Shown: in pieces, positions 1-64,000 of the stretch | Numbering within the stretch: the first letter of the stretch is position 1 | Layout of the letters: each line of letters opens with the position of its first letter | NCBI GenBank assembly: GCA_012960535.1 | Contig: DUBB01000007.1 | Location: 103,635 to 167,634 of the forward strand | Source: Gammaproteobacteria bacterium | GTDB taxonomy: Bacteria; Pseudomonadota; Gammaproteobacteria; Pseudomonadales; Azotimanducaceae | Direction: 5' to 3' | DNA length: 64,000 nt | The notes under the pieces: generated by a model | Databases searched by the model: none | What the model saw: only the letters and a program-made list of their open reading frames with translations | Told to the model about the DNA's origin: nothing | Program-made: the position numbers and the translations under genes

Positions 1-17
1 TCACAGTATTGACAGAT

Positions 18-686
18 CTACCAGGGGTGAACATCACCTTGCCAGGTTCTAAAACTTCCAGTATTTCCCATATCCAGATTTGCAATGACCTGACACATAC
101 CTGTGACGCTTTGTTCGACGCTGATATCCGCTCCGCTTCCTCCCATATCAGTGCGAACCCAGCCAGGATGCAAAGTCAGACAGGCAATTGAAAAATTCTT
201 CATATCCTCAGTTAGCAATTGCATCACCTTATTAACAGCAGCTTTGGTTGAGCGATAGCCGTAGGCCCCTCTCCCGGGTTTAGTCATTGATGCCATTTGG
301 CTGGATACAGTGACAAATTTCCCCTGTTGAGATTTGGAAAGGTGGTCCAGGAAAGCTTCTGCTATTCTCACTGGACCAAGAGTATTAACGACAAACGCCT
401 CTTGCCAGGCATGGTAATCCAGACGTCCAAATGGCTGTTCACGGCCGCCAGCCACACCGGCATTATTGATTATCAAGTCCAGACCTGACTGGATGCCCGA
501 TGCTGCCTGCTGGATCATCTCCAGATCGCTGACGTCAAGCTTAAGCGGGTGAAGATGCGCTGCCACCGGGGCTTGCCATACTTCCGGATTACGGCAGCCT
601 GCCCAGACTTCGTGACCCGCCTTAACATAGTGTTTAACCCATGCCCTGCCAATACCGCGACTTGCACCTGTGATCAAAATACGCAT
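18..686 (-). CDS. SDR family NAD(P)-dependent oxidoreductase
   Basis: A 222-residue short-chain dehydrogenase/reductase. The N-terminal nucleotide-binding motif is TGASRGIG (residues 7-14), followed by an NNAG motif near residue 74. The catalytic Ser lies in TVSSQMAS and the Tyr/Lys pair in YRSTK, so the fold and active site look complete. The length is short for the family (usually about 240-260), as in the csgA/YciK-like subgroup. The substrate cannot be told. The gene stands alone and is divergent from a MATE transporter. Its upstream region carries six copies of a 15-bp repeat (706-795). The start ATG at 686 is preceded by a GGAG-like site. Oxidoreductase class is sure, role unknown. Confidence 0.9.
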   Translation of the reverse strand: MRILITGASRGIGRAWVKHYVKAGHEVWAGCRNPEVWQAPVAAHLHPLKLDVSDLEMIQQAASGIQSGLDLIINNAGVAGGREQPFGRLDYHAWQEAFVVNTLGPVRIAEAFLDHLSKSQQGKFVTVSSQMASMTKPGRGAYGYRSTKAAVNKVMQLLTEDMKNFSIACLTLHPGWVRTDMGGSGADISVEQSVTGMCQVIANLDMGNTGSFRTWQGDVHPW

Positions 687-705
687 AAATAGCTCCGCTG
701 TCCTA

Positions 706-795
706 TTATCTGAGCTTCTCTTAACTGAGTTTCTCTTATCTGTGCTTCTATTAAGTGCACTTCTATAAGTTGTAATTCTGCCATCTGCACTTTTG
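706..795. repeat. Six tandem 15-bp imperfect repeats upstream of the SDR gene
   Basis: Six consecutive 15-bp units occupy 706-720, 721-735, 736-750, 751-765, 766-780 and 781-795. The first is TTATCTGAGCTTCTC, and similarity decays with distance from the SDR start codon at 686. The array lies 19 bp in front of the start and therefore probably in its 5' untranslated region or promoter. The rest of the 205-bp intergenic region (687-891) shows no ORF; it must hold the promoters for the SDR gene and the divergent MATE gene. No CRISPR character: units are contiguous with no spacers. Confidence 0.8.
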
Positions 796-891
796 CTATT
801 TTCACTATAGCAAAGAAGCTAAAATTCAAAGCATCTACTACAAGCGAACTCAAAAAGATCTGCCGGGTCGTTAATATCCGTTATAGTAGTT

Positions 892-2319
892 TTGAGTGCA
901 TTTAGGTTGCAAATAGAAGTGGCTGACAACGACCCTGCCCGACAGGCTACCTATACCAGGGGGCCTGTAGCAAGACACGTGGCTCATCTGTCTACGGTGA
1001 TGATCTTCGGCTTCCTGGCGATGACCCTGGGCCAGCTTGTGGAACTGGTCTATGTAGGCCAGCTAGGTACGCAGCAGCTGGCAGCAATAACTTATATGTT
1101 CCCTATAACGATGGCCTTAAATGCGCTCACCCGAGGTATCGGAATTGGAGCATCGACCATTATTGCGCAAGCAATGGGCGAATCCAACCGAGATAAAACA
1201 GCCCGTACTATCACCCACTGCTACATTCTGGTGCTGATGTTTACCTGCTCCATTGCTATCGCCGGCTACCTGGCGGCTGAGGCTGTTTTTCGTGGGCTAG
1301 GTGCGCAAAGCGACGTTCTAACTCTAGCGGTTAACTACTCACATATCTGGTTCATTGGATTTCCCTGTATGGGCATTGCCATGGTCTCTAACGGTTTGAT
1401 CAGATCATTTGGCAATGCCACCTATCCGGGTTTCATCATGGCTTCAGCACCCCTGGTGCAGGTCATGGTCGGGCCTTTCCTCATCTTTGGCTGGTTTGGT
1501 ATTCCAGCCCTGGGGCTCATGGGGGCCGCCTGGGCCTTTGTCATCGGCTCACTGTTGCAACTGCTGCTAGCAGCCTACTGGTATCTGATTAAAGAGGCGC
1601 TGCTGCATGCTTCTTTACAGGGTTTTTATCAGTCCAGCTCTCATATCCTCATAGTGGGCATTCCAGCTGCGGCCACGAACCTTATCCAACCCTTGTCAAC
1701 CGCATTTGCCACCTGGATGCTGTCACAATTCGGTACGGACATCGTCGCTGGTTTTGGCGTAGCAAGCAGAATAGAAGCTGTAGCTGGAATGGTTGTCATT
1801 GGCATTAGCACCAGTGTAGTACCTCTGGTCGGGCAGAACTGGGGAGCCCGACAGTTCGATAGAGTCCAACAAGCTCTGACAATCTGCTATATCGCCTGTA
1901 TTATCTGGGGACTGATCGCAGCGATCGTCTTATGGTTTGGTGCGAGCTTTTTCGTTGGCAGTATTAATGATGATCCCGACCTTATGGATACTGCGGTAAC
2001 CTTCCTGCATATTATCCCGATCTCTATTGGTTTCATGGGATTGATTACGGTCGCCAACCATGCTTTCAATGCGCTCAGGCAACCCATGCCGGCCCTGATT
2101 TTATCCATCGGCAGGCTGTTGATCGTCTACGTCCCGCTCGCCCTTGTCGGTAGTTACCTGTACGGCTACGTCGGTGTATTTGCAGCAACTGCATTGGCAA
2201 ACATTCTGGTAGGCGTATTTGCTGTTTACTGGTATCAGAAAGTGATGGCCAGATCGAGGAGACAAATTGAGCAGGAAATTGCAGGTAACGTGTCTAGTTC
2301 AGGTTCCCTGCACAATTAA
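892..2319 (+). CDS. MATE family efflux transporter
   Basis: A 475-residue polytopic inner-membrane protein with about twelve hydrophobic segments in two similar halves, as in MATE (MatE, NorM/DinF-like) cation- or drug-proton antiporters. Typical segments are GQLVELVYVGQLGTQQLAAITY near the N terminus and the second-half counterpart IEAVAGMVVIGISTSVVPLVGQNWGA. The reading frame as given opens with TTG at 892 and no convincing Shine-Dalgarno sequence is visible; an internal start (for example the GTG at 919) is possible. The substrate is not predictable. It ends 4 bp inside the convergent gspM stop region, so the two genes share their 3' ends. Confidence 0.9.
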   Translation: MSAFRLQIEVADNDPARQATYTRGPVARHVAHLSTVMIFGFLAMTLGQLVELVYVGQLGTQQLAAITYMFPITMALNALTRGIGIGASTIIAQAMGESNRDKTARTITHCYILVLMFTCSIAIAGYLAAEAVFRGLGAQSDVLTLAVNYSHIWFIGFPCMGIAMVSNGLIRSFGNATYPGFIMASAPLVQVMVGPFLIFGWFGIPALGLMGAAWAFVIGSLLQLLLAAYWYLIKEALLHASLQGFYQSSSHILIVGIPAAATNLIQPLSTAFATWMLSQFGTDIVAGFGVASRIEAVAGMVVIGISTSVVPLVGQNWGARQFDRVQQALTICYIACIIWGLIAAIVLWFGASFFVGSINDDPDLMDTAVTFLHIIPISIGFMGLITVANHAFNALRQPMPALILSIGRLLIVYVPLALVGSYLYGYVGVFAATALANILVGVFAVYWYQKVMARSRRQIEQEIAGNVSSSGSLHN

Positions 2320-2807
2320 GATTTAAGAACCAGCCTTGCCCTGACGGAACCTCCATTTTCACCACGGTCAATTACGATTTGCTCTACTGAGACACCGTGC
2401 TCGGACTGCACTTTTTCTAAGAGACCAAGCAAGTCATTAAACGGTATGTTATCGAACCACAGGCTCACGGCATTCTGTCCTTCTGGCTGCAGTCTGTTTG
2501 CTTTTATATTCAAGCGCTGCGCCTCTCTGGAGACGATGGAAAGTAGACTCTTGCCGGTCGTGCTGGGGCGTTTGGAGGTCGTATTCTGGCGTGCCTGGGT
2601 TTCCGTTCGGCGCATCATTTCAAGCAATTCCAGATTTCGATTACGATCCTCCAAGCCCCGCTGCCGATAGTCATCAATCGGAGCCCAAACCAGGAAATAA
2701 ATAAACACGACTGTCAGGAAAACAGTCAGCACCGTTATCATGCCCCGATCGCGTCCAGGTAATGTATAGAATTTCTCCAGAAGCGGAGTCAGCCACCGGT
2801 CCCTCAC
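2316..2807 (-). CDS. gspM: Type II secretion system protein GspM
   Basis: Last gene of the gsp operon, 163 residues, matching the small size of GspM. A single transmembrane segment (about residues 23-41) follows a short cytoplasmic tail rich in charged residues, then a coiled stretch with many Arg/Glu and a periplasmic ferredoxin-like domain. GspM binds GspL in the inner-membrane assembly platform and helps place the GspE ATPase. Its ATG overlaps the gspL stop (2804-2807), which indicates translational coupling. Identification rests mainly on position after gspL and on topology, since GspM sequences are poorly conserved. Confidence 0.85.
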   Translation of the reverse strand: MRDRWLTPLLEKFYTLPGRDRGMITVLTVFLTVVFIYFLVWAPIDDYRQRGLEDRNRNLELLEMMRRTETQARQNTTSKRPSTTGKSLLSIVSREAQRLNIKANRLQPEGQNAVSLWFDNIPFNDLLGLLEKVQSEHGVSVEQIVIDRGENGGSVRARLVLKS

Positions 2808-4030
2808 TTTCTACCTCCACCCGAACGAATCCGTATGCTGCCTCGCACCCTGCCATCATCCTGGGAAATAGTACCTATTTCAGCGTCCATGCCTTGATCA
2901 GACAGGCGCTCGACGTAGAGCATCAATTGTTCACTACGCTGCGCTTCTAACTGGAAAACCAGGTCCCCGCGGCTTTCGTTATAGTTAATGTTCTGAATCT
3001 CCAGACCATTGGCTCTGATGGGGGCTGCGGCCTGACTTAATAAGCCCATAAAACCTGTTTTTGCAGACGGACTAACCTGACCCAGATGGCCATTCCAGCG
3101 GCGACGCATATTACTGATATTCTTATCCCTGGGATATACAGAGCGGTACAGCTTTTCACTTTCAGTCGCAAGCGCCTCGGCCTGATTATTGATGTAAATG
3201 CCTTCAGCCAACATCAAACAGAACTGAAATAGCAACACACCCAGAGTTGCCCAGACGACAGTCTTAATCCAACTGCCAGGCCCGTTTTGCTTTTTACGCA
3301 CTGCATACGGACCCTGGAGCATATCGAGGCTGCTTGAATTAATGCGACTCGCCATATATTCAAGGCAACTGCCCGGTTGGCTCTCATGAACCAGGTTCAA
3401 AGTATCCAGCGTTGCGATTTCATCTAACACAAGCTCTACCTTTGGGTGATCATCGGCAAACCGAACCACGCTTACCGTTTCGGTTAATTCAGGCGAGGTT
3501 AATGTGACCAACTGACTAAGCTGATCTATTTCTGTGCTTAAGCCTTTTCGGGCAGATAGCAGCAAGTGAGCCCTTTCATCATCGATATAAATAGCGCTCT
3601 GATCAGGCAAACTCAACAGATCAGTTTCAACAGCCATGACCAGTGGCGACAGATTGACCGCTTTAAGGGAGTCCAGAATGCCTTCAAACCATGCCCGATC
3701 TACCACCGCAATACTTAATTCATCGCCTGTTCTTTTTCCTATCGCAAAGAAACAATCCTCCACATCACTGGCAAGTTGTTCTTCTGCCAAATAGGGCACA
3801 ACCTGAATAATCTGCCGGGTAGGCTTAGAGGGAACTGTAATAGAGGTCAGTAGAACCTGTTCCCCTGCTAGTATAGCGCTTACCTTAAACGAAACTTTAT
3901 CTAACGGCTGATCTACAAACATCTCTTCAAGTTGTCCTTTGCCAGAGGACAGGCATCTGCCATTCTTATCCTGAAAGATCCAGTCCACTGAATCTGGAAA
4001 GAATCGGACTGTTAGATTTTCAACCATCAC
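2804..4030 (-). CDS. gspL: Type II secretion system protein GspL
   Basis: A 408-residue bitopic protein. The N-terminal two thirds (to about 250) form the actin-like cytoplasmic domain that docks GspE. One transmembrane helix lies at about 254-279, followed by a periplasmic ferredoxin-like domain that pairs with GspM. The start overlaps the end of gspK by 11 bp, and its stop overlaps the gspM start by 4 bp. Known GspL proteins have this length and topology. It is an inner-membrane platform component of the secreton that exports folded proteins from the periplasm. Confidence 0.92.
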   Translation of the reverse strand: MMVENLTVRFFPDSVDWIFQDKNGRCLSSGKGQLEEMFVDQPLDKVSFKVSAILAGEQVLLTSITVPSKPTRQIIQVVPYLAEEQLASDVEDCFFAIGKRTGDELSIAVVDRAWFEGILDSLKAVNLSPLVMAVETDLLSLPDQSAIYIDDERAHLLLSARKGLSTEIDQLSQLVTLTSPELTETVSVVRFADDHPKVELVLDEIATLDTLNLVHESQPGSCLEYMASRINSSSLDMLQGPYAVRKKQNGPGSWIKTVVWATLGVLLFQFCLMLAEGIYINNQAEALATESEKLYRSVYPRDKNISNMRRRWNGHLGQVSPSAKTGFMGLLSQAAAPIRANGLEIQNINYNESRGDLVFQLEAQRSEQLMLYVERLSDQGMDAEIGTISQDDGRVRGSIRIRSGGGRK

Positions 4031-5018
4031 TGTTCTCTACCGGTTGCGTGATGCCAGTACCCATTATGAATTTCTCACCGCTATTTCTACCCACGACGAC
4101 TATAGCACCGGTCACTGGGTCACGATGCAGGATGCTCGTTAAATAAGCGATCTGATCTTCAAATCTGGCCCGAACCTTCACCTTAAAAAACCTTGATTGT
4201 ACACTAAGACCTTCTTGATTTACCCCCAAGCCGGCCAATTCGGGCTGTTGCAGGAAAGCCTCAACGGATGCAAAAGCACCCTCGGTTATTCTAGTCGCCA
4301 GTATTGATTCAGCCTGTTCAAGGCTGAGACCCGTGGCCAGGGTCTGCAGGACCAAACCGGAACAGGTATTCACGTTCAAATCACTATAGGCATCAGGGAG
4401 AACCGCAAGATGATCCTTGAGACTGAAGAAAGCCTCATTAGAGAAGCCCAGCAATAACCTCAGTTCAGAAAGATCCGCTAAAGGCTGGCTACTGGTTCTG
4501 TAAGCTGGCGAAAGCCCCAGATAATCATAATCCTCTGCACCCAGTGGGCTGGCCGCAGTATCCAAATCACTCCAGTCAACCAGCTTGTCCATCCAGGCTG
4601 GGTCTGCACCCAGTTGATTCGTTAACAGACTGATTCTGGCTCTGGACTGGATAATTTTCTGTCCTTTGCCTATCAGGCCGTTAACATTTAACCGACCCTG
4701 AAGGTCGATGATATTCAGATTTATATCGCCGCCATCAAATTCAAAGAACATATTGGGTTCGGCCCAGGGCTCATCAAGAGAATCCCATTGCGGTTGAGTA
4801 ACAAAATCTTTGTGTAGAATCTGACGGGCGAATTCCTCGCCGCCAAGCGCAAAATATCTTGCCTGAGCACGGGTAAAAAAATGGCTGGAACTTTGGATTG
4901 TCATGCGTTGTTTTTTTGCCGTTGACACACCCAAAACGGTGGCAATCACCACCACCAGTAGAACTGTAATTAAAGCCACACCAGCATTTGCATGAGGCCT
5001 TGAAACAAGCCCTGTCAT
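4020..5018 (-). CDS. gspK: Type II secretion minor pseudopilin GspK
   Basis: A 332-residue minor pseudopilin, the large tip subunit of the pseudopilus. The N terminus has the short basic leader and hydrophobic helix GVALITVLLVVVIATVLGV in place of the usual GFTLIE, as known for GspK, which lacks Glu at position +5. The large inserted helical domain with SAM-like folds fits the length. With GspI and GspJ it forms the tip complex that starts pilus assembly. The start overlaps the gspJ stop by 4 bp (5015-5018). Confidence 0.93.
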   Translation of the reverse strand: MTGLVSRPHANAGVALITVLLVVVIATVLGVSTAKKQRMTIQSSSHFFTRAQARYFALGGEEFARQILHKDFVTQPQWDSLDEPWAEPNMFFEFDGGDINLNIIDLQGRLNVNGLIGKGQKIIQSRARISLLTNQLGADPAWMDKLVDWSDLDTAASPLGAEDYDYLGLSPAYRTSSQPLADLSELRLLLGFSNEAFFSLKDHLAVLPDAYSDLNVNTCSGLVLQTLATGLSLEQAESILATRITEGAFASVEAFLQQPELAGLGVNQEGLSVQSRFFKVKVRARFEDQIAYLTSILHRDPVTGAIVVVGRNSGEKFIMGTGITQPVENSDG

Positions 5019-5716
5019 CCCGACACCTCTGGCCGAATGGTGTCTGGTGAACGAGCATCTGCTGGTTCTGGTAACGGCTCAGCATCTGCATTTTCAACAG
5101 GAACCTGGCTCATCGGCTGGATCGTTTCCGGTAAATCATAGACTCGCAGCAGGTCACCAAACTGTTCTGTGCTAATCCTGAGTTCGAGGCCCAGTGGTAA
5201 AGCATTAGCACCGGTTTCCTGTTCAAAAAAGACCTCCCTGTTACCGTCAACGTCAATAATACTGATCTGAAAGTCCATCACATCGGATAGAATTTTCTGG
5301 CTTATAAACTGAGAATCCTCTGCTCTATCTAAAACCAGCCAGAAATGCCGACTCAGGGTCTGGTCAGTAAGGCTGTAGGCGACTCGTTGCAGGCTGCTCC
5401 TGGGAAACCCAACAGGATTACGCCAGCCGGTTCGGGTCAGCTCCAGCGCAAAGGCCCCATTGTTTATTGCCAGGGCAGGTTGATAATCACCAAACTCATC
5501 TCTAATTCCCCTGGGCACAAACTGTGATATATCCCTTTCGAGTACGGTTATTGCCTTTACCAGAGCGAGATAGTCAGCACTCCTGACCTCAACCTGATCA
5601 TGAATAGTTGATGCTGTTCTTAGCATCTGATTTGCTGCCAGGCCAATGATGGCAAATATGGACATGGCAACCAATACTTCGAGCAGGGTAAATCCACAGG
5701 ACCGATGCTTCATCAA
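5015..5716 (-). CDS. gspJ: Type II secretion minor pseudopilin GspJ
   Basis: A 233-residue minor pseudopilin with the prepilin peptidase site CGFTLLEVLVAM near residue 8, the Glu+5 and a hydrophobic helix, then a beta-rich globular part. The C-terminal tail after about residue 205 is rich in Pro, Glu and Asp and looks disordered. Its length agrees with GspJ. Overlaps of 4 bp at both ends (with gspI and gspK) place it in the translationally coupled core of the operon. Confidence 0.92.
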   Translation of the reverse strand: MMKHRSCGFTLLEVLVAMSIFAIIGLAANQMLRTASTIHDQVEVRSADYLALVKAITVLERDISQFVPRGIRDEFGDYQPALAINNGAFALELTRTGWRNPVGFPRSSLQRVAYSLTDQTLSRHFWLVLDRAEDSQFISQKILSDVMDFQISIIDVDGNREVFFEQETGANALPLGLELRISTEQFGDLLRVYDLPETIQPMSQVPVENADAEPLPEPADARSPDTIRPEVSG

Positions 5717-6102
5717 TACTTCCCCAAAAAGCCGGTTATTGCAGCAAGAATACGGTCCGGGTCTTCAGACAGGCTCACCGCCACTTCGACGCGCTTTAAA
5801 TCCGGATCTTCAGTAGTAACAAAGCGAACTTCCACCTGCCATTCTCTATTAGCTGCAGAAACCTCGTAGCCCTCTCGGTTGGTGCCAAAATAACGTCCCA
5901 ATTCCCTCGACGGAATGAGTATTTCATTTAACGCATTGGTCGCCACCATCCAGGCCAGCGTCTGTTCTTCGACACGTACAGTCTGTTGAATCCCTAATGA
6001 AGCGTTGCGACTGAGCGCCGCGGCCACGATGGCAAAGACAGCCAGTGCTATCATAACTTCAATGAGCGTAAAGCCACCTGGGAATTTACCGGTCCGACTC
6101 AT
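5713..6102 (-). CDS. gspI: Type II secretion minor pseudopilin GspI
   Basis: A minor pseudopilin of 129 residues from the chosen start. An upstream ATG at 6162 would add 20 residues before the leader, but a class III leader is short, and the ATG at 6102 gives MSRTGKFPGGFTLIEVM with cleavage after Gly-Gly, so 6102 is preferred. This start overlaps the gspH 3' end by 17 bp; a weak GGGGC purine stretch lies upstream. GspI begins the tip complex with J and K. The rest of the protein is the usual small alpha/beta domain. Confidence 0.88.
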   Translation of the reverse strand: MSRTGKFPGGFTLIEVMIALAVFAIVAAALSRNASLGIQQTVRVEEQTLAWMVATNALNEILIPSRELGRYFGTNREGYEVSAANREWQVEVRFVTTEDPDLKRVEVAVSLSEDPDRILAAITGFLGKY

Positions 6103-6661
6103 CACTCTGCCCCAGCCACTTAAACGAGCCAAAACCGTCGGTCTCCAGCGTTCTTGAATCACCGTGTACAGAAATCAGTGTTATCGTAAATAACGTCGTC
6201 TCACCACTTGATAGAAACAGTATGGGTGGCGGCTTCTTTTTACCTTTTGAATTGCCTTTTGAGGTAGATTCCGAGTCTTCGTCATCGGAAAAGTCTGAAC
6301 TGTTGTCGAGCGAAAGCGTAAACGGCTTGGATTCAACGCTGAAATTGAGGTTCACATCGTCAGGCAATCTATGTAGGCCCAGCGGAGGCGAATTCATCTC
6401 ATACCAGCGCTGATTCAATTCATCATAAACATAAAACCGATACTGATCTCTGGCTGGCTGAATCGCGAGCTCTTTGGACTGAACCTGGGCTTCTTCAACA
6501 GCCATCTCCAGAACTAGCTTCAGCCTTTCGGCTTCTCGCTCAAGGTTGTTCGATTGGACGAATCCCGGCAGGGTCACCACAACTAGTCCTGTCATAACTG
6601 AAATCACAAAAAGGACGATTAGAATTTCAATCAGAGTGAAACCCCTGGACTGCCCTAGCAT
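6086..6661 (-). CDS. gspH: Type II secretion minor pseudopilin GspH with acidic insert
   Basis: A 191-residue minor pseudopilin with leader SRGFTLIEILIVL at the N terminus and the helix that links the pseudopilus core. The globular domain is interrupted at about residues 119-146 by a low-complexity stretch, first Ser/Asp/Glu-rich and then Gly/Lys/Pro-rich, before the sequence resumes with ILFLSSGETT, which matches the normal FxPxGexT strand of the GspH fold. The insert makes the protein longer than the usual 150-170. It sits 10 bp after gspG and overlaps gspI. Confidence 0.9.
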   Translation of the reverse strand: MLGQSRGFTLIEILIVLFVISVMTGLVVVTLPGFVQSNNLEREAERLKLVLEMAVEEAQVQSKELAIQPARDQYRFYVYDELNQRWYEMNSPPLGLHRLPDDVNLNFSVESKPFTLSLDNSSDFSDDEDSESTSKGNSKGKKKPPPILFLSSGETTLFTITLISVHGDSRTLETDGFGSFKWLGQSDESDR

Positions 6662-6671
6662 GAAGGTTTAA

Positions 6672-7097
6672 TCAGTAATCTGAAAGTTTAAGGTCAGCGT
6701 CAACACCTTCTCCGCCTTCCTTTCGGTCTGAACCCAGTGAGTAGACTTCCGCATTTCGCTCTTCATTGAAATACAGGTACTTGTCACCCCAGGGGTCAAC
6801 CGGCACCCGTTTCAGGTAGCCATCAGCATTCCAGCGCCGCGGTTCTGGATAACCAGACGGTTTGCTGACTAACGCCTCCAGACCCTGATCTGTACTCGGA
6901 TAATGGCCATTATCCATACGGTACAGATCCAGGGCATTGCCAATCTGCTGTATATCAGATCTTGCCGCTGTGACTCTTGCTTCATCAGGACGGCCAACCA
7001 AGTTGGGCACCACCAGCGCACCGAGTATGCCCAGTATCACCACTACAACCATGATTTCAATTAATGTAAACCCGTATTCTTTTCGTTTCATAATCAC
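6672..7097 (-). CDS. gspG: Type II secretion major pseudopilin GspG
   Basis: The major pseudopilin, 141 residues. It shows the prepilin motif GFTLIEIMVVVVILGILGAL and the typical central part with QQIGNALDLYRMDNGHYPSTDQGL. It ends with the calcium-binding loop region SLGSDRKEGGEGVDADL, a signature of GspG. GspG subunits form the helical pseudopilus that pushes substrates through the outer-membrane pore. Either the ATG at 7097 or the one at 7091 (MKRKEYGF) may start it; the latter gives the more usual leader length. It lies 51 bp downstream of gspF. Confidence 0.96.
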   Translation of the reverse strand: MIMKRKEYGFTLIEIMVVVVILGILGALVVPNLVGRPDEARVTAARSDIQQIGNALDLYRMDNGHYPSTDQGLEALVSKPSGYPEPRRWNADGYLKRVPVDPWGDKYLYFNEERNAEVYSLGSDRKEGGEGVDADLKLSDY

Positions 7098-7148
7098 CTA
7101 CTCTTTCAGCCGTCAATCAGTCTAACATCGGCCATCTGCAGAGCGAAA

Positions 7149-8378
7149 TTAAACTACCAACTGATTAAGGTTAATAATCGGCAGAAGAATTGCCATTACA
7201 ATCGTAAATACCGCACCGCCCATGAGTACTAGCATCAACGGGCCAATCAGACTGAGCAGCGTGGCAAGCAGTACTTCCACATCCTGCTGCATATGTTTGG
7301 CAACTCGCGACAGCATTTGATCTAATTCTCCGCTGGATTCTCCACTGGCAATCATATACAGCATCATGGGCGGGAAATAACCACTTTGCTCTAACGCTGA
7401 CTGTAGGCTAGAACCTTCTCTGACTTTAACGGTGGCCTCTTTTACCTGAAGACGCAGCCAGGTATTAGATACCACGCCACTTGAAATCTGCATAGCTTCA
7501 ACCAATGGAACACCTGAGGAAGATAAAATACTCAGCGTACTGGCGAACTGGGCCGTATTTCTACCACGGGCCATCTTGGCAAAGATAGGCAAATGTAGCA
7601 TTTTCTGGTCAAACTTGAGGCGAAAAGCTGCCACCCCAAGCAATCGCTTAAAACCCATAACAGCCAGTATTACTAAAACAACAACAAATAGTCCGTAACT
7701 CATGACAAAATCACTAGCGCCAATAATCATCTGAGTCAGCGCCGGCAATGCCTGTCCTGTATCAGCAAATACTTCAACAATATCAGGGACAACATAGCCT
7801 AACAGCCCGCCCAGGATTGCAACAGTTAAAATCAAGAGTATCACCGGATAAATCATAGCTTGCTGGATCCTTAAACCAGACTCGTACTGGGCCTCACTGA
7901 AATCAGCCAACTGATTGAGTACCTGCTCCAGATGACCGGCTGATTCACCTGCCTCGACCGTCGCTCGATACAATTCAGGAAAGGCTTTGGGATACTCCTG
8001 AAGACTCCTGGCAAAGGAATAACCCTCCATCACTTTCGCGCGAACCGTCACCAGCATGAGTTGAGTTCTTGGCGACTCCGTCTGCTTGGAAACCGCAAGT
8101 AATGACTCTTCAACAGACAGACCTGCAGCAATGAGTGTGGCCAATTGACGCGTGACCAGGGCCCGCTCGCTTACGGACAATCTCGATCCAAAAAAATCGA
8201 AAGAGGCCCCTGTTTTGTTAATATTTCTCTGGTTTGCGGCTGAGGTCAGATCCACCCGAAGCGGTGCCAGGGACCGGTCCCTGAGGATCTGTCGGACCTG
8301 GCGAGCAGAGTCACCCTCTACGATGCCTTTTTTTGATCGACCTGTTTGGTCAAGCGCTTCAAATTCATAGGCAGGCAC
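7149..8378 (-). CDS. gspF: Type II secretion inner-membrane platform protein GspF
   Basis: A 409-residue polytopic protein with two homologous GspF/PilC domains (about residues 75-200 and 275-400) and three transmembrane segments (around 172-195, 225-245 and 378-400). The N-terminal region MPAYEFEALDQTGRSKKGIVEGDSA is typical of GspF. The family acts as the inner-membrane core that transmits movement of the GspE ATPase to the pseudopilus. It follows gspE by 13 bp and its length is standard. Confidence 0.96.
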   Translation of the reverse strand: MPAYEFEALDQTGRSKKGIVEGDSARQVRQILRDRSLAPLRVDLTSAANQRNINKTGASFDFFGSRLSVSERALVTRQLATLIAAGLSVEESLLAVSKQTESPRTQLMLVTVRAKVMEGYSFARSLQEYPKAFPELYRATVEAGESAGHLEQVLNQLADFSEAQYESGLRIQQAMIYPVILLILTVAILGGLLGYVVPDIVEVFADTGQALPALTQMIIGASDFVMSYGLFVVVLVILAVMGFKRLLGVAAFRLKFDQKMLHLPIFAKMARGRNTAQFASTLSILSSSGVPLVEAMQISSGVVSNTWLRLQVKEATVKVREGSSLQSALEQSGYFPPMMLYMIASGESSGELDQMLSRVAKHMQQDVEVLLATLLSLIGPLMLVLMGGAVFTIVMAILLPIINLNQLVV

Positions 8379-8391
8379 GGGATTTCACTTT

Positions 8392-9888
8392 CTAATCTTC
8401 CATGGTAACGCGGAGTATTTCATCAATGGTTGTTTCTCCGCTTAACACCTTGAGCCGTCCATCTGTGCGTATCCCGGATGTCGACTTCCTTGCCTGCGCT
8501 TCCATCTCCTGTTCAGAAGCGCCGCTGTGAATCATTCTACTGATCTCGTCATCTATTATAATGACTTCATAGATTCCCATTCGACCCCGATAACCTTCAA
8601 AAGCGCACTGTTCACATCCTTGCGCCCTGTACAGAGTCTGTTTTTTCCTGGTCGATAATTTAAGGAACTTTTTCTCATATTCATCAGCCTGGTAGGCCTG
8701 CTTGCAATGCTTGCAAAGAACGCGCACCAACCTTTGGGCGATAAGTCCTGCCACACTGTTGGACAATAGATAGGGTTGAACGCCCATATTAGCCAGCCGG
8801 GTTATTGCGCCAATTGCCGTGTTAGTATGTAGTGTAGATAACACCAGATGCCCTGTGAGACTGGCCTGAACCGCAATATCAGCCGTTTCATAATCACGAA
8901 TTTCACCCACCATGACGACATCCGGGTCCTGCCGTAATATAGCCCTAAGACCTTTAGCAAAGGTCATACTAGCCTTCAAATTCACCTGGGTCTGGCCAAC
9001 TCCCTCAACGTCATACTCAATAGGGTCTTCCACCGTTAAGATATTTCGACTGGCATCGTTTAACTTGTATAAGCCGGCGTACAGGCTCGTTGACTTACCA
9101 GACCCAGTGGGCCCAGTTACTAGAATAATACCGTGAGGACGCTTCAACAATAACTGCATGGCTGCCAGATCTTTCTCTCTCATACCCAGATGCGCCAAAT
9201 CTCTAGAGCCTTCCTGCTTATCAAGCAAACGCATAACCACTCGCTCACCATTACTTGCCGGTATCGTCGATACTCTGACATCAACCTCCTTGCCGCCCAC
9301 GCGTACCGAAATACGGCCATCTTGAGGCAGGCGTTTCTCGGCAATATCCAATTTAGCCATGACCTTAATTCTCGACACTAGTAACGGTGCCAGTGCCCTT
9401 CGCGGTGATACTACCTCCCTTAAAATGCCGTCCACTCTGAACCGGATGAGCAATCTTGTTTCATAAGTCTCAACATGAACGTCTGAAGCATTCAATTTGA
9501 CTGCCTCGGCCAGAAGGCTATTAATCAATCTAATAATAGGAGCATCATCATCCTGATCCAGTAAATCACCGCTTTCTGGTAGCTGGTCAACTAAACTTGA
9601 TAAATCCAGGCTATCGCCCAAATCTTCAATCAGCTGCATAGCTTCACCGGAGTCTTCCTGATAAGTGCGAGATAGATCTGCCTCGAATGCCTGTTGATCA
9701 ATCGATTTGAAGGTGACCGGTGTACCAGCAAATCGTCGTACCTCTGCCAGTATCGCTGCGCCAGGTTCGCTGCGGTAGCGTACCTCCATAGTGCCATCCT
9801 GTTTCACTGGCATCAGCAGAACGTTATGTCGTTTAGCAAAACTGAACGGTAGTCGCCTGCTAGCTGGAACAGCTTGTTGATCTGACAT
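8392..9888 (-). CDS. gspE: Type II secretion ATPase GspE
   Basis: First gene of the gsp operon, 498 residues. The cytoplasmic ATPase carries the Walker A motif GPTGSGKST at 259-267, an Asp box with catalytic Glu after ILTVEDPIEY, a Walker B-like region VVMVGEIRD (about 324-332), and the His-box TGHLVLSTLHTN. A zinc tetracysteine motif is present as C392/C395 and C425/C428, as in GspE and PilB. The N-terminal domain that binds GspL occupies roughly residues 1-130. No gspC or gspD lies upstream; the next gene is a divergent LysR regulator, so the operon promoter must be in 9889-10066. Confidence 0.97.
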   Translation of the reverse strand: MSDQQAVPASRRLPFSFAKRHNVLLMPVKQDGTMEVRYRSEPGAAILAEVRRFAGTPVTFKSIDQQAFEADLSRTYQEDSGEAMQLIEDLGDSLDLSSLVDQLPESGDLLDQDDDAPIIRLINSLLAEAVKLNASDVHVETYETRLLIRFRVDGILREVVSPRRALAPLLVSRIKVMAKLDIAEKRLPQDGRISVRVGGKEVDVRVSTIPASNGERVVMRLLDKQEGSRDLAHLGMREKDLAAMQLLLKRPHGIILVTGPTGSGKSTSLYAGLYKLNDASRNILTVEDPIEYDVEGVGQTQVNLKASMTFAKGLRAILRQDPDVVMVGEIRDYETADIAVQASLTGHLVLSTLHTNTAIGAITRLANMGVQPYLLSNSVAGLIAQRLVRVLCKHCKQAYQADEYEKKFLKLSTRKKQTLYRAQGCEQCAFEGYRGRMGIYEVIIIDDEISRMIHSGASEQEMEAQARKSTSGIRTDGRLKVLSGETTIDEILRVTMED

Positions 9889-10066
9889 GTTGATAACCTA
9901 AAATAAGCAGAAAAGATGCTAACTAACTGAATTTTAAATACCTATCTAGCTAGTTGCAGACTTCAAACTAAAACTAACCTAACCATATGGATATTAATCG
10001 AATTACCTCAGAATCGCTTGTATTACTTCAATAAATACACCAACTAGCGTACTATCAAAGAAACTT

Positions 10067-11005
10067 ATGTGGGACCCTCTCACCATGAAACTCAGTGATA
10101 TTGATCTGAATCTTTTTGTCGTATTCAATGCCATATACACTGAAGGAAACCTGACTCGAGCGGGCGAGATCATCGGCATAACCCAACCTGCCGTATCTAA
10201 CTCCCTATCCAGACTGAGAACGCTATTTGATAATCCGTTATTTGTACGTACCGCCGATGGTATGATACCCACTCCGGTGGCACAGAACATCATCGGTTCG
10301 GTCCGCCAGGCATTAGACCTGTTTAGATCAAGCGTTCAGGAAAGTGAGCACTTTGACCCGCTCCTATCTGAAAAACGATTTAGAATCTCGATGAGTGATC
10401 TTCAACAGGCAGTTTATCTGCCTAGCCTCCTGAAAAACATGAAGAAACAAGCGCCCCATACGGCGGCCGAGTGCTACCAGGTCAGACGGCGTGATCTTAA
10501 TATAGAACTAGCCTCGGGCAACTTGGATCTGGGTTTCGATGTTCCCTTAACACCAGACCCTCAGATCAAACATACCCGGTTGAGATCTATACCCCAGGTC
10601 TGTGTTATTCGCAAAAAACACCCGCTAATCAAAGGTCCGTTAACCATTGAGGATTACCTCTCCCTTGAACACCTGCACATTTCCTCGCGACGCGGCGGGC
10701 TGGGTATAGTCGATCTAGCCCTGGGAAAGATGGGAGAGAAAAGAAATATAGTGATACGAACCCAGCACTACATGTCCACCGCACAGCTAGTGGTTGGTTC
10801 GAATCTGGCGGTCACCGTACCGCTACATTTTGCTGAGTTCCTCAAGAATGTCGTGCCTATCATGCTCCTACCTCTGCCTTTTGAGGTGCCGGATATAGAG
10901 ACTCATCTGTATTGGCATGAAAGCACTGATAAAGATCAGGCAAACCAATGGCTAAGAAAAATGATTACAGACCAGAGCCCCCATACAGCGACCCACACGG
11001 ACTAA
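10067..11005 (+). CDS. LysR family transcriptional regulator
   Basis: A LysR-type regulator of 312 residues from the first ATG, or 306 from the ATG at 10085 (MKLSDIDLNLFVVF), which fits the usual family N terminus better. The winged helix-turn-helix covers about residues 7-66, with the recognition helix in ITQPAVSNSLSRLR. The C-terminal periplasmic-binding-like domain (about 95-300) would sense an unknown effector. The gene stops at 11005 and the pyrB-like ORF starts at the next base, so the two are very likely co-transcribed. Control of the divergent gsp operon is also possible. Target not shown by the sequence. Confidence 0.9.
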   Translation: MWDPLTMKLSDIDLNLFVVFNAIYTEGNLTRAGEIIGITQPAVSNSLSRLRTLFDNPLFVRTADGMIPTPVAQNIIGSVRQALDLFRSSVQESEHFDPLLSEKRFRISMSDLQQAVYLPSLLKNMKKQAPHTAAECYQVRRRDLNIELASGNLDLGFDVPLTPDPQIKHTRLRSIPQVCVIRKKHPLIKGPLTIEDYLSLEHLHISSRRGGLGIVDLALGKMGEKRNIVIRTQHYMSTAQLVVGSNLAVTVPLHFAEFLKNVVPIMLLPLPFEVPDIETHLYWHESTDKDQANQWLRKMITDQSPHTATHTD

Positions 11006-12025
11006 ATGGGTATGGATTTCAAAGGGACCCATATTCTCAGCGTTGATCAATTTGATCGCCATTCCGTGGAATCAATCTTCAAAGTTGCTGACTCGATGAT
11101 TCCGTACGCGTCAAGACAAAAAGTAACCCGGGTACTGGAGGGCGCAATACTCGGCAACATGTTTTTCGAACCTAGCACTCGAACCAGAGTCAGTTTCGGC
11201 TGTGCCTGGAATCTACTGGGCGGTGAGGTCAGGGAAACCACAGAGATTAAATCGTCAGCCATAGCCAAAGGCGAATCCTTTTACGATACAGCCAGAGTAC
11301 TCAGCGGTTACAGCGATGTTATCGTCATGCGCCACCAAACGGCCGGCTCAGTAGAAGAATTTTCAAAGGCCAGCCGAGTACCCGTTATTAATGGCGGTGA
11401 TGGTGCCAATGAGCATCCCAGCCAGGCATTACTGGATCTGTATACGATTAGTACAGAAATGACTCACAGAGGCCAGAGCATAGACAACCTACGCATTGCC
11501 CTGGTCGGGGATCTTAAGTTTGGCCGTGCCGTTCACTCTTTGTGCATGCTGTTAACATTATTCGATAACATTCATTTCACTTTAATCTCGCCATCAGCGC
11601 TAAAACTGGATCAACAGTACATCGAGAAAATGAGATCAAATGCACACACCGTTGTGGAATCAACTGAACTCCAGGCGGGTATACAGGATGCGGATATCAT
11701 TTACGTCACTCGCACCCAGGAAGAACGTTTTTCGTCACTAGAGGAAGCCAAGCGATACAAAGGGCTATTCAGATTAAATCAGGCTATCTACACCGAATTC
11801 TGCAAGCCTAATACAGTTATCATGCACCCCTTGCCCAGAGATTCCAGAGCAGATGCTAATGAACTTGACAATGACCTCAATGAAAACCCGAATCTGGCTA
11901 TTTTCAGGCAGACTGACAATGGCGTCCTCATTCGCATGGCATTATTCGCCCTTATATTGGATGTAGTCGAACAACTGCCTGCTTCATCCCGGCCTGTGAA
12001 CTGGTTTACCGACAGGCGATTTTAG
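11006..12025 (+). CDS. pyrB: Aspartate carbamoyltransferase catalytic chain
   Basis: A 339-residue ATCase that condenses carbamoyl phosphate with aspartate, the first committed step of pyrimidine synthesis. The carbamoyl phosphate loop FFEPSTRTRVSF lies near residues 52-63. Further markers are the 80s-type loop with KGES, the MRHQ segment, the GDGANEHPSQALLDLYTI substrate motif, VGDLKFGRAVHS, and the HPLPR loop near residue 270. It is somewhat longer than E. coli PyrB (311). No pyrI or pyrC follows. The ATG at 11006 directly abuts the LysR stop; the ATG at 11012 is an alternative. Confidence 0.93.
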   Translation: MGMDFKGTHILSVDQFDRHSVESIFKVADSMIPYASRQKVTRVLEGAILGNMFFEPSTRTRVSFGCAWNLLGGEVRETTEIKSSAIAKGESFYDTARVLSGYSDVIVMRHQTAGSVEEFSKASRVPVINGGDGANEHPSQALLDLYTISTEMTHRGQSIDNLRIALVGDLKFGRAVHSLCMLLTLFDNIHFTLISPSALKLDQQYIEKMRSNAHTVVESTELQAGIQDADIIYVTRTQEERFSSLEEAKRYKGLFRLNQAIYTEFCKPNTVIMHPLPRDSRADANELDNDLNENPNLAIFRQTDNGVLIRMALFALILDVVEQLPASSRPVNWFTDRRF

Positions 12026-12104
12026 GTCTGCATATGCGCTGTCGACTGTCTATGAATCACTGAGCTACTTCAGGTTAAATTGAACCCTTCCGAGACCCAT
12101 TACC

Positions 12105-13058
12105 ATGCTATATAACTCCATTCTTGACACCATTGGTAACACCCCTATTGTAAAAATTAATAAGCTGGCACCGGAAGGGCAAAACTTTTATGTCAAGGTT
12201 GAGGCATTTAATCCCATGGCATCGGTCAAAGATCGTTTGGCCATCGCTATCATCGAGGACGCCGAACAACGGGGCTCATTAAAGCCCGGCCAGACGGTCA
12301 TCGAAGCAACTTCTGGAAACACCGGCATCGCTCTGGCCATGGTCTGCACTGCAAAAGGTTATCCTTTTGTTGCAACCATGGTAGAGACTTTCTCGATCGA
12401 ACGCAGAAAAATAATGAAAGCACTGGGTGCTAAAGTCATTTTAACACCGGCTGCAGAAAAGGGCTCGGGCATGGTCAAAAGAGCCGAACAGTTGGCAGAA
12501 GAGCATGGCTGGTTCCTGGCCAATCAATTCGAAAATCCAGCTAATCCAGCCTATCACAGGAACACAACTGCAGCGGAGATTCTTCGCGATTTTGCGGGTC
12601 ACAAGCTTGACTACCTTGTTAGTGGCTGGGGTACTGGTGGTACCATAACCGGCACGGCACAGGTTCTTAAGGCCGCTCGAAGCAATATCAAGGTTATTGG
12701 CATTGAGCCCGCTGGCGCAGCAATGCTCTCTGGAAAGGATTGGTCGCCACACAAAATACAAGGCTGGACTCCCGATTTTATACCCGGGATTCTTGAGCCT
12801 GATGTCATCGACAATATGATTACTGTGACGGACCAAGAAGCGCTGGAGGTCGCACGGAGACTGGCCCAGGAAGAAGGCATTTTCTGTGGCATCTCATCGG
12901 GCGCGACTCTGGCCGGCGCATTAAAAGCTGCCCAATCTGCCCCCCAGGGGAGCACATTCTGCATTATGCTGCCGGATACCGGAGAGCGTTATCTGTCGAC
13001 GCCGCTATTTGAAAACATATCAGAAGATAGCGATGACGACTGGCTGTCCAAGCAATAA
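12105..13058 (+). CDS. cysK: Cysteine synthase A (O-acetylserine sulfhydrylase)
   Basis: A PLP-dependent beta-replacement enzyme of 317 residues that makes cysteine from O-acetylserine and sulfide. The PLP lysine is K42 in NPMASVKDR. The substrate loop EATSGNTGIAL lies near 68-78, the phosphate loop GTGGTITG near 178, and the HKIQG motif near 226, which favours CysK over CysM. The C-terminal tail after about residue 300 is acidic. The gene is separated from pyrB by 79 bp and is convergent with etfA. With cysI (41.9 kb) it supplies reduced-sulfur assimilation. Confidence 0.92.
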   Translation: MLYNSILDTIGNTPIVKINKLAPEGQNFYVKVEAFNPMASVKDRLAIAIIEDAEQRGSLKPGQTVIEATSGNTGIALAMVCTAKGYPFVATMVETFSIERRKIMKALGAKVILTPAAEKGSGMVKRAEQLAEEHGWFLANQFENPANPAYHRNTTAAEILRDFAGHKLDYLVSGWGTGGTITGTAQVLKAARSNIKVIGIEPAGAAMLSGKDWSPHKIQGWTPDFIPGILEPDVIDNMITVTDQEALEVARRLAQEEGIFCGISSGATLAGALKAAQSAPQGSTFCIMLPDTGERYLSTPLFENISEDSDDDWLSKQ

Positions 13059-13180
13059 AGTCAGCTTCCGGAAGGCATCACTCTCGCTGAGGCAATGCCT
13101 CAAAAACAATAACTTGGCAAGGCGTTTCTCTTTTCCAGACCAGCTATACGGCTGGAAAGCCTGAAAATCCTTTAAACCAG

Positions 13181-14110
13181 TTAAAGCAGACTATCCAATT
13201 CAGGCACCGCATCAAATAAATCGGCGACCAGTCCATAGTCTGCAACCTGAAATATTGGCGCATCTTCATCTTTATTGATGGCAACAATGACCTTACTGTC
13301 TTTCATTCCAGCCAGATGCTGGATTGCTCCACTGATACCAACAGCGATGTATAAATCCGGCGCAACTATTTTACCGGTTTGGCCGACCTGCATATCATTG
13401 GCGACAAAACCGGCATCTACAGCTGCTCTTGAGGCACCAATGGCAGCGCCCAGCTTATCGGCGACACTTTCAAGCAACGCAAAATTCTCTCCATTCTGCA
13501 TGCCTCTGCCACCAGAGATAATAATACTTGCTGCTGTCAATTCAGGTCTCTCCAGTGCTACCACATCCTCTCTAAGCCAAGAAGACACGGCTGCATCCGT
13601 GACCACATCAATGGCCTGCACGGTAGCCGAACCTCCCGTCTCTTCCACAGGATCAAAAGCAGTACCGCGAACGGTGAGCACCTTGACACGATCATCAGAT
13701 TGAACGGTGGCGATGGCATTACCAGCATAAATAGGTCGTTGGAAAGTATCAGCGGACTGTACTGTCATAATGTCGGAGATCTGTGCCACATCAAGCAGAG
13801 CGGCTACTCTGGGCATGAAATTTTTACCTGACGTCGTGGTTGCAGTCATAATATGTGAATACTCAGCTGCTAATTCAACAATCAGTTCGGCCAGGTTCTC
13901 AGCCAGCGCATGACCATAAACCGGGTTATCAGCAACCAGCACTGTATCCACACCGACTATATTTGCGGCCGCATCAGCAGCAGCACTACAGCCCTCCCCC
14001 GCGATCAGCACATGAATATCACCGCCAATCTGTTGCGCAGCGGCTATAACAACCCGGGTGGGCAATTTGACGGTCTGGTTATCGTGCTCTGCAACTACAA
14101 GAATACTCAT
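13181..14110 (-). CDS. etfA: Electron transfer flavoprotein subunit alpha
   Basis: A 309-residue ETF alpha subunit. The C-terminal FAD-binding domain shows the family signature from about residue 230, including [37 protein letters not shown] and the [11 protein letters not shown] tail. The N-terminal domain pairs with EtfB. The heterodimer takes electrons from acyl-CoA and other dehydrogenases and hands them to ETF-QO. The start overlaps the etfB stop by 4 bp, so etfBA is one operon; it is divergent from the ETF-QO gene. Confidence 0.96.
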
Positions 14111-14859
14111 GAAATCACCTTTGCTTCATTTCTCAATTTGTCTACCAACTCTTCTACGGACTCAACCTTGATTCCCGCTTTTCTTTCTGCAGGTGGCTCT
14201 ACCTTTAAGGTTTTCACGCGGGGTGTCACATCAACACCAAGATCTGCTGGAGTATAAACGTCTACCTGCTTTTTCTTGGCTTTCATAATATTAGGTAAAG
14301 AAGCATAGCGTGGCTCGTTTAAGCGTAGATCAGTCGTCACTACCGCAGGCAGGCTCACGGTAATGGTTTCCAGGCCGCCATCTATTTCCCGGGTAACCGT
14401 TGCTGAATCATCGCCAAGGTCAATTTCAGAAGCAAATGTCGCCTGAGCTAGGCCGGCAAGGGCCGCCAGCATCTGACCGGTCTGGCTATTATCTCCATCA
14501 ATGGCTTGCTTGCCCGTAATGATGAGCCTGGGCTGCTCTATATCGACAATCGCTTTCATTACCTTGGCGATTCCTAATGGCTGCATATCTTCATCGGTCT
14601 CCACCAAAATACCACGATCAGCACCGAGCGCCAGCGCGGTTCTGATCTGTTCCTGGCAATTAGTAGCGCCGACGGAGAGGACTATCACCTCCTCTGCTTT
14701 GCCTGCTTCTTTCAGGCGGACAGCTTCTTCAATAGCAATCTCGTCAAAAGGGTTCACCGACATTTTTACGTTATTTAAATCGACCCCCGTTTGATCGCTC
14801 AACACTCGGATGCTGACGTTATAGTCAACCACACGTTTAGCCGTAACCAGAATTTTCAT
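14107..14859 (-). CDS. etfB: Electron transfer flavoprotein subunit beta
   Basis: A 250-residue ETF beta subunit that binds AMP and contacts partner dehydrogenases. The start is set at 14859 because [19 protein letters not shown] is the conserved N terminus; the open frame runs 61 codons further upstream, but that part resembles no ETF sequence. Signatures include [18 protein letters not shown], the recognition-loop region [25 protein letters not shown], and the [15 protein letters not shown] segment. The 277-bp gap to the ETF-QO gene (14860-15136) is a divergent promoter region with no other feature I can name. Confidence 0.95.
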
Positions 14860-15136
14860 GAAATCCCTCTGTTTCAATTGGAAAGGAGCTACCCTAATGG
14901 CAAAGATAGCACGTCGCAAAAATCCGCGTATTCTGCCGTTTTGCCGCGCTTTTATCAAGCGTGTTTTCAAGTCATTAACTTCCTCGAGCACAATTTCAAG
15001 AATCTCAGCGCCTAACTGTTCACAGTTATCTGTATCAATCAATGAAACTAATTTCCATTCAGAATCTACTTTTCTTACAATAGGGCTTCCAATAAGTTTT
15101 CAATAAGTTTTTGTCTTTCAATTTTAGGAGTTATGC

Positions 15137-16798
15137 GTGGAACGAGAATCCATGGAGTTTGACCTGGTGGTGGTCGGTGGCGGACCTGCTGGGCTGTCAA
15201 CTGCAATCAAATTTGCACAATTAGCAGCAGACAACGATAACGAATTTACGGTGTGTCTGGTCGAGAAAGGTTCTGAAATTGGCGCCCACATCCTTTCCGG
15301 CGCCGTTGTCGAACCCACGGCCCTGAACGAACTCTTCCCAGATTGGCGCGAACTGGGTGCGCCACTGAATAATCCCGTTACCGAAGACGATGTCTATCTA
15401 CTGACAGACCAGAATCAAGGCATGCGCCTTCCAGGATTGTTTATCCCAAAGGCCCTTCATAATGAAGGCAATCACGCAACCAGCCTGGGAAATTTATGCC
15501 GATGGCTGGGCGAACAGGCCGAGCAACTGGAAGTAAACATCTTTCCTGGATTCGCAGCCAGTGAAGTGCTCTACCATGAGGATGGTTCAGTTAAAGGAGT
15601 GGCCACCGGAGACATGGGCGTTTCTGCATCGGGAGAACAGAAACCCGGTTTCGAACCTGGCTACGAACTCCACGCCAAGTACACTGCTTTTGCGGAAGGA
15701 TGCCGCGGCCATCTCGGTAAGCAGCTGATCAGCAGGTTTGCCCTGGATAAAGATTCAGATACCCAGCATTACGGCATCGGCTTTAAGGAAATCTGGGATA
15801 TTGATCCAGCGAATCACGTACCCGGAAAAGTCGTGCACACGGTAGGCTGGCCACTGGACTTTGGACCTGGCGGAACCCTGGGAGGCTCATATCTATACCA
15901 CCTCGAAAACAACCAGGTCGCGGTAGGATTGATTGTTGACCTGGGTTACAGAAACCCACACCTGTCCCCCTTTGACGAATTTCAGCAGTTCAAGCATCAC
16001 AAATTCATCCGCCAATATCTTCAGGGCGGGAAACGAATTGCTTATGGCGCCCGGGCGGTAGCGAAAGGCGGATTTCAGGCTCTGCCTAAGTTGACAATGC
16101 CGGGCGCGCTCCTGGTTGGTGATGACGCTGGCTTTCTCAATAACCTGAAACAGAAAGGCACCCACACTGCAATGAAATCCGGGATGCTCGCCGCAGAAGC
16201 CATTTTCAAGTCGTTATCGACCGGCTCGGAAGGCGGCCTGGAACTCACTGAGTATACGGAACTGTACAAGCAATCCTGGCTCTATGAAGAGTTATATCGT
16301 GCCCGTAACATCATGCCTGCCCAACACCGGTTTGGCATGTTTGTTGGCGCTATGTTTGCTTGGTTTGACCAATACTTGTTCAGAGGCCGTTTACCCTTCA
16401 CATGGAAGGATGCGACCCCTGATCATGCCAAGTTGAAGCACCAGGACAAGTGCAAGAAGCCAACCTACCCGAAGCCTGACGGGACCATCAGCTTTGACAA
16501 ACTAAGCTCAGTATTTCTGACCAACACCTCGCATGAAGAAGACCAGCCCTGCCACTTGCAGCTCGAAGACCCAGGCATACCCATCGATTCCAATCTTCCT
16601 TTGTATGATGAACCGGCACAGCGTTACTGCCCCGCCGGTGTCTACGAGATCATCGAAGACAGCGATGCGAGCAAACACTTTCAGATCAATGCCCAGAACT
16701 GCATTCACTGCAAGACCTGTGACATAAAAGATCCTGCTCAGAATATAACCTGGGTAGTACCGGAAGGTACGGGCGGGCCTAATTACGGCAATATGTGA
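15137..16798 (+). CDS. Electron transfer flavoprotein-ubiquinone oxidoreductase
   Basis: A 553-residue membrane-associated flavo-iron-sulfur enzyme that passes electrons from ETF to ubiquinone. The FAD-binding GGGPAGLS motif lies at about residues 14-21. Family blocks such as KGSEIGAHILSGAV and the C-terminal 4Fe-4S cluster with CPAGVYEI and CIHCKTCDIKDP (Cys ligands near 497 and 522-528) are intact, and it ends with TWVVPEGTGGPNYGNM, as known ETF-QO do. The start is GTG at 15137 after TAGGAG with 6-nt spacing; the ATG five codons later is an alternative. It is divergent from etfBA, its electron donor. Confidence 0.96.
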   Translation: MERESMEFDLVVVGGGPAGLSTAIKFAQLAADNDNEFTVCLVEKGSEIGAHILSGAVVEPTALNELFPDWRELGAPLNNPVTEDDVYLLTDQNQGMRLPGLFIPKALHNEGNHATSLGNLCRWLGEQAEQLEVNIFPGFAASEVLYHEDGSVKGVATGDMGVSASGEQKPGFEPGYELHAKYTAFAEGCRGHLGKQLISRFALDKDSDTQHYGIGFKEIWDIDPANHVPGKVVHTVGWPLDFGPGGTLGGSYLYHLENNQVAVGLIVDLGYRNPHLSPFDEFQQFKHHKFIRQYLQGGKRIAYGARAVAKGGFQALPKLTMPGALLVGDDAGFLNNLKQKGTHTAMKSGMLAAEAIFKSLSTGSEGGLELTEYTELYKQSWLYEELYRARNIMPAQHRFGMFVGAMFAWFDQYLFRGRLPFTWKDATPDHAKLKHQDKCKKPTYPKPDGTISFDKLSSVFLTNTSHEEDQPCHLQLEDPGIPIDSNLPLYDEPAQRYCPAGVYEIIEDSDASKHFQINAQNCIHCKTCDIKDPAQNITWVVPEGTGGPNYGNM

Positions 16799-16815
16799 GC
16801 CCGCGCTCGTGTTAA

Positions 16816-17385
16816 CTACAATCCGATTGCGTGAACAAATCGTTGCAGCTGTATCTGATCCCGCTGACTACCCAACACAAACACTTCAGGATCATCAGAC
16901 ACAAGGTGTTTGACCAGAAGATAATCATCCGCTTCAAACCTGAGGTGGCAGTGCTGCACTACTTCATTGCGATTCTCAAACACCCCTCGTACTGCCGTGA
17001 AGCCAGTGGCGGATTCTATATCCAGGGCACCGATAGCATAGCTCGCCAATGGCCATAATAATTTATCCAACTGCAACTGGTGACTCCGCAACCCTGAGGC
17101 ACCGTTTTTTTCCAAAACACCCGGTACACCATCAAGATCGGCAATATATTCATTGATATCCTGATCCCGCAGCAAAGGCTTACCCTGAGTGTCCTTATCC
17201 AGTAAATGCCCCAGCGAGTAGAAATACCAATAGCCCTGTCTGGTGGAAAGCGCAAGGTGCCAGCCGACTTCAGCCTGCACAGCGGCCTGCCAGCTGCTGA
17301 TCTCCTGGCGACTATAACGGCCCTGCACCAAAGCGCTAAGAATCTGTCTGAGGCGAGCCGCGTCCGGCTCGACAACCAGTAACAT
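16816..17385 (-). CDS. Conserved hypothetical protein downstream of DUF1285
   Basis: A 189-residue protein I do not recognise. It has no signal peptide, membrane segment or clear catalytic motif; it is acidic, Leu-rich and likely soluble. A short run reads WYFYSLGHLLDKDTQG, and the C-terminal half contains ESATGFTAVRGVFENRNEVVQHC, where an embedded GFTAVRGVFEN stretch looks conserved. Its first base overlaps the last base of the DUF1285 gene, so it is the third gene of a coupled trio (phosphoesterase, DUF1285, this one). It may work with its neighbours, but no function is proposed. Confidence 0.7.
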   Translation of the reverse strand: MLLVVEPDAARLRQILSALVQGRYSRQEISSWQAAVQAEVGWHLALSTRQGYWYFYSLGHLLDKDTQGKPLLRDQDINEYIADLDGVPGVLEKNGASGLRSHQLQLDKLLWPLASYAIGALDIESATGFTAVRGVFENRNEVVQHCHLRFEADDYLLVKHLVSDDPEVFVLGSQRDQIQLQRFVHAIGL

Positions 17386-17954
17386 TATACTCTCATTAAC
17401 TGGGAAAAATGATTCTCACTCCATACACCATGCCACAGGGCTCCGTTGAATAGTCGCTCGCTAACCAGCTCCATAAGCTGGTAATAGACGTTCCGATTTA
17501 AGCGTGCACTGAGGCCCTGTCTTACCAGTACATAGGGCAAATGCGGGTTGTCTGAATGCTGGCCTTTACTGAATTCGATGGGGTGGGCTTCACCTACCAG
17601 AACCCGGTCCCCTGTATTGGTAGTAATAGTCAGGGACTGTTCCTCACCCGTACCCTGGTTTTCAAGTAGAACACCCTGAAACGGTACATCCTCTACAACG
17701 ATCCGGCACTTTTCAACAGGCGTCACCAGGAAGTAATCATCACCGTCCCGCCTGAGAATACTTGCAAATAGCCGCACCATCCTAATACGCTCGATCGGGC
17801 TACCCATATAGTGCCAGCTGCCATCCTGTTTGATGCACATATCAATATCCCGACTGGCCTCAGGATGCCATAAATGGACAGGCGGCAACGATCTGTCTTT
17901 GACACCTTCGAGCTGTGACAGCAGCGAATAAGGAAAAGTCCCGGAAGGACTCAA
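17385..17954 (-). CDS. DUF1285 domain-containing protein
   Basis: A 189-residue protein of the DUF1285 family. Matching blocks are PPVHLWHPEASRDIDMCI (about 22-39), DGSWHYMGSPIERIRMVRLF (about 44-63), and YFLVTPVEKCRIVVEDVPF (about 74-92). The family is common in proteobacteria and has no settled function. It overlaps the phosphoesterase gene by 4 bp and the next hypothetical gene by 1 bp, which indicates one transcript. Recognised from memory of the family pattern. Confidence 0.85.
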   Translation of the reverse strand: MSPSGTFPYSLLSQLEGVKDRSLPPVHLWHPEASRDIDMCIKQDGSWHYMGSPIERIRMVRLFASILRRDGDDYFLVTPVEKCRIVVEDVPFQGVLLENQGTGEEQSLTITTNTGDRVLVGEAHPIEFSKGQHSDNPHLPYVLVRQGLSARLNRNVYYQLMELVSERLFNGALWHGVWSENHFSQLMRV

Positions 17955-18436
17955 AACAGAACAACCTTCGCCTCAAGCGTGGCTAAATCAACCAGGCCTA
18001 TGGCATTCAGGCCGGGCATCAAGCCCGCACATTCTCCTGGATTAAACATCAGCTGGCTGCCATTTAACACATGGGTATATCGATGGGTATGGCCATGCAG
18101 TAACAGATCGAAACCTGACTGGTCCACCAGTGAAAAATCAAACGGATCATGCACAATACAAATACTTCTGCCCTCCCAATGCAGGCAAAAAGGTGGGTCG
18201 ACAAACTCAAATCCATGTTTCTTGATGACACCTTCAAGTGATGCCCGCTCCAGGTCATTGTTGCCAAATACGCCAAACAGAGGGGGCTTTAAATCAGCAA
18301 ATACTTCCACTGTCTTGGCCTGGGTTATGTCACCAGTATGAACGACCCTTTCAACGCCTGACTCATTAAATAATTCAACAATTCTTGCACAGTTGAGCAG
18401 ATTGTTGTGTGTATCGCTGACAACGCCTATGCGCAT
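17951..18436 (-). CDS. YfcE/MJ0936-type metallophosphoesterase
   Basis: A 161-residue calcineurin-like phosphoesterase from the ATG at 18436 (MRIGVVSDTHNN); an upstream ATG at 18451 adds five residues. The dimetal ligands lie in SDTHNN, HTGDIT, FGNND, VHDP and HGHTHRY, so the active site is complete. The size matches YfcE-type phosphodiesterases that act on small phosphodiesters in vitro. It heads an operon with the DUF1285 gene. The physiological substrate is unknown. Confidence 0.88.
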   Translation of the reverse strand: MRIGVVSDTHNNLLNCARIVELFNESGVERVVHTGDITQAKTVEVFADLKPPLFGVFGNNDLERASLEGVIKKHGFEFVDPPFCLHWEGRSICIVHDPFDFSLVDQSGFDLLLHGHTHRYTHVLNGSQLMFNPGECAGLMPGLNAIGLVDLATLEAKVVLF

Positions 18437-18511
18437 AAATACGTTTCCCATAGAACAAAGCCGGGTGGCCCCGGCTCTGCTCCTATTACCCGATGCAATT
18501 ACAAGCTATTT

Positions 18512-19654
18512 TCAGGCAACTTTTTCCAGAATATGAATTCCACAAGCTGACCCTAGACCAATAACGTGGGTCATCCCAAATCTGGCGCCCTCAACCTGGC
18601 GGTCTCCCGCCTCGCCGCGCAAATGAGTACAGACCTCGTAAATATTAGCAATCCCGGTTGCACCTAAAGGATGTCCTTTCGACAATAGACCACCCGATAC
18701 ATTCACTGGAATGCGACCGCCCAGGGCAACCTCACCATCATCTATCATCCGACCCGCGTCACCGTCTGAACACAAACCCAGATTCTCATAATGTAGAATT
18801 TCGGCGGTGGCAAAACAATCGTGTAACTCCACCAGGCTCACATCCTCTGGTCCGATACCTGCCATTTCATAGGCTTGCTTGGCAGCAATTCTTGTTACCC
18901 CGTTGACATCCGGCATGACTAGATCTCTATCAGAATAAGGATCACTGGTCAGTACAGACGCCTTCACTTTAACAGCCCGATTTAGCCCTAACTCTCGGGC
19001 TTTCTTTTCCGATACTAGAACTGCCGCTGCCGACCCATCAACGTTCACGGAACACATTAACTTTGTATTTGGGTAGGAGATCATTTCTGCATTCATTACC
19101 GTATCCAAGGGCGTCTCAATCTGGTACATCGCCTTCGGATTCAAAGTTGAATGATGATGGTTTTTTACGGAAACCTTGGCAAACTGCTCAAAGGTTGTAC
19201 CGTAATTGCGCGCATGCTCCATACCTGCTTCAGCGAAAACAGCGGGCATGGTCCCAGATCCTAACAGGCCTTCTTTGGGTATACCCTCGCCACCACCACC
19301 ACCGCCCAGCAATCCACGTCCCATCTGTTCAACTCCGACTGCCAGAACACAATCGAAAACACCCGCTTTAATTGACATCCAGGCTTCCCTGAATGCGGTG
19401 GCACCCGTTGCACAGGCATTTGCGCAATTCACGACAGCCACACCCGTCTGGCCAATTTCCTGGAGAATACGCTGACCCACCATGGCATTTGCCTGCCCCA
19501 GGTTTCCGCAGTAAAGAGCCTGCATATCCTGAATGGTTAAACCAGCATCATCTAGTGCCATCAGAGCTGCCTGAGACCCAAGTTGCGGCACGGTCTTTTC
19601 AGGAAAGCGGCCAAACTTAATCATATCAACGCCCACTACATACACATCACTCAT
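18512..19654 (-). CDS. Thiolase family protein (SCP-x/acetyl-CoA acetyltransferase type)
   Basis: A 380-residue thiolase-fold enzyme. The nucleophile Cys lies in NCANACATGATAF (about residues 76-88), His motifs are in VELHDCFATAE and SKGHPLGATG, and the final Cys is in GLGSACGIH. The missing standard thiolase insert and the HDCF block mark it as the SCP-x/lipid-transfer-like group, which cleaves branched or sterol-like side-chain 3-ketoacyl-CoAs and often needs a DUF35 partner. That partner gene is 15 bp upstream. The region around residue 120-126 has an unusual run of Gly (GLLGGGGGGEG). Confidence 0.9.
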   Translation of the reverse strand: MSDVYVVGVDMIKFGRFPEKTVPQLGSQAALMALDDAGLTIQDMQALYCGNLGQANAMVGQRILQEIGQTGVAVVNCANACATGATAFREAWMSIKAGVFDCVLAVGVEQMGRGLLGGGGGGEGIPKEGLLGSGTMPAVFAEAGMEHARNYGTTFEQFAKVSVKNHHHSTLNPKAMYQIETPLDTVMNAEMISYPNTKLMCSVNVDGSAAAVLVSEKKARELGLNRAVKVKASVLTSDPYSDRDLVMPDVNGVTRIAAKQAYEMAGIGPEDVSLVELHDCFATAEILHYENLGLCSDGDAGRMIDDGEVALGGRIPVNVSGGLLSKGHPLGATGIANIYEVCTHLRGEAGDRQVEGARFGMTHVIGLGSACGIHILEKVA

Positions 19655-19669
19655 TACATTCTCCCTTAT

Positions 19670-20101
19670 TTAAACCGCTGGCTTAAAAAAATAACTGATA
19701 TAACTGTTACCGTCTTTATCTTTGCGGCCCAGGGCATCCCCGTAGACCACGTCCAGTTCCATATCAAAGGTTAAATTCGCTGGATCAGCTTCCACACCAA
19801 TCAAATTACCCTTAATCGTTCCACCACCATCTAAATCCACGATAGCAGAGATGTAGGGCACATCAATACCTGGGAAACTCCGGTACACAATACTATAGAC
19901 GTACAATTTCCCTTTGTTTTCCAATCGGGTCGCCTGCAATTGATCTCGAGCCCCACATTTAGAGCAGGTGACTCTATCTCCAAGAAAAATTGCGTTACAG
20001 GCATCACATTTTAACCCTTCTAAATACGGGTCTTCAGTTCCTGCACCCTTCAAGTAGGGAACCACAGGCAATGGACCATTACCGACCGCTTGTTCCGACA
20101 T
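19670..20101 (-). CDS. Zn-ribbon/OB-fold protein (DUF35)
   Basis: A 143-residue protein with an N-terminal zinc ribbon, CDACNAIF and CSKCGA (Cys near 33, 36, 47 and 50), followed by an OB-fold (about 60-135) with SIVYRSFPGIDVPYISAIVDLDGGG. This is the DUF35/acyl-CoA-associated family, which forms complexes with thiolases and hydratases. It is 15 bp upstream of the SCP-x-type thiolase gene, on the same strand, so the two probably form a functional thiolase complex. Confidence 0.9.
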   Translation of the reverse strand: MSEQAVGNGPLPVVPYLKGAGTEDPYLEGLKCDACNAIFLGDRVTCSKCGARDQLQATRLENKGKLYVYSIVYRSFPGIDVPYISAIVDLDGGGTIKGNLIGVEADPANLTFDMELDVVYGDALGRKDKDGNSYISYFFKPAV

Positions 20102-20226
20102 AGTATCTCTCTTTAACTTTTTGATTGCGAAGCTGCAAGATTAAACTGCCTTCGGGTCAATATTCAAGTGACAAGAATTTAGACTTGTGACATCGTACTC
20201 TTTAAATCTCTCAAAATAAGGTTTCT

Positions 20227-20799
20227 ATGTCCCGTTTCTTAACTTTTTCCGGCAGTCGAAGACAAGGTTCTTTCAATACGGCGGTTGTCAAACTCGTCTC
20301 CAGGGAACTTTCAAAACTGTCCACACACGTAACAGACCTCTCGTTAAATGATTTTGAATTACCGCTTTATGAGCAAACCATTGAAAAGAGTGATGGTCTG
20401 CCGGATAAGGCGGCCGATCTCAGAGACCTGTTTCAGCACCATGATGGCCTGGTAATCGGATGCCCAGAGTACAACGGTATCCTGCCGCCCCTCCTGCTTA
20501 ATACCTTGACCTGGATCTCCCGATCGCCAGAAGGGCAGCCAGACTTGTCCCTATTTCAGGGTAAATGCGTTCTTGTTACCAGTTGTAGCCCGGGATCTCT
20601 TGGCGGAATCCGAGCGGCTGCTCATTTAAAGTCATTTCTAAGCGGGGTTGGCTGCGTTATTTTTCCAGACATGGTTATCGTCGCCAATGCTTTCTCTGCA
20701 TTTAGAGAAGATGGGGGTTTAACTGATGAAAACCTGTACCGAAAATTAATCACCACAACCAGACAGTTTCATCAATTGACCAGCAATATCAATGCGTGA
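20227..20799 (+). CDS. NADPH-dependent FMN reductase
   Basis: A 190-residue flavodoxin-like reductase. The FMN phosphate loop is seen as FSGSRRQGSFNTAVV (residues 7-21), and the second flavin contact as CPEYNGILPPLLLNTLTWISR (about 79-99), a signature of the NADPH_FMN_red family (chromate/quinone reductase-like). The length is typical. The substrate in the cell is unknown. The 3' end overlaps the next ORF by 8 bp. Confidence 0.92.
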   Translation: MSRFLTFSGSRRQGSFNTAVVKLVSRELSKLSTHVTDLSLNDFELPLYEQTIEKSDGLPDKAADLRDLFQHHDGLVIGCPEYNGILPPLLLNTLTWISRSPEGQPDLSLFQGKCVLVTSCSPGSLGGIRAAAHLKSFLSGVGCVIFPDMVIVANAFSAFREDGGLTDENLYRKLITTTRQFHQLTSNINA

Positions 20800-21283
20800 A
20801 CAAAGCTGTACGCACACTTGGCATCAAACCCCCTCTCATCACGGTCCGACCGGCCTGCATATCCTGAACCTGATTGACCACTGGCAGGGCCCAACAGCGG
20901 CCGTAATCACGTGTTTCAAGTGCCAAGTGCCTGGCATAATCTGGATGCAGGCCTGGTCTGGTCAGCATAACCGCTTGAGAATTTTCAGTATGGCCCTACT
21001 GCAAAACAAAACGGTGCAGATATTCATGGAAAACCAGGACAGGGCATTCTGTGACCTTTCCAGGCGAGACCAGGAGCTTAAGGCATTGCTTGCCAGTGCA
21101 GAACTGTGCCATCTGCTGTTCGAGATTGACATCAATACAGGTGAAATGATCAAGACCCTTGCCTGCAATGATCTATCAAGAATCAGTTACCAATCATGGC
21201 AGGAAGGTTTACCAAACCAAGCCTACTGGCAGCACTGTTTTGCTTCAGAGCCTGGTGTACTGCAGAGCAACTACCGAGGATAG
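20792..21283 (+). CDS. Hypothetical protein coupled to the FMN reductase
   Basis: A 163-residue protein that I do not recognise. It is Cys-, His- and Trp-rich near the N terminus (CTHTWHQTPSHHG, then CFKCQVPG), which could bind a metal, and has an alpha-helical middle (SRRDQELKALLASAELCHLLFEIDI). There is no signal peptide. The 8-bp overlap with the FMN reductase stop suggests translational coupling. It could be a lineage-specific partner of that reductase; that is inference from position alone. Confidence 0.6.
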   Translation: MREQSCTHTWHQTPSHHGPTGLHILNLIDHWQGPTAAVITCFKCQVPGIIWMQAWSGQHNRLRIFSMALLQNKTVQIFMENQDRAFCDLSRRDQELKALLASAELCHLLFEIDINTGEMIKTLACNDLSRISYQSWQEGLPNQAYWQHCFASEPGVLQSNYRG

Positions 21284-21329
21284 GTAGCTGTCGTAGTCAA
21301 TTTCCTGCTTCACCAAATTTTCTCTGATT

Positions 21330-22238
21330 CTAATCCTGGTCATCGATTTCCATAAAACACCAACCCACCTCCGGATGGGCGGACTTAATGCTCACTTCAA
21401 GCTTATTAATGGCTTCAACTGCTTCAGCAACACTCAGCGTTGCTGGCATCCTTACCTTGGCTGCAAGCATCACCTTGGGGCCCATCTGCAAGGTAATCAT
21501 GTTCATCACCTGCAGAATCCTCGTGTCCTGCTCAATTATTCGATAAATAACCGAGCGAAGACCGGGTTCAGCTGACCTTCCTACCAGCAGGCCCTGAAGG
21601 CGAACTCCCAGAAAAATAGCCACTATCACTAACAGCAGACCTATAACGATGGAACCCAGCGCATCATAGAAAGGATCATTGGTCATCCAAACCAGACACA
21701 GCGCCGCAAACGCAATAACCAGACCCAGCATAGCGGCGAAATCTTCGCCGAGAACAACAACTAATTCTGCATTCCGGGTCTGCTTTAGCCATTCAATGAG
21801 ACTGCGCTCTCCCGCCATCTTCTTAGCCTCTATAGACGCTCCATAGAAACTGGCACCTTCAAGACAAATAGCCACCCCCAAAACCGTTAATCCAAGCCAA
21901 ATATCACTTAAGATACCCGGATTGCCAAGCTTGTGAATTCCTTCGTAGATTGAGTAGAGCCCGCCTATACTGAATAGCATTAAAGCAACGACAAAACTCC
22001 AGAAATAGCTGAGCTTCCCGTATCCCATGGGATGTTCATCATCAGCAGGTCTCTGGCTACCCTTTAAGCCAATAAATAACAACACCTGATTGACGGTATC
22101 AGCAAAGGAGTGAATGGCCTCCGCCATCATGCTGCCAGATGCGGTATAAATGGCTGCAAACAATTTAGCAACAGCGATACCCAGATTCGCCAAAAAGGCA
22201 TATAAAATGGCTCTGACTGGAGAGCTTGCTTTAGCCAT
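21330..22238 (-). CDS. Cation diffusion facilitator family transporter
   Basis: A 302-residue CDF-type divalent metal/proton antiporter of the inner membrane. The start is taken at 22238 (MAKASSPVRAILYAFLANL) because a GGGAGAAG site lies just upstream; an upstream ATG at 22298 would add 20 residues. Five to six hydrophobic helices are visible. Metal-site residues lie in AEAIHSFADTVNQ (TM2) and DPFYDALGSIVIG (TM5). The cytoplasmic C-terminal domain covers about 205-300. The metal (Zn, Mn, Fe or other) is not decided by these motifs. Confidence 0.92.
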   Translation of the reverse strand: MAKASSPVRAILYAFLANLGIAVAKLFAAIYTASGSMMAEAIHSFADTVNQVLLFIGLKGSQRPADDEHPMGYGKLSYFWSFVVALMLFSIGGLYSIYEGIHKLGNPGILSDIWLGLTVLGVAICLEGASFYGASIEAKKMAGERSLIEWLKQTRNAELVVVLGEDFAAMLGLVIAFAALCLVWMTNDPFYDALGSIVIGLLLVIVAIFLGVRLQGLLVGRSAEPGLRSVIYRIIEQDTRILQVMNMITLQMGPKVMLAAKVRMPATLSVAEAVEAINKLEVSIKSAHPEVGWCFMEIDDQD

Positions 22239-22359
22239 ATTTCTTCTCCCTGAGTATTCCGGTGCTAATCTTACCTGGTAAAGGCAGAAATCAGACAATC
22301 CAGTATACTGTTTTCACCTCGGCATAATAAAACCGGTATCTAGTTAACAAGGGTGCACC

Positions 22360-23025
22360 ATGATCGAAGCAGCCATTCGAATTGCCGTAAGTGACCCTGT
22401 GGAGTCCGTCACCGGTCTCATTCAAGTGCCGACTGAGGCCAGGGCAATTCTGGTGCTCGCGCACGGTGCCGGAGCAGGGATGAACCACCCACACATGAAC
22501 AATCTCGCCAGTGGCCTGCTAAAACAAGGAATAGCCTGCTTTCGGTTTAACTTCCCGTTTATAGAGAAAGGTAGTCGCAGGGCGGATAGCTTACCGGTTG
22601 CCATTGACTGCAGCCGGTCGGCTATAAACACCGCAATCAGCTATCAACCGGATCTACCCTTGTTTATCGGCGGGCACAGCTTCGGCGGGAGAATAGCAAC
22701 GCATGTCGCTGTTGACCCTCCTGAGCAAGTCAGAGGTCTTATAGCCTATTCATTCCCCCTGCATCCTGCCAAAAAGCCCTCGGTACAGCGAGCGGAACAC
22801 CTGACTCGAGTCAGCCTGCCGATGCTATTTATTAACGGAGAGCGAGACCGCCTGGCTGAAGCCGAACTCCTTAACGCGACTCAGCAAAGCCTGCCACAGC
22901 TAAAAACGCATTGGCTCAAGGGCGCTGATCATAGCTACAAAACGACTAAAAGCTCAGCAACGACCACCGCGCAAACCTATCTCGACGCAGCCGCTGCAAG
23001 CAACCAGTTTATTAACGAGCATTGA
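22360..23025 (+). CDS. Alpha/beta hydrolase, Tex30/KANL3-like
   Basis: A 221-residue small alpha/beta hydrolase. The oxyanion region is LAHGAGAGMNHPHMN (about 28-42), the nucleophile elbow is GGHSFGGRIA (Ser near 108), the acid lies in NGERDRL and the His in GADHSYK. This pattern matches the Tex30/KANL3 group of dienelactone hydrolase-like proteins, widely conserved in proteobacteria without a known substrate. It stands alone, convergent with the M28-like gene and divergent from the CDF transporter. Confidence 0.88.
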   Translation: MIEAAIRIAVSDPVESVTGLIQVPTEARAILVLAHGAGAGMNHPHMNNLASGLLKQGIACFRFNFPFIEKGSRRADSLPVAIDCSRSAINTAISYQPDLPLFIGGHSFGGRIATHVAVDPPEQVRGLIAYSFPLHPAKKPSVQRAEHLTRVSLPMLFINGERDRLAEAELLNATQQSLPQLKTHWLKGADHSYKTTKSSATTTAQTYLDAAAASNQFINEH

Positions 23026-23032
23026 CCTCTAA

Positions 23033-24214
23033 TCAGAGCTTGAACGAATCTTTTCTCACCAACTGTGGCACCAGGTTTTCGAATACTCGAGCCCATTCGT
23101 ACAGATTGTCTAAGTTGACCGCTGCTGGCCAACGATCAGCAGGATGATGGAACAGATCATTGCCGGCCAGAATAGACAGATAGCGTCCCCCGGCATCATG
23201 AATGTTTCTAGCCTCACCCACTGCCCTGACAGCATGGGGTTTGATTTCATAGGCAGGTGGCTTGAAGGACTTCAACAAATCGATAAAACCGTGTTTAAGA
23301 ACATCATCTGAAAATTGCAGTCGGGCACCGATAGGTGATGCAGCTGCAAAATTTGCTCCCAGATGAACCCACAGATAGGCCGATTTTTCTACCCCCGGGC
23401 GTTCGCTTAAGAATGCTGCCAGGCCAGCATGGTGCAATTCATGACCTGAATTTGCCAGGAAAAACAGCGACCGCTCGCCTGTACAAACCAGGGCCTTGCG
23501 AATCATTTCAAGAAAACAAACCAGTCCACCAGCCCGCTCAGAAGTCGAATTCCACCAGCCACTCCGTGGCGTCATGATAATAACAGGAGCAAGACTCAGG
23601 TCCGAACCTTCAACCAGGGTCTGAATATTAAATGCCTTCCCGCTGGTTCTACTCGCCTGCAGCCAGATGGATAACACTTCTCGTTCTTGCATAGCCAGTT
23701 CAATGACTGGCCAGTGACTATTAGCAACCTGTATGACGGCCGGCCCAAATGGTGCGGGGTAATGCTCGGCATTCTGAAGGGCGATGCCGTCTTTTGGAAA
23801 GCGACTGTCAGTTACCACAACGATAGCTTGATGCTGGTTAGCCAATCTGGCCTGATGCAAGCGCTTGACCTGCTCGGATTCAGCCTGTGGGGGTGCCACA
23901 ATTATGCCAATTTCCGCGGAAGAACCGATCTCACCCACAGTTCCGCTGATGTAATTTATCTCAGGAAAAAGACAATCGAACAGTGGCACTCCATCCATAA
24001 TCGTGTCACCAAGGCCCAGCTTACAGGTATCAACGTGAACCAGCGGCAGGGAGAAATGCTTTTTTTTAGCCTGCCCCCCTGCTTTGTGAATCTGTGCGCA
24101 GAGCCAGTCGCCACTTTTCTGATCAACGCGACTCCCAGTACGGTGATCTCCCTGCTGATCAAACTCTCTGACAAGACTGACTATTCTCTGTCTCTGCTGC
24201 TCTGGCATCCGCAT
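23033..24214 (-). CDS. M28-like aminopeptidase homologue, metal ligands apparently lost
   Basis: A 393-residue protein with the layout of an M28 peptidase: an N-terminal cap, an inserted PA-like domain (about 90-190, IIVAPPQAESEQVKRLHQA), and a C-terminal part that resembles the aminopeptidase core. The regions where M28 enzymes hold zinc read differently: TPRSGWWNSTSERAGG stands for HxD plus DDNASG, SGHELHHAG for the GEE motif, and HPADRWPAAV for the HxxxDT end. The usual His/Asp/Glu ligands are largely replaced, so it may be inactive or have changed chemistry. No signal peptide is seen. The family link is inferred from these block similarities. Confidence 0.72.
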   Translation of the reverse strand: MRMPEQQRQRIVSLVREFDQQGDHRTGSRVDQKSGDWLCAQIHKAGGQAKKKHFSLPLVHVDTCKLGLGDTIMDGVPLFDCLFPEINYISGTVGEIGSSAEIGIIVAPPQAESEQVKRLHQARLANQHQAIVVVTDSRFPKDGIALQNAEHYPAPFGPAVIQVANSHWPVIELAMQEREVLSIWLQASRTSGKAFNIQTLVEGSDLSLAPVIIMTPRSGWWNSTSERAGGLVCFLEMIRKALVCTGERSLFFLANSGHELHHAGLAAFLSERPGVEKSAYLWVHLGANFAAASPIGARLQFSDDVLKHGFIDLLKSFKPPAYEIKPHAVRAVGEARNIHDAGGRYLSILAGNDLFHHPADRWPAAVNLDNLYEWARVFENLVPQLVRKDSFKL

Positions 24215-24401
24215 CCCCCTATACCACTGGAACCCTGCATTTCAAGACCCACCACCTCGGGCTACCAAGGATGTTCTGGTTGAACCAAGCATCATTTATT
24301 AATTGCCGTCTATGCCCGCGCTGGCTATTCGGCAGCTGCTTCAGTTAACCTGCAAGTCCTCTATTTTTGACCCTTGCTGTCTATAATCCAATGCTGGTTG
24401 C

Positions 24402-25697
24402 CTAACTCAGTCCGGGCACCGGAAACTTCTGGCAGAATGCCTGGACCTGCTCTGCGACATCATCAAGCACGGCCTCATCAGTTGAATTGTTAAGGCAAGT
24501 AATCAGCCACGTTGCCAAAAGCTGCATATCGCTCTCGAGCATACCTCGCGTTGTCGCCGCTGGTGTGCCTATACGGATACCGCTGGGCTTTAGCGGCGGA
24601 TTGGGATCATCAGGAATAATCTGTTTGTTGGTGGTAATCTGCACCCGATCGAGCACCTCCTCGGCAGCCTTGCCATCCAGGCCAAAGGACTTGACTGTAT
24701 CGACCACCATCATGTGGTTATCAGTTCCACCGGCAATCAATTCCGCGCCCTGATCCATCAGCGCGCTCGCCAGCGTTTTCGAGTTCTTTAGAACCTGGCT
24801 AGCATATTGCTCGAATTCCGCCGTCTGAGCTTTGCCCAATGTGACAGCGATGCCCGCTATCGCGTTCATATGAGGGCCACCTTGCAAGCCTGGGAAGACA
24901 GACTTATCCAGTTTGGAAGCAAATTTCTTGCGACATAGAACCATGCCACCTCGAGGCCCTCGAAGCGACTTGTGGGTTGTAGTGGTGACGATATCAAAGC
25001 CGTAGTCAAACGGATTTCGCATGGCGCCACCCGCAATGAGACCGCCAAAATGGGAGGCATCGGTCATCGTCAAAGCACCAACCTCATCGGCTATCGATTT
25101 AAAGGCGGCATAGTCAAGGTCTCTCGGGTAAGAGGTATAGCCACATAAAACCAGTTTAGGTTTATGTAATATTGCATCTGCTCTTATCTGATCGTAATCA
25201 ATTGAACCATCAACCGGATTGGTTATATATCGTACAAAGTTAAACAACTTCCCCATATGCGATACCGGCGCACCATGCGTTAGATGGCCACCATGAGACA
25301 GGTCCATTGCCAAAATGGTATCACCTGGGTTCAGTAATCCCAGATACACTGCCTGATTCATGGCTGAGCCAGACAGCGGTTGAACATTGGCATGTTCACA
25401 GTCGAACACCGCCTTGGCCCTGTCTCTGGCAAGATTTTCAATTTCATCAGTAAATGTCTGGCCACCATAATAACGGCGACCTGGATAACCTTCTGAATAC
25501 TTGTTGGTAAAAACACTACCCAGGACAGCCAGCACCTCTGGGAAGGTGTAATTCTCAGAGGGTATCAATTCGATACCGTCTCGTTCACGTTGCTCTTCAC
25601 CACACAATGCTGCGTATACCTGGGGGTCATTTATCTCTAGGTCTACACGATTGTCCAGGGTTGCGCTGGCTTTGTTTTTGACAGGTGGTTCTCTCAT
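24402..25697 (-). CDS. glyA: Serine hydroxymethyltransferase, riboswitch-controlled
   Basis: A 431-residue PLP enzyme that interconverts serine and glycine and charges tetrahydrofolate with a one-carbon unit. The PLP lysine is K243 in TTTTHKSLRGPRGG, and D213/H216 in TDASHFGGLIAGG correspond to the DxxH pair that holds PLP. IPSENYTFPEVL and SGIRIGTPAATTRGM are family blocks. The N terminus is about 13 residues longer than in E. coli and DASHFGG departs from the usual DMAHIAG, so this may be a divergent type; other glyA copies may exist outside the window. The start ATG has AAGGAG 8 nt upstream. A ZTP-type riboswitch lies in its leader. Confidence 0.95.
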   Translation of the reverse strand: MREPPVKNKASATLDNRVDLEINDPQVYAALCGEEQRERDGIELIPSENYTFPEVLAVLGSVFTNKYSEGYPGRRYYGGQTFTDEIENLARDRAKAVFDCEHANVQPLSGSAMNQAVYLGLLNPGDTILAMDLSHGGHLTHGAPVSHMGKLFNFVRYITNPVDGSIDYDQIRADAILHKPKLVLCGYTSYPRDLDYAAFKSIADEVGALTMTDASHFGGLIAGGAMRNPFDYGFDIVTTTTHKSLRGPRGGMVLCRKKFASKLDKSVFPGLQGGPHMNAIAGIAVTLGKAQTAEFEQYASQVLKNSKTLASALMDQGAELIAGGTDNHMMVVDTVKSFGLDGKAAEEVLDRVQITTNKQIIPDDPNPPLKPSGIRIGTPAATTRGMLESDMQLLATWLITCLNNSTDEAVLDDVAEQVQAFCQKFPVPGLS

Positions 25698-25724
25698 TGG
25701 TCAGGCTCCTTAAAAGGTCATTTA

Positions 25725-25832
25725 GGTGCCCAGGCGAACGGCTTTTAGTTCGGATAAAGCAGGTTTTGACAAGCCGCTGTGTCCGTCACACTTCCCTGTG
25801 GTTTTCCACTTTTTATCGCCAGTCATGTGAAC
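25725..25832 (-). promoter_or_regulatory. ZTP (pfl) riboswitch in the glyA leader
   Basis: Read on the minus strand, the 198-bp leader contains, in order, GACTGGCGA, then GTGGAAAACCACAGGGAAG, a variable hairpin, and finally GCCGTTCGCCTGGGCA. These match the ordered blocks of the ZTP-sensing pfl motif (ACUGGCG, GUGGGAAACCAC-GGGGAG, CCGCCUGGGCA). ZTP riboswitches are known upstream of glyA, purH and folD. A short inverted repeat, CCTTTTAAGG (25708-25717), overlaps the AAGGAG Shine-Dalgarno sequence (25706-25711), which suggests control of translation. Expected effect: glyA on when ZTP builds up because 10-formyl-THF is short. Confidence 0.85.
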
Positions 25833-25895
25833 CTAGATTGTACCCCTGATTTAATCAAAATTGAATATTGCCTTTCTCCAGTGCCCACATAATTG

Positions 25896-26300
25896 TCAGC
25901 TTCCTATTGAATTGCTGATTTCGTGGCCGGCCAGGGTGATCGCCTTAACCGCATTATTAAGATCGTCCGCTGCAATAAAGAAATGATCCGTTGTGAATCC
26001 ACTGACTACCAGTACGCTAACCGATGCCTCAGCAAAAATACGAGTCACTTCTGCGGCCACGCCAATGGTACTGAATGCAAACTCACCAAGCAGTGAAAGG
26101 CAAACCCAACTGATCTCCGAGATTTCGCAATTCTGCCCTAGTTGAATATGCTCAGTCTCGGCGGCAGGCAACATGATCGAATAGTCACCTGCAACATTGA
26201 CCGTAAAAGCCTGGGACGAGATTGACAGATCTGCGGGCAATGCCGAATTGAGCTTTACAAACCGATAGGTGTCGGCAAGTACCCTGAACTGCAGTTCCAT
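25896..26300 (-). CDS. ACT domain-containing protein
   Basis: A 134-residue protein resembling a stand-alone tandem ACT unit: an N-terminal half with LQFRVLADTYRFVKLNS and a C-terminal half with SLLGEFAFSTIGVAAEVTRIFAEASVSVLVVSGFTTDHFFI, the pattern of ACT_7/CASTOR-like domains. Such proteins sense small ligands, often amino acids. No catalytic domain is attached. It lies upstream of glyA on the same strand but is separated from it by the riboswitch leader. Ligand unknown. Confidence 0.85.
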   Translation of the reverse strand: MELQFRVLADTYRFVKLNSALPADLSISSQAFTVNVAGDYSIMLPAAETEHIQLGQNCEISEISWVCLSLLGEFAFSTIGVAAEVTRIFAEASVSVLVVSGFTTDHFFIAADDLNNAVKAITLAGHEISNSIGS

Positions 26301-26379
26301 GAATAATTCCGCTCCCGAAAATTGACAGCATCTTCTAAAAGTCTAATGATAGCCTTAAGTAACCAAAACCGGTGGACAA

Positions 26380-27231
26380 ATGCAAGAAGGTCAATTTACA
26401 GGCTTCAAGGTCTCAACTGAACCTCCAGGTATTGCCTGGATCGAATTTAATGAACCCGAGCGACTCAACGGAATGAGTATCGCAAAAAAAAGAGACCTGA
26501 TCGAAGTGCTGAAGCAGGCACAGATGGATAATGCGGTTCGCGTTATCATTTTCATAGGCGAAGGACGCGCGTTTTGTGCAGGAGATGATTTAAAAGGTTA
26601 CTCTGCAGAATTACCCGATTCAAAGCTGCTGCCGCGTATCCCACCAGGTCATGATAACGCGCTTGGCACTTACAATTCATTGCGACATATCTCCCAGGAG
26701 CTTAACCTGACTATCAGAAAGCTCGACAAGATCACTATCGCCGCCATCAACGGCATCGCAATACAGACAGGGCTTTCACTGGCCCTGGCCTGTGATTTCA
26801 AGATTGCAGCTGACACTGCCCGACTCGGATCTGCCACCCTTAGATTTGGGCTGCTTCCGGATGAAGGTGGCCATTATCTTTTACTGGAACACCTGGGCCT
26901 GGCAAAGACCATGGCGTTCTTAATGAATAAGACGATCGCCAGCGCAAGTGAAGCACTGGAACTCGGACTGGTGAATGAAGTCGTTCCCCTGGCACAACTT
27001 AAAAAACGGGTTTCCGACCTCGCTTTGGAACTCAGCCAGGGACCGCAGATCGCCATGCGAATGTTAAAGCGCTCACTCTACCAGGCAACTTCAATGAGTT
27101 TTGAACAGGCCTGTGAGGATATCGCTACCAGAACCGCAGTTACCGATCACCATGCGGATGCCAGAGAGGGAGGCTCCTCGTTTCGGGAAAAACGAAGCCC
27201 TGTCTTTAATCGCTGGCTCGAAGATGAGTAA
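26380..27231 (+). CDS. Enoyl-CoA hydratase/isomerase family protein
   Basis: A 283-residue crotonase-fold protein. The oxyanion holes are in GRAFCAGDDLKGY (about 65-77) and NGIAIQTGLSLALACD (about 125-140); the region FGLLPDEGGHYLL carries the acid residue normally used for catalysis. Substrate cannot be fixed; hydratase or isomerase activity on an acyl-CoA is likely. The neighbours downstream (acyl-CoA dehydrogenase) and the ETF genes elsewhere fit beta-oxidation. The selenoprotein gene follows after 105 bp. Confidence 0.9.
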   Translation: MQEGQFTGFKVSTEPPGIAWIEFNEPERLNGMSIAKKRDLIEVLKQAQMDNAVRVIIFIGEGRAFCAGDDLKGYSAELPDSKLLPRIPPGHDNALGTYNSLRHISQELNLTIRKLDKITIAAINGIAIQTGLSLALACDFKIAADTARLGSATLRFGLLPDEGGHYLLLEHLGLAKTMAFLMNKTIASASEALELGLVNEVVPLAQLKKRVSDLALELSQGPQIAMRMLKRSLYQATSMSFEQACEDIATRTAVTDHHADAREGGSSFREKRSPVFNRWLEDE

Positions 27232-27336
27232 ATTTGTTAAGGTGCATCCCAGCTCCAAAGATCCTGCTGCCACTGTACAGGCTTCAGGGCTACTGCATTA
27301 CAATTGCTACCACTTTATTCATGCACAGGAATTGCT

Positions 27337-27588
27337 ATGAAAGTCAATATCGAATACTGCCTGCAGTGAAACTACCTCCCCCAGGCGGTCAGTCTGGCCA
27401 AACAAATTGAGCAGGCACGAGGCATACCCAGCGATCTACAGCCCGGTTCAGGGGGTGTTTTCGAAGTATTCGCTGGAGACAGGCTTATCTTTTCCAAGAA
27501 AGCTGAGAACAGGTTCCCCGAGACCGAAGAAATCCTGAACAAACTTGACCCACTCATAGCCAATAATAACCGAGGCGAGCCTCGGTAA
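27337..27588 (+). CDS. SelW/Rdx-family selenoprotein (in-frame UGA = Sec)
   Basis: An 83-residue frame (ATG 27337, TAA 27586-27588) interrupted only by TGA at 27367-27369. Reading TGA as selenocysteine gives MKVNIEYCLQUNYLPQA, that is the C-x-x-U redox motif at residues 8-11, followed by GSGGVFEVFAGDRLIFSK and RFPETEEIL, the hallmarks of the SelW/Rdx thioredoxin-like family. AGGA lies 6 nt before the ATG, and a SECIS-like hairpin directly follows the UGA. The next gene is 23 bp away. Rdx proteins are thought to act in thiol redox control. A cysteine-to-stop mutation is the alternative, but the conserved frame after the UGA argues against it. Confidence 0.9.
27381..27397 (+). promoter_or_regulatory. 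Bacterial SECIS-like hairpin of the SelW-type gene
   Basis: Starting 12 nt after the UGA codon, CCAGGC (27381-27386) pairs with GTCTGG (27392-27397), including one G-U pair, and leaves the apical loop GGTCA (27387-27391), 18-22 nt beyond the UGA. Bacterial SECIS elements have a short apical stem, guanines at the start of the loop and this spacing; the E. coli fdhF loop is GGUCU. It would recruit SelB with Sec-tRNA. Its presence at the right distance supports Sec decoding. Confidence 0.8.
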
Positions 27589-27611
27589 CAGACACTGATA
27601 GGAATATAATA

Positions 27612-28871
27612 ATGACAAGGGCGACAACATACCTGCTTCTGCTGCTAGCCTTCACCCAGTTCGGTGTTCAGGCAGACGAATTAAGCCAACGGGTAACCAG
27701 GGTACTGAAAACCACCCCCCTGATTGATGGCCATAATGATATCCCCTGGCAATACCGAGTCAGAGCCAAGAATCATTTGAACCAGCTTGATTTATCCGCA
27801 GACCTGTCAAAACTCGAAAAACCGACGCACACAGATATACCCAGGCTCAGGCAGGGTTTAGTTGGCGGACTGTTCTGGTCTGTTTATGTTCCTATTGGCG
27901 AGTATGGCGGAGATGCCCAGGATGTTCAGACCGTCATGGAACAAATCGACCTGGTCAAGCGCATGGTTGGCCGGTACAGCGCTGATTTTGAAATGGCATA
28001 CAACGCTTCCCAGGTCAGGGAAATACACAGTCGCGGCAAAATAGCCTCTCTCATGGGAATGGAAGGAGGCCACGCTATTCATAATTCACTGGCCACCCTC
28101 CGCATGCTCTATGACCTTGGGGCACGCTACATGACACTGACTCATTCTAAAGGACTGCTCTGGGCAGATTCGGCAACCGACGAGGCCAGACATGATGGCC
28201 TGACTGCTTTCGGTGAACAGGTTGTTCTGGAAATGAACCGAATCGGCATGCTTGTGGACCTGTCACATGTCTCTGCCGCATCCATGCGGGATGCCTTAAG
28301 GGTCTCACGTGCGCCTGTTATTTTTTCACACTCTTCCGCCTACGCTGTGACCCAGCATGCCCGGAACGTACCTGACGACGTGTTACAAATCATCGCCAGG
28401 AAAAAGGGTGTCGTTATGGTCAATTACCTGACTTCCTATGTATCAGAGCCCATGCGCCTCCACCGGATCAAATACGAGCAGCATCGTAACAGTATCTCCT
28501 CGCAATCCAGCCCGGATGAACTAGAGGCCGCCATGAAGATATGGCAGCAGCAGCATCCTGCACCGATAGTCACGCTGGCTGATGTGGCTGATCATATAGA
28601 TCATATCCGGCAGGTTGCCGGTATTGATTACATTGGCCTGGGTGCAGATTACGATGGTATGCCCCCCGGGCCGGTGGGGTTGGAAGACGTATCCACTTAT
28701 CCGGATTTACTCCGAGAATTACTGGTTCGCGGCTATAGCGATGAAGACATAGCCAAAATAGCCGGTAACAACATCCTGCGGGTGCTGTCTCAAGCAGAAA
28801 TTGTGGCAAAAAAACTACAGCACGAAAACGAGCCTGCTGACCTCCTGCTGGAGGAGACAAGATCATCATGA
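27612..28871 (+). CDS. Membrane dipeptidase (peptidase family M19)
   Basis: A 419-residue dizinc dipeptidase with an N-terminal signal peptide (about residues 1-22, TRATTYLLLLLAFTQFGVQA), so exported. Zinc ligands appear in DGHNDIPWQYR (HxD), GMEGGHAI (bridging Glu), LVDLSHVS and VIFSHSSA (His), with the Asp in GLGADYDGMPPGP. Family members cleave dipeptides, including D-residue ones, and some hydrolyse beta-lactams. The gene lies 23 bp after the selenoprotein gene and is probably co-transcribed. The next 127 bp (28872-28998) hold only a 24-codon ORF of no evident meaning. Confidence 0.93.
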   Translation: MTRATTYLLLLLAFTQFGVQADELSQRVTRVLKTTPLIDGHNDIPWQYRVRAKNHLNQLDLSADLSKLEKPTHTDIPRLRQGLVGGLFWSVYVPIGEYGGDAQDVQTVMEQIDLVKRMVGRYSADFEMAYNASQVREIHSRGKIASLMGMEGGHAIHNSLATLRMLYDLGARYMTLTHSKGLLWADSATDEARHDGLTAFGEQVVLEMNRIGMLVDLSHVSAASMRDALRVSRAPVIFSHSSAYAVTQHARNVPDDVLQIIARKKGVVMVNYLTSYVSEPMRLHRIKYEQHRNSISSQSSPDELEAAMKIWQQQHPAPIVTLADVADHIDHIRQVAGIDYIGLGADYDGMPPGPVGLEDVSTYPDLLRELLVRGYSDEDIAKIAGNNILRVLSQAEIVAKKLQHENEPADLLLEETRSS

Positions 28872-28998
28872 AGAAAATGACCAATCCGATCACCCGCCAC
28901 TTTTCTGGCTGGGTCTGCCAACACCGAAACCGTGCTGGCTGACGACCATCGATTATTTATTCAACAGCAGAAGACTTTAACTTGGAGCAAACCAACAA

Positions 28999-30192
28999 AT
29001 GGTTGAATTGACTCAATTTAGAAAAGACACCCGTGCCTGGCTTGAACAGCATTGTCCACCGAGTATGCGTACCCGACCCAAAAGCGACGAGGAAACAGTA
29101 TGGGGTGGCAAGCGAGCTCAATACCCCAACGTTGAAGCTAAAACCTGGCTGGATGCCATGGCATCCAAAGGCTGGACCTGTCCAACCTGGCCTTCTGTCT
29201 ACGGCGGAGGCGGACTGTCAGCAAAGGAAAACCAGGTTTTACAGGAGGAATTAGCCTCGCTTAATGCCCGTCCACCGTTGATTTCATTCGGCATTAGCAT
29301 GCTCGGTCCAGTACTGCTGGAATATGGCAACGAGCAACAGAAACTTGAGCATCTCCCCAAAATTGTCAAGGGGGAGATTCGCTGGTGCCAAGGGTATTCT
29401 GAACCGGGTTCCGGATCAGACCTTGCCAGCCTGCAGACACGGGCTGTATTGGAAGGTGATCATTACACCATCAATGGTTCAAAAATCTGGACCTCTTTTG
29501 CTGACAAGTCTGACTGGATTTTCTGCCTGGTACGTACAGATCCCCTGGCGTCGAAACATATGGGCATCAGCTTTATTTTATTCGATATGGAAAGTGAAGG
29601 CGTTAGCGCCAAACCGATAAAGCTCATTTCTGGCGCATCTGTCTTCTGCGAGACTTTTTTCGACGATGTTGTGGTGCCAAAATCGAACCTGATAGGAGAC
29701 GTCAATAGCGGATGGACTATAGCTAAAAAACTACTCCAGCATGAACGAAATATGATCAGTGGGATGGGTACGAGAGGCAAGAGTAACCCGAAACATTCAC
29801 TGGCTAGCCAGGCCAAGCAATACCTGGGAGAGGTTAATCACAAAATTGCTGACAGCAACCTGAGGGACCAGGTGACTCAGTTTAACCTGAACAGCCGGGC
29901 TTTTGGACTCACGCTGCAAAGAGCTTCGGCCGAATCAAAGAGCCGTGGTGCTGCATCACCCGCTTCATCAATGTTCAAACTCTATGGCACTGAGCAGAAT
30001 AAGAAACGATACGAATTATTGCTCAAAATAATGGGCTCCCAGGGGATTGGCTGGGAGAGTGAGGCATTTTCAGAAAGAGAACTGAGCGTCGCAAGGGAGT
30101 GGTTACGATCGCGAGCCAATTCTATTGAGGGTGGCACCAGTGAAGTCCAGTTGAACGTCATCGCCAAACAGGTTTTAAAGTTACCGGATTAA
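28999..30192 (+). CDS. Acyl-CoA dehydrogenase family protein
   Basis: A 397-residue flavoenzyme. The FAD/acyl-CoA segment reads QGYSEPGSGSDLASLQTRAV (about 130-149), the beta-domain loop GSKIWTSFADKSDWIFCLVRT, and the C-terminal region NSIEGGTSEVQLNVIAKQVLKLP. The N-terminal part resembles the ACAD branch that acts on larger or branched acyl-CoAs (FadE-like groups found in steroid or terpenoid breakdown). Electrons would leave through EtfAB and ETF-QO (13-17 kb). Substrate not determined. Confidence 0.93.
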   Translation: MVELTQFRKDTRAWLEQHCPPSMRTRPKSDEETVWGGKRAQYPNVEAKTWLDAMASKGWTCPTWPSVYGGGGLSAKENQVLQEELASLNARPPLISFGISMLGPVLLEYGNEQQKLEHLPKIVKGEIRWCQGYSEPGSGSDLASLQTRAVLEGDHYTINGSKIWTSFADKSDWIFCLVRTDPLASKHMGISFILFDMESEGVSAKPIKLISGASVFCETFFDDVVVPKSNLIGDVNSGWTIAKKLLQHERNMISGMGTRGKSNPKHSLASQAKQYLGEVNHKIADSNLRDQVTQFNLNSRAFGLTLQRASAESKSRGAASPASSMFKLYGTEQNKKRYELLLKIMGSQGIGWESEAFSERELSVAREWLRSRANSIEGGTSEVQLNVIAKQVLKLPD

Positions 30193-30218
30193 CTGTACCG
30201 ACTACAACCAGCTAGTTA

Positions 30219-31166
30219 CTAACCAGTGGGAAGCGCTGTAAATGGCAGATTCCGGTAGTCAACATTGCCGCCTGTCAAAACCACGCCTATCTTCTGATCA
30301 GTAAAAAGATCTCTGTGGGCAATGATGGCGGCTAAAACTACGGCACTACTGGGCTCAACCAGTTGTTTCAGGTACCGCCAGATAAATTCCATGGATTCAA
30401 CGATCTGAGCCTCACTGACCAACAAAATATTTTCAGCGCCAGCGCTGATGATCTCGAAATTCAACTCGCCCAGCGTTGTCAGCAACCCATCACACAGCGT
30501 GTTGGGTTGATGACTGAGAACACGCGTACCTGTGTGAAATGATCGATGTGCATCATCCGCCTGGTCAGGTTCAGCGCCATAAACTTTAATGGTGGAATTA
30601 GCCGCCAGCACAGCGCCGGCTAGTAACCCGCCGCCGCCCACCGGGACCAAAATCGAATCCAGATCGGCTACTTGATCAATAAGCTCGAGTGCCGCAGTAC
30701 CCTGACCGGCAATAACCAGCGGGTCATCATAAGGAGGAATCTCACGAGCACGGGTCTGCAGGCGGATTTGCTCGAGCTTGGATGATCTCGCTTCCAGGCT
30801 ATTATCACAGATCACCAATTGACCACCATACTGTTCGATCGCTTCCATTTTGAGGGGATTAGCTGCTTGCGGCACCACAATAAACGCGGGCACCTGCCGC
30901 AATCTGGCGGCCCTGGCAAGTGCGGCGCCATGATTCCCGGATGAGTGAGTACACACCCCGTAGCGAATTTCTTCCTGAGAACAGGAAAACACAGCATTGA
31001 CTGCGCCTCTGCTTTTGAAGGCACCCGCTTTCTGTAGATGATCACACTTAAAGTAAACTCTACAACCTGCAAGCTGATCGATACTTGCACTGGTCATTAT
31101 GGGGGTGATGTGACAATGCGGGCGAATCCGCTGCGCTGCGGACTGGACCTCAGATCGACTAATCAT
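30219..31166 (-). CDS. PLP-dependent threonine/serine dehydratase-like protein
   Basis: A 315-residue fold-type II PLP enzyme without a regulatory ACT domain. The PLP lysine lies in GAFKSRGAVNAVF (Lys near 51), the substrate loop in SSGNHGAALARAARL, and the phosphate loop in PVGGGGLLAGAVLA. Size and motifs fit catabolic threonine dehydratase, serine racemase and hydroxyectoine-type EutB; these cannot be told apart here. The start overlaps the end of the LLM gene by one base, so the two form an operon. Confidence 0.88.
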   Translation of the reverse strand: MISRSEVQSAAQRIRPHCHITPIMTSASIDQLAGCRVYFKCDHLQKAGAFKSRGAVNAVFSCSQEEIRYGVCTHSSGNHGAALARAARLRQVPAFIVVPQAANPLKMEAIEQYGGQLVICDNSLEARSSKLEQIRLQTRAREIPPYDDPLVIAGQGTAALELIDQVADLDSILVPVGGGGLLAGAVLAANSTIKVYGAEPDQADDAHRSFHTGTRVLSHQPNTLCDGLLTTLGELNFEIISAGAENILLVSEAQIVESMEFIWRYLKQLVEPSSAVVLAAIIAHRDLFTDQKIGVVLTGGNVDYRNLPFTALPTG

Positions 31167-32020
31167 TACTGATCAAACAACTTTTCCGCTACGCCCGACA
31201 TGCCAGCCAACGGGTCTGCACCCAACGCAAATAAAGGTACAACCATACGATCAACACCCAGGGCCTGGAAAGGTTCAATCTGTTCCGGCTGCATCTGTCC
31301 GGACCACATAACGGTAATTTCAATTTCAGCGTAATCCCTATCTATAAGGTCGCATTGTCTACGAATCTCATCTAAATGAACGGTTAACTCTGCCGGGTCA
31401 CTGGTGGGTGCAAACCAGCCGTCACCATACAAGGCAACGCGCTCGTGTATTTTACCTTTAGAGCCCCCCATAATCACCGGCATTGGATTCTGTACGGGCA
31501 CCGGGAAACTCTTAAAACCACTCCAACTCAGAAATTCACTCTGATGTTCGACCACATCACCCGACCAGATTTTTCGCATTCCCTGAAGGTAGTCATCAAA
31601 TCTGGCACCGCGTTTTTCAAAAGGCACGCCAAGCGCAGCAAACTCCTCTTGCAACCATCCAATACCAACGCCTAGCATGAACCGACCGTTTGACAGCATA
31701 TCCAGGCTGGCACTTTGTTTGGCAACATAAACAGGGTTAGCCTGAGATAGAATATTAACGCCCGTTCCCAGTCGAATCGTGCTGGTGCTGGCTGCAACAA
31801 AGCTCAGCGCTATCAGCGGATCAACAAAATTAACATCCGGGTCCCCACCCATCTTGCCAGAAGCGCTATAGGGATATCTGGATTGATAATCGAGCGGGAC
31901 AATGACATGCTCGAATGTCCATACTGATTCGTAACCTAAATTTTCCGCTTTCTTAGCCATGCCGACCATCTGGTCCACAGATGACACGCCGAGATTGATT
32001 GGGATAAGGCCGTATTTCAT
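31166..32020 (-). CDS. LLM class flavin-dependent oxidoreductase
   Basis: A 284-residue luciferase-like monooxygenase-fold protein of the TIGR03619 type. Signatures are AENLGYESVWTFEHVIVP (about 27-44), LGTGVNILSQANPVYVAKQSASLDMLSNGRFMLGVGIGW (about 83-121) and PVIMGGSKGKIHERVALYGDGWF. Relatives use FMN or F420; which one is not shown. It begins with a clear AAGGAG site 5 nt before the ATG. That site is the proximal edge of a 15-bp tandem repeat array. It follows glnS on the same strand. Confidence 0.9.
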   Translation of the reverse strand: MKYGLIPINLGVSSVDQMVGMAKKAENLGYESVWTFEHVIVPLDYQSRYPYSASGKMGGDPDVNFVDPLIALSFVAASTSTIRLGTGVNILSQANPVYVAKQSASLDMLSNGRFMLGVGIGWLQEEFAALGVPFEKRGARFDDYLQGMRKIWSGDVVEHQSEFLSWSGFKSFPVPVQNPMPVIMGGSKGKIHERVALYGDGWFAPTSDPAELTVHLDEIRRQCDLIDRDYAEIEITVMWSGQMQPEQIEPFQALGVDRMVVPLFALGADPLAGMSGVAEKLFDQ

Positions 32021-32029
32021 GGATACTCC

Positions 32030-32120
32030 TTGGTTAAATACCTTTTGGTTAGATGCCTTTTGGTTAGATGCCCTTTGGTTAAAAGTGCCTTAACTAGATG
32101 CCGCGTAATTGGTTGCCTGT
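32030..32120. repeat. Six tandem 15-bp imperfect repeats between glnS and the LLM gene
   Basis: The spacer between glnS and the LLM gene is almost filled by repeats: units at 32030-32044, 32045-32059, 32060-32074, 32075-32090 (16 bp), 32091-32105 and 32106-32120, based on TTGGTTAGATGCCTT. Units 1-3 are nearly identical and the others decay with distance from the LLM start. On the coding strand each unit reads as AAGGCATCTAACCAA, close to the actual Shine-Dalgarno stretch CCAAGGAG. Confidence 0.85.
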
Positions 32121-32139
32121 CAACTATCTGGCAGCCCTG

Positions 32140-33813
32140 TTACTCAGTATTTATCTTAGCCCAAGAGTCGCGTAAACCCACTACTTCATTAAATACCGGT
32201 ACTTTATCAGCGCGTTCTTTACTGTCTCTGGTAAAATAGCCCACTCTTTCAAACTGATACTGGCTACCCGCCGGCGTTTCCAGTAACCAATTTTCCAGGA
32301 AGCCAGAAAGCTCAGTTAACGAGTCGGGATTCATCAGGTCAGTATATTTACTGTCGCCGCTATCAGGATAGGCAACCGAAAACAGTGGTTCGAACCGACG
32401 GAAGATAACGGCCCCCGCATTGCTGCTGGATACCCAGTGAATGACACCACGTACCTTACGGCCCGGAGGATTGACCCCTAATGTCTGCGCATCATAACTA
32501 CAGTGTAGTTCGCTGATTTCACCCTGATCGTCCATTCTTACTTCATCAGCCCGAATAACGTAACCGCCGCGTAACCGAACCTCTCCCCCCAGTACCAGCC
32601 TTTTATATTTCCGATTTGCTTCTAGCCGGAAATCCGCCCTTTCAATATAAAGCTCTCTTGTAAAGGGCACCGACCGTTCTCCCATAGCTGCATTCTTCGG
32701 ATGATTTGCCACCCTCAGTGTTTCGGCCTGATCTTCTGGTAGGTTGGTAATGATCACTTTTAGAGGGTCAAGCACGGCCATTGCCCGGGGCGCGTTACCT
32801 TCTAGGTTTTCCCGAAGGCAACTTTCAAGCAATGCCAGTTCAACATTGTTTTCACTTTTGGCGACACCTATCCGTCTGCAGAAATCCCTTATGGCCGCTG
32901 GCGCATAACCCCGCCTTCTTAACCCAGCCAGGGTCGGCAAGCGAGGATCATCCCATCCTTCTACCAGTTGTTGTTCAACCAGTTGCTTCATTTTACGCTT
33001 GCTCATCACGGTGTATTTAAGGTTCAGTCTCGAAAATTCAATCTGCTGGGGATGAACCGGCAATTGCAATTGATCTAACACCCAATCGTATAAAGGGCGG
33101 TGATCTTCAAAGCCGATATCACACAATGAATGCGTGATGCCCTCAAGCGCATCTGAAATACAATGCGTGTAATCATAGAGCGGGTAAATACACCACTGAT
33201 TACCCGTCTGGTGATGCTCGGCATGGCGGATTCGATAAATGGCCGGATCTCTCATATTGATATTGGCTGCGGCCATATCTATCTTAAGCCTTAAAACATG
33301 AGCACCATCAGGAAAAACACCTGCACGCATGTCCTGGAACAACTGCAGATTCTCCTCGACACTTCTATCCCGATAAGGACTGTTTACGCCCGGTTCAGTC
33401 AAGGTCCCGCGGTACGTTCGAATATCCTCTGCTGACAGTGAATCCACATAGGCTTTATCTTTCCCGATCAGATCCAGAGCAAACTCAAATAGCTGTTCAA
33501 AATAATCCGATGCTTTTGTTTCCTGGGACCACTGAAAACCCAGCCAGCTGATGTCCTCGCGCATGGTATTCATGAACTCAGCGTTCTCTTTAAGCGGATT
33601 GGTGTCATCAAAACGTAGATTGGTCGTACCTTGATAATCTCTGGCCAGGCCAAAATTCAGGCAGATAGCCTTGGCATGACCAATATGCAGGAAACCGTTT
33701 GGCTCTGGCGGAAAACGGGTTGCTACTCGACCACCATGTTTGCCTGCCTTTAAATCACTCTCGATGATATTACTGATAAAATTGGACGGGTAACGTTCAG
33801 ACTCAAAACTCAT
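32140..33813 (-). CDS. glnS: Glutaminyl-tRNA synthetase
   Basis: A 557-residue class I aminoacyl-tRNA synthetase that charges tRNA-Gln. HIGH appears at residues 43-46 in [16 protein letters not shown] and the KMSKS equivalent as [10 protein letters not shown]. The C-terminal beta-barrel anticodon-binding domain (about 340-550) includes [18 protein letters not shown]. Length matches E. coli GlnRS (554). Direct GlnRS charging is typical for gammaproteobacteria. The upstream permease gene ends 7 bp before its start. Confidence 0.97.
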
Positions 33814-33820
33814 AGATCAC

Positions 33821-34576
33821 CTAAAATACAGCCGCTGCTGCACAGCTTACTGTTACTATTATAAACAAAAACCACTTTAACGTTGCCTGACTCACAGAAA
33901 CGGCAAATCTTACACTGACAACGGCACCGGCTACAGTGCCCACGGCAAGTATCAACCCTGGAATCCAGAGTACTTGATCCGCTATTGCGAAGATTACCAG
34001 CGCTACCAGGCTCAGAGCACCCGTGCAAACCAACTTCAATGCATTCGTGCGCACCAGATCGTAACGAAGCATACCGGCCAGGACAGCGATCAGCAGAAAA
34101 CCCACCCCGGCCTGCACAAATCCACCATAGAGCCCGGTTACAAATAGTCCCGCCCATGCTGGCGGTGACGATTTGAGCTGCCTCGGCTGAATGTCTTCAT
34201 CGGCAATCGCGTCCGGTTTGAGCACCATAACCAGCGCCATCACCACCATCACCCCTAATAATAATGGCTTTAAGTATATATTCGGCAGAACCGATGCCAG
34301 AAAAGCGCCAATTACCGCACCCAGCAAAGTAGGCAACAGTATCGGCAGAACCGCTGCACGATCCAATTTTTTAGCAGAATCAAAGCCTTTTACGGCTGCG
34401 GCTGACTGCAAGAAAATACCAATCCGGTTGGTTCCATTAGCAATATCTGCGGGCATACCCAGTAACATCAGAGCAGGCAGAATCAACATCGATCCACCAC
34501 CGGCCAGGGTATTGACAATACCGCCAAAAAATCCAGCCAGAATCAACATTCCCAGGAAATAGACATCAAGCTCCAA
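33821..34576 (-). CDS. TSUP family permease (TauE/SafE-like)
   Basis: A hydrophobic protein of 251 residues from the start chosen here. An AGGAG site (34585-34589) stands 8 nt before the TTG at 34576, giving MELDVYFLGMLILAGFFGG; the longer frame from 34630 would add a basic N-terminal stretch not usual in the family. The TSUP motif GGIVNTLAGGGSMLILPAL and a second repeat GLYGGFVQAGVGFLLIAVL are present, with about eight membrane segments. The family exports sulfite or organosulfonates. Substrate unknown. It is immediately upstream of glnS. Confidence 0.87.
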   Translation of the reverse strand: MELDVYFLGMLILAGFFGGIVNTLAGGGSMLILPALMLLGMPADIANGTNRIGIFLQSAAAVKGFDSAKKLDRAAVLPILLPTLLGAVIGAFLASVLPNIYLKPLLLGVMVVMALVMVLKPDAIADEDIQPRQLKSSPPAWAGLFVTGLYGGFVQAGVGFLLIAVLAGMLRYDLVRTNALKLVCTGALSLVALVIFAIADQVLWIPGLILAVGTVAGAVVSVRFAVSVSQATLKWFLFIIVTVSCAAAAVF

Positions 34577-34769
34577 ATCGAACACTCCTGTCTGAAACCG
34601 CCATACTAGTCTCCGCAAACCGGATGTCAACGGCTGATAAAGTAAATATTCTTAAAATCAGGCTAACACCGTGCGGCAATGGTGCTGGCAGTATCGCCTG
34701 ATCCAGCGACTCAATAGCAGATGCCATATCCCGGTCACTCAACCCGCTTGACCTGGCAACAAGATGCCA

Positions 34770-35681
34770 CTAGTCCGGCAATTTCACTCGATAAACCACA
34801 CCTGCTTCATTGCCTACCAGCAAACTATTTGAATCACGCCAGGTAACGGATTCAACCTGGCCTAAGCCAAGACCAATCAGATTCAAGGTTTCAGATTTTC
34901 CTGATAACCACTTATCTCCTGACTCAGGCGCCGCAAAAATCCACAGGCTGCGACTTCCCAGGACAGCTAACTTGGTTGCATCAGGTGATAAATCAGCCGC
35001 TGTGGCCATAAATAAACTGGGGTGATTATCGACCAGGACCGCCTCATTCATCTCCCCTGACTTTAGCTTATCCAATCGATACAAATTAGCGCCTTTTTCA
35101 AATCGGCTAATCCTGCCCGCCACCCTATGCTTGGTTATCAAATACAGACGACCGTTCAGCACAAACAGCGCTTCACTGTCATAATGCCACTGCCTGGCTG
35201 GGAACGTCTGCTGCTGAGGATAGCGGAAGGCATAAAAACGAATCGCTCGGGTACTTTCAATCATCGCCGGGTTGAATTCCGGGACAACATAAATGCCCAG
35301 GTCCCGCCTGGCGTTACCATTATTACCGGTATCCGCTATATAGATCCAATCCGCATCTACGGCTATGTCTTCCCAGTCATAATTAGCCGCTAGATGAATG
35401 GAATGTCCAGGCCACGGTTGTCTCCCCAGCCTTGAAACCTGACCGTGGAAAGGTAGGAACGAAGGAAAAATGATCTCACCACGACCATTAACAGCAAAGA
35501 CTCTGGCACTATCCCCACTATCGTTATGAAGCCAATAAACTTCTGGAAAACGCTTACTCTTAACCATGCCGCTCATTTCAGAGATGGGTTCAAAATCAAG
35601 GTCATAGAATTTTTCGACTTGCCATTGCGAAGCCTGACCAGCTGAAAAATAGAACACCAGTAACAGCCACAACTTATTCAT
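34770..35681 (-). CDS. Secreted beta-propeller-like protein of unknown function
   Basis: A 303-residue protein with a signal peptide (about residues 1-17, cleavage near GQASQW). Repeated short strands such as SEMSGMVKSKRFPEVYWLHNDSGDSARVFAV, YDWEDIAVDADWIYIADTGNNGNAR and DSEALFVLNGRLYLITKH resemble propeller or SMP-30/phytase-like esterase folds. The pattern of DSGD, DTGNN and YDSEALF is found in uncharacterised secreted proteins. Function not known; a periplasmic or exported hydrolase or binding role is possible. It is divergent from the DAHP synthase gene across a 302-bp spacer. Confidence 0.78.
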   Translation of the reverse strand: MNKLWLLLVFYFSAGQASQWQVEKFYDLDFEPISEMSGMVKSKRFPEVYWLHNDSGDSARVFAVNGRGEIIFPSFLPFHGQVSRLGRQPWPGHSIHLAANYDWEDIAVDADWIYIADTGNNGNARRDLGIYVVPEFNPAMIESTRAIRFYAFRYPQQQTFPARQWHYDSEALFVLNGRLYLITKHRVAGRISRFEKGANLYRLDKLKSGEMNEAVLVDNHPSLFMATAADLSPDATKLAVLGSRSLWIFAAPESGDKWLSGKSETLNLIGLGLGQVESVTWRDSNSLLVGNEAGVVYRVKLPD

Positions 35682-35804
35682 GCTTCCTCCCTGTTTTGTT
35701 GTATTTTAGCCGCTTCTACCCATTTTCTGAAAAATAACTTGCGTTTCGGCAATGCAGGACTATGATTGCTGGCTGAAACCAGACTAACTATTTAGAACCG
35801 TCGC

Positions 35805-35879
35805 ATGATCACTCGCTCCTATCAAAATAGTACAAGCCCAGACAGTTGGGCATTGGCTTATCTTTTCATAACGACATAG
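35805..35879 (+). CDS. Possible leader peptide before DAHP synthase
   Basis: A 24-codon ORF (ATG 35805, TAG 35877) in the leader of the DAHP synthase gene encodes two Tyr, one Trp and one Phe codon (TGG GCA TTG GCT TAT CTT TTC within seven codons). Leader peptides rich in the end-product amino acids control many aromatic operons. No strong ribosome binding site precedes it and there is no dense run of one aromatic codon, so this may be chance. See the hairpin entry for the adjacent structure. Confidence 0.25.
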   Translation: MITRSYQNSTSPDSWALAYLFITT

Positions 35880-35896
35880 TGCTCGAACAACATTCG

Positions 35897-35953
35897 GGCG
35901 GCCACTCCGCCTTTGCAAGCTCCGAAAGGCGAACCAGCCCTCGAGAGGTTTTT
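35897..35953 (+). promoter_or_regulatory. Alternative hairpins and T run in the aroG-type leader
   Basis: In the 104 bp between the candidate leader ORF and the DAHP synthase start, GGCGG (35897-35901) can pair with CCGCC (35907-35911), while CGCCTTT (35908-35914) can pair instead with AAAGGCG (35925-35931). The two pairings exclude each other. A T5 run (35949-35953) follows 18 nt later, too far for a classic terminator. It could be an attenuator-like switch. The rest of 35682-35983 shows nothing else. Confidence 0.35.
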
Positions 35954-35983
35954 GTCAGTATCTAAATAATAGGAATTGAAATC

Positions 35984-37087
35984 ATGACTGATATAAAGCT
36001 TGATGACCTGAACGTCTTGGCCGAGGAACCCTTGATCAGCCCTAACAAACTAAAAAAACAGGTAAGCGCATCGCTTGATGCTCTGCAAACCGTGGCTGAA
36101 GGCAGAAAGGCAATTAAGCGGATCTTAAACAGGCAAGACCATCGGTTAATGATTATTGTAGGCCCCTGCTCGATTCATGATTCCCAGTCAGCCATCGAGT
36201 ATGCGCACCGATTGAAAGAATTAGCCAATCGGGTATCTGAAAATCTTCTCCTGGTCATGCGCGTCTACTTTGAGAAACCAAGAACCACAGTGGGTTGGAA
36301 AGGTTTTCTAAACGACCCGCACATGGATGACTCCTTCAATATTGCGGAAGGTCTTGCGCTAGGTCGCCAGTTGCTGATCGAACTGACTGAATTGGGGTTA
36401 CCGACCGCAAATGAAGCGCTTGATCCGGTTTCGCCACAGTACCTGCAGGACTTAATCTGCTGGAGCGCCATTGGTGCGCGAACAGCAGAATCACAAACCC
36501 ATCGAGAAATGGCCAGCGGACTCTCGTCGGCGGTGGGGTTTAAAAATGGTACTGATGGCAGCCTGGAAGTTGCTATCAACGCCCTGAAATCGGTTTCTGC
36601 ACCGCATCGTTTCCTCGGTATCAACCACAATGGTGAAGTTGCAATAATTCAGACCAGAGGAAACAACCATGCTCACGTCGTACTAAGAGGAGGGACAGAC
36701 GGGCCAAACTATGAAGCCAGTAAGGTATCTGAGTGTGAGCACCGGCTCGCCTCAACTAATATTCCTGCCAATATTATGATCGACTGCAGTCACGCTAACT
36801 CAGCAAAAGACCATAAGCGACAGGCTGCTGTCATGAAAAATGTTAGTCAGCAGATTGCACGAGGAAACCAATCAATCATTGGCCTGATGGTTGAAAGCCA
36901 TTTAAACGAAGGAAATCAGGCGATCCCCAGTGATCTCAAAGATCTCCGTTATGGGATCTCTATTACTGATGCGTGCGTGGACTGGCAGACGACTGAACAG
37001 ATGTTACTTGAACTGCATGATGCAGTGGCGCCAGTACTGTTAAATCGCAGTTCAACAGACTCACTTAGCACTCAGCAATCGGCTTGA
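35984..37087 (+). CDS. 3-deoxy-7-phosphoheptulonate synthase (class I)
   Basis: A 367-residue DAHP synthase, the first step of the shikimate pathway (PEP plus erythrose 4-phosphate). Family motifs are IVGPCSIHD (about 58-66), MRVYFEKPRTTVGWKG (about 92-107), GARTAESQTHREMASGL, GINHNG (about 209-214), and IMIDCSHANS (about 264-273). This is the AroF/G/H type found in Enterobacteria and Pseudomonas; the feedback specificity (Tyr, Phe or Trp) cannot be read reliably. Convergent with nfuA, with 15 bp between. Its 5' leader may contain an attenuator. Confidence 0.95.
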   Translation: MTDIKLDDLNVLAEEPLISPNKLKKQVSASLDALQTVAEGRKAIKRILNRQDHRLMIIVGPCSIHDSQSAIEYAHRLKELANRVSENLLLVMRVYFEKPRTTVGWKGFLNDPHMDDSFNIAEGLALGRQLLIELTELGLPTANEALDPVSPQYLQDLICWSAIGARTAESQTHREMASGLSSAVGFKNGTDGSLEVAINALKSVSAPHRFLGINHNGEVAIIQTRGNNHAHVVLRGGTDGPNYEASKVSECEHRLASTNIPANIMIDCSHANSAKDHKRQAAVMKNVSQQIARGNQSIIGLMVESHLNEGNQAIPSDLKDLRYGISITDACVDWQTTEQMLLELHDAVAPVLLNRSSTDSLSTQQSA

Positions 37088-37102
37088 TTGGCATCTGTAA
37101 AT

Positions 37103-37681
37103 CTAGAAGTAAGCATTTTCTGTAATGGAATGATCTGTGACATCTCGCACTGCGGTTAATTCCGGAAGCTGTTCCAGCAAGGTCTTTTCCACACCATCTT
37201 TCAAGGTCATATCTACCATACCACAACCCTGACAACCGCCACCAAACTGAAGCACGGCGACACTTTCTTCTACCACTTCAACCAAACTCACCATTCCACC
37301 ATGGCTTGCCAGTGACGGGTTTACCTGGCTGTGTAGCAGGTAATTGATACGATCTTCGAGAGGACTATCCTCAGAAACGTTAGGCACTTTAGCATTAGGT
37401 GCTTTTATCGTTAACTGCCCCCCCATTCGATCCTCTGCATAGTCAACCAGAGCATCTTCCAGGAAACGCTCGCTGTTTGCATCAATCCAGGCTGGAAAAT
37501 GTGGGTAGTCAACCCTGATATCATCAGATTGCTCTTCTCCGGTCCTGCAGTAGGCAATACAGGTTTCTGCCATCGGCGTACCTGGATCAGCGATAAACAC
37601 CCTGATACCAACATGGCTGCCATCCTGTTTTGATAGAAGATCTCGTAAATATTCCTGCGCTGATTCTGTGATTTCAACCAT
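37103..37681 (-). CDS. nfuA: Fe/S biogenesis protein NfuA
   Basis: A 192-residue iron-sulfur carrier. The N-terminal half is an A-type-like domain in which the usual three cysteine ligands are degenerate, and the C-terminal Nfu domain carries the CxxC motif C150/C153 in [14 protein letters not shown]. Dimers bind a 4Fe-4S cluster and deliver it to targets such as aconitase and lipoate synthase, especially under oxidative stress or iron shortage. Length agrees with E. coli NfuA (191). Divergent from metH across 216 bp in which I see no riboswitch. Confidence 0.96.
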
Positions 37682-37897
37682 AGTTCTTGTTCTGCTTAGC
37701 TTTACGCTATATTACTTCAGCTCGGCTTATTCACCAACTCTGCGGGATGCTTTTTACACCGTTAACCTTTTAGCGGCGCACAACCTGTTTTTCGGAGACA
37801 GGAAAGACCCAGGCCAGGCCAGGCCAGCTGGAAAGTGAATATCTCTCATAATCAGCCCGAATCATCTTCAAAATGAAGGCGAACAATAGTTGCTAAA

Positions 37898-40800
37898 ATG
37901 GGCTCATTGTTCCAGGTTCAGGCTCTCATGAATACCATTGCAGCATCTTCATCTATCGAAACTATCCTTCAGCAAAGAATTCTGGTCATGGATGGTGCCA
38001 TGGGGACCATGATTCAGGCACAGGCCCTATCGGAAAAGGATTTCCGTGGCGAAAAATTCCGAGACCATCGCATTGACCTGAAGGGTAACAACGAGATACT
38101 AAACCTCACCCGACCGGATGTGATTAAAGCTATCCACACCGATTTTCTCAACAGCGGGGCCGACATTGTTGCAACCAATACTTTTACTGCAAACAGCGTC
38201 TCCCAATCAGATTTCGGCACCGAAGCGCTGGTCTATGAGTTGAATTACCAAGCCACAAAACTGGCCAGGCAAGCAATAGCAGAGCTACCTCCAGAGCAGC
38301 GCCGGCAACCCCATTTTGTAGCCGGAGCAATAGGGCCAACAACCCGCTCTGCCAGTCTTTCTCCTGATGTTAATGACCCTGGATACCGTAATATCGGTTT
38401 CGACGACCTGGTCGCAGACTATACAACCGCGTTACGAGGGCTCATCGACGGGGGCTGCGACCTCATCCTAATCGAAACCATATTCGATGTGCTTAATGCT
38501 AAAGCAGCAATTTTCGCTTTGCTGACCCTGTTCGAACAAACAGGCCAGAAACTGCCCGTTATGATATCTGGCACGATTACTGATGCCAGCGGACGATTAC
38601 TTTCGGGCCAAACCGCAGAAGCTTTCTGGGCTTCTATCCGTCATGCCAACCCGATCAGCGTCGGCTTCAACTGTGCGCTGGGTGCTGCCGCACTCAAGCC
38701 CTACATTAAGGATATGAGTGGATATGCTGACTGTGCCATCAGCGCTTATCCAAACAGAGGACTGCCTAATTCATTTGGTGAATACGACGAGTCCATTGAG
38801 ACCATGGTCTGTTCCATGAAGGAGTACCTGGACGAAGGTCTAGTCAATATTATCGGTGGCTGCTGCGGTACCACGCCAGCTCACATTGCTGCCTTCAAAC
38901 AACTGGTGCTTGGACAAAAGCCCAGGGTGGCCAAAAACCATTCGGATGACTGCCTGCTCAGCGGGTTGGAAGCCTTTCGTATTAACAGCGAATCGCTATT
39001 TGTAAACATTGGCGAACGAACCAACGTCACCGGCTCAGCTAAGTTCGCCCGACTTATCAAAGACGATAATTATCAGCAGGCCCTTGAAGTCGCCCAGCAA
39101 CAGGTCAATAGTGGTGCTCAGGTTATTGATATCAATATGGATGAAGGCATGTTGGATTCCAAAGCCGCCATGGTTAGGTTCCTGAACCTGATCGCATCCG
39201 AACCCGATATCTGCCGTGTCCCGATAATGATTGACTCATCAAAGTGGGACATTATAGAAGCCGGGCTAAAGACGATTCAGGGCAAATCAATCGTTAATTC
39301 AATCAGTCTGAAGGCGGGTGAAGAAGAATTTAAGGAACAAGCCAGGCTTTGTCTGAAGTACGGTGCCGCTATCGTCGTCATGGCCTTTGATGAGCAGGGC
39401 CAGGCTGATACGCTGACCAGGAAAAAACAAATATGCAGCCGCAGTTACCAGATTCTGGTTGAGCAAGTCGGGTTTCCGGCCCACGACATTATCTTCGACC
39501 CGAATATATTTGCTATTGCAACAGGCATTGCCGAACACAATCTATACGGCAAAGATTTCCTTGATGCCTGTAAGTACATCAAGGAACACATCCCTGGCGT
39601 GATGATTTCAGGCGGGATCAGTAACATCTCATTCTCTTTTCGAGGCAATAATGCTATTCGAGAAGCGATTCATGCTGTTTTCCTTTATCACGCCATTCAG
39701 GCTGGTCTTACCATGGCCATTGTCAATGCCGGACAACTCGCCCTGTATGAACAGATCCCGACTGACCTAAGGGATAGTATAGAAGATGCTATTTTCAATC
39801 GAAGCAGCGATAGTACAGAAAGGCTCATCGAGGCCGCAGAAAATTTCTCAGGACAGGCAAGTGCACGCAAAACTGAAGACCTGACCTGGCGCAACCTGCC
39901 AGTAGATGAGCGTATCGGCCATGCCCTAGTAAAAGGCATGAACCAGTACATTGTGGCCGATACCGAAGAAGCCAGACTGCAATTCAACAGACCGATAGAA
40001 GTCATCGAAGGTCCGTTGATGGCTGGTATGAACCAAGTAGGGGACCTTTTTGGTGCAGGCAAAATGTTCCTGCCTCAAGTGGTAAAGAGTGCCCGTGTCA
40101 TGAAACAAGCTGTTTCCCACCTCATTCCATTTATCGAGGCAGAAAATCAAGGTGTGATCCAGAGCAAGGGCAAAATCCTTATGGCCACTGTGAAAGGTGA
40201 CGTCCACGATATCGGTAAGAACATTGTCGGTGTGGTTTTACAATGCAATAACTACGATGTCATAGACCTCGGTGTTATGGTACCTGCAGACCGAATATTG
40301 CAAACGGCCCTGGATGAAAATGTTGATATCATAGGCCTGAGCGGGCTGATTACACCCTCTCTGGACGAGATGGTAGCGATTGCCTCCGAAATGCAACGGC
40401 GCAAAATTTCAATACCGCTCATGATCGGCGGTGCTACCACCTCCAAAGCGCATACCTCTGTTAAAATTGAACCTTGTTTTGAACACGATATAACCGTTTA
40501 TGTCCCCGATGCATCACGCGCTGTTGGGATTGCCAGTCGTTTACTATCCGAGCAGGAAAAACCGCGCCTTGGCAGTGAACTTCGTGATGAATATGACAAG
40601 ATCAGAACCCGAACCTTAAAAAGGCGACAAAAAAACAACCTGCTTTCGCTAGCGCAGGCCCGCAGGAACAAATATCCGATGAGTTGGCAAAGCTACGCTC
40701 CTCCCAGGCCCCTGCTTATCGGCAACAAGACGCTTGCTAGGATTTCACTGGCGTCTCTAAGAAGCTATATTGACTGGACGCCCTTTTTTATAACCTGGGA

Positions 40801-41620
40801 GCTAGCAGGCAAATATCCAGCCATTCTATCCGACGAGGTTATCGGACAATCTGCCCGTGAACTTTTTGACGATGCCCAGAAAATGCTCGACCAGCTGGAA
40901 CAGGACAGTCGTTTGAGTGCTCGAGCAGTCCTCGGTATATGGCCCGCAAATACGGTGGACCAGGACGATATCGTGGTTTATTCAGATGAGACTCGAACCG
41001 ATACCGTAGCCAGGCTTCACAACCTGCGGCAACAGACAGACAAGCCCAATGGTAAACCTAATCTATGTCTCAGTGATTTTATTGCTCCAGAAGGCCATGA
41101 CCACCCCGACTTTATTGGCGGTTTTGCGGTTACCTCAGGTATTGGCCTGGAGCAAATGGTGGCTGACTTCAAGCTGGACCAGGATGATTATTCTGCAATA
41201 TTAATGAGTGCCATCGCCGATCGACTGGCCGAGGCTCTCGCTGAGTTCATGCACGAACAGGTGCGTATGCATTACTGGGGATACGCTCAGAACGAGGAAT
41301 TTTCTAGAGAACAACTCATTAAAGAAAGCTATCGAGGTATTCGTCCTGCTCCCGGTTACCCGGCCTGCCCCGAGCACACGGAAAAACAGACGCTGTTTCA
41401 TTTACTTGATGTTGAAAATCAAATCGGTATGACCCTGACGGAAAATTTCGCCATGAGCCCAGCTGCATCAGTCTGCGGATTCTACTTTGCCCACCCTGAA
41501 TCCCGCTATTTCGGTTTAGGCAAAATTAATCGAGATCAGGTGATTGATTACGCTGCAAGAAAGGGCTGGGATCTGGAAACTGCAGAACGCTGGTTGTTAC
41601 CTTCGCTGAGCTATCACTAA
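37898..41620 (+). CDS. metH: Cobalamin-dependent methionine synthase
   Basis: A 1240-residue multidomain enzyme that methylates homocysteine from methyltetrahydrofolate. In order: the homocysteine-binding domain (to about 340) with zinc Cys in VGFNCALGA and [11 protein letters not shown]; the pterin domain (about 350-640) with [13 protein letters not shown]; the cap and B12 domain (about 650-890) with [12 protein letters not shown], in which DxHxxG supplies the lower axial His; and the AdoMet reactivation domain (about 900-1230) with [15 protein letters not shown]. Start at 37898, or more likely at the internal ATG 37928 ([11 protein letters not shown]). No B12 box is visible upstream. A 6-bp hairpin follows the stop. 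Confidence 0.97.
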
Positions 41621-41669
41621 ACCGGTGAAAACATTCACCTGATGAAGCGACAAATCAATCCAACCGGGC

Positions 41670-41798
41670 CTACCAGTATAATGCAGCTAACACCAGTATG
41701 ATGACAATAGCGCAGGCTGCTAAGACATCTGCCCTGCGGTCATCATTGCTACTTCCTGTGTTAGCTTGCTGTGCCTCAATCTGTTCCGAATCATTCAA
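41670..41798 (-). CDS. Candidate small single-span membrane protein
   Basis: A 42-codon ORF starting with TTG (41796-41798 on the complement) after AAGGA with 9-nt spacing, ending at TAG 41670-41672. The predicted product has a hydrophilic N terminus (NDSEQIEAQQANTGSSNDDRRAD) and then one hydrophobic helix, VLAACAIVIILVLAALYW, at the C terminus. This is the shape of small tail-anchored membrane proteins. It lies in the 345-bp gap between metH and cysI (41621-41965), which otherwise shows only a 6-bp hairpin after metH and the presumed cysI promoter. Real but unproven. Confidence 0.45.
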   Translation of the reverse strand: MNDSEQIEAQQANTGSSNDDRRADVLAACAIVIILVLAALYW

Positions 41799-41965
41799 TT
41801 TTAAAGTTCCTTACATCTAACCGATGGCATTCCAGCTAACAAAACCCAAATCCAGGTTAACCAGTTCCTAATAGGTGTTTTTAGCTATAACCATAGAATT
41901 ATAAGTTAATTCAGGTCTTGAGTTAAAGCTGTTAAATTGCCGCTTTTATCTAAAAGTAACGCGGC

Positions 41966-43618
41966 ATGTATCAATACGATCAGTTCGACCAAACGCTTAT
42001 TGAAGAGCGCACCAGGCAATTCAGGAACCAGACACAACGCTTTCTTGAGGGTAAACTGGCGTCCGAGGAGTTCCAGCAACTCCGACTCAGAAATGGTCTC
42101 TATGTACAGAAATTAGCGCCCATGTTACGGGTAGCCATCCCCTATGGAATGCTGTCATCCAACCAGCTTCGTAAACTGGCTCATATTTCCAGGAAATATG
42201 ATAAAGGCTATGGTCACTTCACGACACGCCAGAATATTCAGTTCAACTGGCCCAAGCTCGAGCAGGTACCAGATATACTTGAACAACTGGCAAGCGTACA
42301 GATGCATGCTATCCAAACCAGCGGCAGTTGCATACGAAATATTACTGCGGATCCGCTTGCGGGCGTCGCAAACGATGAACTGGAAGATCCCAGGCCATGG
42401 GCTGAAATCATTCGTCAATGGTCAACCCTGCATCCCGAATTCAACTGGCTACCGAGGAAGTTCAAGATCGCCCTCAGCGGTAGCGATCATGACAGAGCTG
42501 CCATAAAAGTACATGATATTGGCTTGCGTCTGGTCAGGCAGCAACACCGGACAGGCTTTGAAGTATGGGCTGGTGGTGGCCTTGGAAGAACACCCATTAT
42601 TGCTTCAAAAATAAAGCCCTTCCTCGAAAAAGAGCACCTGTTAACATATCTGACTGCTATATTGCGTGTCTACAACCGCCTGGGCAGAAGAGACAATAAA
42701 TATAAAGCCAGGATAAAAATATTAGTAAAAGCGCTGGGTGCCAACGCTTTCTCGCAACACGTCGAATCCGAATGGTTAACCCTGAAGAACAGCCCCGACA
42801 CCATCAGCGAAACCAATATTGATCGGTTTAGAAACTGCTTCAGCAAACCGGACTATCTTGACCTTGTTGATGAATCGATCAGCAACGACGACATTCCTGA
42901 ATCTGACTGTCAGTTATGGCTGAAGCACAATGTGCTAGACCACAAAATGTCCGGTTACGCTATCGTAAACATCGCTTTAAAGGATATTGGCTCTGCCCCC
43001 GGTGATATCAGCGCTGCCCAGATGGATTTAATAGCGGACCTTGCAGATACCTACAGTTCCGGTGAAATCAGAGTTACCCACGAACAGAACCTGGTACTGG
43101 CCGATGTCCGACAAAGCGACCTGATCACACTCTGGCATAGCCTCACGACAGCAAAACTGGCAACCGCAAACCTGGGGCTTATCAGTGATGTGATCTGCTG
43201 CCCAGGTGGGGATTTCTGCTCGCTCGCCAACGCCAGATCAATCCCACTAGCACATGCCATCCAGTCCCAATACCAGCAAATTCAAGAAATCGTTGATATA
43301 GGGGCCCTGGACATCAATATCTCCGGCTGTATGAATGCCTGCGGTCATCATCATGTTGGCAATATAGGTATTCTGGGCGTCGATAAAAAAGGGCTCGAGT
43401 ACTACCAAATCTCTGTCGGTGGTGATGCCGGAGAACAGACCCAACTGGCCCGTATCCTTGGCCCCGCTTTTCCTGAACAGGACATTACACAGGCTATAGA
43501 ACGCCTGGTGCAATGCTATAGGCAATCGAGACTACCTCAGGAAAGTTTTATACAAACGTTCAACCGCATTGGTATCGAACCATTTAAGACCGCCGCTTAT
43601 CCAGGAACTACAGCATGA
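41966..43618 (+). CDS. cysI: Sulfite/nitrite reductase hemoprotein, CysI-like
   Basis: A 550-residue siroheme and 4Fe-4S reductase. The two NIR/SIR ferredoxin-like and catalytic halves are visible. The cluster/siroheme cysteines are in ICCPGGDFCSLANA and SGCMNACGHHHVG (C-x5-C and C-x3-C). The Arg/Lys residues of the anion site are in KGYGHFTTRQNIQFNWP. With the DUF934 gene overlapping its end, this is the assimilatory sulfite reductase arrangement found in Pseudomonas-like bacteria. Product sulfide would be used by cysK (12.1 kb). Confidence 0.92.
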   Translation: MYQYDQFDQTLIEERTRQFRNQTQRFLEGKLASEEFQQLRLRNGLYVQKLAPMLRVAIPYGMLSSNQLRKLAHISRKYDKGYGHFTTRQNIQFNWPKLEQVPDILEQLASVQMHAIQTSGSCIRNITADPLAGVANDELEDPRPWAEIIRQWSTLHPEFNWLPRKFKIALSGSDHDRAAIKVHDIGLRLVRQQHRTGFEVWAGGGLGRTPIIASKIKPFLEKEHLLTYLTAILRVYNRLGRRDNKYKARIKILVKALGANAFSQHVESEWLTLKNSPDTISETNIDRFRNCFSKPDYLDLVDESISNDDIPESDCQLWLKHNVLDHKMSGYAIVNIALKDIGSAPGDISAAQMDLIADLADTYSSGEIRVTHEQNLVLADVRQSDLITLWHSLTTAKLATANLGLISDVICCPGGDFCSLANARSIPLAHAIQSQYQQIQEIVDIGALDINISGCMNACGHHHVGNIGILGVDKKGLEYYQISVGGDAGEQTQLARILGPAFPEQDITQAIERLVQCYRQSRLPQESFIQTFNRIGIEPFKTAAYPGTTA

Positions 43619-44112
43619 AAAAACTGATCGCAGTCGACCCATCGACATACTCGGCTATTGATATAAACCCGAGGAAACAGCCAAACGAGCGTCTTCTTGC
43701 GTTAGCAGATTACCTTAAACTGAGCACTCTAGATCGGGCCAGACAGGTGGTTTTACTCGAACCGGATGAGGACATTGATGCGGTTTTCGAAGCCATTGGC
43801 GAGCCACCAATAATCGCCCTGAATTTTCCCAACTTCTTTGACGGCAGACCCTTTTCAACCGCATCCATACTGCGTCAAAGATATGCATACGAGGGAGACA
43901 TTCGTGCTGTAGGAGCCGTCCGGGTAGACCAACTTGAGCAAATGTACCGATGCGGCTTTAGCAGTTTTGAAATTGACGATGACCCGCTATCAAATACGCT
44001 AGTCTCAGCAGTGCAGTTCTTTTCATATCACTATCAGAGCATGATCAGCGACTCTGCTGACCGACACGCTTGTAACAGCCATAACACCGCAAAGCCCGTG
44101 CCAGGACCCTGA
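43615..44112 (+). CDS. DUF934 domain-containing protein, sulfite reductase partner
   Basis: A 165-residue protein of the DUF934 family. Blocks such as ALNFPNFFDGRPFSTASILRQRYAYEGDIRAVGAVRVDQLEQMYRCGFSSFE match that family, which nearly always follows cysI and may help sulfite reduction. Start overlaps the cysI stop by 4 bp (ATGA). The convergent AcuI-like gene ends 5 bp away, so both share the 3' region. Confidence 0.92.
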   Translation: MKKLIAVDPSTYSAIDINPRKQPNERLLALADYLKLSTLDRARQVVLLEPDEDIDAVFEAIGEPPIIALNFPNFFDGRPFSTASILRQRYAYEGDIRAVGAVRVDQLEQMYRCGFSSFEIDDDPLSNTLVSAVQFFSYHYQSMISDSADRHACNSHNTAKPVPGP

Positions 44113-44117
44113 ATCTG

Positions 44118-45110
44118 TCAGGGCCTCAAATTGACTACGACTCGTCCAGCAACCTTGCCCGCAAAAATATCTGCTATTGCACCAGACAAGCCCTCTAAAT
44201 CAATATCAATTGCCATTTCAGCAAGGGTTTGCAGATGCCAATCGCCGGCCAGGCGGTTCCAATTACGTGTTTTATCGAGCACCGGCAACTCAACCGAATC
44301 AATACCAAGGACATTTACGCCACGAAGAATAAAAGGCAGTACCGTAGCAGAGAAAATCGGCGAAGAGACTAAACCGCAGATGGCCACACTACCCTGGTAA
44401 TCCAGCGACTTGATGATATTTGAGAGGATTTCTCCACCTACTGTATCAATAGCATTCGCATATGCCGGCGCGGCCATGGGCCGGCTGTTGGGATCCTCCA
44501 ATACACTTCTTGCCAATACCGACTGGGCTCCCAGCCCCTCCAAATACGCTGTTTTATCTGCTTTCCCTGTGCTGGCAACTACCGAGAAGCCGAGCTTAGC
44601 CAGCAGGGAAACTGCCACCGAGCCAACACCGCCGGTGGCGCCTGACACGATCACCGGTCCCTGCTCTGGCGCTGCATTCATCTGCAGTAATTTTTCAACG
44701 CACAGGCTAGCAGTGAGCCCAGCCGTCCCGATGATCATGCTTTCCCGAAGTGAAAGACCCTCTGGGAGCGGCGTGATCCAGTCAGCCGGCACACGAATAT
44801 ACTGCCCGAACCCACCCGGCGTATTCATACCCAGGTCAAAGCCGATAACGATGACGCTATCGCCAGGAGAAAACTGGCTGACCGAAGATTCCATGACCAC
44901 GCCGGCAGCATCGATACCTGGCGCGTGAGGATAGGACCGAGTGACTCCAGGCATGCCATTTGCCGATAAGGCATCCTTGTAATTAACAGAGGAATAGTGG
45001 ACTTCGATCAAAACCTCGCCAGCAGGAAGATCTTTAACATCCCGCTCAATTATCGAATGCGTTACCCCTTCATCGTTTTTTTCTACCCAGAATGATTGGA
45101 AATCTGACAT
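44118..45110 (-). CDS. YhdH/AcuI-type quinone or acryloyl-CoA reductase
   Basis: A 330-residue zinc-independent medium-chain dehydrogenase. The NADPH-binding region reads VIVSGATGGVGSVAVSLLAKLGFSVVASTGK (about 153-183). The N-terminal signature SVNYKDALSANGMPGVTRSYPHAPGIDAAG is that of the YhdH/YhfP group, to which AcuI (acryloyl-CoA reductase in DMSP and 3-hydroxypropionate metabolism) belongs. The exact substrate is not certain. The ATG at 45110 follows a GAGGA site that is the proximal edge of a 14-bp tandem repeat. Same strand as sohB, 81 bp upstream. Confidence 0.9.
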   Translation of the reverse strand: MSDFQSFWVEKNDEGVTHSIIERDVKDLPAGEVLIEVHYSSVNYKDALSANGMPGVTRSYPHAPGIDAAGVVMESSVSQFSPGDSVIVIGFDLGMNTPGGFGQYIRVPADWITPLPEGLSLRESMIIGTAGLTASLCVEKLLQMNAAPEQGPVIVSGATGGVGSVAVSLLAKLGFSVVASTGKADKTAYLEGLGAQSVLARSVLEDPNSRPMAAPAYANAIDTVGGEILSNIIKSLDYQGSVAICGLVSSPIFSATVLPFILRGVNVLGIDSVELPVLDKTRNWNRLAGDWHLQTLAEMAIDIDLEGLSGAIADIFAGKVAGRVVVNLRP

Positions 45111-45119
45111 TTGAATCCT

Positions 45120-45176
45120 CTTTTAACTTAGAACTTTTAACTTAAAACTCTTAAATTAAAACTTTTCTCACTTAAA
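45120..45176. repeat. Tandem 14-bp imperfect repeats in front of the AcuI-like gene
   Basis: Units CTTTTAACTTAGAA (45120-45133), CTTTTAACTTAAAA (45134-45147), CTCTTAAATTAAAA (45148-45161) and a degenerate 15-bp fourth copy (45162-45176) fill most of the 81-bp gap to sohB. The array begins 9 bp before the start codon, so on the coding strand the Shine-Dalgarno stretch AAGAGGA is the edge of the first unit. It is the third such array in this window. Confidence 0.8.
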
Positions 45177-45191
45177 CTAAGTTGAATGTAT

Positions 45192-46244
45192 TTACTTGAT
45201 CTGGCTATCCGGTAGCTTAGCTAAATGCTGCACAGGTGACTGCCATTGCCCTGTGATCACCTCAATCTTCTTTAAAACCTTCTGCCATCGATTCAGAGTT
45301 TCCTTGAACTGCACCGAAAAAACATCACAGGTCTCGCACTTATCGACTATATATTCGTCACTGGTCATTAATTCATCCACCAACATGACATCAAGCGCTC
45401 TTTTCCCGTACCAGGCTTCACCGGTACTGACCTGTTCTATCTGCACCTGGGGTCGGTTCTCAGACACAAATTCTTTGAACAGAGCGTGCACGTCTTCAAG
45501 CTCTTCAAGAAATTTCTGTCTGCCTTTTTCGGTATTTTCACCAAACAATGTCAGCGTTCGCTTATAGTCCCCAGCCGTAAGCACCTCAACATCGACTTCC
45601 TTACTCTTCAGGAACCGGTGAAAGTTAGGAATCTGTGCCACCACACCGATAGAACCCAATAAAGCAAACGGGGCCGCAATAATTTTATCGGCAATACAGG
45701 CCATCATATAACCCCCGCTGGCTGCTACTTTATCGACAGCAACGGTTAAGGTGATCGACTTCGCTTTAATTCTCTGTAATTGTGAAGCTGCCAGGCCGTA
45801 ACCATGAACAACGCCACCAGGACTTTCTAGTTTGACGATGACTTCGTCTTCCGCTCGAGCAACAGAAAGTACGGCTGAGACCTCTTCACGCAGGGCGTCT
45901 ACTCCTGATGCCTGTACATCGCCGTTAAATTCAAGCACGAAAACCCGAGCAGAAATGCCCTGGTCGTCTTTCAACTGCTGCTTGCGGTTCTTTTCCTCTT
46001 GTTTCAGCCGTTTTTTATCCGCTTTATCCTGTGCCTTCTGCTGCACAGGGTTCAACATCGAGCGAGTCAGGCTTTGGCTGATATGCTTTACCGCTTCATT
46101 GACATTCTTGACCTCAAGTTCACCTTTAGAGGTCTGCTGCGAGCGCTGGGACGAACCCAGTATTACCACAAAAACAATAATAAAACTTAACAGGATAGTC
46201 AGACTCTTCGCCAGAAACATTCCATACTCAAATAAAAATTCCAA
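45192..46244 (-). CDS. sohB: Inner-membrane serine peptidase SohB (S49)
   Basis: A 350-residue S49 protease. One N-terminal transmembrane helix (about 8-30) is followed by a charged, probably coiled region of Lys/Glu/Gln (about 65-95), then the ClpP-like catalytic domain. The nucleophile is S176 in DKVAASGGYMMAC and the Lys of the dyad is near 228 in AGDYKRTLTLFGE. Length matches E. coli SohB (349). The protein is thought to act on membrane or periplasmic substrates. Divergent from the SCP2 gene. Confidence 0.94.
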   Translation of the reverse strand: MEFLFEYGMFLAKSLTILLSFIIVFVVILGSSQRSQQTSKGELEVKNVNEAVKHISQSLTRSMLNPVQQKAQDKADKKRLKQEEKNRKQQLKDDQGISARVFVLEFNGDVQASGVDALREEVSAVLSVARAEDEVIVKLESPGGVVHGYGLAASQLQRIKAKSITLTVAVDKVAASGGYMMACIADKIIAAPFALLGSIGVVAQIPNFHRFLKSKEVDVEVLTAGDYKRTLTLFGENTEKGRQKFLEELEDVHALFKEFVSENRPQVQIEQVSTGEAWYGKRALDVMLVDELMTSDEYIVDKCETCDVFSVQFKETLNRWQKVLKKIEVITGQWQSPVQHLAKLPDSQIK

Positions 46245-46353
46245 AATATTAGCCCCTCAGATAGACCCTGCAATATTAACACAAAGCCGTTAATGGTCAT
46301 GGCAGTTAACCGGAAAAAAAGCTATTCTTAATCCGCCCTCGGATAGGCCTTAC

Positions 46354-46710
46354 ATGAAGACTGAACAGCTGGCCAAGCGATCATTACAACTGGCAGATTC
46401 CTTCCGGTATAACCTCCTACCCGAGGAACCCGTTACATTTCAGTTCATATTCGAAAGCGAAGATGCCTTTCATCTGATCGCCAACCACGAGCAATTTGAC
46501 TTCAGGCCCGGCATTGAGTCTACGCCGACGCTGACATTGTGGCTGGATAAACACACCACGGTCTGGCGTCTTTTAGAAGGGACGCTCGACGGCATGACTG
46601 CATTCATGGCCGGCCAATATCGGGCCGATGGGAATATCGTGCTGAGCCAATTACTATTATATCTGTTCCGGAGCCCGCAGGCTCTGCTCGCTCATGAAAT
46701 AAAAGACTAG
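46354..46710 (+). CDS. SCP2 sterol-binding domain protein
   Basis: A 118-residue stand-alone SCP2 domain protein. The family pattern is the pair of strands VTFQFIFESEDAFHLIANH and the late helix-strand block TVWRLLEGTLDGMTAFMAGQYRADGNIVLSQLLL, in which G.V.G-D-.-.-L-like residues bind a lipid. Such small proteins accompany lipid or ubiquinone genes (UbiJ-related). No partner is adjacent. Ligand unknown. Confidence 0.87.
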   Translation: MKTEQLAKRSLQLADSFRYNLLPEEPVTFQFIFESEDAFHLIANHEQFDFRPGIESTPTLTLWLDKHTTVWRLLEGTLDGMTAFMAGQYRADGNIVLSQLLLYLFRSPQALLAHEIKD

Positions 46711-46751
46711 CTTTTCGTTAAAATCACAGGTTGCAGTAGAAGGTGATCATC

Positions 46752-47588
46752 TCAGTCAGTGCTTACCCCCTGTTGGCTGAGATAATCATCAATCAGCCAA
46801 CGGGAAATAGCATCTTTACCGGGAATGGCGGGCAGTGCTTCTATATCAAACCAGTCGGCTTCAGCTATCTCCTCTTCCTGCAAGCGAATATCACCATGGC
46901 TATAACGGGCATGAAAGCCAAGCATGAGACTGTTTGGAAACGGCCAGGGCTGGCTGCAACAGTAACGAAAATCAGTGATTTCTACCCCTACCTCTTCCCG
47001 CACTTCTCGACTCAAGGTTGTTTCCACTGACTCACCGGGTTCGACAAACCCCGCTAATGTGGAAAACAATCCTTCTGGAAACCGATGATTCCGCGCCAAC
47101 AGAACTTTTCTGCCACTATGCACAAGGACGATTATGGAGGGTGATATTCTGGCATAGAAGTTAAACTGGCAGGCCTGGCAGACCCAGGACCGATCCGATT
47201 TACTTAACTGGGTCGGGCCACCACATTTTCCGCAGAACTGATGCGTCCTGTGCCAGTCAATGGTTTGCAGTGCCCGTCCTGCCAAATTGAACAGATCACT
47301 GGATATCCCGCCAAAGAGTCCTCTCAGCGACGCCATCTCGTCATCTGGCCTGGAGTGTAAACGAACGGCATAACAGGCATGACTATCTTGCATACCCATA
47401 AAAAAACGCATTTCCTCCCATACTGATAAAGGCCGCATTTCTCTCCCAGAGACGGGTCTAAAGCAACCTGACGTATCCCGCATTACAACAATCTGATTGT
47501 CATAGAAAGGAAAAAACCAGCGGTCCGTATTCCCCTCAGGTTCCCTGAGGGGAGAAGAAAACCCTAAATTTGGTGCCGGCCAGATCAT
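46752..47588 (-). CDS. nudC: NAD(+) diphosphatase NudC
   Basis: A 278-residue Nudix enzyme that cleaves NADH/NAD and removes NAD caps from RNA. A zinc ribbon, CGKCGG and CQACQF, lies at about 119-122 and 134-137. The Nudix box is GFVEPGESVETTLSREVREEVGV, followed by the NudC signature SQPWPFPNSLMLGF. The N-terminal domain is intact. Spacing of 5 bp to dnaQ shows that it is in the rnhA-dnaQ transcript. Confidence 0.96.
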   Translation of the reverse strand: MIWPAPNLGFSSPLREPEGNTDRWFFPFYDNQIVVMRDTSGCFRPVSGREMRPLSVWEEMRFFMGMQDSHACYAVRLHSRPDDEMASLRGLFGGISSDLFNLAGRALQTIDWHRTHQFCGKCGGPTQLSKSDRSWVCQACQFNFYARISPSIIVLVHSGRKVLLARNHRFPEGLFSTLAGFVEPGESVETTLSREVREEVGVEITDFRYCCSQPWPFPNSLMLGFHARYSHGDIRLQEEEIAEADWFDIEALPAIPGKDAISRWLIDDYLSQQGVSTD

Positions 47589-47593
47589 AGCGA

Positions 47594-48307
47594 TTACTCG
47601 CTATTCTTATCTAGCTCTGTCCAGAGACAGCCTTGATCGGCGGTTTCATGCAAATCACTTAAATATGCGCTGTGATCCGCTAACTCCTTATCACTGGGCA
47701 TGATGACTCGAAGCTGCTTATTTTTCGGGGCCAGTTTATGTTGATGCTTCGACGGGCCCGAGGTCGAAGCATTCAATACCAGACTGGCCTGACCGCCAGA
47801 CAAGTGTAAGTAGACTTCCGCGAGTAATTCTGCATCGAGTAATGCACCGTGCTGGTCTCGCGAAGAATTGTCCACACCAAGCCTGTTACATAGTGCATCC
47901 AGGCTATTTCTCTGGCCAGGATATTTTGATCGGGCCAGGGCCAGCGTATCCAACACACCACAGATTTCTTCCATTCTGACAGGGTTGGCTGATCCTAAGG
48001 CCAACTCCTTGTCAAGAAAACCAAGGTCAAATGCAGCATTATGGATGATCAATTCTGAGCCAGTAACAAAATCCAGAAAGGCCTCCTGGATATCACCGAA
48101 CACCGGTTTCCCGGATAAAAATTCTAGACTGATACCGTGCACCTGCTCGGCTCCTTCATCAATGCTTCTTTGTGGATTAATATAATGATGAAAACAGTTT
48201 TTAGTGACACGTCTATCAACCAGCTCAACACAGCCTATTTCTATAATTCTATGGCCTGCCTCTACTTCTAGACCCGTTGTTTCAGTATCAAGGACTATTT
48301 GCCTCAT
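47594..48307 (-). CDS. dnaQ: DNA polymerase III epsilon subunit (proofreading exonuclease)
   Basis: A 237-residue DEDDh exonuclease that corrects errors of the replicative polymerase. ExoI is VLDTETTG (D7, E9), Exo[11 protein letters not shown] and Exo[15 protein letters not shown]. The C terminus after about residue 180 holds the Q-linker and the segment that binds the alpha subunit. The start overlaps the rnhA stop by 4 bp (same strand order methyltransferase-rnhA-dnaQ-nudC). In E. coli rnhA and dnaQ are divergent; here, they are co-directional and overlapping. Confidence 0.96.
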
Positions 48308-48744
48308 CGTTCATCCATCATCTTATCAATCGCTGCATTTGCTAACTGGTCGGCTAATTCATTGTCCTTGTGGCCGCTGTGGCCCTTAACCCAATGCCAG
48401 TCAACGGTATGGATCATAGCGAGTCTGTCCAGCCTTTCCCATAAGTCCTTGTTTTTCACGACTTGTTTATTACTGGTTTCCCAGCCATTTAATTTCCATT
48501 TCGCAACCCACTTAGTAATGCCATCTTGTACATACTTCGAGTCGGTTGTCAGTTGCACCTGACTGGGCCGAGTTAACGCTGCCAGCGCTTCTATGGCGGC
48601 CAATAACTCCATGCGATTATTGGTTGTATCGGCGGCGCTGCCATTGAGTCGCTTCTCTGTATGCCCATAGCGCAATATAGCCCCCCAGCCACCGGGACCA
48701 GGATTACCACGACAAGCACCATCAGTGAAAATTTCAGTTTTCAT
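48304..48744 (-). CDS. rnhA: Ribonuclease HI
   Basis: A 146-residue RNase H that removes RNA from RNA-DNA hybrids. The catalytic acids are D8 ([15 protein letters not shown]), E46 (NNRMELLAA), D68 (TTDSKYV) and D132 (ELADQLAN), with [11 protein letters not shown] at the end. Length is close to E. coli RnhA (155). Overlaps both neighbours by 4 bp. Confidence 0.97.
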
Positions 48745-49538
48745 AAGCCATTATCAGGCATTGCTGTCCTTTGTTTTAAGTGAATTCGCGCTGGATGCAC
48801 TCGCGCCACGGGTTTCACCAAACTAAGATTCGAAAATTCACGGCGCTGAAACCATTTTGGTTTCAATGGCGTCATCGTTTCTACCTGTTTTCTAGCGACA
48901 ATTATTGAAACTGCCCCAAAAGGAAAATTATACCTGCGACTCAGGCCTAAACTATAGTCCGGGTGACGACGGTGCCTGCCTATCAGGGGCAAACCATATT
49001 CACTGTATATTGTCCTATCGATTCGAAAATTTAGAATATTTAACCAGTCCATCAACCTTTCAGGAGCGAGAAAATGACTATTCCACGGTGCTCTATGACG
49101 CCAGGACATCAGTGACCGAGTCACGCCCCACAGACTGTAAGGATTAAAGCCTAGCAAAATCAACCTCCCGCCAGGCAGCACAACCCTTGAAAACTCCCGG
49201 AGAAGTTCCTGAGGCCTGTTAGAAAAATCGAGCAAATGATGACTGATCAACACGTCGATGCAATCAGATTCAAATGGCAGTGCGTCCGGGTAAGCAGTCA
49301 GGTCGCTACCGGCCACTTCAAACAGGGACGATTTCATACGATGCTGGATCGGACTTCTGGTATAGAGATCAGCCTGCTGAATACTCAGTTGAAGCATATG
49401 ATAACCAAACATCTCCTCCAGCAACTCATCCATTATTGCTGTTTCCGTCTGAATGACCTGTTTGCCTATCGAGCCTTGAAACCAGGCCTCTATTTCCCTG
49501 ACTTGACCTGTTAGAACTGCATTCATTTTTTGCTTCAT
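48741..49538 (-). CDS. Class I SAM-dependent methyltransferase (rnhA-linked, YafS-like)
   Basis: A 265-residue methyltransferase-like protein. A weak motif I region ([16 protein letters not shown]) is followed by [54 protein letters not shown], matching motifs II-IV of Methyltransf_11 proteins. A gene of this type (yafS in E. coli) stands next to rnhA and gloB in many gammaproteobacteria. Here gloB is missing on this side: mltD follows directly in divergent direction. Substrate unknown; the C-terminal tail is basic. Confidence 0.88.
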
Positions 49539-49642
49539 CCGTGTACAATTTTTCTTAAGGATCGCTGCAGAATTATATTCCCTGCCATCTTTTCATCTGC
49601 ACATTTCGCCTTGTTGGTGAATAATTACAGTATACTTCAGCC

Positions 49643-51349
49643 ATGCGTTTTTCTGATAATAAAAGATTGTTTCAATCTTCAATATGCTCGATCTTAGCGC
49701 TAACCAGTGCCTGCAGTTTAATACTTCAAAACGAATCCTCACTATCCCCGAACGCCAGTCTAAGAGAAGATTCCCAGGCTAACCATGCACCCAAAGCCAT
49801 TACGTCAGTAAATAATGGGCCACCCCTACAGCAGCCTATAAATAGCAGTACACCGGTGCAGATAGCCTCTGTCGTGAGCATACCACCACCCCCTCAGGTA
49901 GGCCTTCAGGCAGTACTGGAAGAGACCGCCCAGGAGCAGATAAACGTAGATATCTGGAGCCTATTACGAGCCGGATTTAGATTGCCACACAGACTCGATG
50001 AAAAGCGTGTACAGCAGCAGATTAACTGGTTTATCAGGAATCCGGACTACTTGGAAAGAGTCATCAAACGCAGTGAGCCTTTCCTCTACCACATCATGGA
50101 ATCACTATCGGCGTCAAAACTGCCCTTGGAATTTGCGCTGCTTCCTATTGTTGAAAGCGCCTTTGACCCATTTGCCTATTCGCATGGCAGAGCCTCGGGT
50201 CTATGGCAGTTCATCCCATCCACCGCCCGGCTTTATGGTGTCAAAATAGATTGGTGGTATGATGGTCGACGTGACCTGATTGATTCTACAGCAGCTGCCA
50301 ATCGATTTCTCACAGATCTTTGCAAGTATTTCAATGGTGACTGGGAGCTTGCCTTGGCCGCTTACAACTCCGGTATGGGCAATGTTGGCAAAGCCATCAA
50401 ACAAAACAAAAAGCAGGGCAAGCCAGCAAGTTTCTGGGATTTAAAACTACCTCGTGAAACTCAAGCGTATGTGCCAAAACTGCTGGCCCTGAGTGCCATC
50501 ATAAAGGACCCAGCTCACTACAATATCGAGCTATACAGCATAGCAAATCAACCCTATCTGGAAGCGGTCGCGATCGAATCGCAACTGGATCTGGCCCTGG
50601 CTGCTGAACTTGCCGATGTTCATATCGATGAGATTTACCGCCTCAACGCCGGCCATAATCAATGGGCCACTCATCCCGAAGGCCCACACAGGCTATTGTT
50701 GCCTGTTAACAAGGCCACAAACTTCAGACAGCAGCTGAAACAGCTACCCGATTCCAACAGAATCAGCTGGAAAAGGCACACCATAAAAGCAGGAGAAAAT
50801 CTAGGCAGCATAGCCCAGCGTTATGCCCTGAATGTGCAAACAATAAAACGCACAAACAATCTCGACAACGACCTGATCAGGACTGGCGACAGGCTCATGA
50901 TCCCTAGCGCGAGCGCCGAAAAATATGATATGTCAAAAATCGGCCGTGCAGATAAACGGGCAAATTACTACCGTCATCAATATGGCACTAAACCAATCAT
51001 TTATCACACCGCCGAAGGTGACAGCCTCTGGTCTATTGCTAAGCAATTCAATATTTCAATTAGGTCTCTGGCCAGATGGAATAGCATAGGTACTACAGGC
51101 GTACTGCCACAGGGAAAAGAAATGAAGATCTTTATCCCTACAAACACCAGGCAGCAACCCCTATCTTCAGCAATGTTGCGAAAAATCCATTACAAAATTC
51201 GCGATGGAGATTCGCTGGCCAGAATAGCCAGCAAATTCCGAGTGTCAGTAGATAATATCAGGAGCTGGAATGAAGGGATCAGGAATAAGACTTATATACA
51301 TCCAGGCGATCATATTACAATTATTGTTGATGTGTCTGCAGTTCCCTGA
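49643..51349 (+). CDS. mltD: Membrane-bound lytic murein transglycosylase D
   Basis: A 568-residue envelope enzyme that cleaves peptidoglycan between MurNAc and GlcNAc. The signal sequence ends in ALTSACS, a weak lipobox, so a lipoprotein is likely. The SLT domain (about 130-280) has the catalytic Glu in LPIVESAFDPFAYSHGRASG and the AAYNSGMGNV motif. Three LysM domains (about 375-425, 445-492 and 510-555) bind the wall. The region up to about 120 is Ser/Pro/Gln-rich and looks disordered. Convergent with ppiD, 11 bp apart. Confidence 0.95.
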   Translation: MRFSDNKRLFQSSICSILALTSACSLILQNESSLSPNASLREDSQANHAPKAITSVNNGPPLQQPINSSTPVQIASVVSIPPPPQVGLQAVLEETAQEQINVDIWSLLRAGFRLPHRLDEKRVQQQINWFIRNPDYLERVIKRSEPFLYHIMESLSASKLPLEFALLPIVESAFDPFAYSHGRASGLWQFIPSTARLYGVKIDWWYDGRRDLIDSTAAANRFLTDLCKYFNGDWELALAAYNSGMGNVGKAIKQNKKQGKPASFWDLKLPRETQAYVPKLLALSAIIKDPAHYNIELYSIANQPYLEAVAIESQLDLALAAELADVHIDEIYRLNAGHNQWATHPEGPHRLLLPVNKATNFRQQLKQLPDSNRISWKRHTIKAGENLGSIAQRYALNVQTIKRTNNLDNDLIRTGDRLMIPSASAEKYDMSKIGRADKRANYYRHQYGTKPIIYHTAEGDSLWSIAKQFNISIRSLARWNSIGTTGVLPQGKEMKIFIPTNTRQQPLSSAMLRKIHYKIRDGDSLARIASKFRVSVDNIRSWNEGIRNKTYIHPGDHITIIVDVSAVP

Positions 51350-51360
51350 GTCAAACCGAA

Positions 51361-53244
51361 TCAGTAACCTGTGATGTCTGCTTCCAGCTTGCGCGAGCTC
51401 TGATAATTCTGCATATCAAACCCTCCCAGTTGCATGGCCATAACCTGCCGTAAGCCCTGCAGATCAGCCTCGCCCACAGTACCTGGCTCCTTGGCCTTAA
51501 CATTAGTCACAGAAATCACCGCCGCTCCACCAGTATCCAGCAAGGTGTAACCCACACTTTTAGAGGCTGAATCCGGCTTTGGTAAAGAAAAAGCTTTATC
51601 CCTTATGGCTGCTGGAACATCAGACTGATAACGCTGCACAGCCGCTTCAACCTTCCATTCAAGGCCAAACTGATCCGCAACATATCTTGTTATATCACCC
51701 TGCTCAAGCATACTGACGGCTTGCTCTGCTTGCTGTTCGGCCAAGCTGGATGCTTTTTCAGCTTCCAACTGGACTACAATTTCCGCTTGCACAGTCTCCA
51801 GCGTACGTAATTCACTGGGTTGGTGGGTTTTCACCCTGACGATCAAGGCTCGACTGTCAGATTCTTCAATCAAAGCGCTGTTATTACCATCTATTAACAG
51901 ATCCGGAGAAAAGACCGCCTCTTTAACAGCGCTATTGGCAAGCAATCCAGCTGATGATGCCCGGTCGAGCATACCAGTAGATTTGATCTCGAGTTGTAAC
52001 TGCTCAGCGATGCCCTGAAGATCAGGGTCCTCAAACGCCAATTCATCCATTATTGAGATCTGGGTAACGTATTCTTCAGCGATTACTTCTTCTTTAAATG
52101 CGAGGCTCACTTCTTCCTTTATGGTTTCAAGTTCCGGTGTCACCTGGGACATCAACTCAGTTAGCTTCAGCAAATGAAATCCAAACTGAGTTTCAACCAC
52201 CGCGGAAACCTCGCCCAGTTCAGACAATCCCTGAGCCGCTGCTTCGAAGGGCTTGACAAAAACATCGGGAGACATGTAGCCAAGATCACCGCCTTGAGCG
52301 GCACTTCCCGGGTCCTGCGAAAGTGTAGCTGCCAATTCGGCAAAATTTTCACCTGAATCCAGACGTGCTTTTATCCCTTCAATAACAGCGAGTGCGGCCG
52401 CCTTATCATTATCCTCTGGCGCTATAAGAATATGCGACAGGCGCCTCTTCTCTGGCTGGCTGAACAAGTCCGCACGGTTAGTATAAAATGTCTGCAGTTC
52501 CTCATCGCTGATACTGACCTTATCCATCAGCATAGTCCGGGTCAGTTCTACATATTCTATATCCATTAGTTCCGGCGAAAAAAACCGGTTCTGATTGACA
52601 TCATAATAAGCAGCAACTTCTGCATCACTAACGATAACTTCTTCTCTCTTCATTGCCTGTGAAAATTCGAGGTAGGCAATATCCCGAGTCTGCTGCATCA
52701 GACTGGCCGCCTGTCTAAGCTCGGCATCAGTTACAAATACCGTTGAGCGCAGACCATCACTTAACTGCTGAATGGCTTTGTCTCTTCGTAATTCTTCTCG
52801 ATAAGTGGCCGGTGAATAGCCTGCACTTGCCAGCACCACTCGAAACTGATCAGTATTAAATAGGCCATTAACCTGAAATACTTCAGTAGCAGTAATATCC
52901 TTATCCAGATCTTTATCGCCTACCGTGAGATCAAGGTTATCAATTGACTGGCTCAACACCTCTCGGTCTACCAGCGAACTCAAAACATTCTGCCTTAAAA
53001 GATCCTCATCAATTTCTTCCGGAGAAGCATTGCTGGCCAATTGCATCCTTCTATTTCGCTCTACCGCAATCTCCATTTCCTGTTGAGTAATATCTATGCC
53101 ATTAATGGTTGCCACTTTGGCTACCGGAGCCAGAAATGTTGTGATTGAACCAAGGCCGAAGAAACCAAAGGCGATAATAATCAAACCAATGATAATTTTT
53201 GTTCCTAATCCCTGATTACGTTCCTGCATACTCATAATCGACAT
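51361..53244 (-). CDS. ppiD: Peptidyl-prolyl isomerase PpiD / SurA N-terminal domain protein
   Basis: A 627-residue periplasmic chaperone anchored by one N-terminal transmembrane helix (about 16-38). The SurA-like chaperone part is followed by a parvulin PPIC domain (about 265-360) reading RRLSHILIAPEDND, DPGSAAQGGDLGY and FGFHLLKL. PpiD associates with the Sec translocon. The start may be the first Met (53244) or Met-4/Met-6. The position after hupB and lon is the Pseudomonas-like order. Confidence 0.94.
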   Translation of the reverse strand: MSIMSMQERNQGLGTKIIIGLIIIAFGFFGLGSITTFLAPVAKVATINGIDITQQEMEIAVERNRRMQLASNASPEEIDEDLLRQNVLSSLVDREVLSQSIDNLDLTVGDKDLDKDITATEVFQVNGLFNTDQFRVVLASAGYSPATYREELRRDKAIQQLSDGLRSTVFVTDAELRQAASLMQQTRDIAYLEFSQAMKREEVIVSDAEVAAYYDVNQNRFFSPELMDIEYVELTRTMLMDKVSISDEELQTFYTNRADLFSQPEKRRLSHILIAPEDNDKAAALAVIEGIKARLDSGENFAELAATLSQDPGSAAQGGDLGYMSPDVFVKPFEAAAQGLSELGEVSAVVETQFGFHLLKLTELMSQVTPELETIKEEVSLAFKEEVIAEEYVTQISIMDELAFEDPDLQGIAEQLQLEIKSTGMLDRASSAGLLANSAVKEAVFSPDLLIDGNNSALIEESDSRALIVRVKTHQPSELRTLETVQAEIVVQLEAEKASSLAEQQAEQAVSMLEQGDITRYVADQFGLEWKVEAAVQRYQSDVPAAIRDKAFSLPKPDSASKSVGYTLLDTGGAAVISVTNVKAKEPGTVGEADLQGLRQVMAMQLGGFDMQNYQSSRKLEADITGY

Positions 53245-53344
53245 TGGTTTTAGCTCCTGCGGTCATTCAAAAGCGCCAGTTTACACTAATGAATTGAGTC
53301 CTTGCTTCAATTCCTGATTAAAAAGGCGAAGTATTCAAAATACA

Positions 53345-53371
53345 CAAAAAAATGGCGCCTAAGGCGCCATT
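53345..53371 (-). terminator. Rho-independent terminator after hupB
   Basis: On the minus strand the hairpin ATGGCGCC-TTA-GGCGCCAT is followed directly by a run of seven T (53346-53352). The stem is eight base pairs, all strong. It lies 88 bp after the hupB stop and 100 bp before the ppiD start, so it should end the hupB transcript and give ppiD its own promoter. Confidence 0.88.
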
Positions 53372-53458
53372 AGTTATGGTTTTCATTTCATCTGTTCAAC
53401 GGTCATGGCCGTTATTGGCCCAGGGTTTATGCAGATTGAAACGTAAAACTATCCAGTC

Positions 53459-53731
53459 CTAATTGACCGCGTCTTTCAAGGCTTTGCCAGCTTTAAAGGC
53501 GGGCACATTTGCGGCTTTTATCTGTATTTCAGCACCCGTTTGAGGGTTTCGACCGATTCGTGCAGCTCGAGGCCGAACTGAAAATGTACCAAACCCTACC
53601 AGTGTTACGCTATCTCCACCCTTAAGTGATGAAGAAATTGAGTCCACTACCGAATCCAATGCTCTACCAGCCGCTGCTTTGGAGATATCAGCCGATGCTG
53701 CAATGTTGTCTATGAGTTCTTGCTTATTCAA
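53459..53731 (-). CDS. hupB: DNA-binding protein HU (beta type)
   Basis: A 90-residue HU protein. [22 protein letters not shown], the [24 protein letters not shown]-binding arm and [14 protein letters not shown] at the end are standard. HU bends and compacts DNA. The gene has its own spacer upstream (53732-53870) and a strong terminator downstream. Positioned between lon and ppiD as in Pseudomonas. Confidence 0.97.
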
Positions 53732-53870
53732 TATATACCCCTTATCTAACCGTTTTAGTAATTAACTTACAATTGATTCTACTCAGCTTCTGCGTCGTAA
53801 AATTCCCAAATCCGTACTTTTGATCCGATCACATTTTATCAGGCCCACTTGAAGAATCAAGCAAATATGC

Positions 53871-56258
53871 TCAATGAGTGCTAATACGTGAGTCTTCTCC
53901 CTTATCCTGACCGCTATCGCTGGCATTTTCTACAGGCGTAGGCATTCGTTGCAAAGCAACTTCGAGAACTTCATCGATCCATTTTACTGGAATTATTTCT
54001 AGTTCTCCCTTGATATTATCTGGAATTTCCTTCAGATCCCTTTTATTTTCATCCGGGATCATGACAACTTTTATTCCCCCCCTGTGGGCTGCCAGTAATT
54101 TTTCTTTCAGGCCACCAATAGGTAATACCTGGCCGCGTAAAGTAATCTCCCCAGTCATGGCAACTTCAGCTCGCGCTGGTATGCCCGTTAGAACCGAGAC
54201 GATAGCGGTACACAGCGCAATCCCAGCGCTGGGGCCATCTTTCGGGATTGCTCCTTCGGGCATGTGGATATGCAGATCAAATTTTTCGTGAAAATCTGCG
54301 GAAATACCCAGCACACCTGCTCTGCTACGCACAACCGTTATAGCTGCCTGAATCGACTCCTGCATGACATCGCCCAGGGAGCCGGTTTTAGTGGTCACCC
54401 CTTTACCCGCTACAGCAGCGCTCTCAATAGTCAGTAATTCACCCCCGATACTGGTCACTGCTAAACCAGTCACCTGGCCTACCTGGTCTTCTACTTCGGC
54501 ACGGCCGAAACTATATCGGCGTACTCCCGAAAAAGTCTCTAATCGATCACTATCTATCTCCAGGCTTATCTGATCGGTAGATGCAGCTGCTTGCTTTACA
54601 ACCTTCCTGCATATTTTAGCAACTTCCCTTTCCAGGCCTCGGACACCAGCCTCTTTGGTGTAATACCTTATAAGATCAACGATGGCTGCTCCGGTCAGCG
54701 TCAACTCGTCTTTACTAAGACCATTATTTTTCAGTTGCTTGGGAATTAGAAATCGAGTTGCTATATTGTGTTTTTCATCTTCGGTGTAACCGGGAATCCG
54801 AATAACCTCCATTCGGTCCAGTAGCGGCGCTGGAATATTCATGGAGTTAGCGGTGCAGATAAACATCACCTCAGACAGGTCATAATCGACTTCCAAGTAG
54901 TGATCATTAAAAGAATTATTCTGCTCTGGATCAAGCACTTCAAGCAATCCCGAGGAAGGATCACCACGGTGATCCTGGCCCATTTTGTCGACCTCATCAA
55001 ACAGGAACAGCGGGTTTCGAACGGCCACTTTTGATAATTTCTGAATTATTTTCCCTGGCATGGAACCGATGTAAGTGCGTCGATGGCCCCTTATTTCAGC
55101 TTCGTCCCTAACCCCTCCCAGGGCCATTCGAACAAATTTACGACTGGTTGCCCTGGCTATCGATTCGCCCAGGGACGTCTTACCGACGCCAGGAGGACCA
55201 ACCAGGCACAGCACCGGCCCTTTATTCTTTTTCACTCTCTTCTGCACAGAAAGGAACTCTAAAATTCGATCCTTAACATCATCTAAACCATAATGATCTT
55301 CATCAAGGATCTTTTCAGCCTCGACAATATTGGTCTTCAGTCTGGAACGCTTTTTCCAGGGTGTATTCAACATCCAGTCAATATAGCCCCTCACAACCGT
55401 CGCCTCGGCAGACATGGGAGACATCATTTTGAGTTTCTTTATCTCAGACAAAGTCTTATCAAAGGCTTCTTTAGGCATACCAGATTCCTTTAACCTTAAC
55501 TGCAACTCTTCTATCTCGTTAGGAGCCTCCTCCAGGTCTCCCAACTCCTTCTGAATCGCTTTCATCTGCTCATTCAGATAATACTCTCGCTGACTCCGCT
55601 CCATCTGTTTCTTCACCCGACCGCGAAGCTTCTTTTCTACTCCTGTCAGTTCAATTTCGGCAGTCAACAATTTGCTCACTCTATCAATACGATCTCGAAC
55701 AGTCTTCATCTCAAGAATTGCCTGCTTCTCAGATAATTTCAATTTAAGTTGAGAAGCAATGGTATCTACCAGCCGACTGGGATCTTCGACTCCCGCCAGA
55801 GATGTGACAACTTCCTTTGGGACCTTCTTACTGAGTTGGACGTATCTTTCAAAAACAGCCATCAATGATTGACTCAATGCTTCGCCTTCAGCATGGCCCA
55901 ACGGCTCTTCTTCTACCAGTTCGACATTTGCCACAAAAATGCCGTCCTGCTCTGTCAGAGCTGAAACAATTGCCCTGCTTTCACCCTCGACAAGAATTTT
56001 CACAGTTTTATCAGGCAGCCTGATCAACTGCAGGATAGTTGCCGTTGTGCCAAACTGATACAGGTCTGTAGATAAAGGGTCATTATTAGCGGGATCCAGC
56101 TTTGCAACTAACAAGATTCGTTTGTCGGCGCCTTCTCCCTGGGCCTGCTCCAGGGCGCGAATTGATTTCTCCGTACCGATGAACAGTGGTTGGACCCCAT
56201 GGGGGTAGACAACCATATCTCGCAAGGTGACGACCGGCACATTATTCAATTCACTCAT
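53871..56258 (-). CDS. lon: ATP-dependent protease Lon
   Basis: A 795-residue cytoplasmic AAA+ protease that degrades unfolded and short-lived proteins. The N-terminal substrate domain (to about 200) is followed by a coiled region, the ATPase with Walker A GPPGVGKT at 354-361, and the protease domain with catalytic S677 ([10 protein letters not shown]) and K720 ([11 protein letters not shown]). The final 20 residues form a polar tail ([11 protein letters not shown]). A 16-bp palindrome lies upstream. Length is close to E. coli Lon (784). Confidence 0.97.
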
Positions 56259-56328
56259 AATTCATCTCAATTTAGTAGTCGTTATTCTAACCCGATTCCC
56301 CTTGATTCACGAACACCTGAAACGTTTA

Positions 56329-56344
56329 CTTTGATCAATCAAAG
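56329..56344. promoter_or_regulatory. Perfect 16-bp palindrome upstream of lon
   Basis: CTTTGATCAATCAAAG consists of two 7-bp arms, CTTTGAT and ATCAAAG, separated by CA. It lies 70 bp before the lon start in the 229-bp gap to clpX (56259-56487), so it could be an operator. No known operator consensus can be assigned with confidence. I do not see a clear sigma-32 promoter there. Confidence 0.35.
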
Positions 56345-56487
56345 GCGAATTAGTTACACCAAAATCTATTCATAGTGGGCATGTCCGCAGGGAAGGTGAA
56401 CAAAAGTCTGGGCGGCCCTCTGGACCACTCGGTTCAGATTGAGCGTGATTTTCCAAGTCTGGTCTGCTGGTTTAAATAGCAGCCGAA

Positions 56488-57765
56488 TTACTCTGTCACC
56501 GCCTTCTGTTGATCCTGATTCTCATAGATCAACATAGGTTCACTGTCACCAATAATCACATTTTCATCAATGACTATCTTACTTACATCGTCTTCCGAAG
56601 GGATTCTGTACATGACATCGAGCAACACTGATTCCAGAATGGAGCGAAGCCCTCTTGCACCCGTTTTTCTATCGACTGCCTTGCGAGCAACCGCTTTAAG
56701 CGCATCCTCCCTGAAATCAATTTCCACATCTTCCATTTGGAACAGTTTAGTGTACTGCTTGGTATAAGAATTCTTCGGCTCAACCAGGATTCGAACCAGG
56801 GCATCCTCATCCAATTCATCCAGAGTAGCCAGCACGGGTAATCTTCCAACAAACTCAGGAATCAGGCCATATCGAACAAGATCTTCTGGTTCGACAATTT
56901 TCAGCGTCTCTCCGAGGTTTTTCTTGTTGGATTCGGTCTCCACATTCGCGCTGAAGCCGATACCACTTTTCGCGGACCGGTTCAAAATAACTTTATCTAA
57001 ACCTGAAAATGCACCACCACAAATGAACAAGATATTGGTTGTATCTACTTGTAGAAATTCCTGTTGAGGATGTTTACGACCACCCTGTGGAGGAACCGAT
57101 GCTACCGTTCCCTCTATCAACTTTAATAGTGCCTGCTGGACACCTTCTCCGGAAACATCTCGAGTTATTGACGGGTTATCACTTTTTCGAGATATTTTAT
57201 CTATCTCGTCAATGTAAACAATGCCAACCTGTGCCTTATCCACATCATAGTCACATTTCTGTAGCAGTTTCTGAATAATGTTCTCGACATCTTCTCCTAC
57301 ATAACCCGCTTCGGTTAAGGTCGTCGCATCAGCGATTGTAAACGGTACATCAAGCAATCGGGCCAGCGTTTCTGCAAGCAGGGTCTTACCGACACCGGTC
57401 GGGCCAACCAGCAGAATATTACTCTTCTGCAACTCAACGTCATCTTTGCTACCCGAATAATTTAACCGTTTATAGTGGTTATACACCGCTACTGATAACA
57501 CCCGCTTGGCCCGTTGCTGGCCAATGACATACTCATCAAGTATGGCCTTGATTTCCTGTGGAGTAGGAAGCTTTTTCAGCTTTTCTTCTTCAGTCGATTC
57601 CTGCAGTTCTTCTCGTATTATATCGTTACAGAGTTCTACGCATTCGTCACAAACGTAGACTGAAGGACCTGCTATCAGTTTCCTGACTTCATGCTGACTT
57701 TTACCGCAAAAATTACAGTGCAGCAGTTTGCCATCATTACTGTTCCCGTCATTTTCGTCCGACAT
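56488..57765 (-). CDS. clpX: ATP-dependent Clp protease ATP-binding subunit ClpX
   Basis: A 425-residue AAA+ unfoldase. The N-terminal zinc domain has C17, C20, C39 and C42 ([18 protein letters not shown]). Walker A is GPTGVGKT (about 122-129), Walker B is [10 protein letters not shown], and the pore and sensor regions ([19 protein letters not shown]) are intact. It unfolds substrates for ClpP. The start is 113 bp after the clpP stop on the same strand. Confidence 0.98.
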
Positions 57766-57878
57766 TACAACCTCAATTCGTAAAACTAACTTGATTTAAA
57801 CGTATATATACCATGCATTCGGCTGGTCTCAAACCAAATTTAATGCAAGGTATTGACATTAATTCCGTCCAGCACCTT

Positions 57879-58529
57879 TTATTTTACAGCGGCTAAAGCT
57901 GTAGAACGTGGCTCTTGGATCTTATCTATCATGCCATAAGTCAACGCATCTGACGGCGTCATGAAAAAATCTCTCTCCGTATCGCGAGATATTTGCTCAA
58001 CACTTTTTTCCGTATGATGGGCCATTATTTCATTCATTCGTTCTCTAAGATACAAAATTTCTTTGGCCTGTATTTCAATATCAGAAGCCTGACCTTGGGA
58101 TCCGCCACTGGGCTGGTGAATCATTACTCTGGAATTAGGCAGACAATAACGCTTTCCTTTCGCGCCGCCTGCCAACAATAACGCACCCATACTGGCAGCC
58201 TGGCCAATACATAGGGTAGACACATCACAATTAACGAACTGCATTGTATCGTAAATCGCCAGACCAGCCGTTACTGAACCGCCTGGTGAGTTAATATACA
58301 GCTGAACATCCTTGTCGGCATTTTCCGACTCGGCAAACAGCAATTGAGCCACGATCAGATTTGCAACATTATCGTCGACAGGACCGACCACAAATATTAT
58401 TCTTTCCTTCAGCAAACGACTATAGATGTCATAAGAACGTTCGCCGCGTGGCGTCTGTTCTAAAACCATGGGTACTAAGCCCAGCCCCTTTGTGACCTGA
58501 TACCCAGGATCTTCAATATGTGAACTCAT
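57879..58529 (-). CDS. clpP: ATP-dependent Clp protease proteolytic subunit ClpP
   Basis: A 216-residue serine protease that forms the tetradecameric chamber used by ClpX. The triad is S113 ([11 protein letters not shown]), H138 (MIHQPSGG) and D187 (TERDFFM), with spacing identical to E. coli. An N-terminal propeptide of about 15-20 residues precedes the conserved [22 protein letters not shown] site lies just before the start. The 185-bp gap to tig (58530-58714) has no other gene. Confidence 0.98.
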
Positions 58530-58714
58530 CTATACTCCTCCCTCTGTGCTCACCTCTTGGTGACATGAGCAATTTGTGTAATTGATAACCAGAAGCTCAA
58601 ACTATGATAACACTTCCCAGTTATTTACTCTGAAAAACGAGTATTTGCAATCGCATTTAGTAATTCGGACACTCGTAGTGCCGCTGCCACAGCACTGTCC
58701 TCAGACAGCGTGGA

Positions 58715-60106
58715 CTAGTCTTCGCTCTGATCCGTTTGGCTGTCTTCACTCTCCAGCGCAACTGCATCATCTGGCTGTTGCGCGTCGTCCTCGGTCTGCT
58801 CAGGCTGTTCCGGCGGCTTTACGGCTTCTTCATAGGGCATATCCTGATCAGTAACCTCAGCTTCCTTTAAAATTGTCTCAACGACCTGCTCTTCCATTAC
58901 CAGACTCTGTACCTGACTAAGCTGTTCTTCGTTACTATAGTAGTAATTAACTAATTGTTCCGGTTGCTCATAACTGCTGGCAATATCTTCAATTTTCGAG
59001 CGCACGCGTTCTGCATCCACTACCAATTTGTTTTCTTCAACAATGGCATTAACAATTAAACCAAGCTGAACTCGACGAATGGACTGTTTTTCGAATAACT
59101 CTGCCGGTAGCATGGAAGCATCAAACTGCTGTCCGTCACCAAACTGACGCAGCATATCCTGGCGCATTCTATCAATCTCTTCATTGACCAAGGCTTTAGG
59201 CACCACAATCTCGGTTGTGGAGATCAATCCGTCCATCACCTGATTCTTAACCTTATTGTCTACAGCATTCTTGAGTTCCTTTTCCATGTTGCTTCTGACT
59301 TCAATAAGGAATGCATCTAAGCCACCCTCCTGTACCCCAAACTCCTTGAAAAACTGATCGTCAACTTCCGGTAATTGCGACTCACCTACCGAATTTATCT
59401 TGATTTTGAAAACAGCTTGTTTACCGGCAAGTTCTGCCTTTTGGTAATCTTCCGGGAAAGTCACATCGAGATCCGTTTCATCGCCTGTGGACAAGCCAAT
59501 CAGGCCATCTTCGAAACCCGGAATCATGGAACCAGAACCAATTACAACCTCTGACCCTTCAGCCTGCCCTCCCTCAAAATCTTCACCATCTACTGAGCCG
59601 GAAAAATCGATGTTAAGCTGGTCTTCCAAAGCCGCTTTCCGGTCCACAGGCACAAATACCTTTCTTTGCTCCCGCAAACGCTCAACCATATTATCCAGGT
59701 CCGATTCACTGATATCTGCTACAGGTCGAACTATCTTTATTTTACTCAGCTCAGCAGGCTCAACCTCCGGGAAAACCTCAAATATCGCTGTAAAAGCCAG
59801 ATCCTTACCCATTTCAACGATCACATCTTCTATCTTTGGTGTGCCGGCAGGATTGATCATCTCCTGCTGGATTGCCTCAGCAAAACTCTGCTGCATCATC
59901 TCGCTGGAAACCTCCTGTAGAACATCCCGGCCAAACCGGCGTCGAACTTCCCGCAGAGGTACCTTACCGGGTCTAAACCCTTTTATTTTAACCTGGCCCG
60001 TCATCTGTTTAAGTTTATCTTCTACTTTTGAGTTCACTTCCACGGACGGGACGACGATATGCATCTTGCGTTCAAGGTCTGATATCGATTCTAATTTTAC
60101 TTCCAT
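58715..60106 (-). CDS. tig: Trigger factor
   Basis: A 463-residue ribosome-bound chaperone and prolyl isomerase. The ribosome-binding loop GFRPGKVPLREVRRRFG lies at about 43-59. The FKBP domain (about 150-250) and the helical arms follow. The C terminus is extended by an acidic tail (EDDAQQPDDAVALESEDSQTD), making it longer than E. coli Tig (432). It is first in the tig-clpP-clpX-lon block and comes 49 bp after tRNA-Leu. Confidence 0.97.
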   Translation of the reverse strand: MEVKLESISDLERKMHIVVPSVEVNSKVEDKLKQMTGQVKIKGFRPGKVPLREVRRRFGRDVLQEVSSEMMQQSFAEAIQQEMINPAGTPKIEDVIVEMGKDLAFTAIFEVFPEVEPAELSKIKIVRPVADISESDLDNMVERLREQRKVFVPVDRKAALEDQLNIDFSGSVDGEDFEGGQAEGSEVVIGSGSMIPGFEDGLIGLSTGDETDLDVTFPEDYQKAELAGKQAVFKIKINSVGESQLPEVDDQFFKEFGVQEGGLDAFLIEVRSNMEKELKNAVDNKVKNQVMDGLISTTEIVVPKALVNEEIDRMRQDMLRQFGDGQQFDASMLPAELFEKQSIRRVQLGLIVNAIVEENKLVVDAERVRSKIEDIASSYEQPEQLVNYYYSNEEQLSQVQSLVMEEQVVETILKEAEVTDQDMPYEEAVKPPEQPEQTEDDAQQPDDAVALESEDSQTDQSED

Positions 60107-60155
60107 AAACTGTTCCGTAAATCTTAATCACTGAATCTACCGTTATTTTTCAGGC

Positions 60156-60240
<85 letters not shown>

Positions 60241-60456
60241 TGCTTTACCTGACCATTGCTTCGCGAAAAACAGGCTAGCCATAAGAGCTGCCCCTGCCTT
60301 TACCAGAAAATCGACCCCAATAGTTAATCTATATCCAAATCAGTAAGTTAAGGTAATTTATCTGAATCACGAAGCGAGCGATTATAGAGATAAATAGCGG
60401 TTTCCACAACAAACCAAAGATGCGACCTTAATTCAGGCGGAAACAGGCAGTTGAAA

Positions 60457-60533
60457 TGGGGTGGACGACGGGGTTTGAACCCGCGACCGCCGGAATCACA
60501 ATCCGGAGCTCTACCAACTGAGCTACGCCCACC
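60457..60533 (-). tRNA. tRNA-His (anticodon GUG)
   Basis: A 77-nt tRNA with encoded CCA. The 5' end GGTGGGCGTAGCTCAG includes the extra G-1 that pairs with C73, a known identity element for tRNA-His. The anticodon loop TTGTGAT gives GUG. The gap to tRNA-Leu (60241-60456, 216 bp) shows no gene. Confidence 0.97.
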
Positions 60534-61034
60534 ATTTCACAAAACCTGCCCGATTCAAGCCATCAAATATTATTCCGGCAAAACATTTTTTCCGCCACCG
60601 GTTCGCCTGTTGCGCGATCAAATCCGTTTCCCCGCCTATGGTAACTTTCTATAGGAACTTTCTATAGGAACTTTCTATACTAACTTCACCAGCCAACCCC
60701 TATAAAGCGATTGCTGTTAGCCAACAAACGCTCATCGGTTAAATATGACCTGAGCATCTGATATCTGATTTGCCATCATCGCAATTGTATCCCAGGACAA
60801 GTCAGACTGTTTCCCTGACTACGCAGCAAACCGAGCAATGGCGGGCGCGAACGAGTTTACCAAAATTTACCTTCTGTTTGTCGAAACCGCCGAGAAATAT
60901 TTTGAGACGATACTCTGCCTGCAACAGAGACCGGTAATGCTTAAAATTGTTCCGGCTGTTCACCACGATTAAGCGGTCACCAAGACGGGCGTGTACAGAT
61001 TATTGTCACGTTCTCATCACAGAGATGGGAAATA
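60534..61034. other. 501-bp spacer between tRNA-His and tRNA-Arg, no gene recognised
   Basis: The stretch contains no ORF of useful length on either strand and no recognised RNA. Its only clear feature is the 13-bp triple repeat at 60643-60681. A spacer of this size is unusual inside a conserved tRNA cluster; it may separate two transcription units (Pro-Arg and His-Leu) or be a degraded insertion. Confidence 0.6.
60643..60681. repeat. Triple 13-bp direct repeat
   Basis: Three contiguous copies of AACTTTCTATAGG (60643-60655, 60656-60668), the last ending in CT instead of GG (60669-60681). They lie 110 bp upstream of tRNA-His in its direction of transcription. On that strand each copy contains TATAGA, which resembles a -10 hexamer, but no -35 at normal spacing is visible. 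Confidence 0.85.
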
Positions 61035-61111
61035 TGGTAGGGCATAGACGATTCGAACGTCTGACCTGCCGCTTAGAAGGCGGCTGCTCTATCCAGCTGA
61101 GCTAATGCCCC
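61035..61111 (-). tRNA. tRNA-Arg (anticodon UCU)
   Basis: A 77-nt tRNA with encoded CCA. The 5' end is GGGGCATTAGCTCAG, the acceptor stem pairs with ATGCCCT (one G-U pair), and the anticodon loop CTTCTAA gives UCU. The T loop is GTTCGAATC. It follows tRNA-Pro by 48 bp. Confidence 0.96.
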
Positions 61112-61159
61112 ATCCCACTTACAAGCAACAATATACTGCTGACGCCGTACCCAATAATC

Positions 61160-61236
61160 TGGTCGGGGTAGAGAGATTCGAACTCCCGACATCCTGCTCC
61201 CAAAGCAGGCGCGCTACCAGACTGCGCTATACCCCG
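61160..61236 (-). tRNA. tRNA-Pro (anticodon UGG)
   Basis: A 77-nt tRNA with encoded CCA. It begins CGGGGTATAGCGCAGTCTGG; the C1-G72 pair is usual for bacterial tRNA-Pro. The anticodon loop TTTGGGA gives UGG. First gene of the tRNA cluster. Confidence 0.97.
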
Positions 61237-61267
61237 AACATAACTACTAACTCCTACCTTAAAACAG

Positions 61268-61273
61268 ATTATA
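61268..61273 (-). promoter_or_regulatory. Probable -10 element of the tRNA cluster
   Basis: A perfect TATAAT on the minus strand is placed about 32 bp before the tRNA-Pro 5' end, the distance expected for a short leader. The -35 region at 17-bp spacing (TGCTGC) matches poorly. Confidence 0.45.
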
Positions 61274-61413
61274 CATCACCTTGTTGGCAGGCAGCATTAA
61301 CACGACTTCGCCGCGACGCCGTGATTCTACTTAAAGCGATAGCGCGCAGTCAACGAAAGTTGGCCCTAGAGTGTTACACTTTCCATCACTTTCATCCCAT
61401 TAAGACCCAAACA

Positions 61414-62145
61414 ATGGCTAAGACGCGTTATCTTTTCATTTCTGATCTACATCTGGAACCCTCCAAAATGAATGTAAGTGAAGCTTTCAAAGATTATCTG
61501 CGGGCGCTGAGCGAGCAGGATGCGCTTTTTATCCTTGGAGACCTGTTTGAGGTCTGGCTGGGAGATGATGACAATACCGATTTCAATCAATCCATAATCG
61601 AAGCGCTGAACCTGTGCCATGCCGATGTCTACCTGATGCACGGCAACCGGGATTTCCTGATCGGGTCCAGGTTCGCCGATCAGGCTAACCTGACCTTGCT
61701 CCCTGATCCTTACATTCTGGATCTATTCGGCCAGCCTACTCTGCTCCTACATGGCGATAGCCTGTGCACACTGGACCACGAATATATGGCAATACGGGAC
61801 CTGCTCCGCAGTGAGCCTTTTCAAGCTGACTTGCTCGGTAAAACACTCTCAGAACGCGCCCACATCGCCCAACAGGCAAGAAAGGAAAGCCGGCTTCACA
61901 CAGGACAGACTGAAATGCAGATAATGGATGTCACCCCTGAAGAGGTTCAGCTTACTTTCACCAGACATAACGTAAAAATGATAATTCACGGCCATACTCA
62001 CAGACCGGAAGATCACCTAGCCAATCGTGACAGCCGGCACTGCCGCCGAATCGTGCTGGGTGACTGGGATAGGTTTGGCTGGCAGGTTATAGCAGATGAC
62101 CAGGCTATCAGGCTTGACCGTTTCCCAGTCGATCAACTCAACTAA
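61414..62145 (+). CDS. lpxH: UDP-2,3-diacylglucosamine diphosphatase LpxH
   Basis: A 243-residue calcineurin-like pyrophosphatase that makes lipid X in lipid A synthesis. Start at 61414 (MAKTRYLFISDLHLEPS); the open frame extends upstream to 61105 only because it runs across tRNA genes. Metal ligands are in SDLH, GDLFEVWLGDD, HGNRDFLIG, LHGDSL and HGHTHRP. Length matches E. coli LpxH (240). It overlaps the convergent miaE by 8 bp at the 3' end. Confidence 0.96.
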   Translation: MAKTRYLFISDLHLEPSKMNVSEAFKDYLRALSEQDALFILGDLFEVWLGDDDNTDFNQSIIEALNLCHADVYLMHGNRDFLIGSRFADQANLTLLPDPYILDLFGQPTLLLHGDSLCTLDHEYMAIRDLLRSEPFQADLLGKTLSERAHIAQQARKESRLHTGQTEMQIMDVTPEEVQLTFTRHNVKMIIHGHTHRPEDHLANRDSRHCRRIVLGDWDRFGWQVIADDQAIRLDRFPVDQLN

Positions 62146-62740
62146 ATCCTTGGACAGGCAAGCCACTGTGAAACCGGAAATCGGTATCCTCTGATGTAAT
62201 GAGTTCTGCTTCGACTTCCAGAAATTCCGCCAGTCTTTCATCTATGGGACCCACTGATATTTTCCTGGCAAAACCCAAGTAACATTCAAAATGGCGCAGC
62301 TCAGACTTCAGCAAAGAGCCATAGAATTCAGCGAGGTCCGGCTCCAGAACAGATACCAGTCTGGCAAATCTCTCACAGCTGCGAGCTTCCACGATAGCAC
62401 TAACCAGCATCAGATCAATCAGCCTGCTAGGTTCATGAGTCCTTACCGGTTTACGCAAACCACCCGCATAGCGGGAAGAACTTAGCTGCTTATAAACAAT
62501 ACCCCTTGACTTCATAAAACCCAGCACTTGTTCAAAATGGCGTAATTCTTCCCTCGCGAGTTTAGAAAGCTGCGCTAACAATTCTGGGTATTCAACATAT
62601 CGATACAACAGGTTCAGCGCTGTTGAAGCGGCTTTTTTTTCACAGTTAGCATGGTCCATCAACAATATATCGACATTATGTAGCGCCTGGTCGAGCCACA
62701 AATCTGGCGTCTGAACCCATAGAAAATCACTCACTTTCAT
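62138..62740 (-). CDS. miaE: tRNA-(ms2io6A) hydroxylase MiaE
   Basis: A 200-residue diiron monooxygenase that hydroxylates the isopentenyl group of ms2i6A at tRNA position 37. Diiron ligands fit DHANCEKKAA, REELRHFEQV, EARSCERFARL and KSELRHFECYLGFA. The start is taken at 62740 because TGGAGT stands 4 nt upstream; ATG codons at 62755 and 62758 would add five or six residues. Overlaps lpxH tail to tail. Divergent from acnB across 107 bp. Confidence 0.94.
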   Translation of the reverse strand: MKVSDFLWVQTPDLWLDQALHNVDILLMDHANCEKKAASTALNLLYRYVEYPELLAQLSKLAREELRHFEQVLGFMKSRGIVYKQLSSSRYAGGLRKPVRTHEPSRLIDLMLVSAIVEARSCERFARLVSVLEPDLAEFYGSLLKSELRHFECYLGFARKISVGPIDERLAEFLEVEAELITSEDTDFRFHSGLPVQGFS

Positions 62741-62847
62741 CACGACTCCATTCATCATGGCTTAACTTTGATTGCCCCATACAGTATTATCTGCATCCAA
62801 ACTGATTTCCACTCGACCAATCAAAAGAGCCAAAAAAGGATTCTCCA

Positions 62848-64000
62848 GTGCTTGAAGCTTATCGACAACATACTGCGGACAGAGCAGCTCAAGGGATCGT
62901 ACCCAAACCACTTTCTGCCCAACAGGTTAACGAGTTAACCGAACTTTTAAAAGCACCTCCTCTGGGTGAGGAAAAATTCTTGCTGGATCTGCTAACTAAT
63001 CGCGTTCCAGCCGGCGTCGACGATGCGGCCTACGTGAAAGCAGGATTTCTCGCTGACGTTGCAAAGGGAAATACGGCTTCCCCTGTCATAAATCGTCTAC
63101 TAGCCACCGAATTATTAGGAACCATGCTGGGTGGGTATAACATCCAGCCCCTGATTGATCTGTTAGAAGACACTGAGGTAGCTTCGGCTGCAGCCACGGC
63201 GCTCAGCAACACCTTATTAATGTTTGATGCCTTTCATGACGTAGTTGAAAAAACTAAAACAGGGAATACTCATGCCATTGCAGTAATTAACGCCTGGGCT
63301 AATGCTGATTGGTTTACGCGCCGCGCCAAACCGGCTGCGGAAATCAAGGTCACCGTGTTTAAAGTTGATGGGGAAACCAATACCGATGACCTGTCACCTG
63401 CGGGCGATGCCTGGAGCCGCCCGGATATCCCGTTTCATGCCAAATCCATGCTCATTAAAACGATGGATGATCCACTCGGTACTATTGAAGCGCTGAAACA
63501 GAAAGGACATCCTCTGGCCTACGTTGGTGATGTTGTAGGAACAGGATCATCAAGAAAGTCCGCAACCAATTCCGTTTTATGGCATATGGGTGATGATATT
63601 CCCTGCATACCCAATAAACGAGATGGAGGCGTTGTCCTGGGAGGTAAAATTGCCCCCATTTTCTTCAATACCATGGAGGATGCAGGTGCCCTGCCGATCG
63701 AATGTGACGTCAGCAAAATGCGCATGGGCGACGTTATTACCATCCACCCCTACAAGGGAAGCATCACCAATGAACAGCATGAACTGATCTCTGAATTCAA
63801 GCTAACCAGCAATGTTCTATTGGATGAGGTTCAAGCAGGCGGAAGAATTCCATTGATTATCGGCAGAGGTTTGACTGAGCGGGCTCGCGATGCACTTAAC
63901 CTGGCTAGTAACGATATCTTCAGAAAGGCAATCCCAGTGGAGACCTCGACCCGGGGTTATACCCTTGCCCAGAAGATAGTCGGTAAAGCCTGCGGCGTTG
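62848..64000 (+). CDS. acnB: Aconitate hydratase B, 5' part
   Basis: The first 384 codons of AcnB; the gene continues past the window. It starts with GTG at 62848 after AAGGA, and reads MLEAYRQHTADRAAQGIVPK. The N-terminal HEAT-like domain contains EEKFLLDLLTNRVP and the swivel domain starts near 165 with VFKVDGETNTDDLSPA and DVVGTGSSRKSATNSVLW. The Fe-S cysteines lie in the missing part. It converts citrate to isocitrate in the TCA cycle and, as apoenzyme, binds RNA in known bacteria. Confidence 0.97.
   Translation, partial: MLEAYRQHTADRAAQGIVPKPLSAQQVNELTELLKAPPLGEEKFLLDLLTNRVPAGVDDAAYVKAGFLADVAKGNTASPVINRLLATELLGTMLGGYNIQPLIDLLEDTEVASAAATALSNTLLMFDAFHDVVEKTKTGNTHAIAVINAWANADWFTRRAKPAAEIKVTVFKVDGETNTDDLSPAGDAWSRPDIPFHAKSMLIKTMDDPLGTIEALKQKGHPLAYVGDVVGTGSSRKSATNSVLWHMGDDIPCIPNKRDGGVVLGGKIAPIFFNTMEDAGALPIECDVSKMRMGDVITIHPYKGSITNEQHELISEFKLTSNVLLDEVQAGGRIPLIIGRGLTERARDALNLASNDIFRKAIPVETSTRGYTLAQKIVGKACGV

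Follow-up and report, generated by a model that had tools for sequence, protein, structure and literature searches.

Does a reading frame with a single internal UGA codon, found in a 64 000-nucleotide stretch of bacterial DNA (the window), encode a complete selenoprotein, or does translation end at the UGA? We are highly confident that the frame is a bacterial SelW-like (Rdx) selenoprotein gene, with UGA decoded as selenocysteine (Sec) via SelB and a downstream hairpin. The preliminary description of this DNA, made from the letters alone, had proposed a hidden SelW-like selenoprotein here; this proposal is supported by the reading frame, the family match, the Sec machinery and the conserved UGA. 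All lines of evidence given below (frame, family, Sec machinery, UGA conservation, covarying hairpin, purifying selection and predicted fold) were computed.

The interrupted reading frame

27337..27588, + strand: gene for a selW-like selenoprotein of 83 aa whose residue 11 is Sec (C8-L-Q-U11); supported by the frame, PF10262/TIGR02174 and homologues with TGA
27367..27369, + strand: in-frame UGA (Sec) codon, codon 11; 108 of the 109 distinct loci, counting the window's, have TGA
27327..27330, + strand: ribosome-binding site AGGA, with 6 nt between it and the ATG

The frame starts with ATG at 27337-27339 and ends with TAA at 27586-27588; the TGA at 27367-27369 is its sole interruption. The features listed in the preliminary description were all recovered: 83 codons with one TGA, placed where the CxxC/U motif has its second redox residue; the AGGA site at 27327-27330; and the residues GGVFEV, LIFSK and RFPE after the TGA. 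Translation with TGA read as U gives

MKVNIEYCLQUNYLPQAVSLAKQIEQARGIPSDLQPGSGGVFEVFAGDRLIFSKKAENRFPETEEILNKLDPLIANNNRGEPR

The standard-code ORF list had no ORF of at least 60 aa in the selW frame at 27337-27588; plain ORF calling would thus overlook the gene, as had been anticipated for automatic annotation. A perfect 7-bp inverted repeat (27569-27586) overlaps the selW stop and has a terminator-like score on the - strand.

Protein family and predicted fold

The read-through protein matched PF10262 (Rdx) with 70.8 bits (cut-off 22.6, E 1.1e-19, residues 2-70) and TIGR02174 (CXXU_selWTH) with 60 bits (cut-off 34.2); with both scores above curated cut-offs, the suggested SelW/Rdx membership holds. 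The score against NF041051, a Campylobacter-type equivalog, was 85.3 bits, just below the cut-off of 88. The AlphaFold2 model (pLDDT 87.2, pTM 0.72) has the order beta-alpha-beta-beta-beta-alpha; C8-L-Q-U11 sits between a predicted strand (residues 3-8) and a predicted helix (residues 14-28) of a thioredoxin-like fold.

The model is similar to the SelW-related crystal structures 2fa8, 2obk and 2p0g (TM ∼0.8, 28-34% identity over the aligned part). In the alignment with the Cys-type Rdx protein 2fa8 (Agrobacterium), the U of the window protein falls on the second Cys of CxxC; 2obk (P. fluorescens) and 2p0g (V. cholerae) presumably have CxxC instead of CxxU as well. Having CxxC, Cys-type Rdx proteins do not need recoding. 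Mouse SelW (2npb) was a weaker structural match than 2fa8 and 2obk (Foldseek E 1.2e-3, TM 0.62); it shares family and fold with the window protein (profile match E 3.5e-8), and we take its CxxU to be at the equivalent place. Mouse and other vertebrate SelW proteins are more distant in sequence, and the eukaryotic SECIS of vertebrate SelW is located in the 3′-UTR. This SECIS is of another type than the bacterial one, according to a legend in PMC1088965.

By analogy with these relatives, the window protein is expected to act as a small redox protein of the thiol/selenol type. C8-x-x-U11 would most likely cycle between the selenolate/thiol and selenenylsulfide states, with glutathione as a probable partner; PMC1088965 links SelW to glutathione.

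Sec-decoding machinery

Could the cell read UGA as Sec? The genome that the window comes from (4.24 Mb, 53 contigs, 93.6% complete) was searched for selA, selB, selC and selD, a check named in the preliminary description. As the tRNA-Sec, selB and selD searches matched all 14 control genomes as well (scoring above the cut-off in 5, 2 and 2 genomes, respectively), only rows above the cut-off were counted. By this measure selA, selB, selD and tRNA-Sec were all found, above curated cut-offs. selA (570 bits) and selB (426 bits) adjoin each other on contig C42. The tRNA-Sec is on the same contig at 133371-133459; it is a full-length match to the Rfam model (49.8 bits against a gathering score of 47) with anticodon UCA and anticodon loop CUUCAAA, and selD (255 bits) adjoins it. 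At this locus ARAGORN called a tRNA-Lys, a label overruled by the full-length Rfam match and the UCA anticodon. Nine other RF01852 rows were below the cut-off; the three examined with ARAGORN were tRNA-Ser, one of them beside a tRNA-Arg.

The tRNA-Sec and the long selD frame are found at 133371-134645 of C42, ∼35 kb from selB on one contig. The selD frame has a long N-terminal extension, which we assume to be an NADH-dehydrogenase-like part; the frame would then probably be an Ndh-SelD fusion. Such fusions are mentioned in a portion of PMC2398784.

As for the decoding itself, SelB with Sec-tRNA(Sec) would bind the hairpin just downstream of the UGA, and Sec would be inserted at position 11, yielding a thioredoxin-fold protein of 83 residues.

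Conservation of the UGA codon

A homologue was found in 38 genomes out of a set of 97, which comprised the window's genome and 96 relatives. In 30 it has TGA, and all 30 belong to the window's bacterial family; in 8 it has no internal stop, and all 8 lie outside the family. A family-wide search gave a match at E ≤ 0.001 in 113 of 206 genomes, a count that takes in a decayed copy (G051), a copy cut by a contig end (G190) and a 33-residue partial match (G183). The last two, together with three rows of stop-free paralogues (G017, G031 and G100), were left unfetched. The loci read numbered 121; with 11 loci repeating another one over 120 bases around the site, and G051 giving no hit, 109 distinct loci remained. 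TGA was present at the CxxU site in 108 of them, the window's included; the remaining one (L053), from another family of the same order, had TGC. Close homologues lacking both Cys and Sec at this site, named beforehand as evidence that would speak against a selenoprotein, were thus not seen among the distinct loci. The G051 copy, in another genus, has neither Cys nor Sec at the motif; it has several stops and does not count as a functional homologue.

One could imagine that this is an ordinary Cys-type Rdx gene, with TGA a misreading of TGC or TGT, or that its UGA stands for some other amino acid. Stop-free forms do exist (all eight matches outside the family are of this kind, and one of them, L053, reads TGC); still, since 108 distinct loci share TGA at this site, the Sec machinery is present and a conserved hairpin has a SECIS-like placement (see below), we regard this explanation as extremely improbable.

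Genomes G017, G031 and G100 have the UGA form together with a distant stop-free Rdx paralogue. The decayed selW of G051 keeps a SECIS-like hairpin (locus L141, 1626-1670, - strand; 38.2 bits with hairpin model R1), and the G051 genome still has selA.

The selW frame downstream of the UGA is under purifying selection within the genus: dN/dS after the UGA was 0.071, 0.154 and 0.158 in comparisons with three congeners over 61-66 codons. Four hand-chosen pairs outside the genus gave 0.065, 0.127, 0.57 and, in the fourth pair, saturated dS. The stop that ends the frame after the UGA has the same position as in congeners G009 and G011.

selA (E ≤ 1e-40) was found in 28 of the 30 genomes with UGA-selW versus 27 of the 67 without it (Fisher p 4e-7, kinship ignored); within the family alone the co-occurrence was weak (28/30 versus 22/31, p 0.043, kinship ignored). 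No selA was found in two UGA-selW genomes, G030 and G054 (91% and 93% complete), and selA was missing in six of the eight genomes with a stop-free match. Within the genus, selW was not found in 11 of 15 genomes, several of them incomplete; six of these congeners (G001, G004, G007, G008, G010 and G012) had selA. Formate dehydrogenase was considered as a second selenoprotein of the genus and rejected: rows over the cut-off appeared in 8 of the 15 genomes, none with internal TGA. With selA present and selW not found in the six congeners, and no TGA in formate dehydrogenase, other selenoproteins may exist there. A scan of the genus with the SelW hairpin model gave no convincing second site (best other E 0.07; 150 of the 665-1839 first-look candidates per genome were scored). 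Phage records contained no selW homologue.

A conserved hairpin downstream of the UGA

27385..27401, + strand: conserved SECIS hairpin site; 27385-27391 pair with 27395-27401 in the consensus, around the tip GUC (27392-27394); based on covariation in 99 sequences
27381..27397, + strand: competing hairpin of the preliminary description; 27381-27386 paired with 27392-27397, loop GGTCA at 27387-27391; MFE -8.8 kcal/mol

Is there a recoding signal in the gene family? From the 108 UGA loci, 99 sequences went into an alignment, after removal of rows that contained N or duplicated another row in their first 45 bases. With columns numbered from the U of UGA, a helix of 7 bp joins columns 19-25 to 29-35 in this alignment, and 97.7% of its cells were paired. 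Compensatory changes occurred at three pairs, with 19 cells altered on both sides: pair 21-33 was seen as GU, GC, CG, AU, UA and UG; pair 24-30 as CG, UA and GC; pair 23-31 as UG, CG, UA and AU. Pairs 21-33 and 24-30 each join a third codon position with a third codon position. Among 500 shuffles none reached the covariation score and one reached the count of pairs changed on both sides; this control ignores relatedness, and on some measures both helices, the conserved one and that of the preliminary description, beat every shuffle. Sliding the partners along the alignment told the two apart: the covariation score of the conserved helix (0.206) stood against values of at most 0.068, and that of the other helix (0.132) against values of up to 0.139.

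Ser19 is AGT in 101 of 101 cases, versus 25 of 301 among Ser codons later in the gene. The tip has the form A-GU(U/C)-U, lies 21-22 nt from the UGA and is carried by a consensus stem of 7 bp; tip and spacing agree with the bacterial SECIS model in a section of PMC13188914. The conserved hairpin was present in the minimum-energy fold of 91 of the 99 sequences. Its median energy was -8.6 kcal/mol, with 86 of 99 sequences at or below -7.5 kcal/mol, the MFE limit for bacterial SECIS elements given in that section. We consider the alignment of 99 sequences a clear example of an RNA hairpin under selection within coding sequence.

The hairpin with the GGUCA loop, 18-22 nt after the UGA, fared differently. 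It exists, and it is the predicted MFE fold of the window's gene; it is not, however, the conserved element, which overlaps it and is shifted 4 bases downstream. As a candidate for the conserved SECIS of the family it was rejected: 74.4% of its cells were paired over the 99 sequences (versus 97.7%), its four outer pairs were 69.0% paired in the first 29 sequences (versus 94.6% for the conserved helix), and it appeared in the minimum-energy fold of 2 of the 99. Nor is the window's region unusually stable: when 27367-27410 was folded, as the preliminary description had proposed, z was -0.34, with 70 of 200 shuffles folding at least equally well; for 27370-27405 z was -1.21 (22 of 200 shuffles at least equal).

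The hairpins of the window's gene

Among the 99 sequences, the window's has the least stable copy of the conserved hairpin: its -5.0 kcal/mol misses the -7.5 limit. The upper five pairs of this copy (27387-27391 with 27395-27399) can form and the lowest two cannot; the C-G pair 27386-27400 is lost, with A at 27400, in this one sequence of the 99. The competing hairpin (-8.8 kcal/mol) is within the limit and outcompetes the conserved one in silico. Congener G009 keeps the 27386-27400 pair and shares the competing fold; congener G013 folds like the rest of the family, with the competing hairpin absent. Model R1, whose training included the window's sequence, scored 27367-27411 with 42.5 bits; the next hit in the window had 7.7.

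Could this be a gene in decay, a former selenoprotein whose SECIS is disappearing in this lineage and whose UGA now terminates translation? The lost pair and the weakest hairpin of the family point that way, as do the 11 genus genomes without selW (several incomplete) and the clearly decayed copy in another genus, G051. In a decaying gene one would not expect what is found after the UGA, namely an intact frame with its stop placed as in G009 and G011 and dN/dS of 0.07-0.16 against the three congeners. The gene has also kept its UGA, its CxxU motif and the invariant hairpin tip, and selA, selB, selD and tRNA-Sec are in the genome; we therefore find decay very unlikely. Because selection on the protein persists, we interpret the state of the hairpin as drift, or as an early stage of turnover, in an element that still works.

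One could speculate further that the SECIS is being rebuilt here: the ancestral hairpin lost its lower pairs and an overlapping, stabler hairpin with a GGUC-type tip arose, the two folds being mutually exclusive. The tip presumably resembles that of the E. coli fdhF SECIS. The fold energies are consistent with such a rebuilding, and the absence of the new hairpin in G013 counts against it; on balance we think it rather unlikely. If true, it would be a snapshot of SECIS turnover within coding sequence. The weak hairpin of the window is also a natural variant for testing how stable a SECIS must be for SelB.

Genomic neighbourhood

26380..27231, + strand: enoyl-CoA hydratase/isomerase, upstream neighbour; PF00378; precedes selW in 8 of 97 loci
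27612..28871, + strand: membrane dipeptidase, M19 family, downstream neighbour; PF01244; in 3 of 97 loci

The two neighbours had been named correctly, and the order enoyl-CoA hydratase - selW - dipeptidase is common to the four selW-bearing genomes of the genus. The acyl-CoA context drawn from them did not prove general. With 11 of the 108 loci (congener G009 among them) dropped for having <1 kb on a side, the hydratase preceded selW in the same orientation at 8 of the 97 testable loci (tblastn E ≤ 1e-40, 1 kb on both sides), and an acyl-CoA operon as a general rule was rejected. A gene for a PLP-dependent enzyme, a relative of the one at 30219-31166 of the window, is a neighbour of selW, in opposite orientation, in 8 of 97 loci as well; two loci have both. 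The neighbourhood appears to be common to some members of the family; it is no demonstration of an acyl-CoA role, and support for the acyl-CoA context is weak. Rfam gave no match at E ≤ 1 within 26300-28900.

Relation to known SelW-like selenoproteins

Literature searches, made without the organism name, found nothing on this gene. Its closest parallels in the excerpts of PMC1088965 and PMC2398784 are the SelW-like selenoproteins of the Sargasso Sea and Global Ocean Sampling (GOS) data: these are also bacterial, with CxxU and an Rdx/SelW domain, and in them, as here, a hairpin whose small apical loop contains G comes after the in-frame UGA. Judged by these excerpts there is no essential difference; what the present case has in addition is covariation over 99 sequences, with the window copy as the weakest form. 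In the available portion of the GOS selenoprotein table the SelW-like family has the highest count, 427 sequences (PMC2398784), and it is listed in a section of a 2026 review (PMC13188914). According to PMC1794560, organisms that use Sec contain few Cys homologues of SelW-like proteins, or none; this pattern fits the family seen here.

The window gene is an additional member of the known SelW-like family, which is abundant in marine data (PMC2398784). The gene is real yet easily overlooked, in a family already known as common in ocean bacteria. Given that plain ORF calling does not see such genes and that SelW-like sequences are the most numerous in the GOS table portion, they may be under-annotated in the window's bacterial family.

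A UGA-selW 48% identical to that of the window was also observed in a genome labelled as belonging to another phylum, a Krumholzibacteriia MAG (locus L144, 1205-1417); it reflects either horizontal transfer or a binning error.
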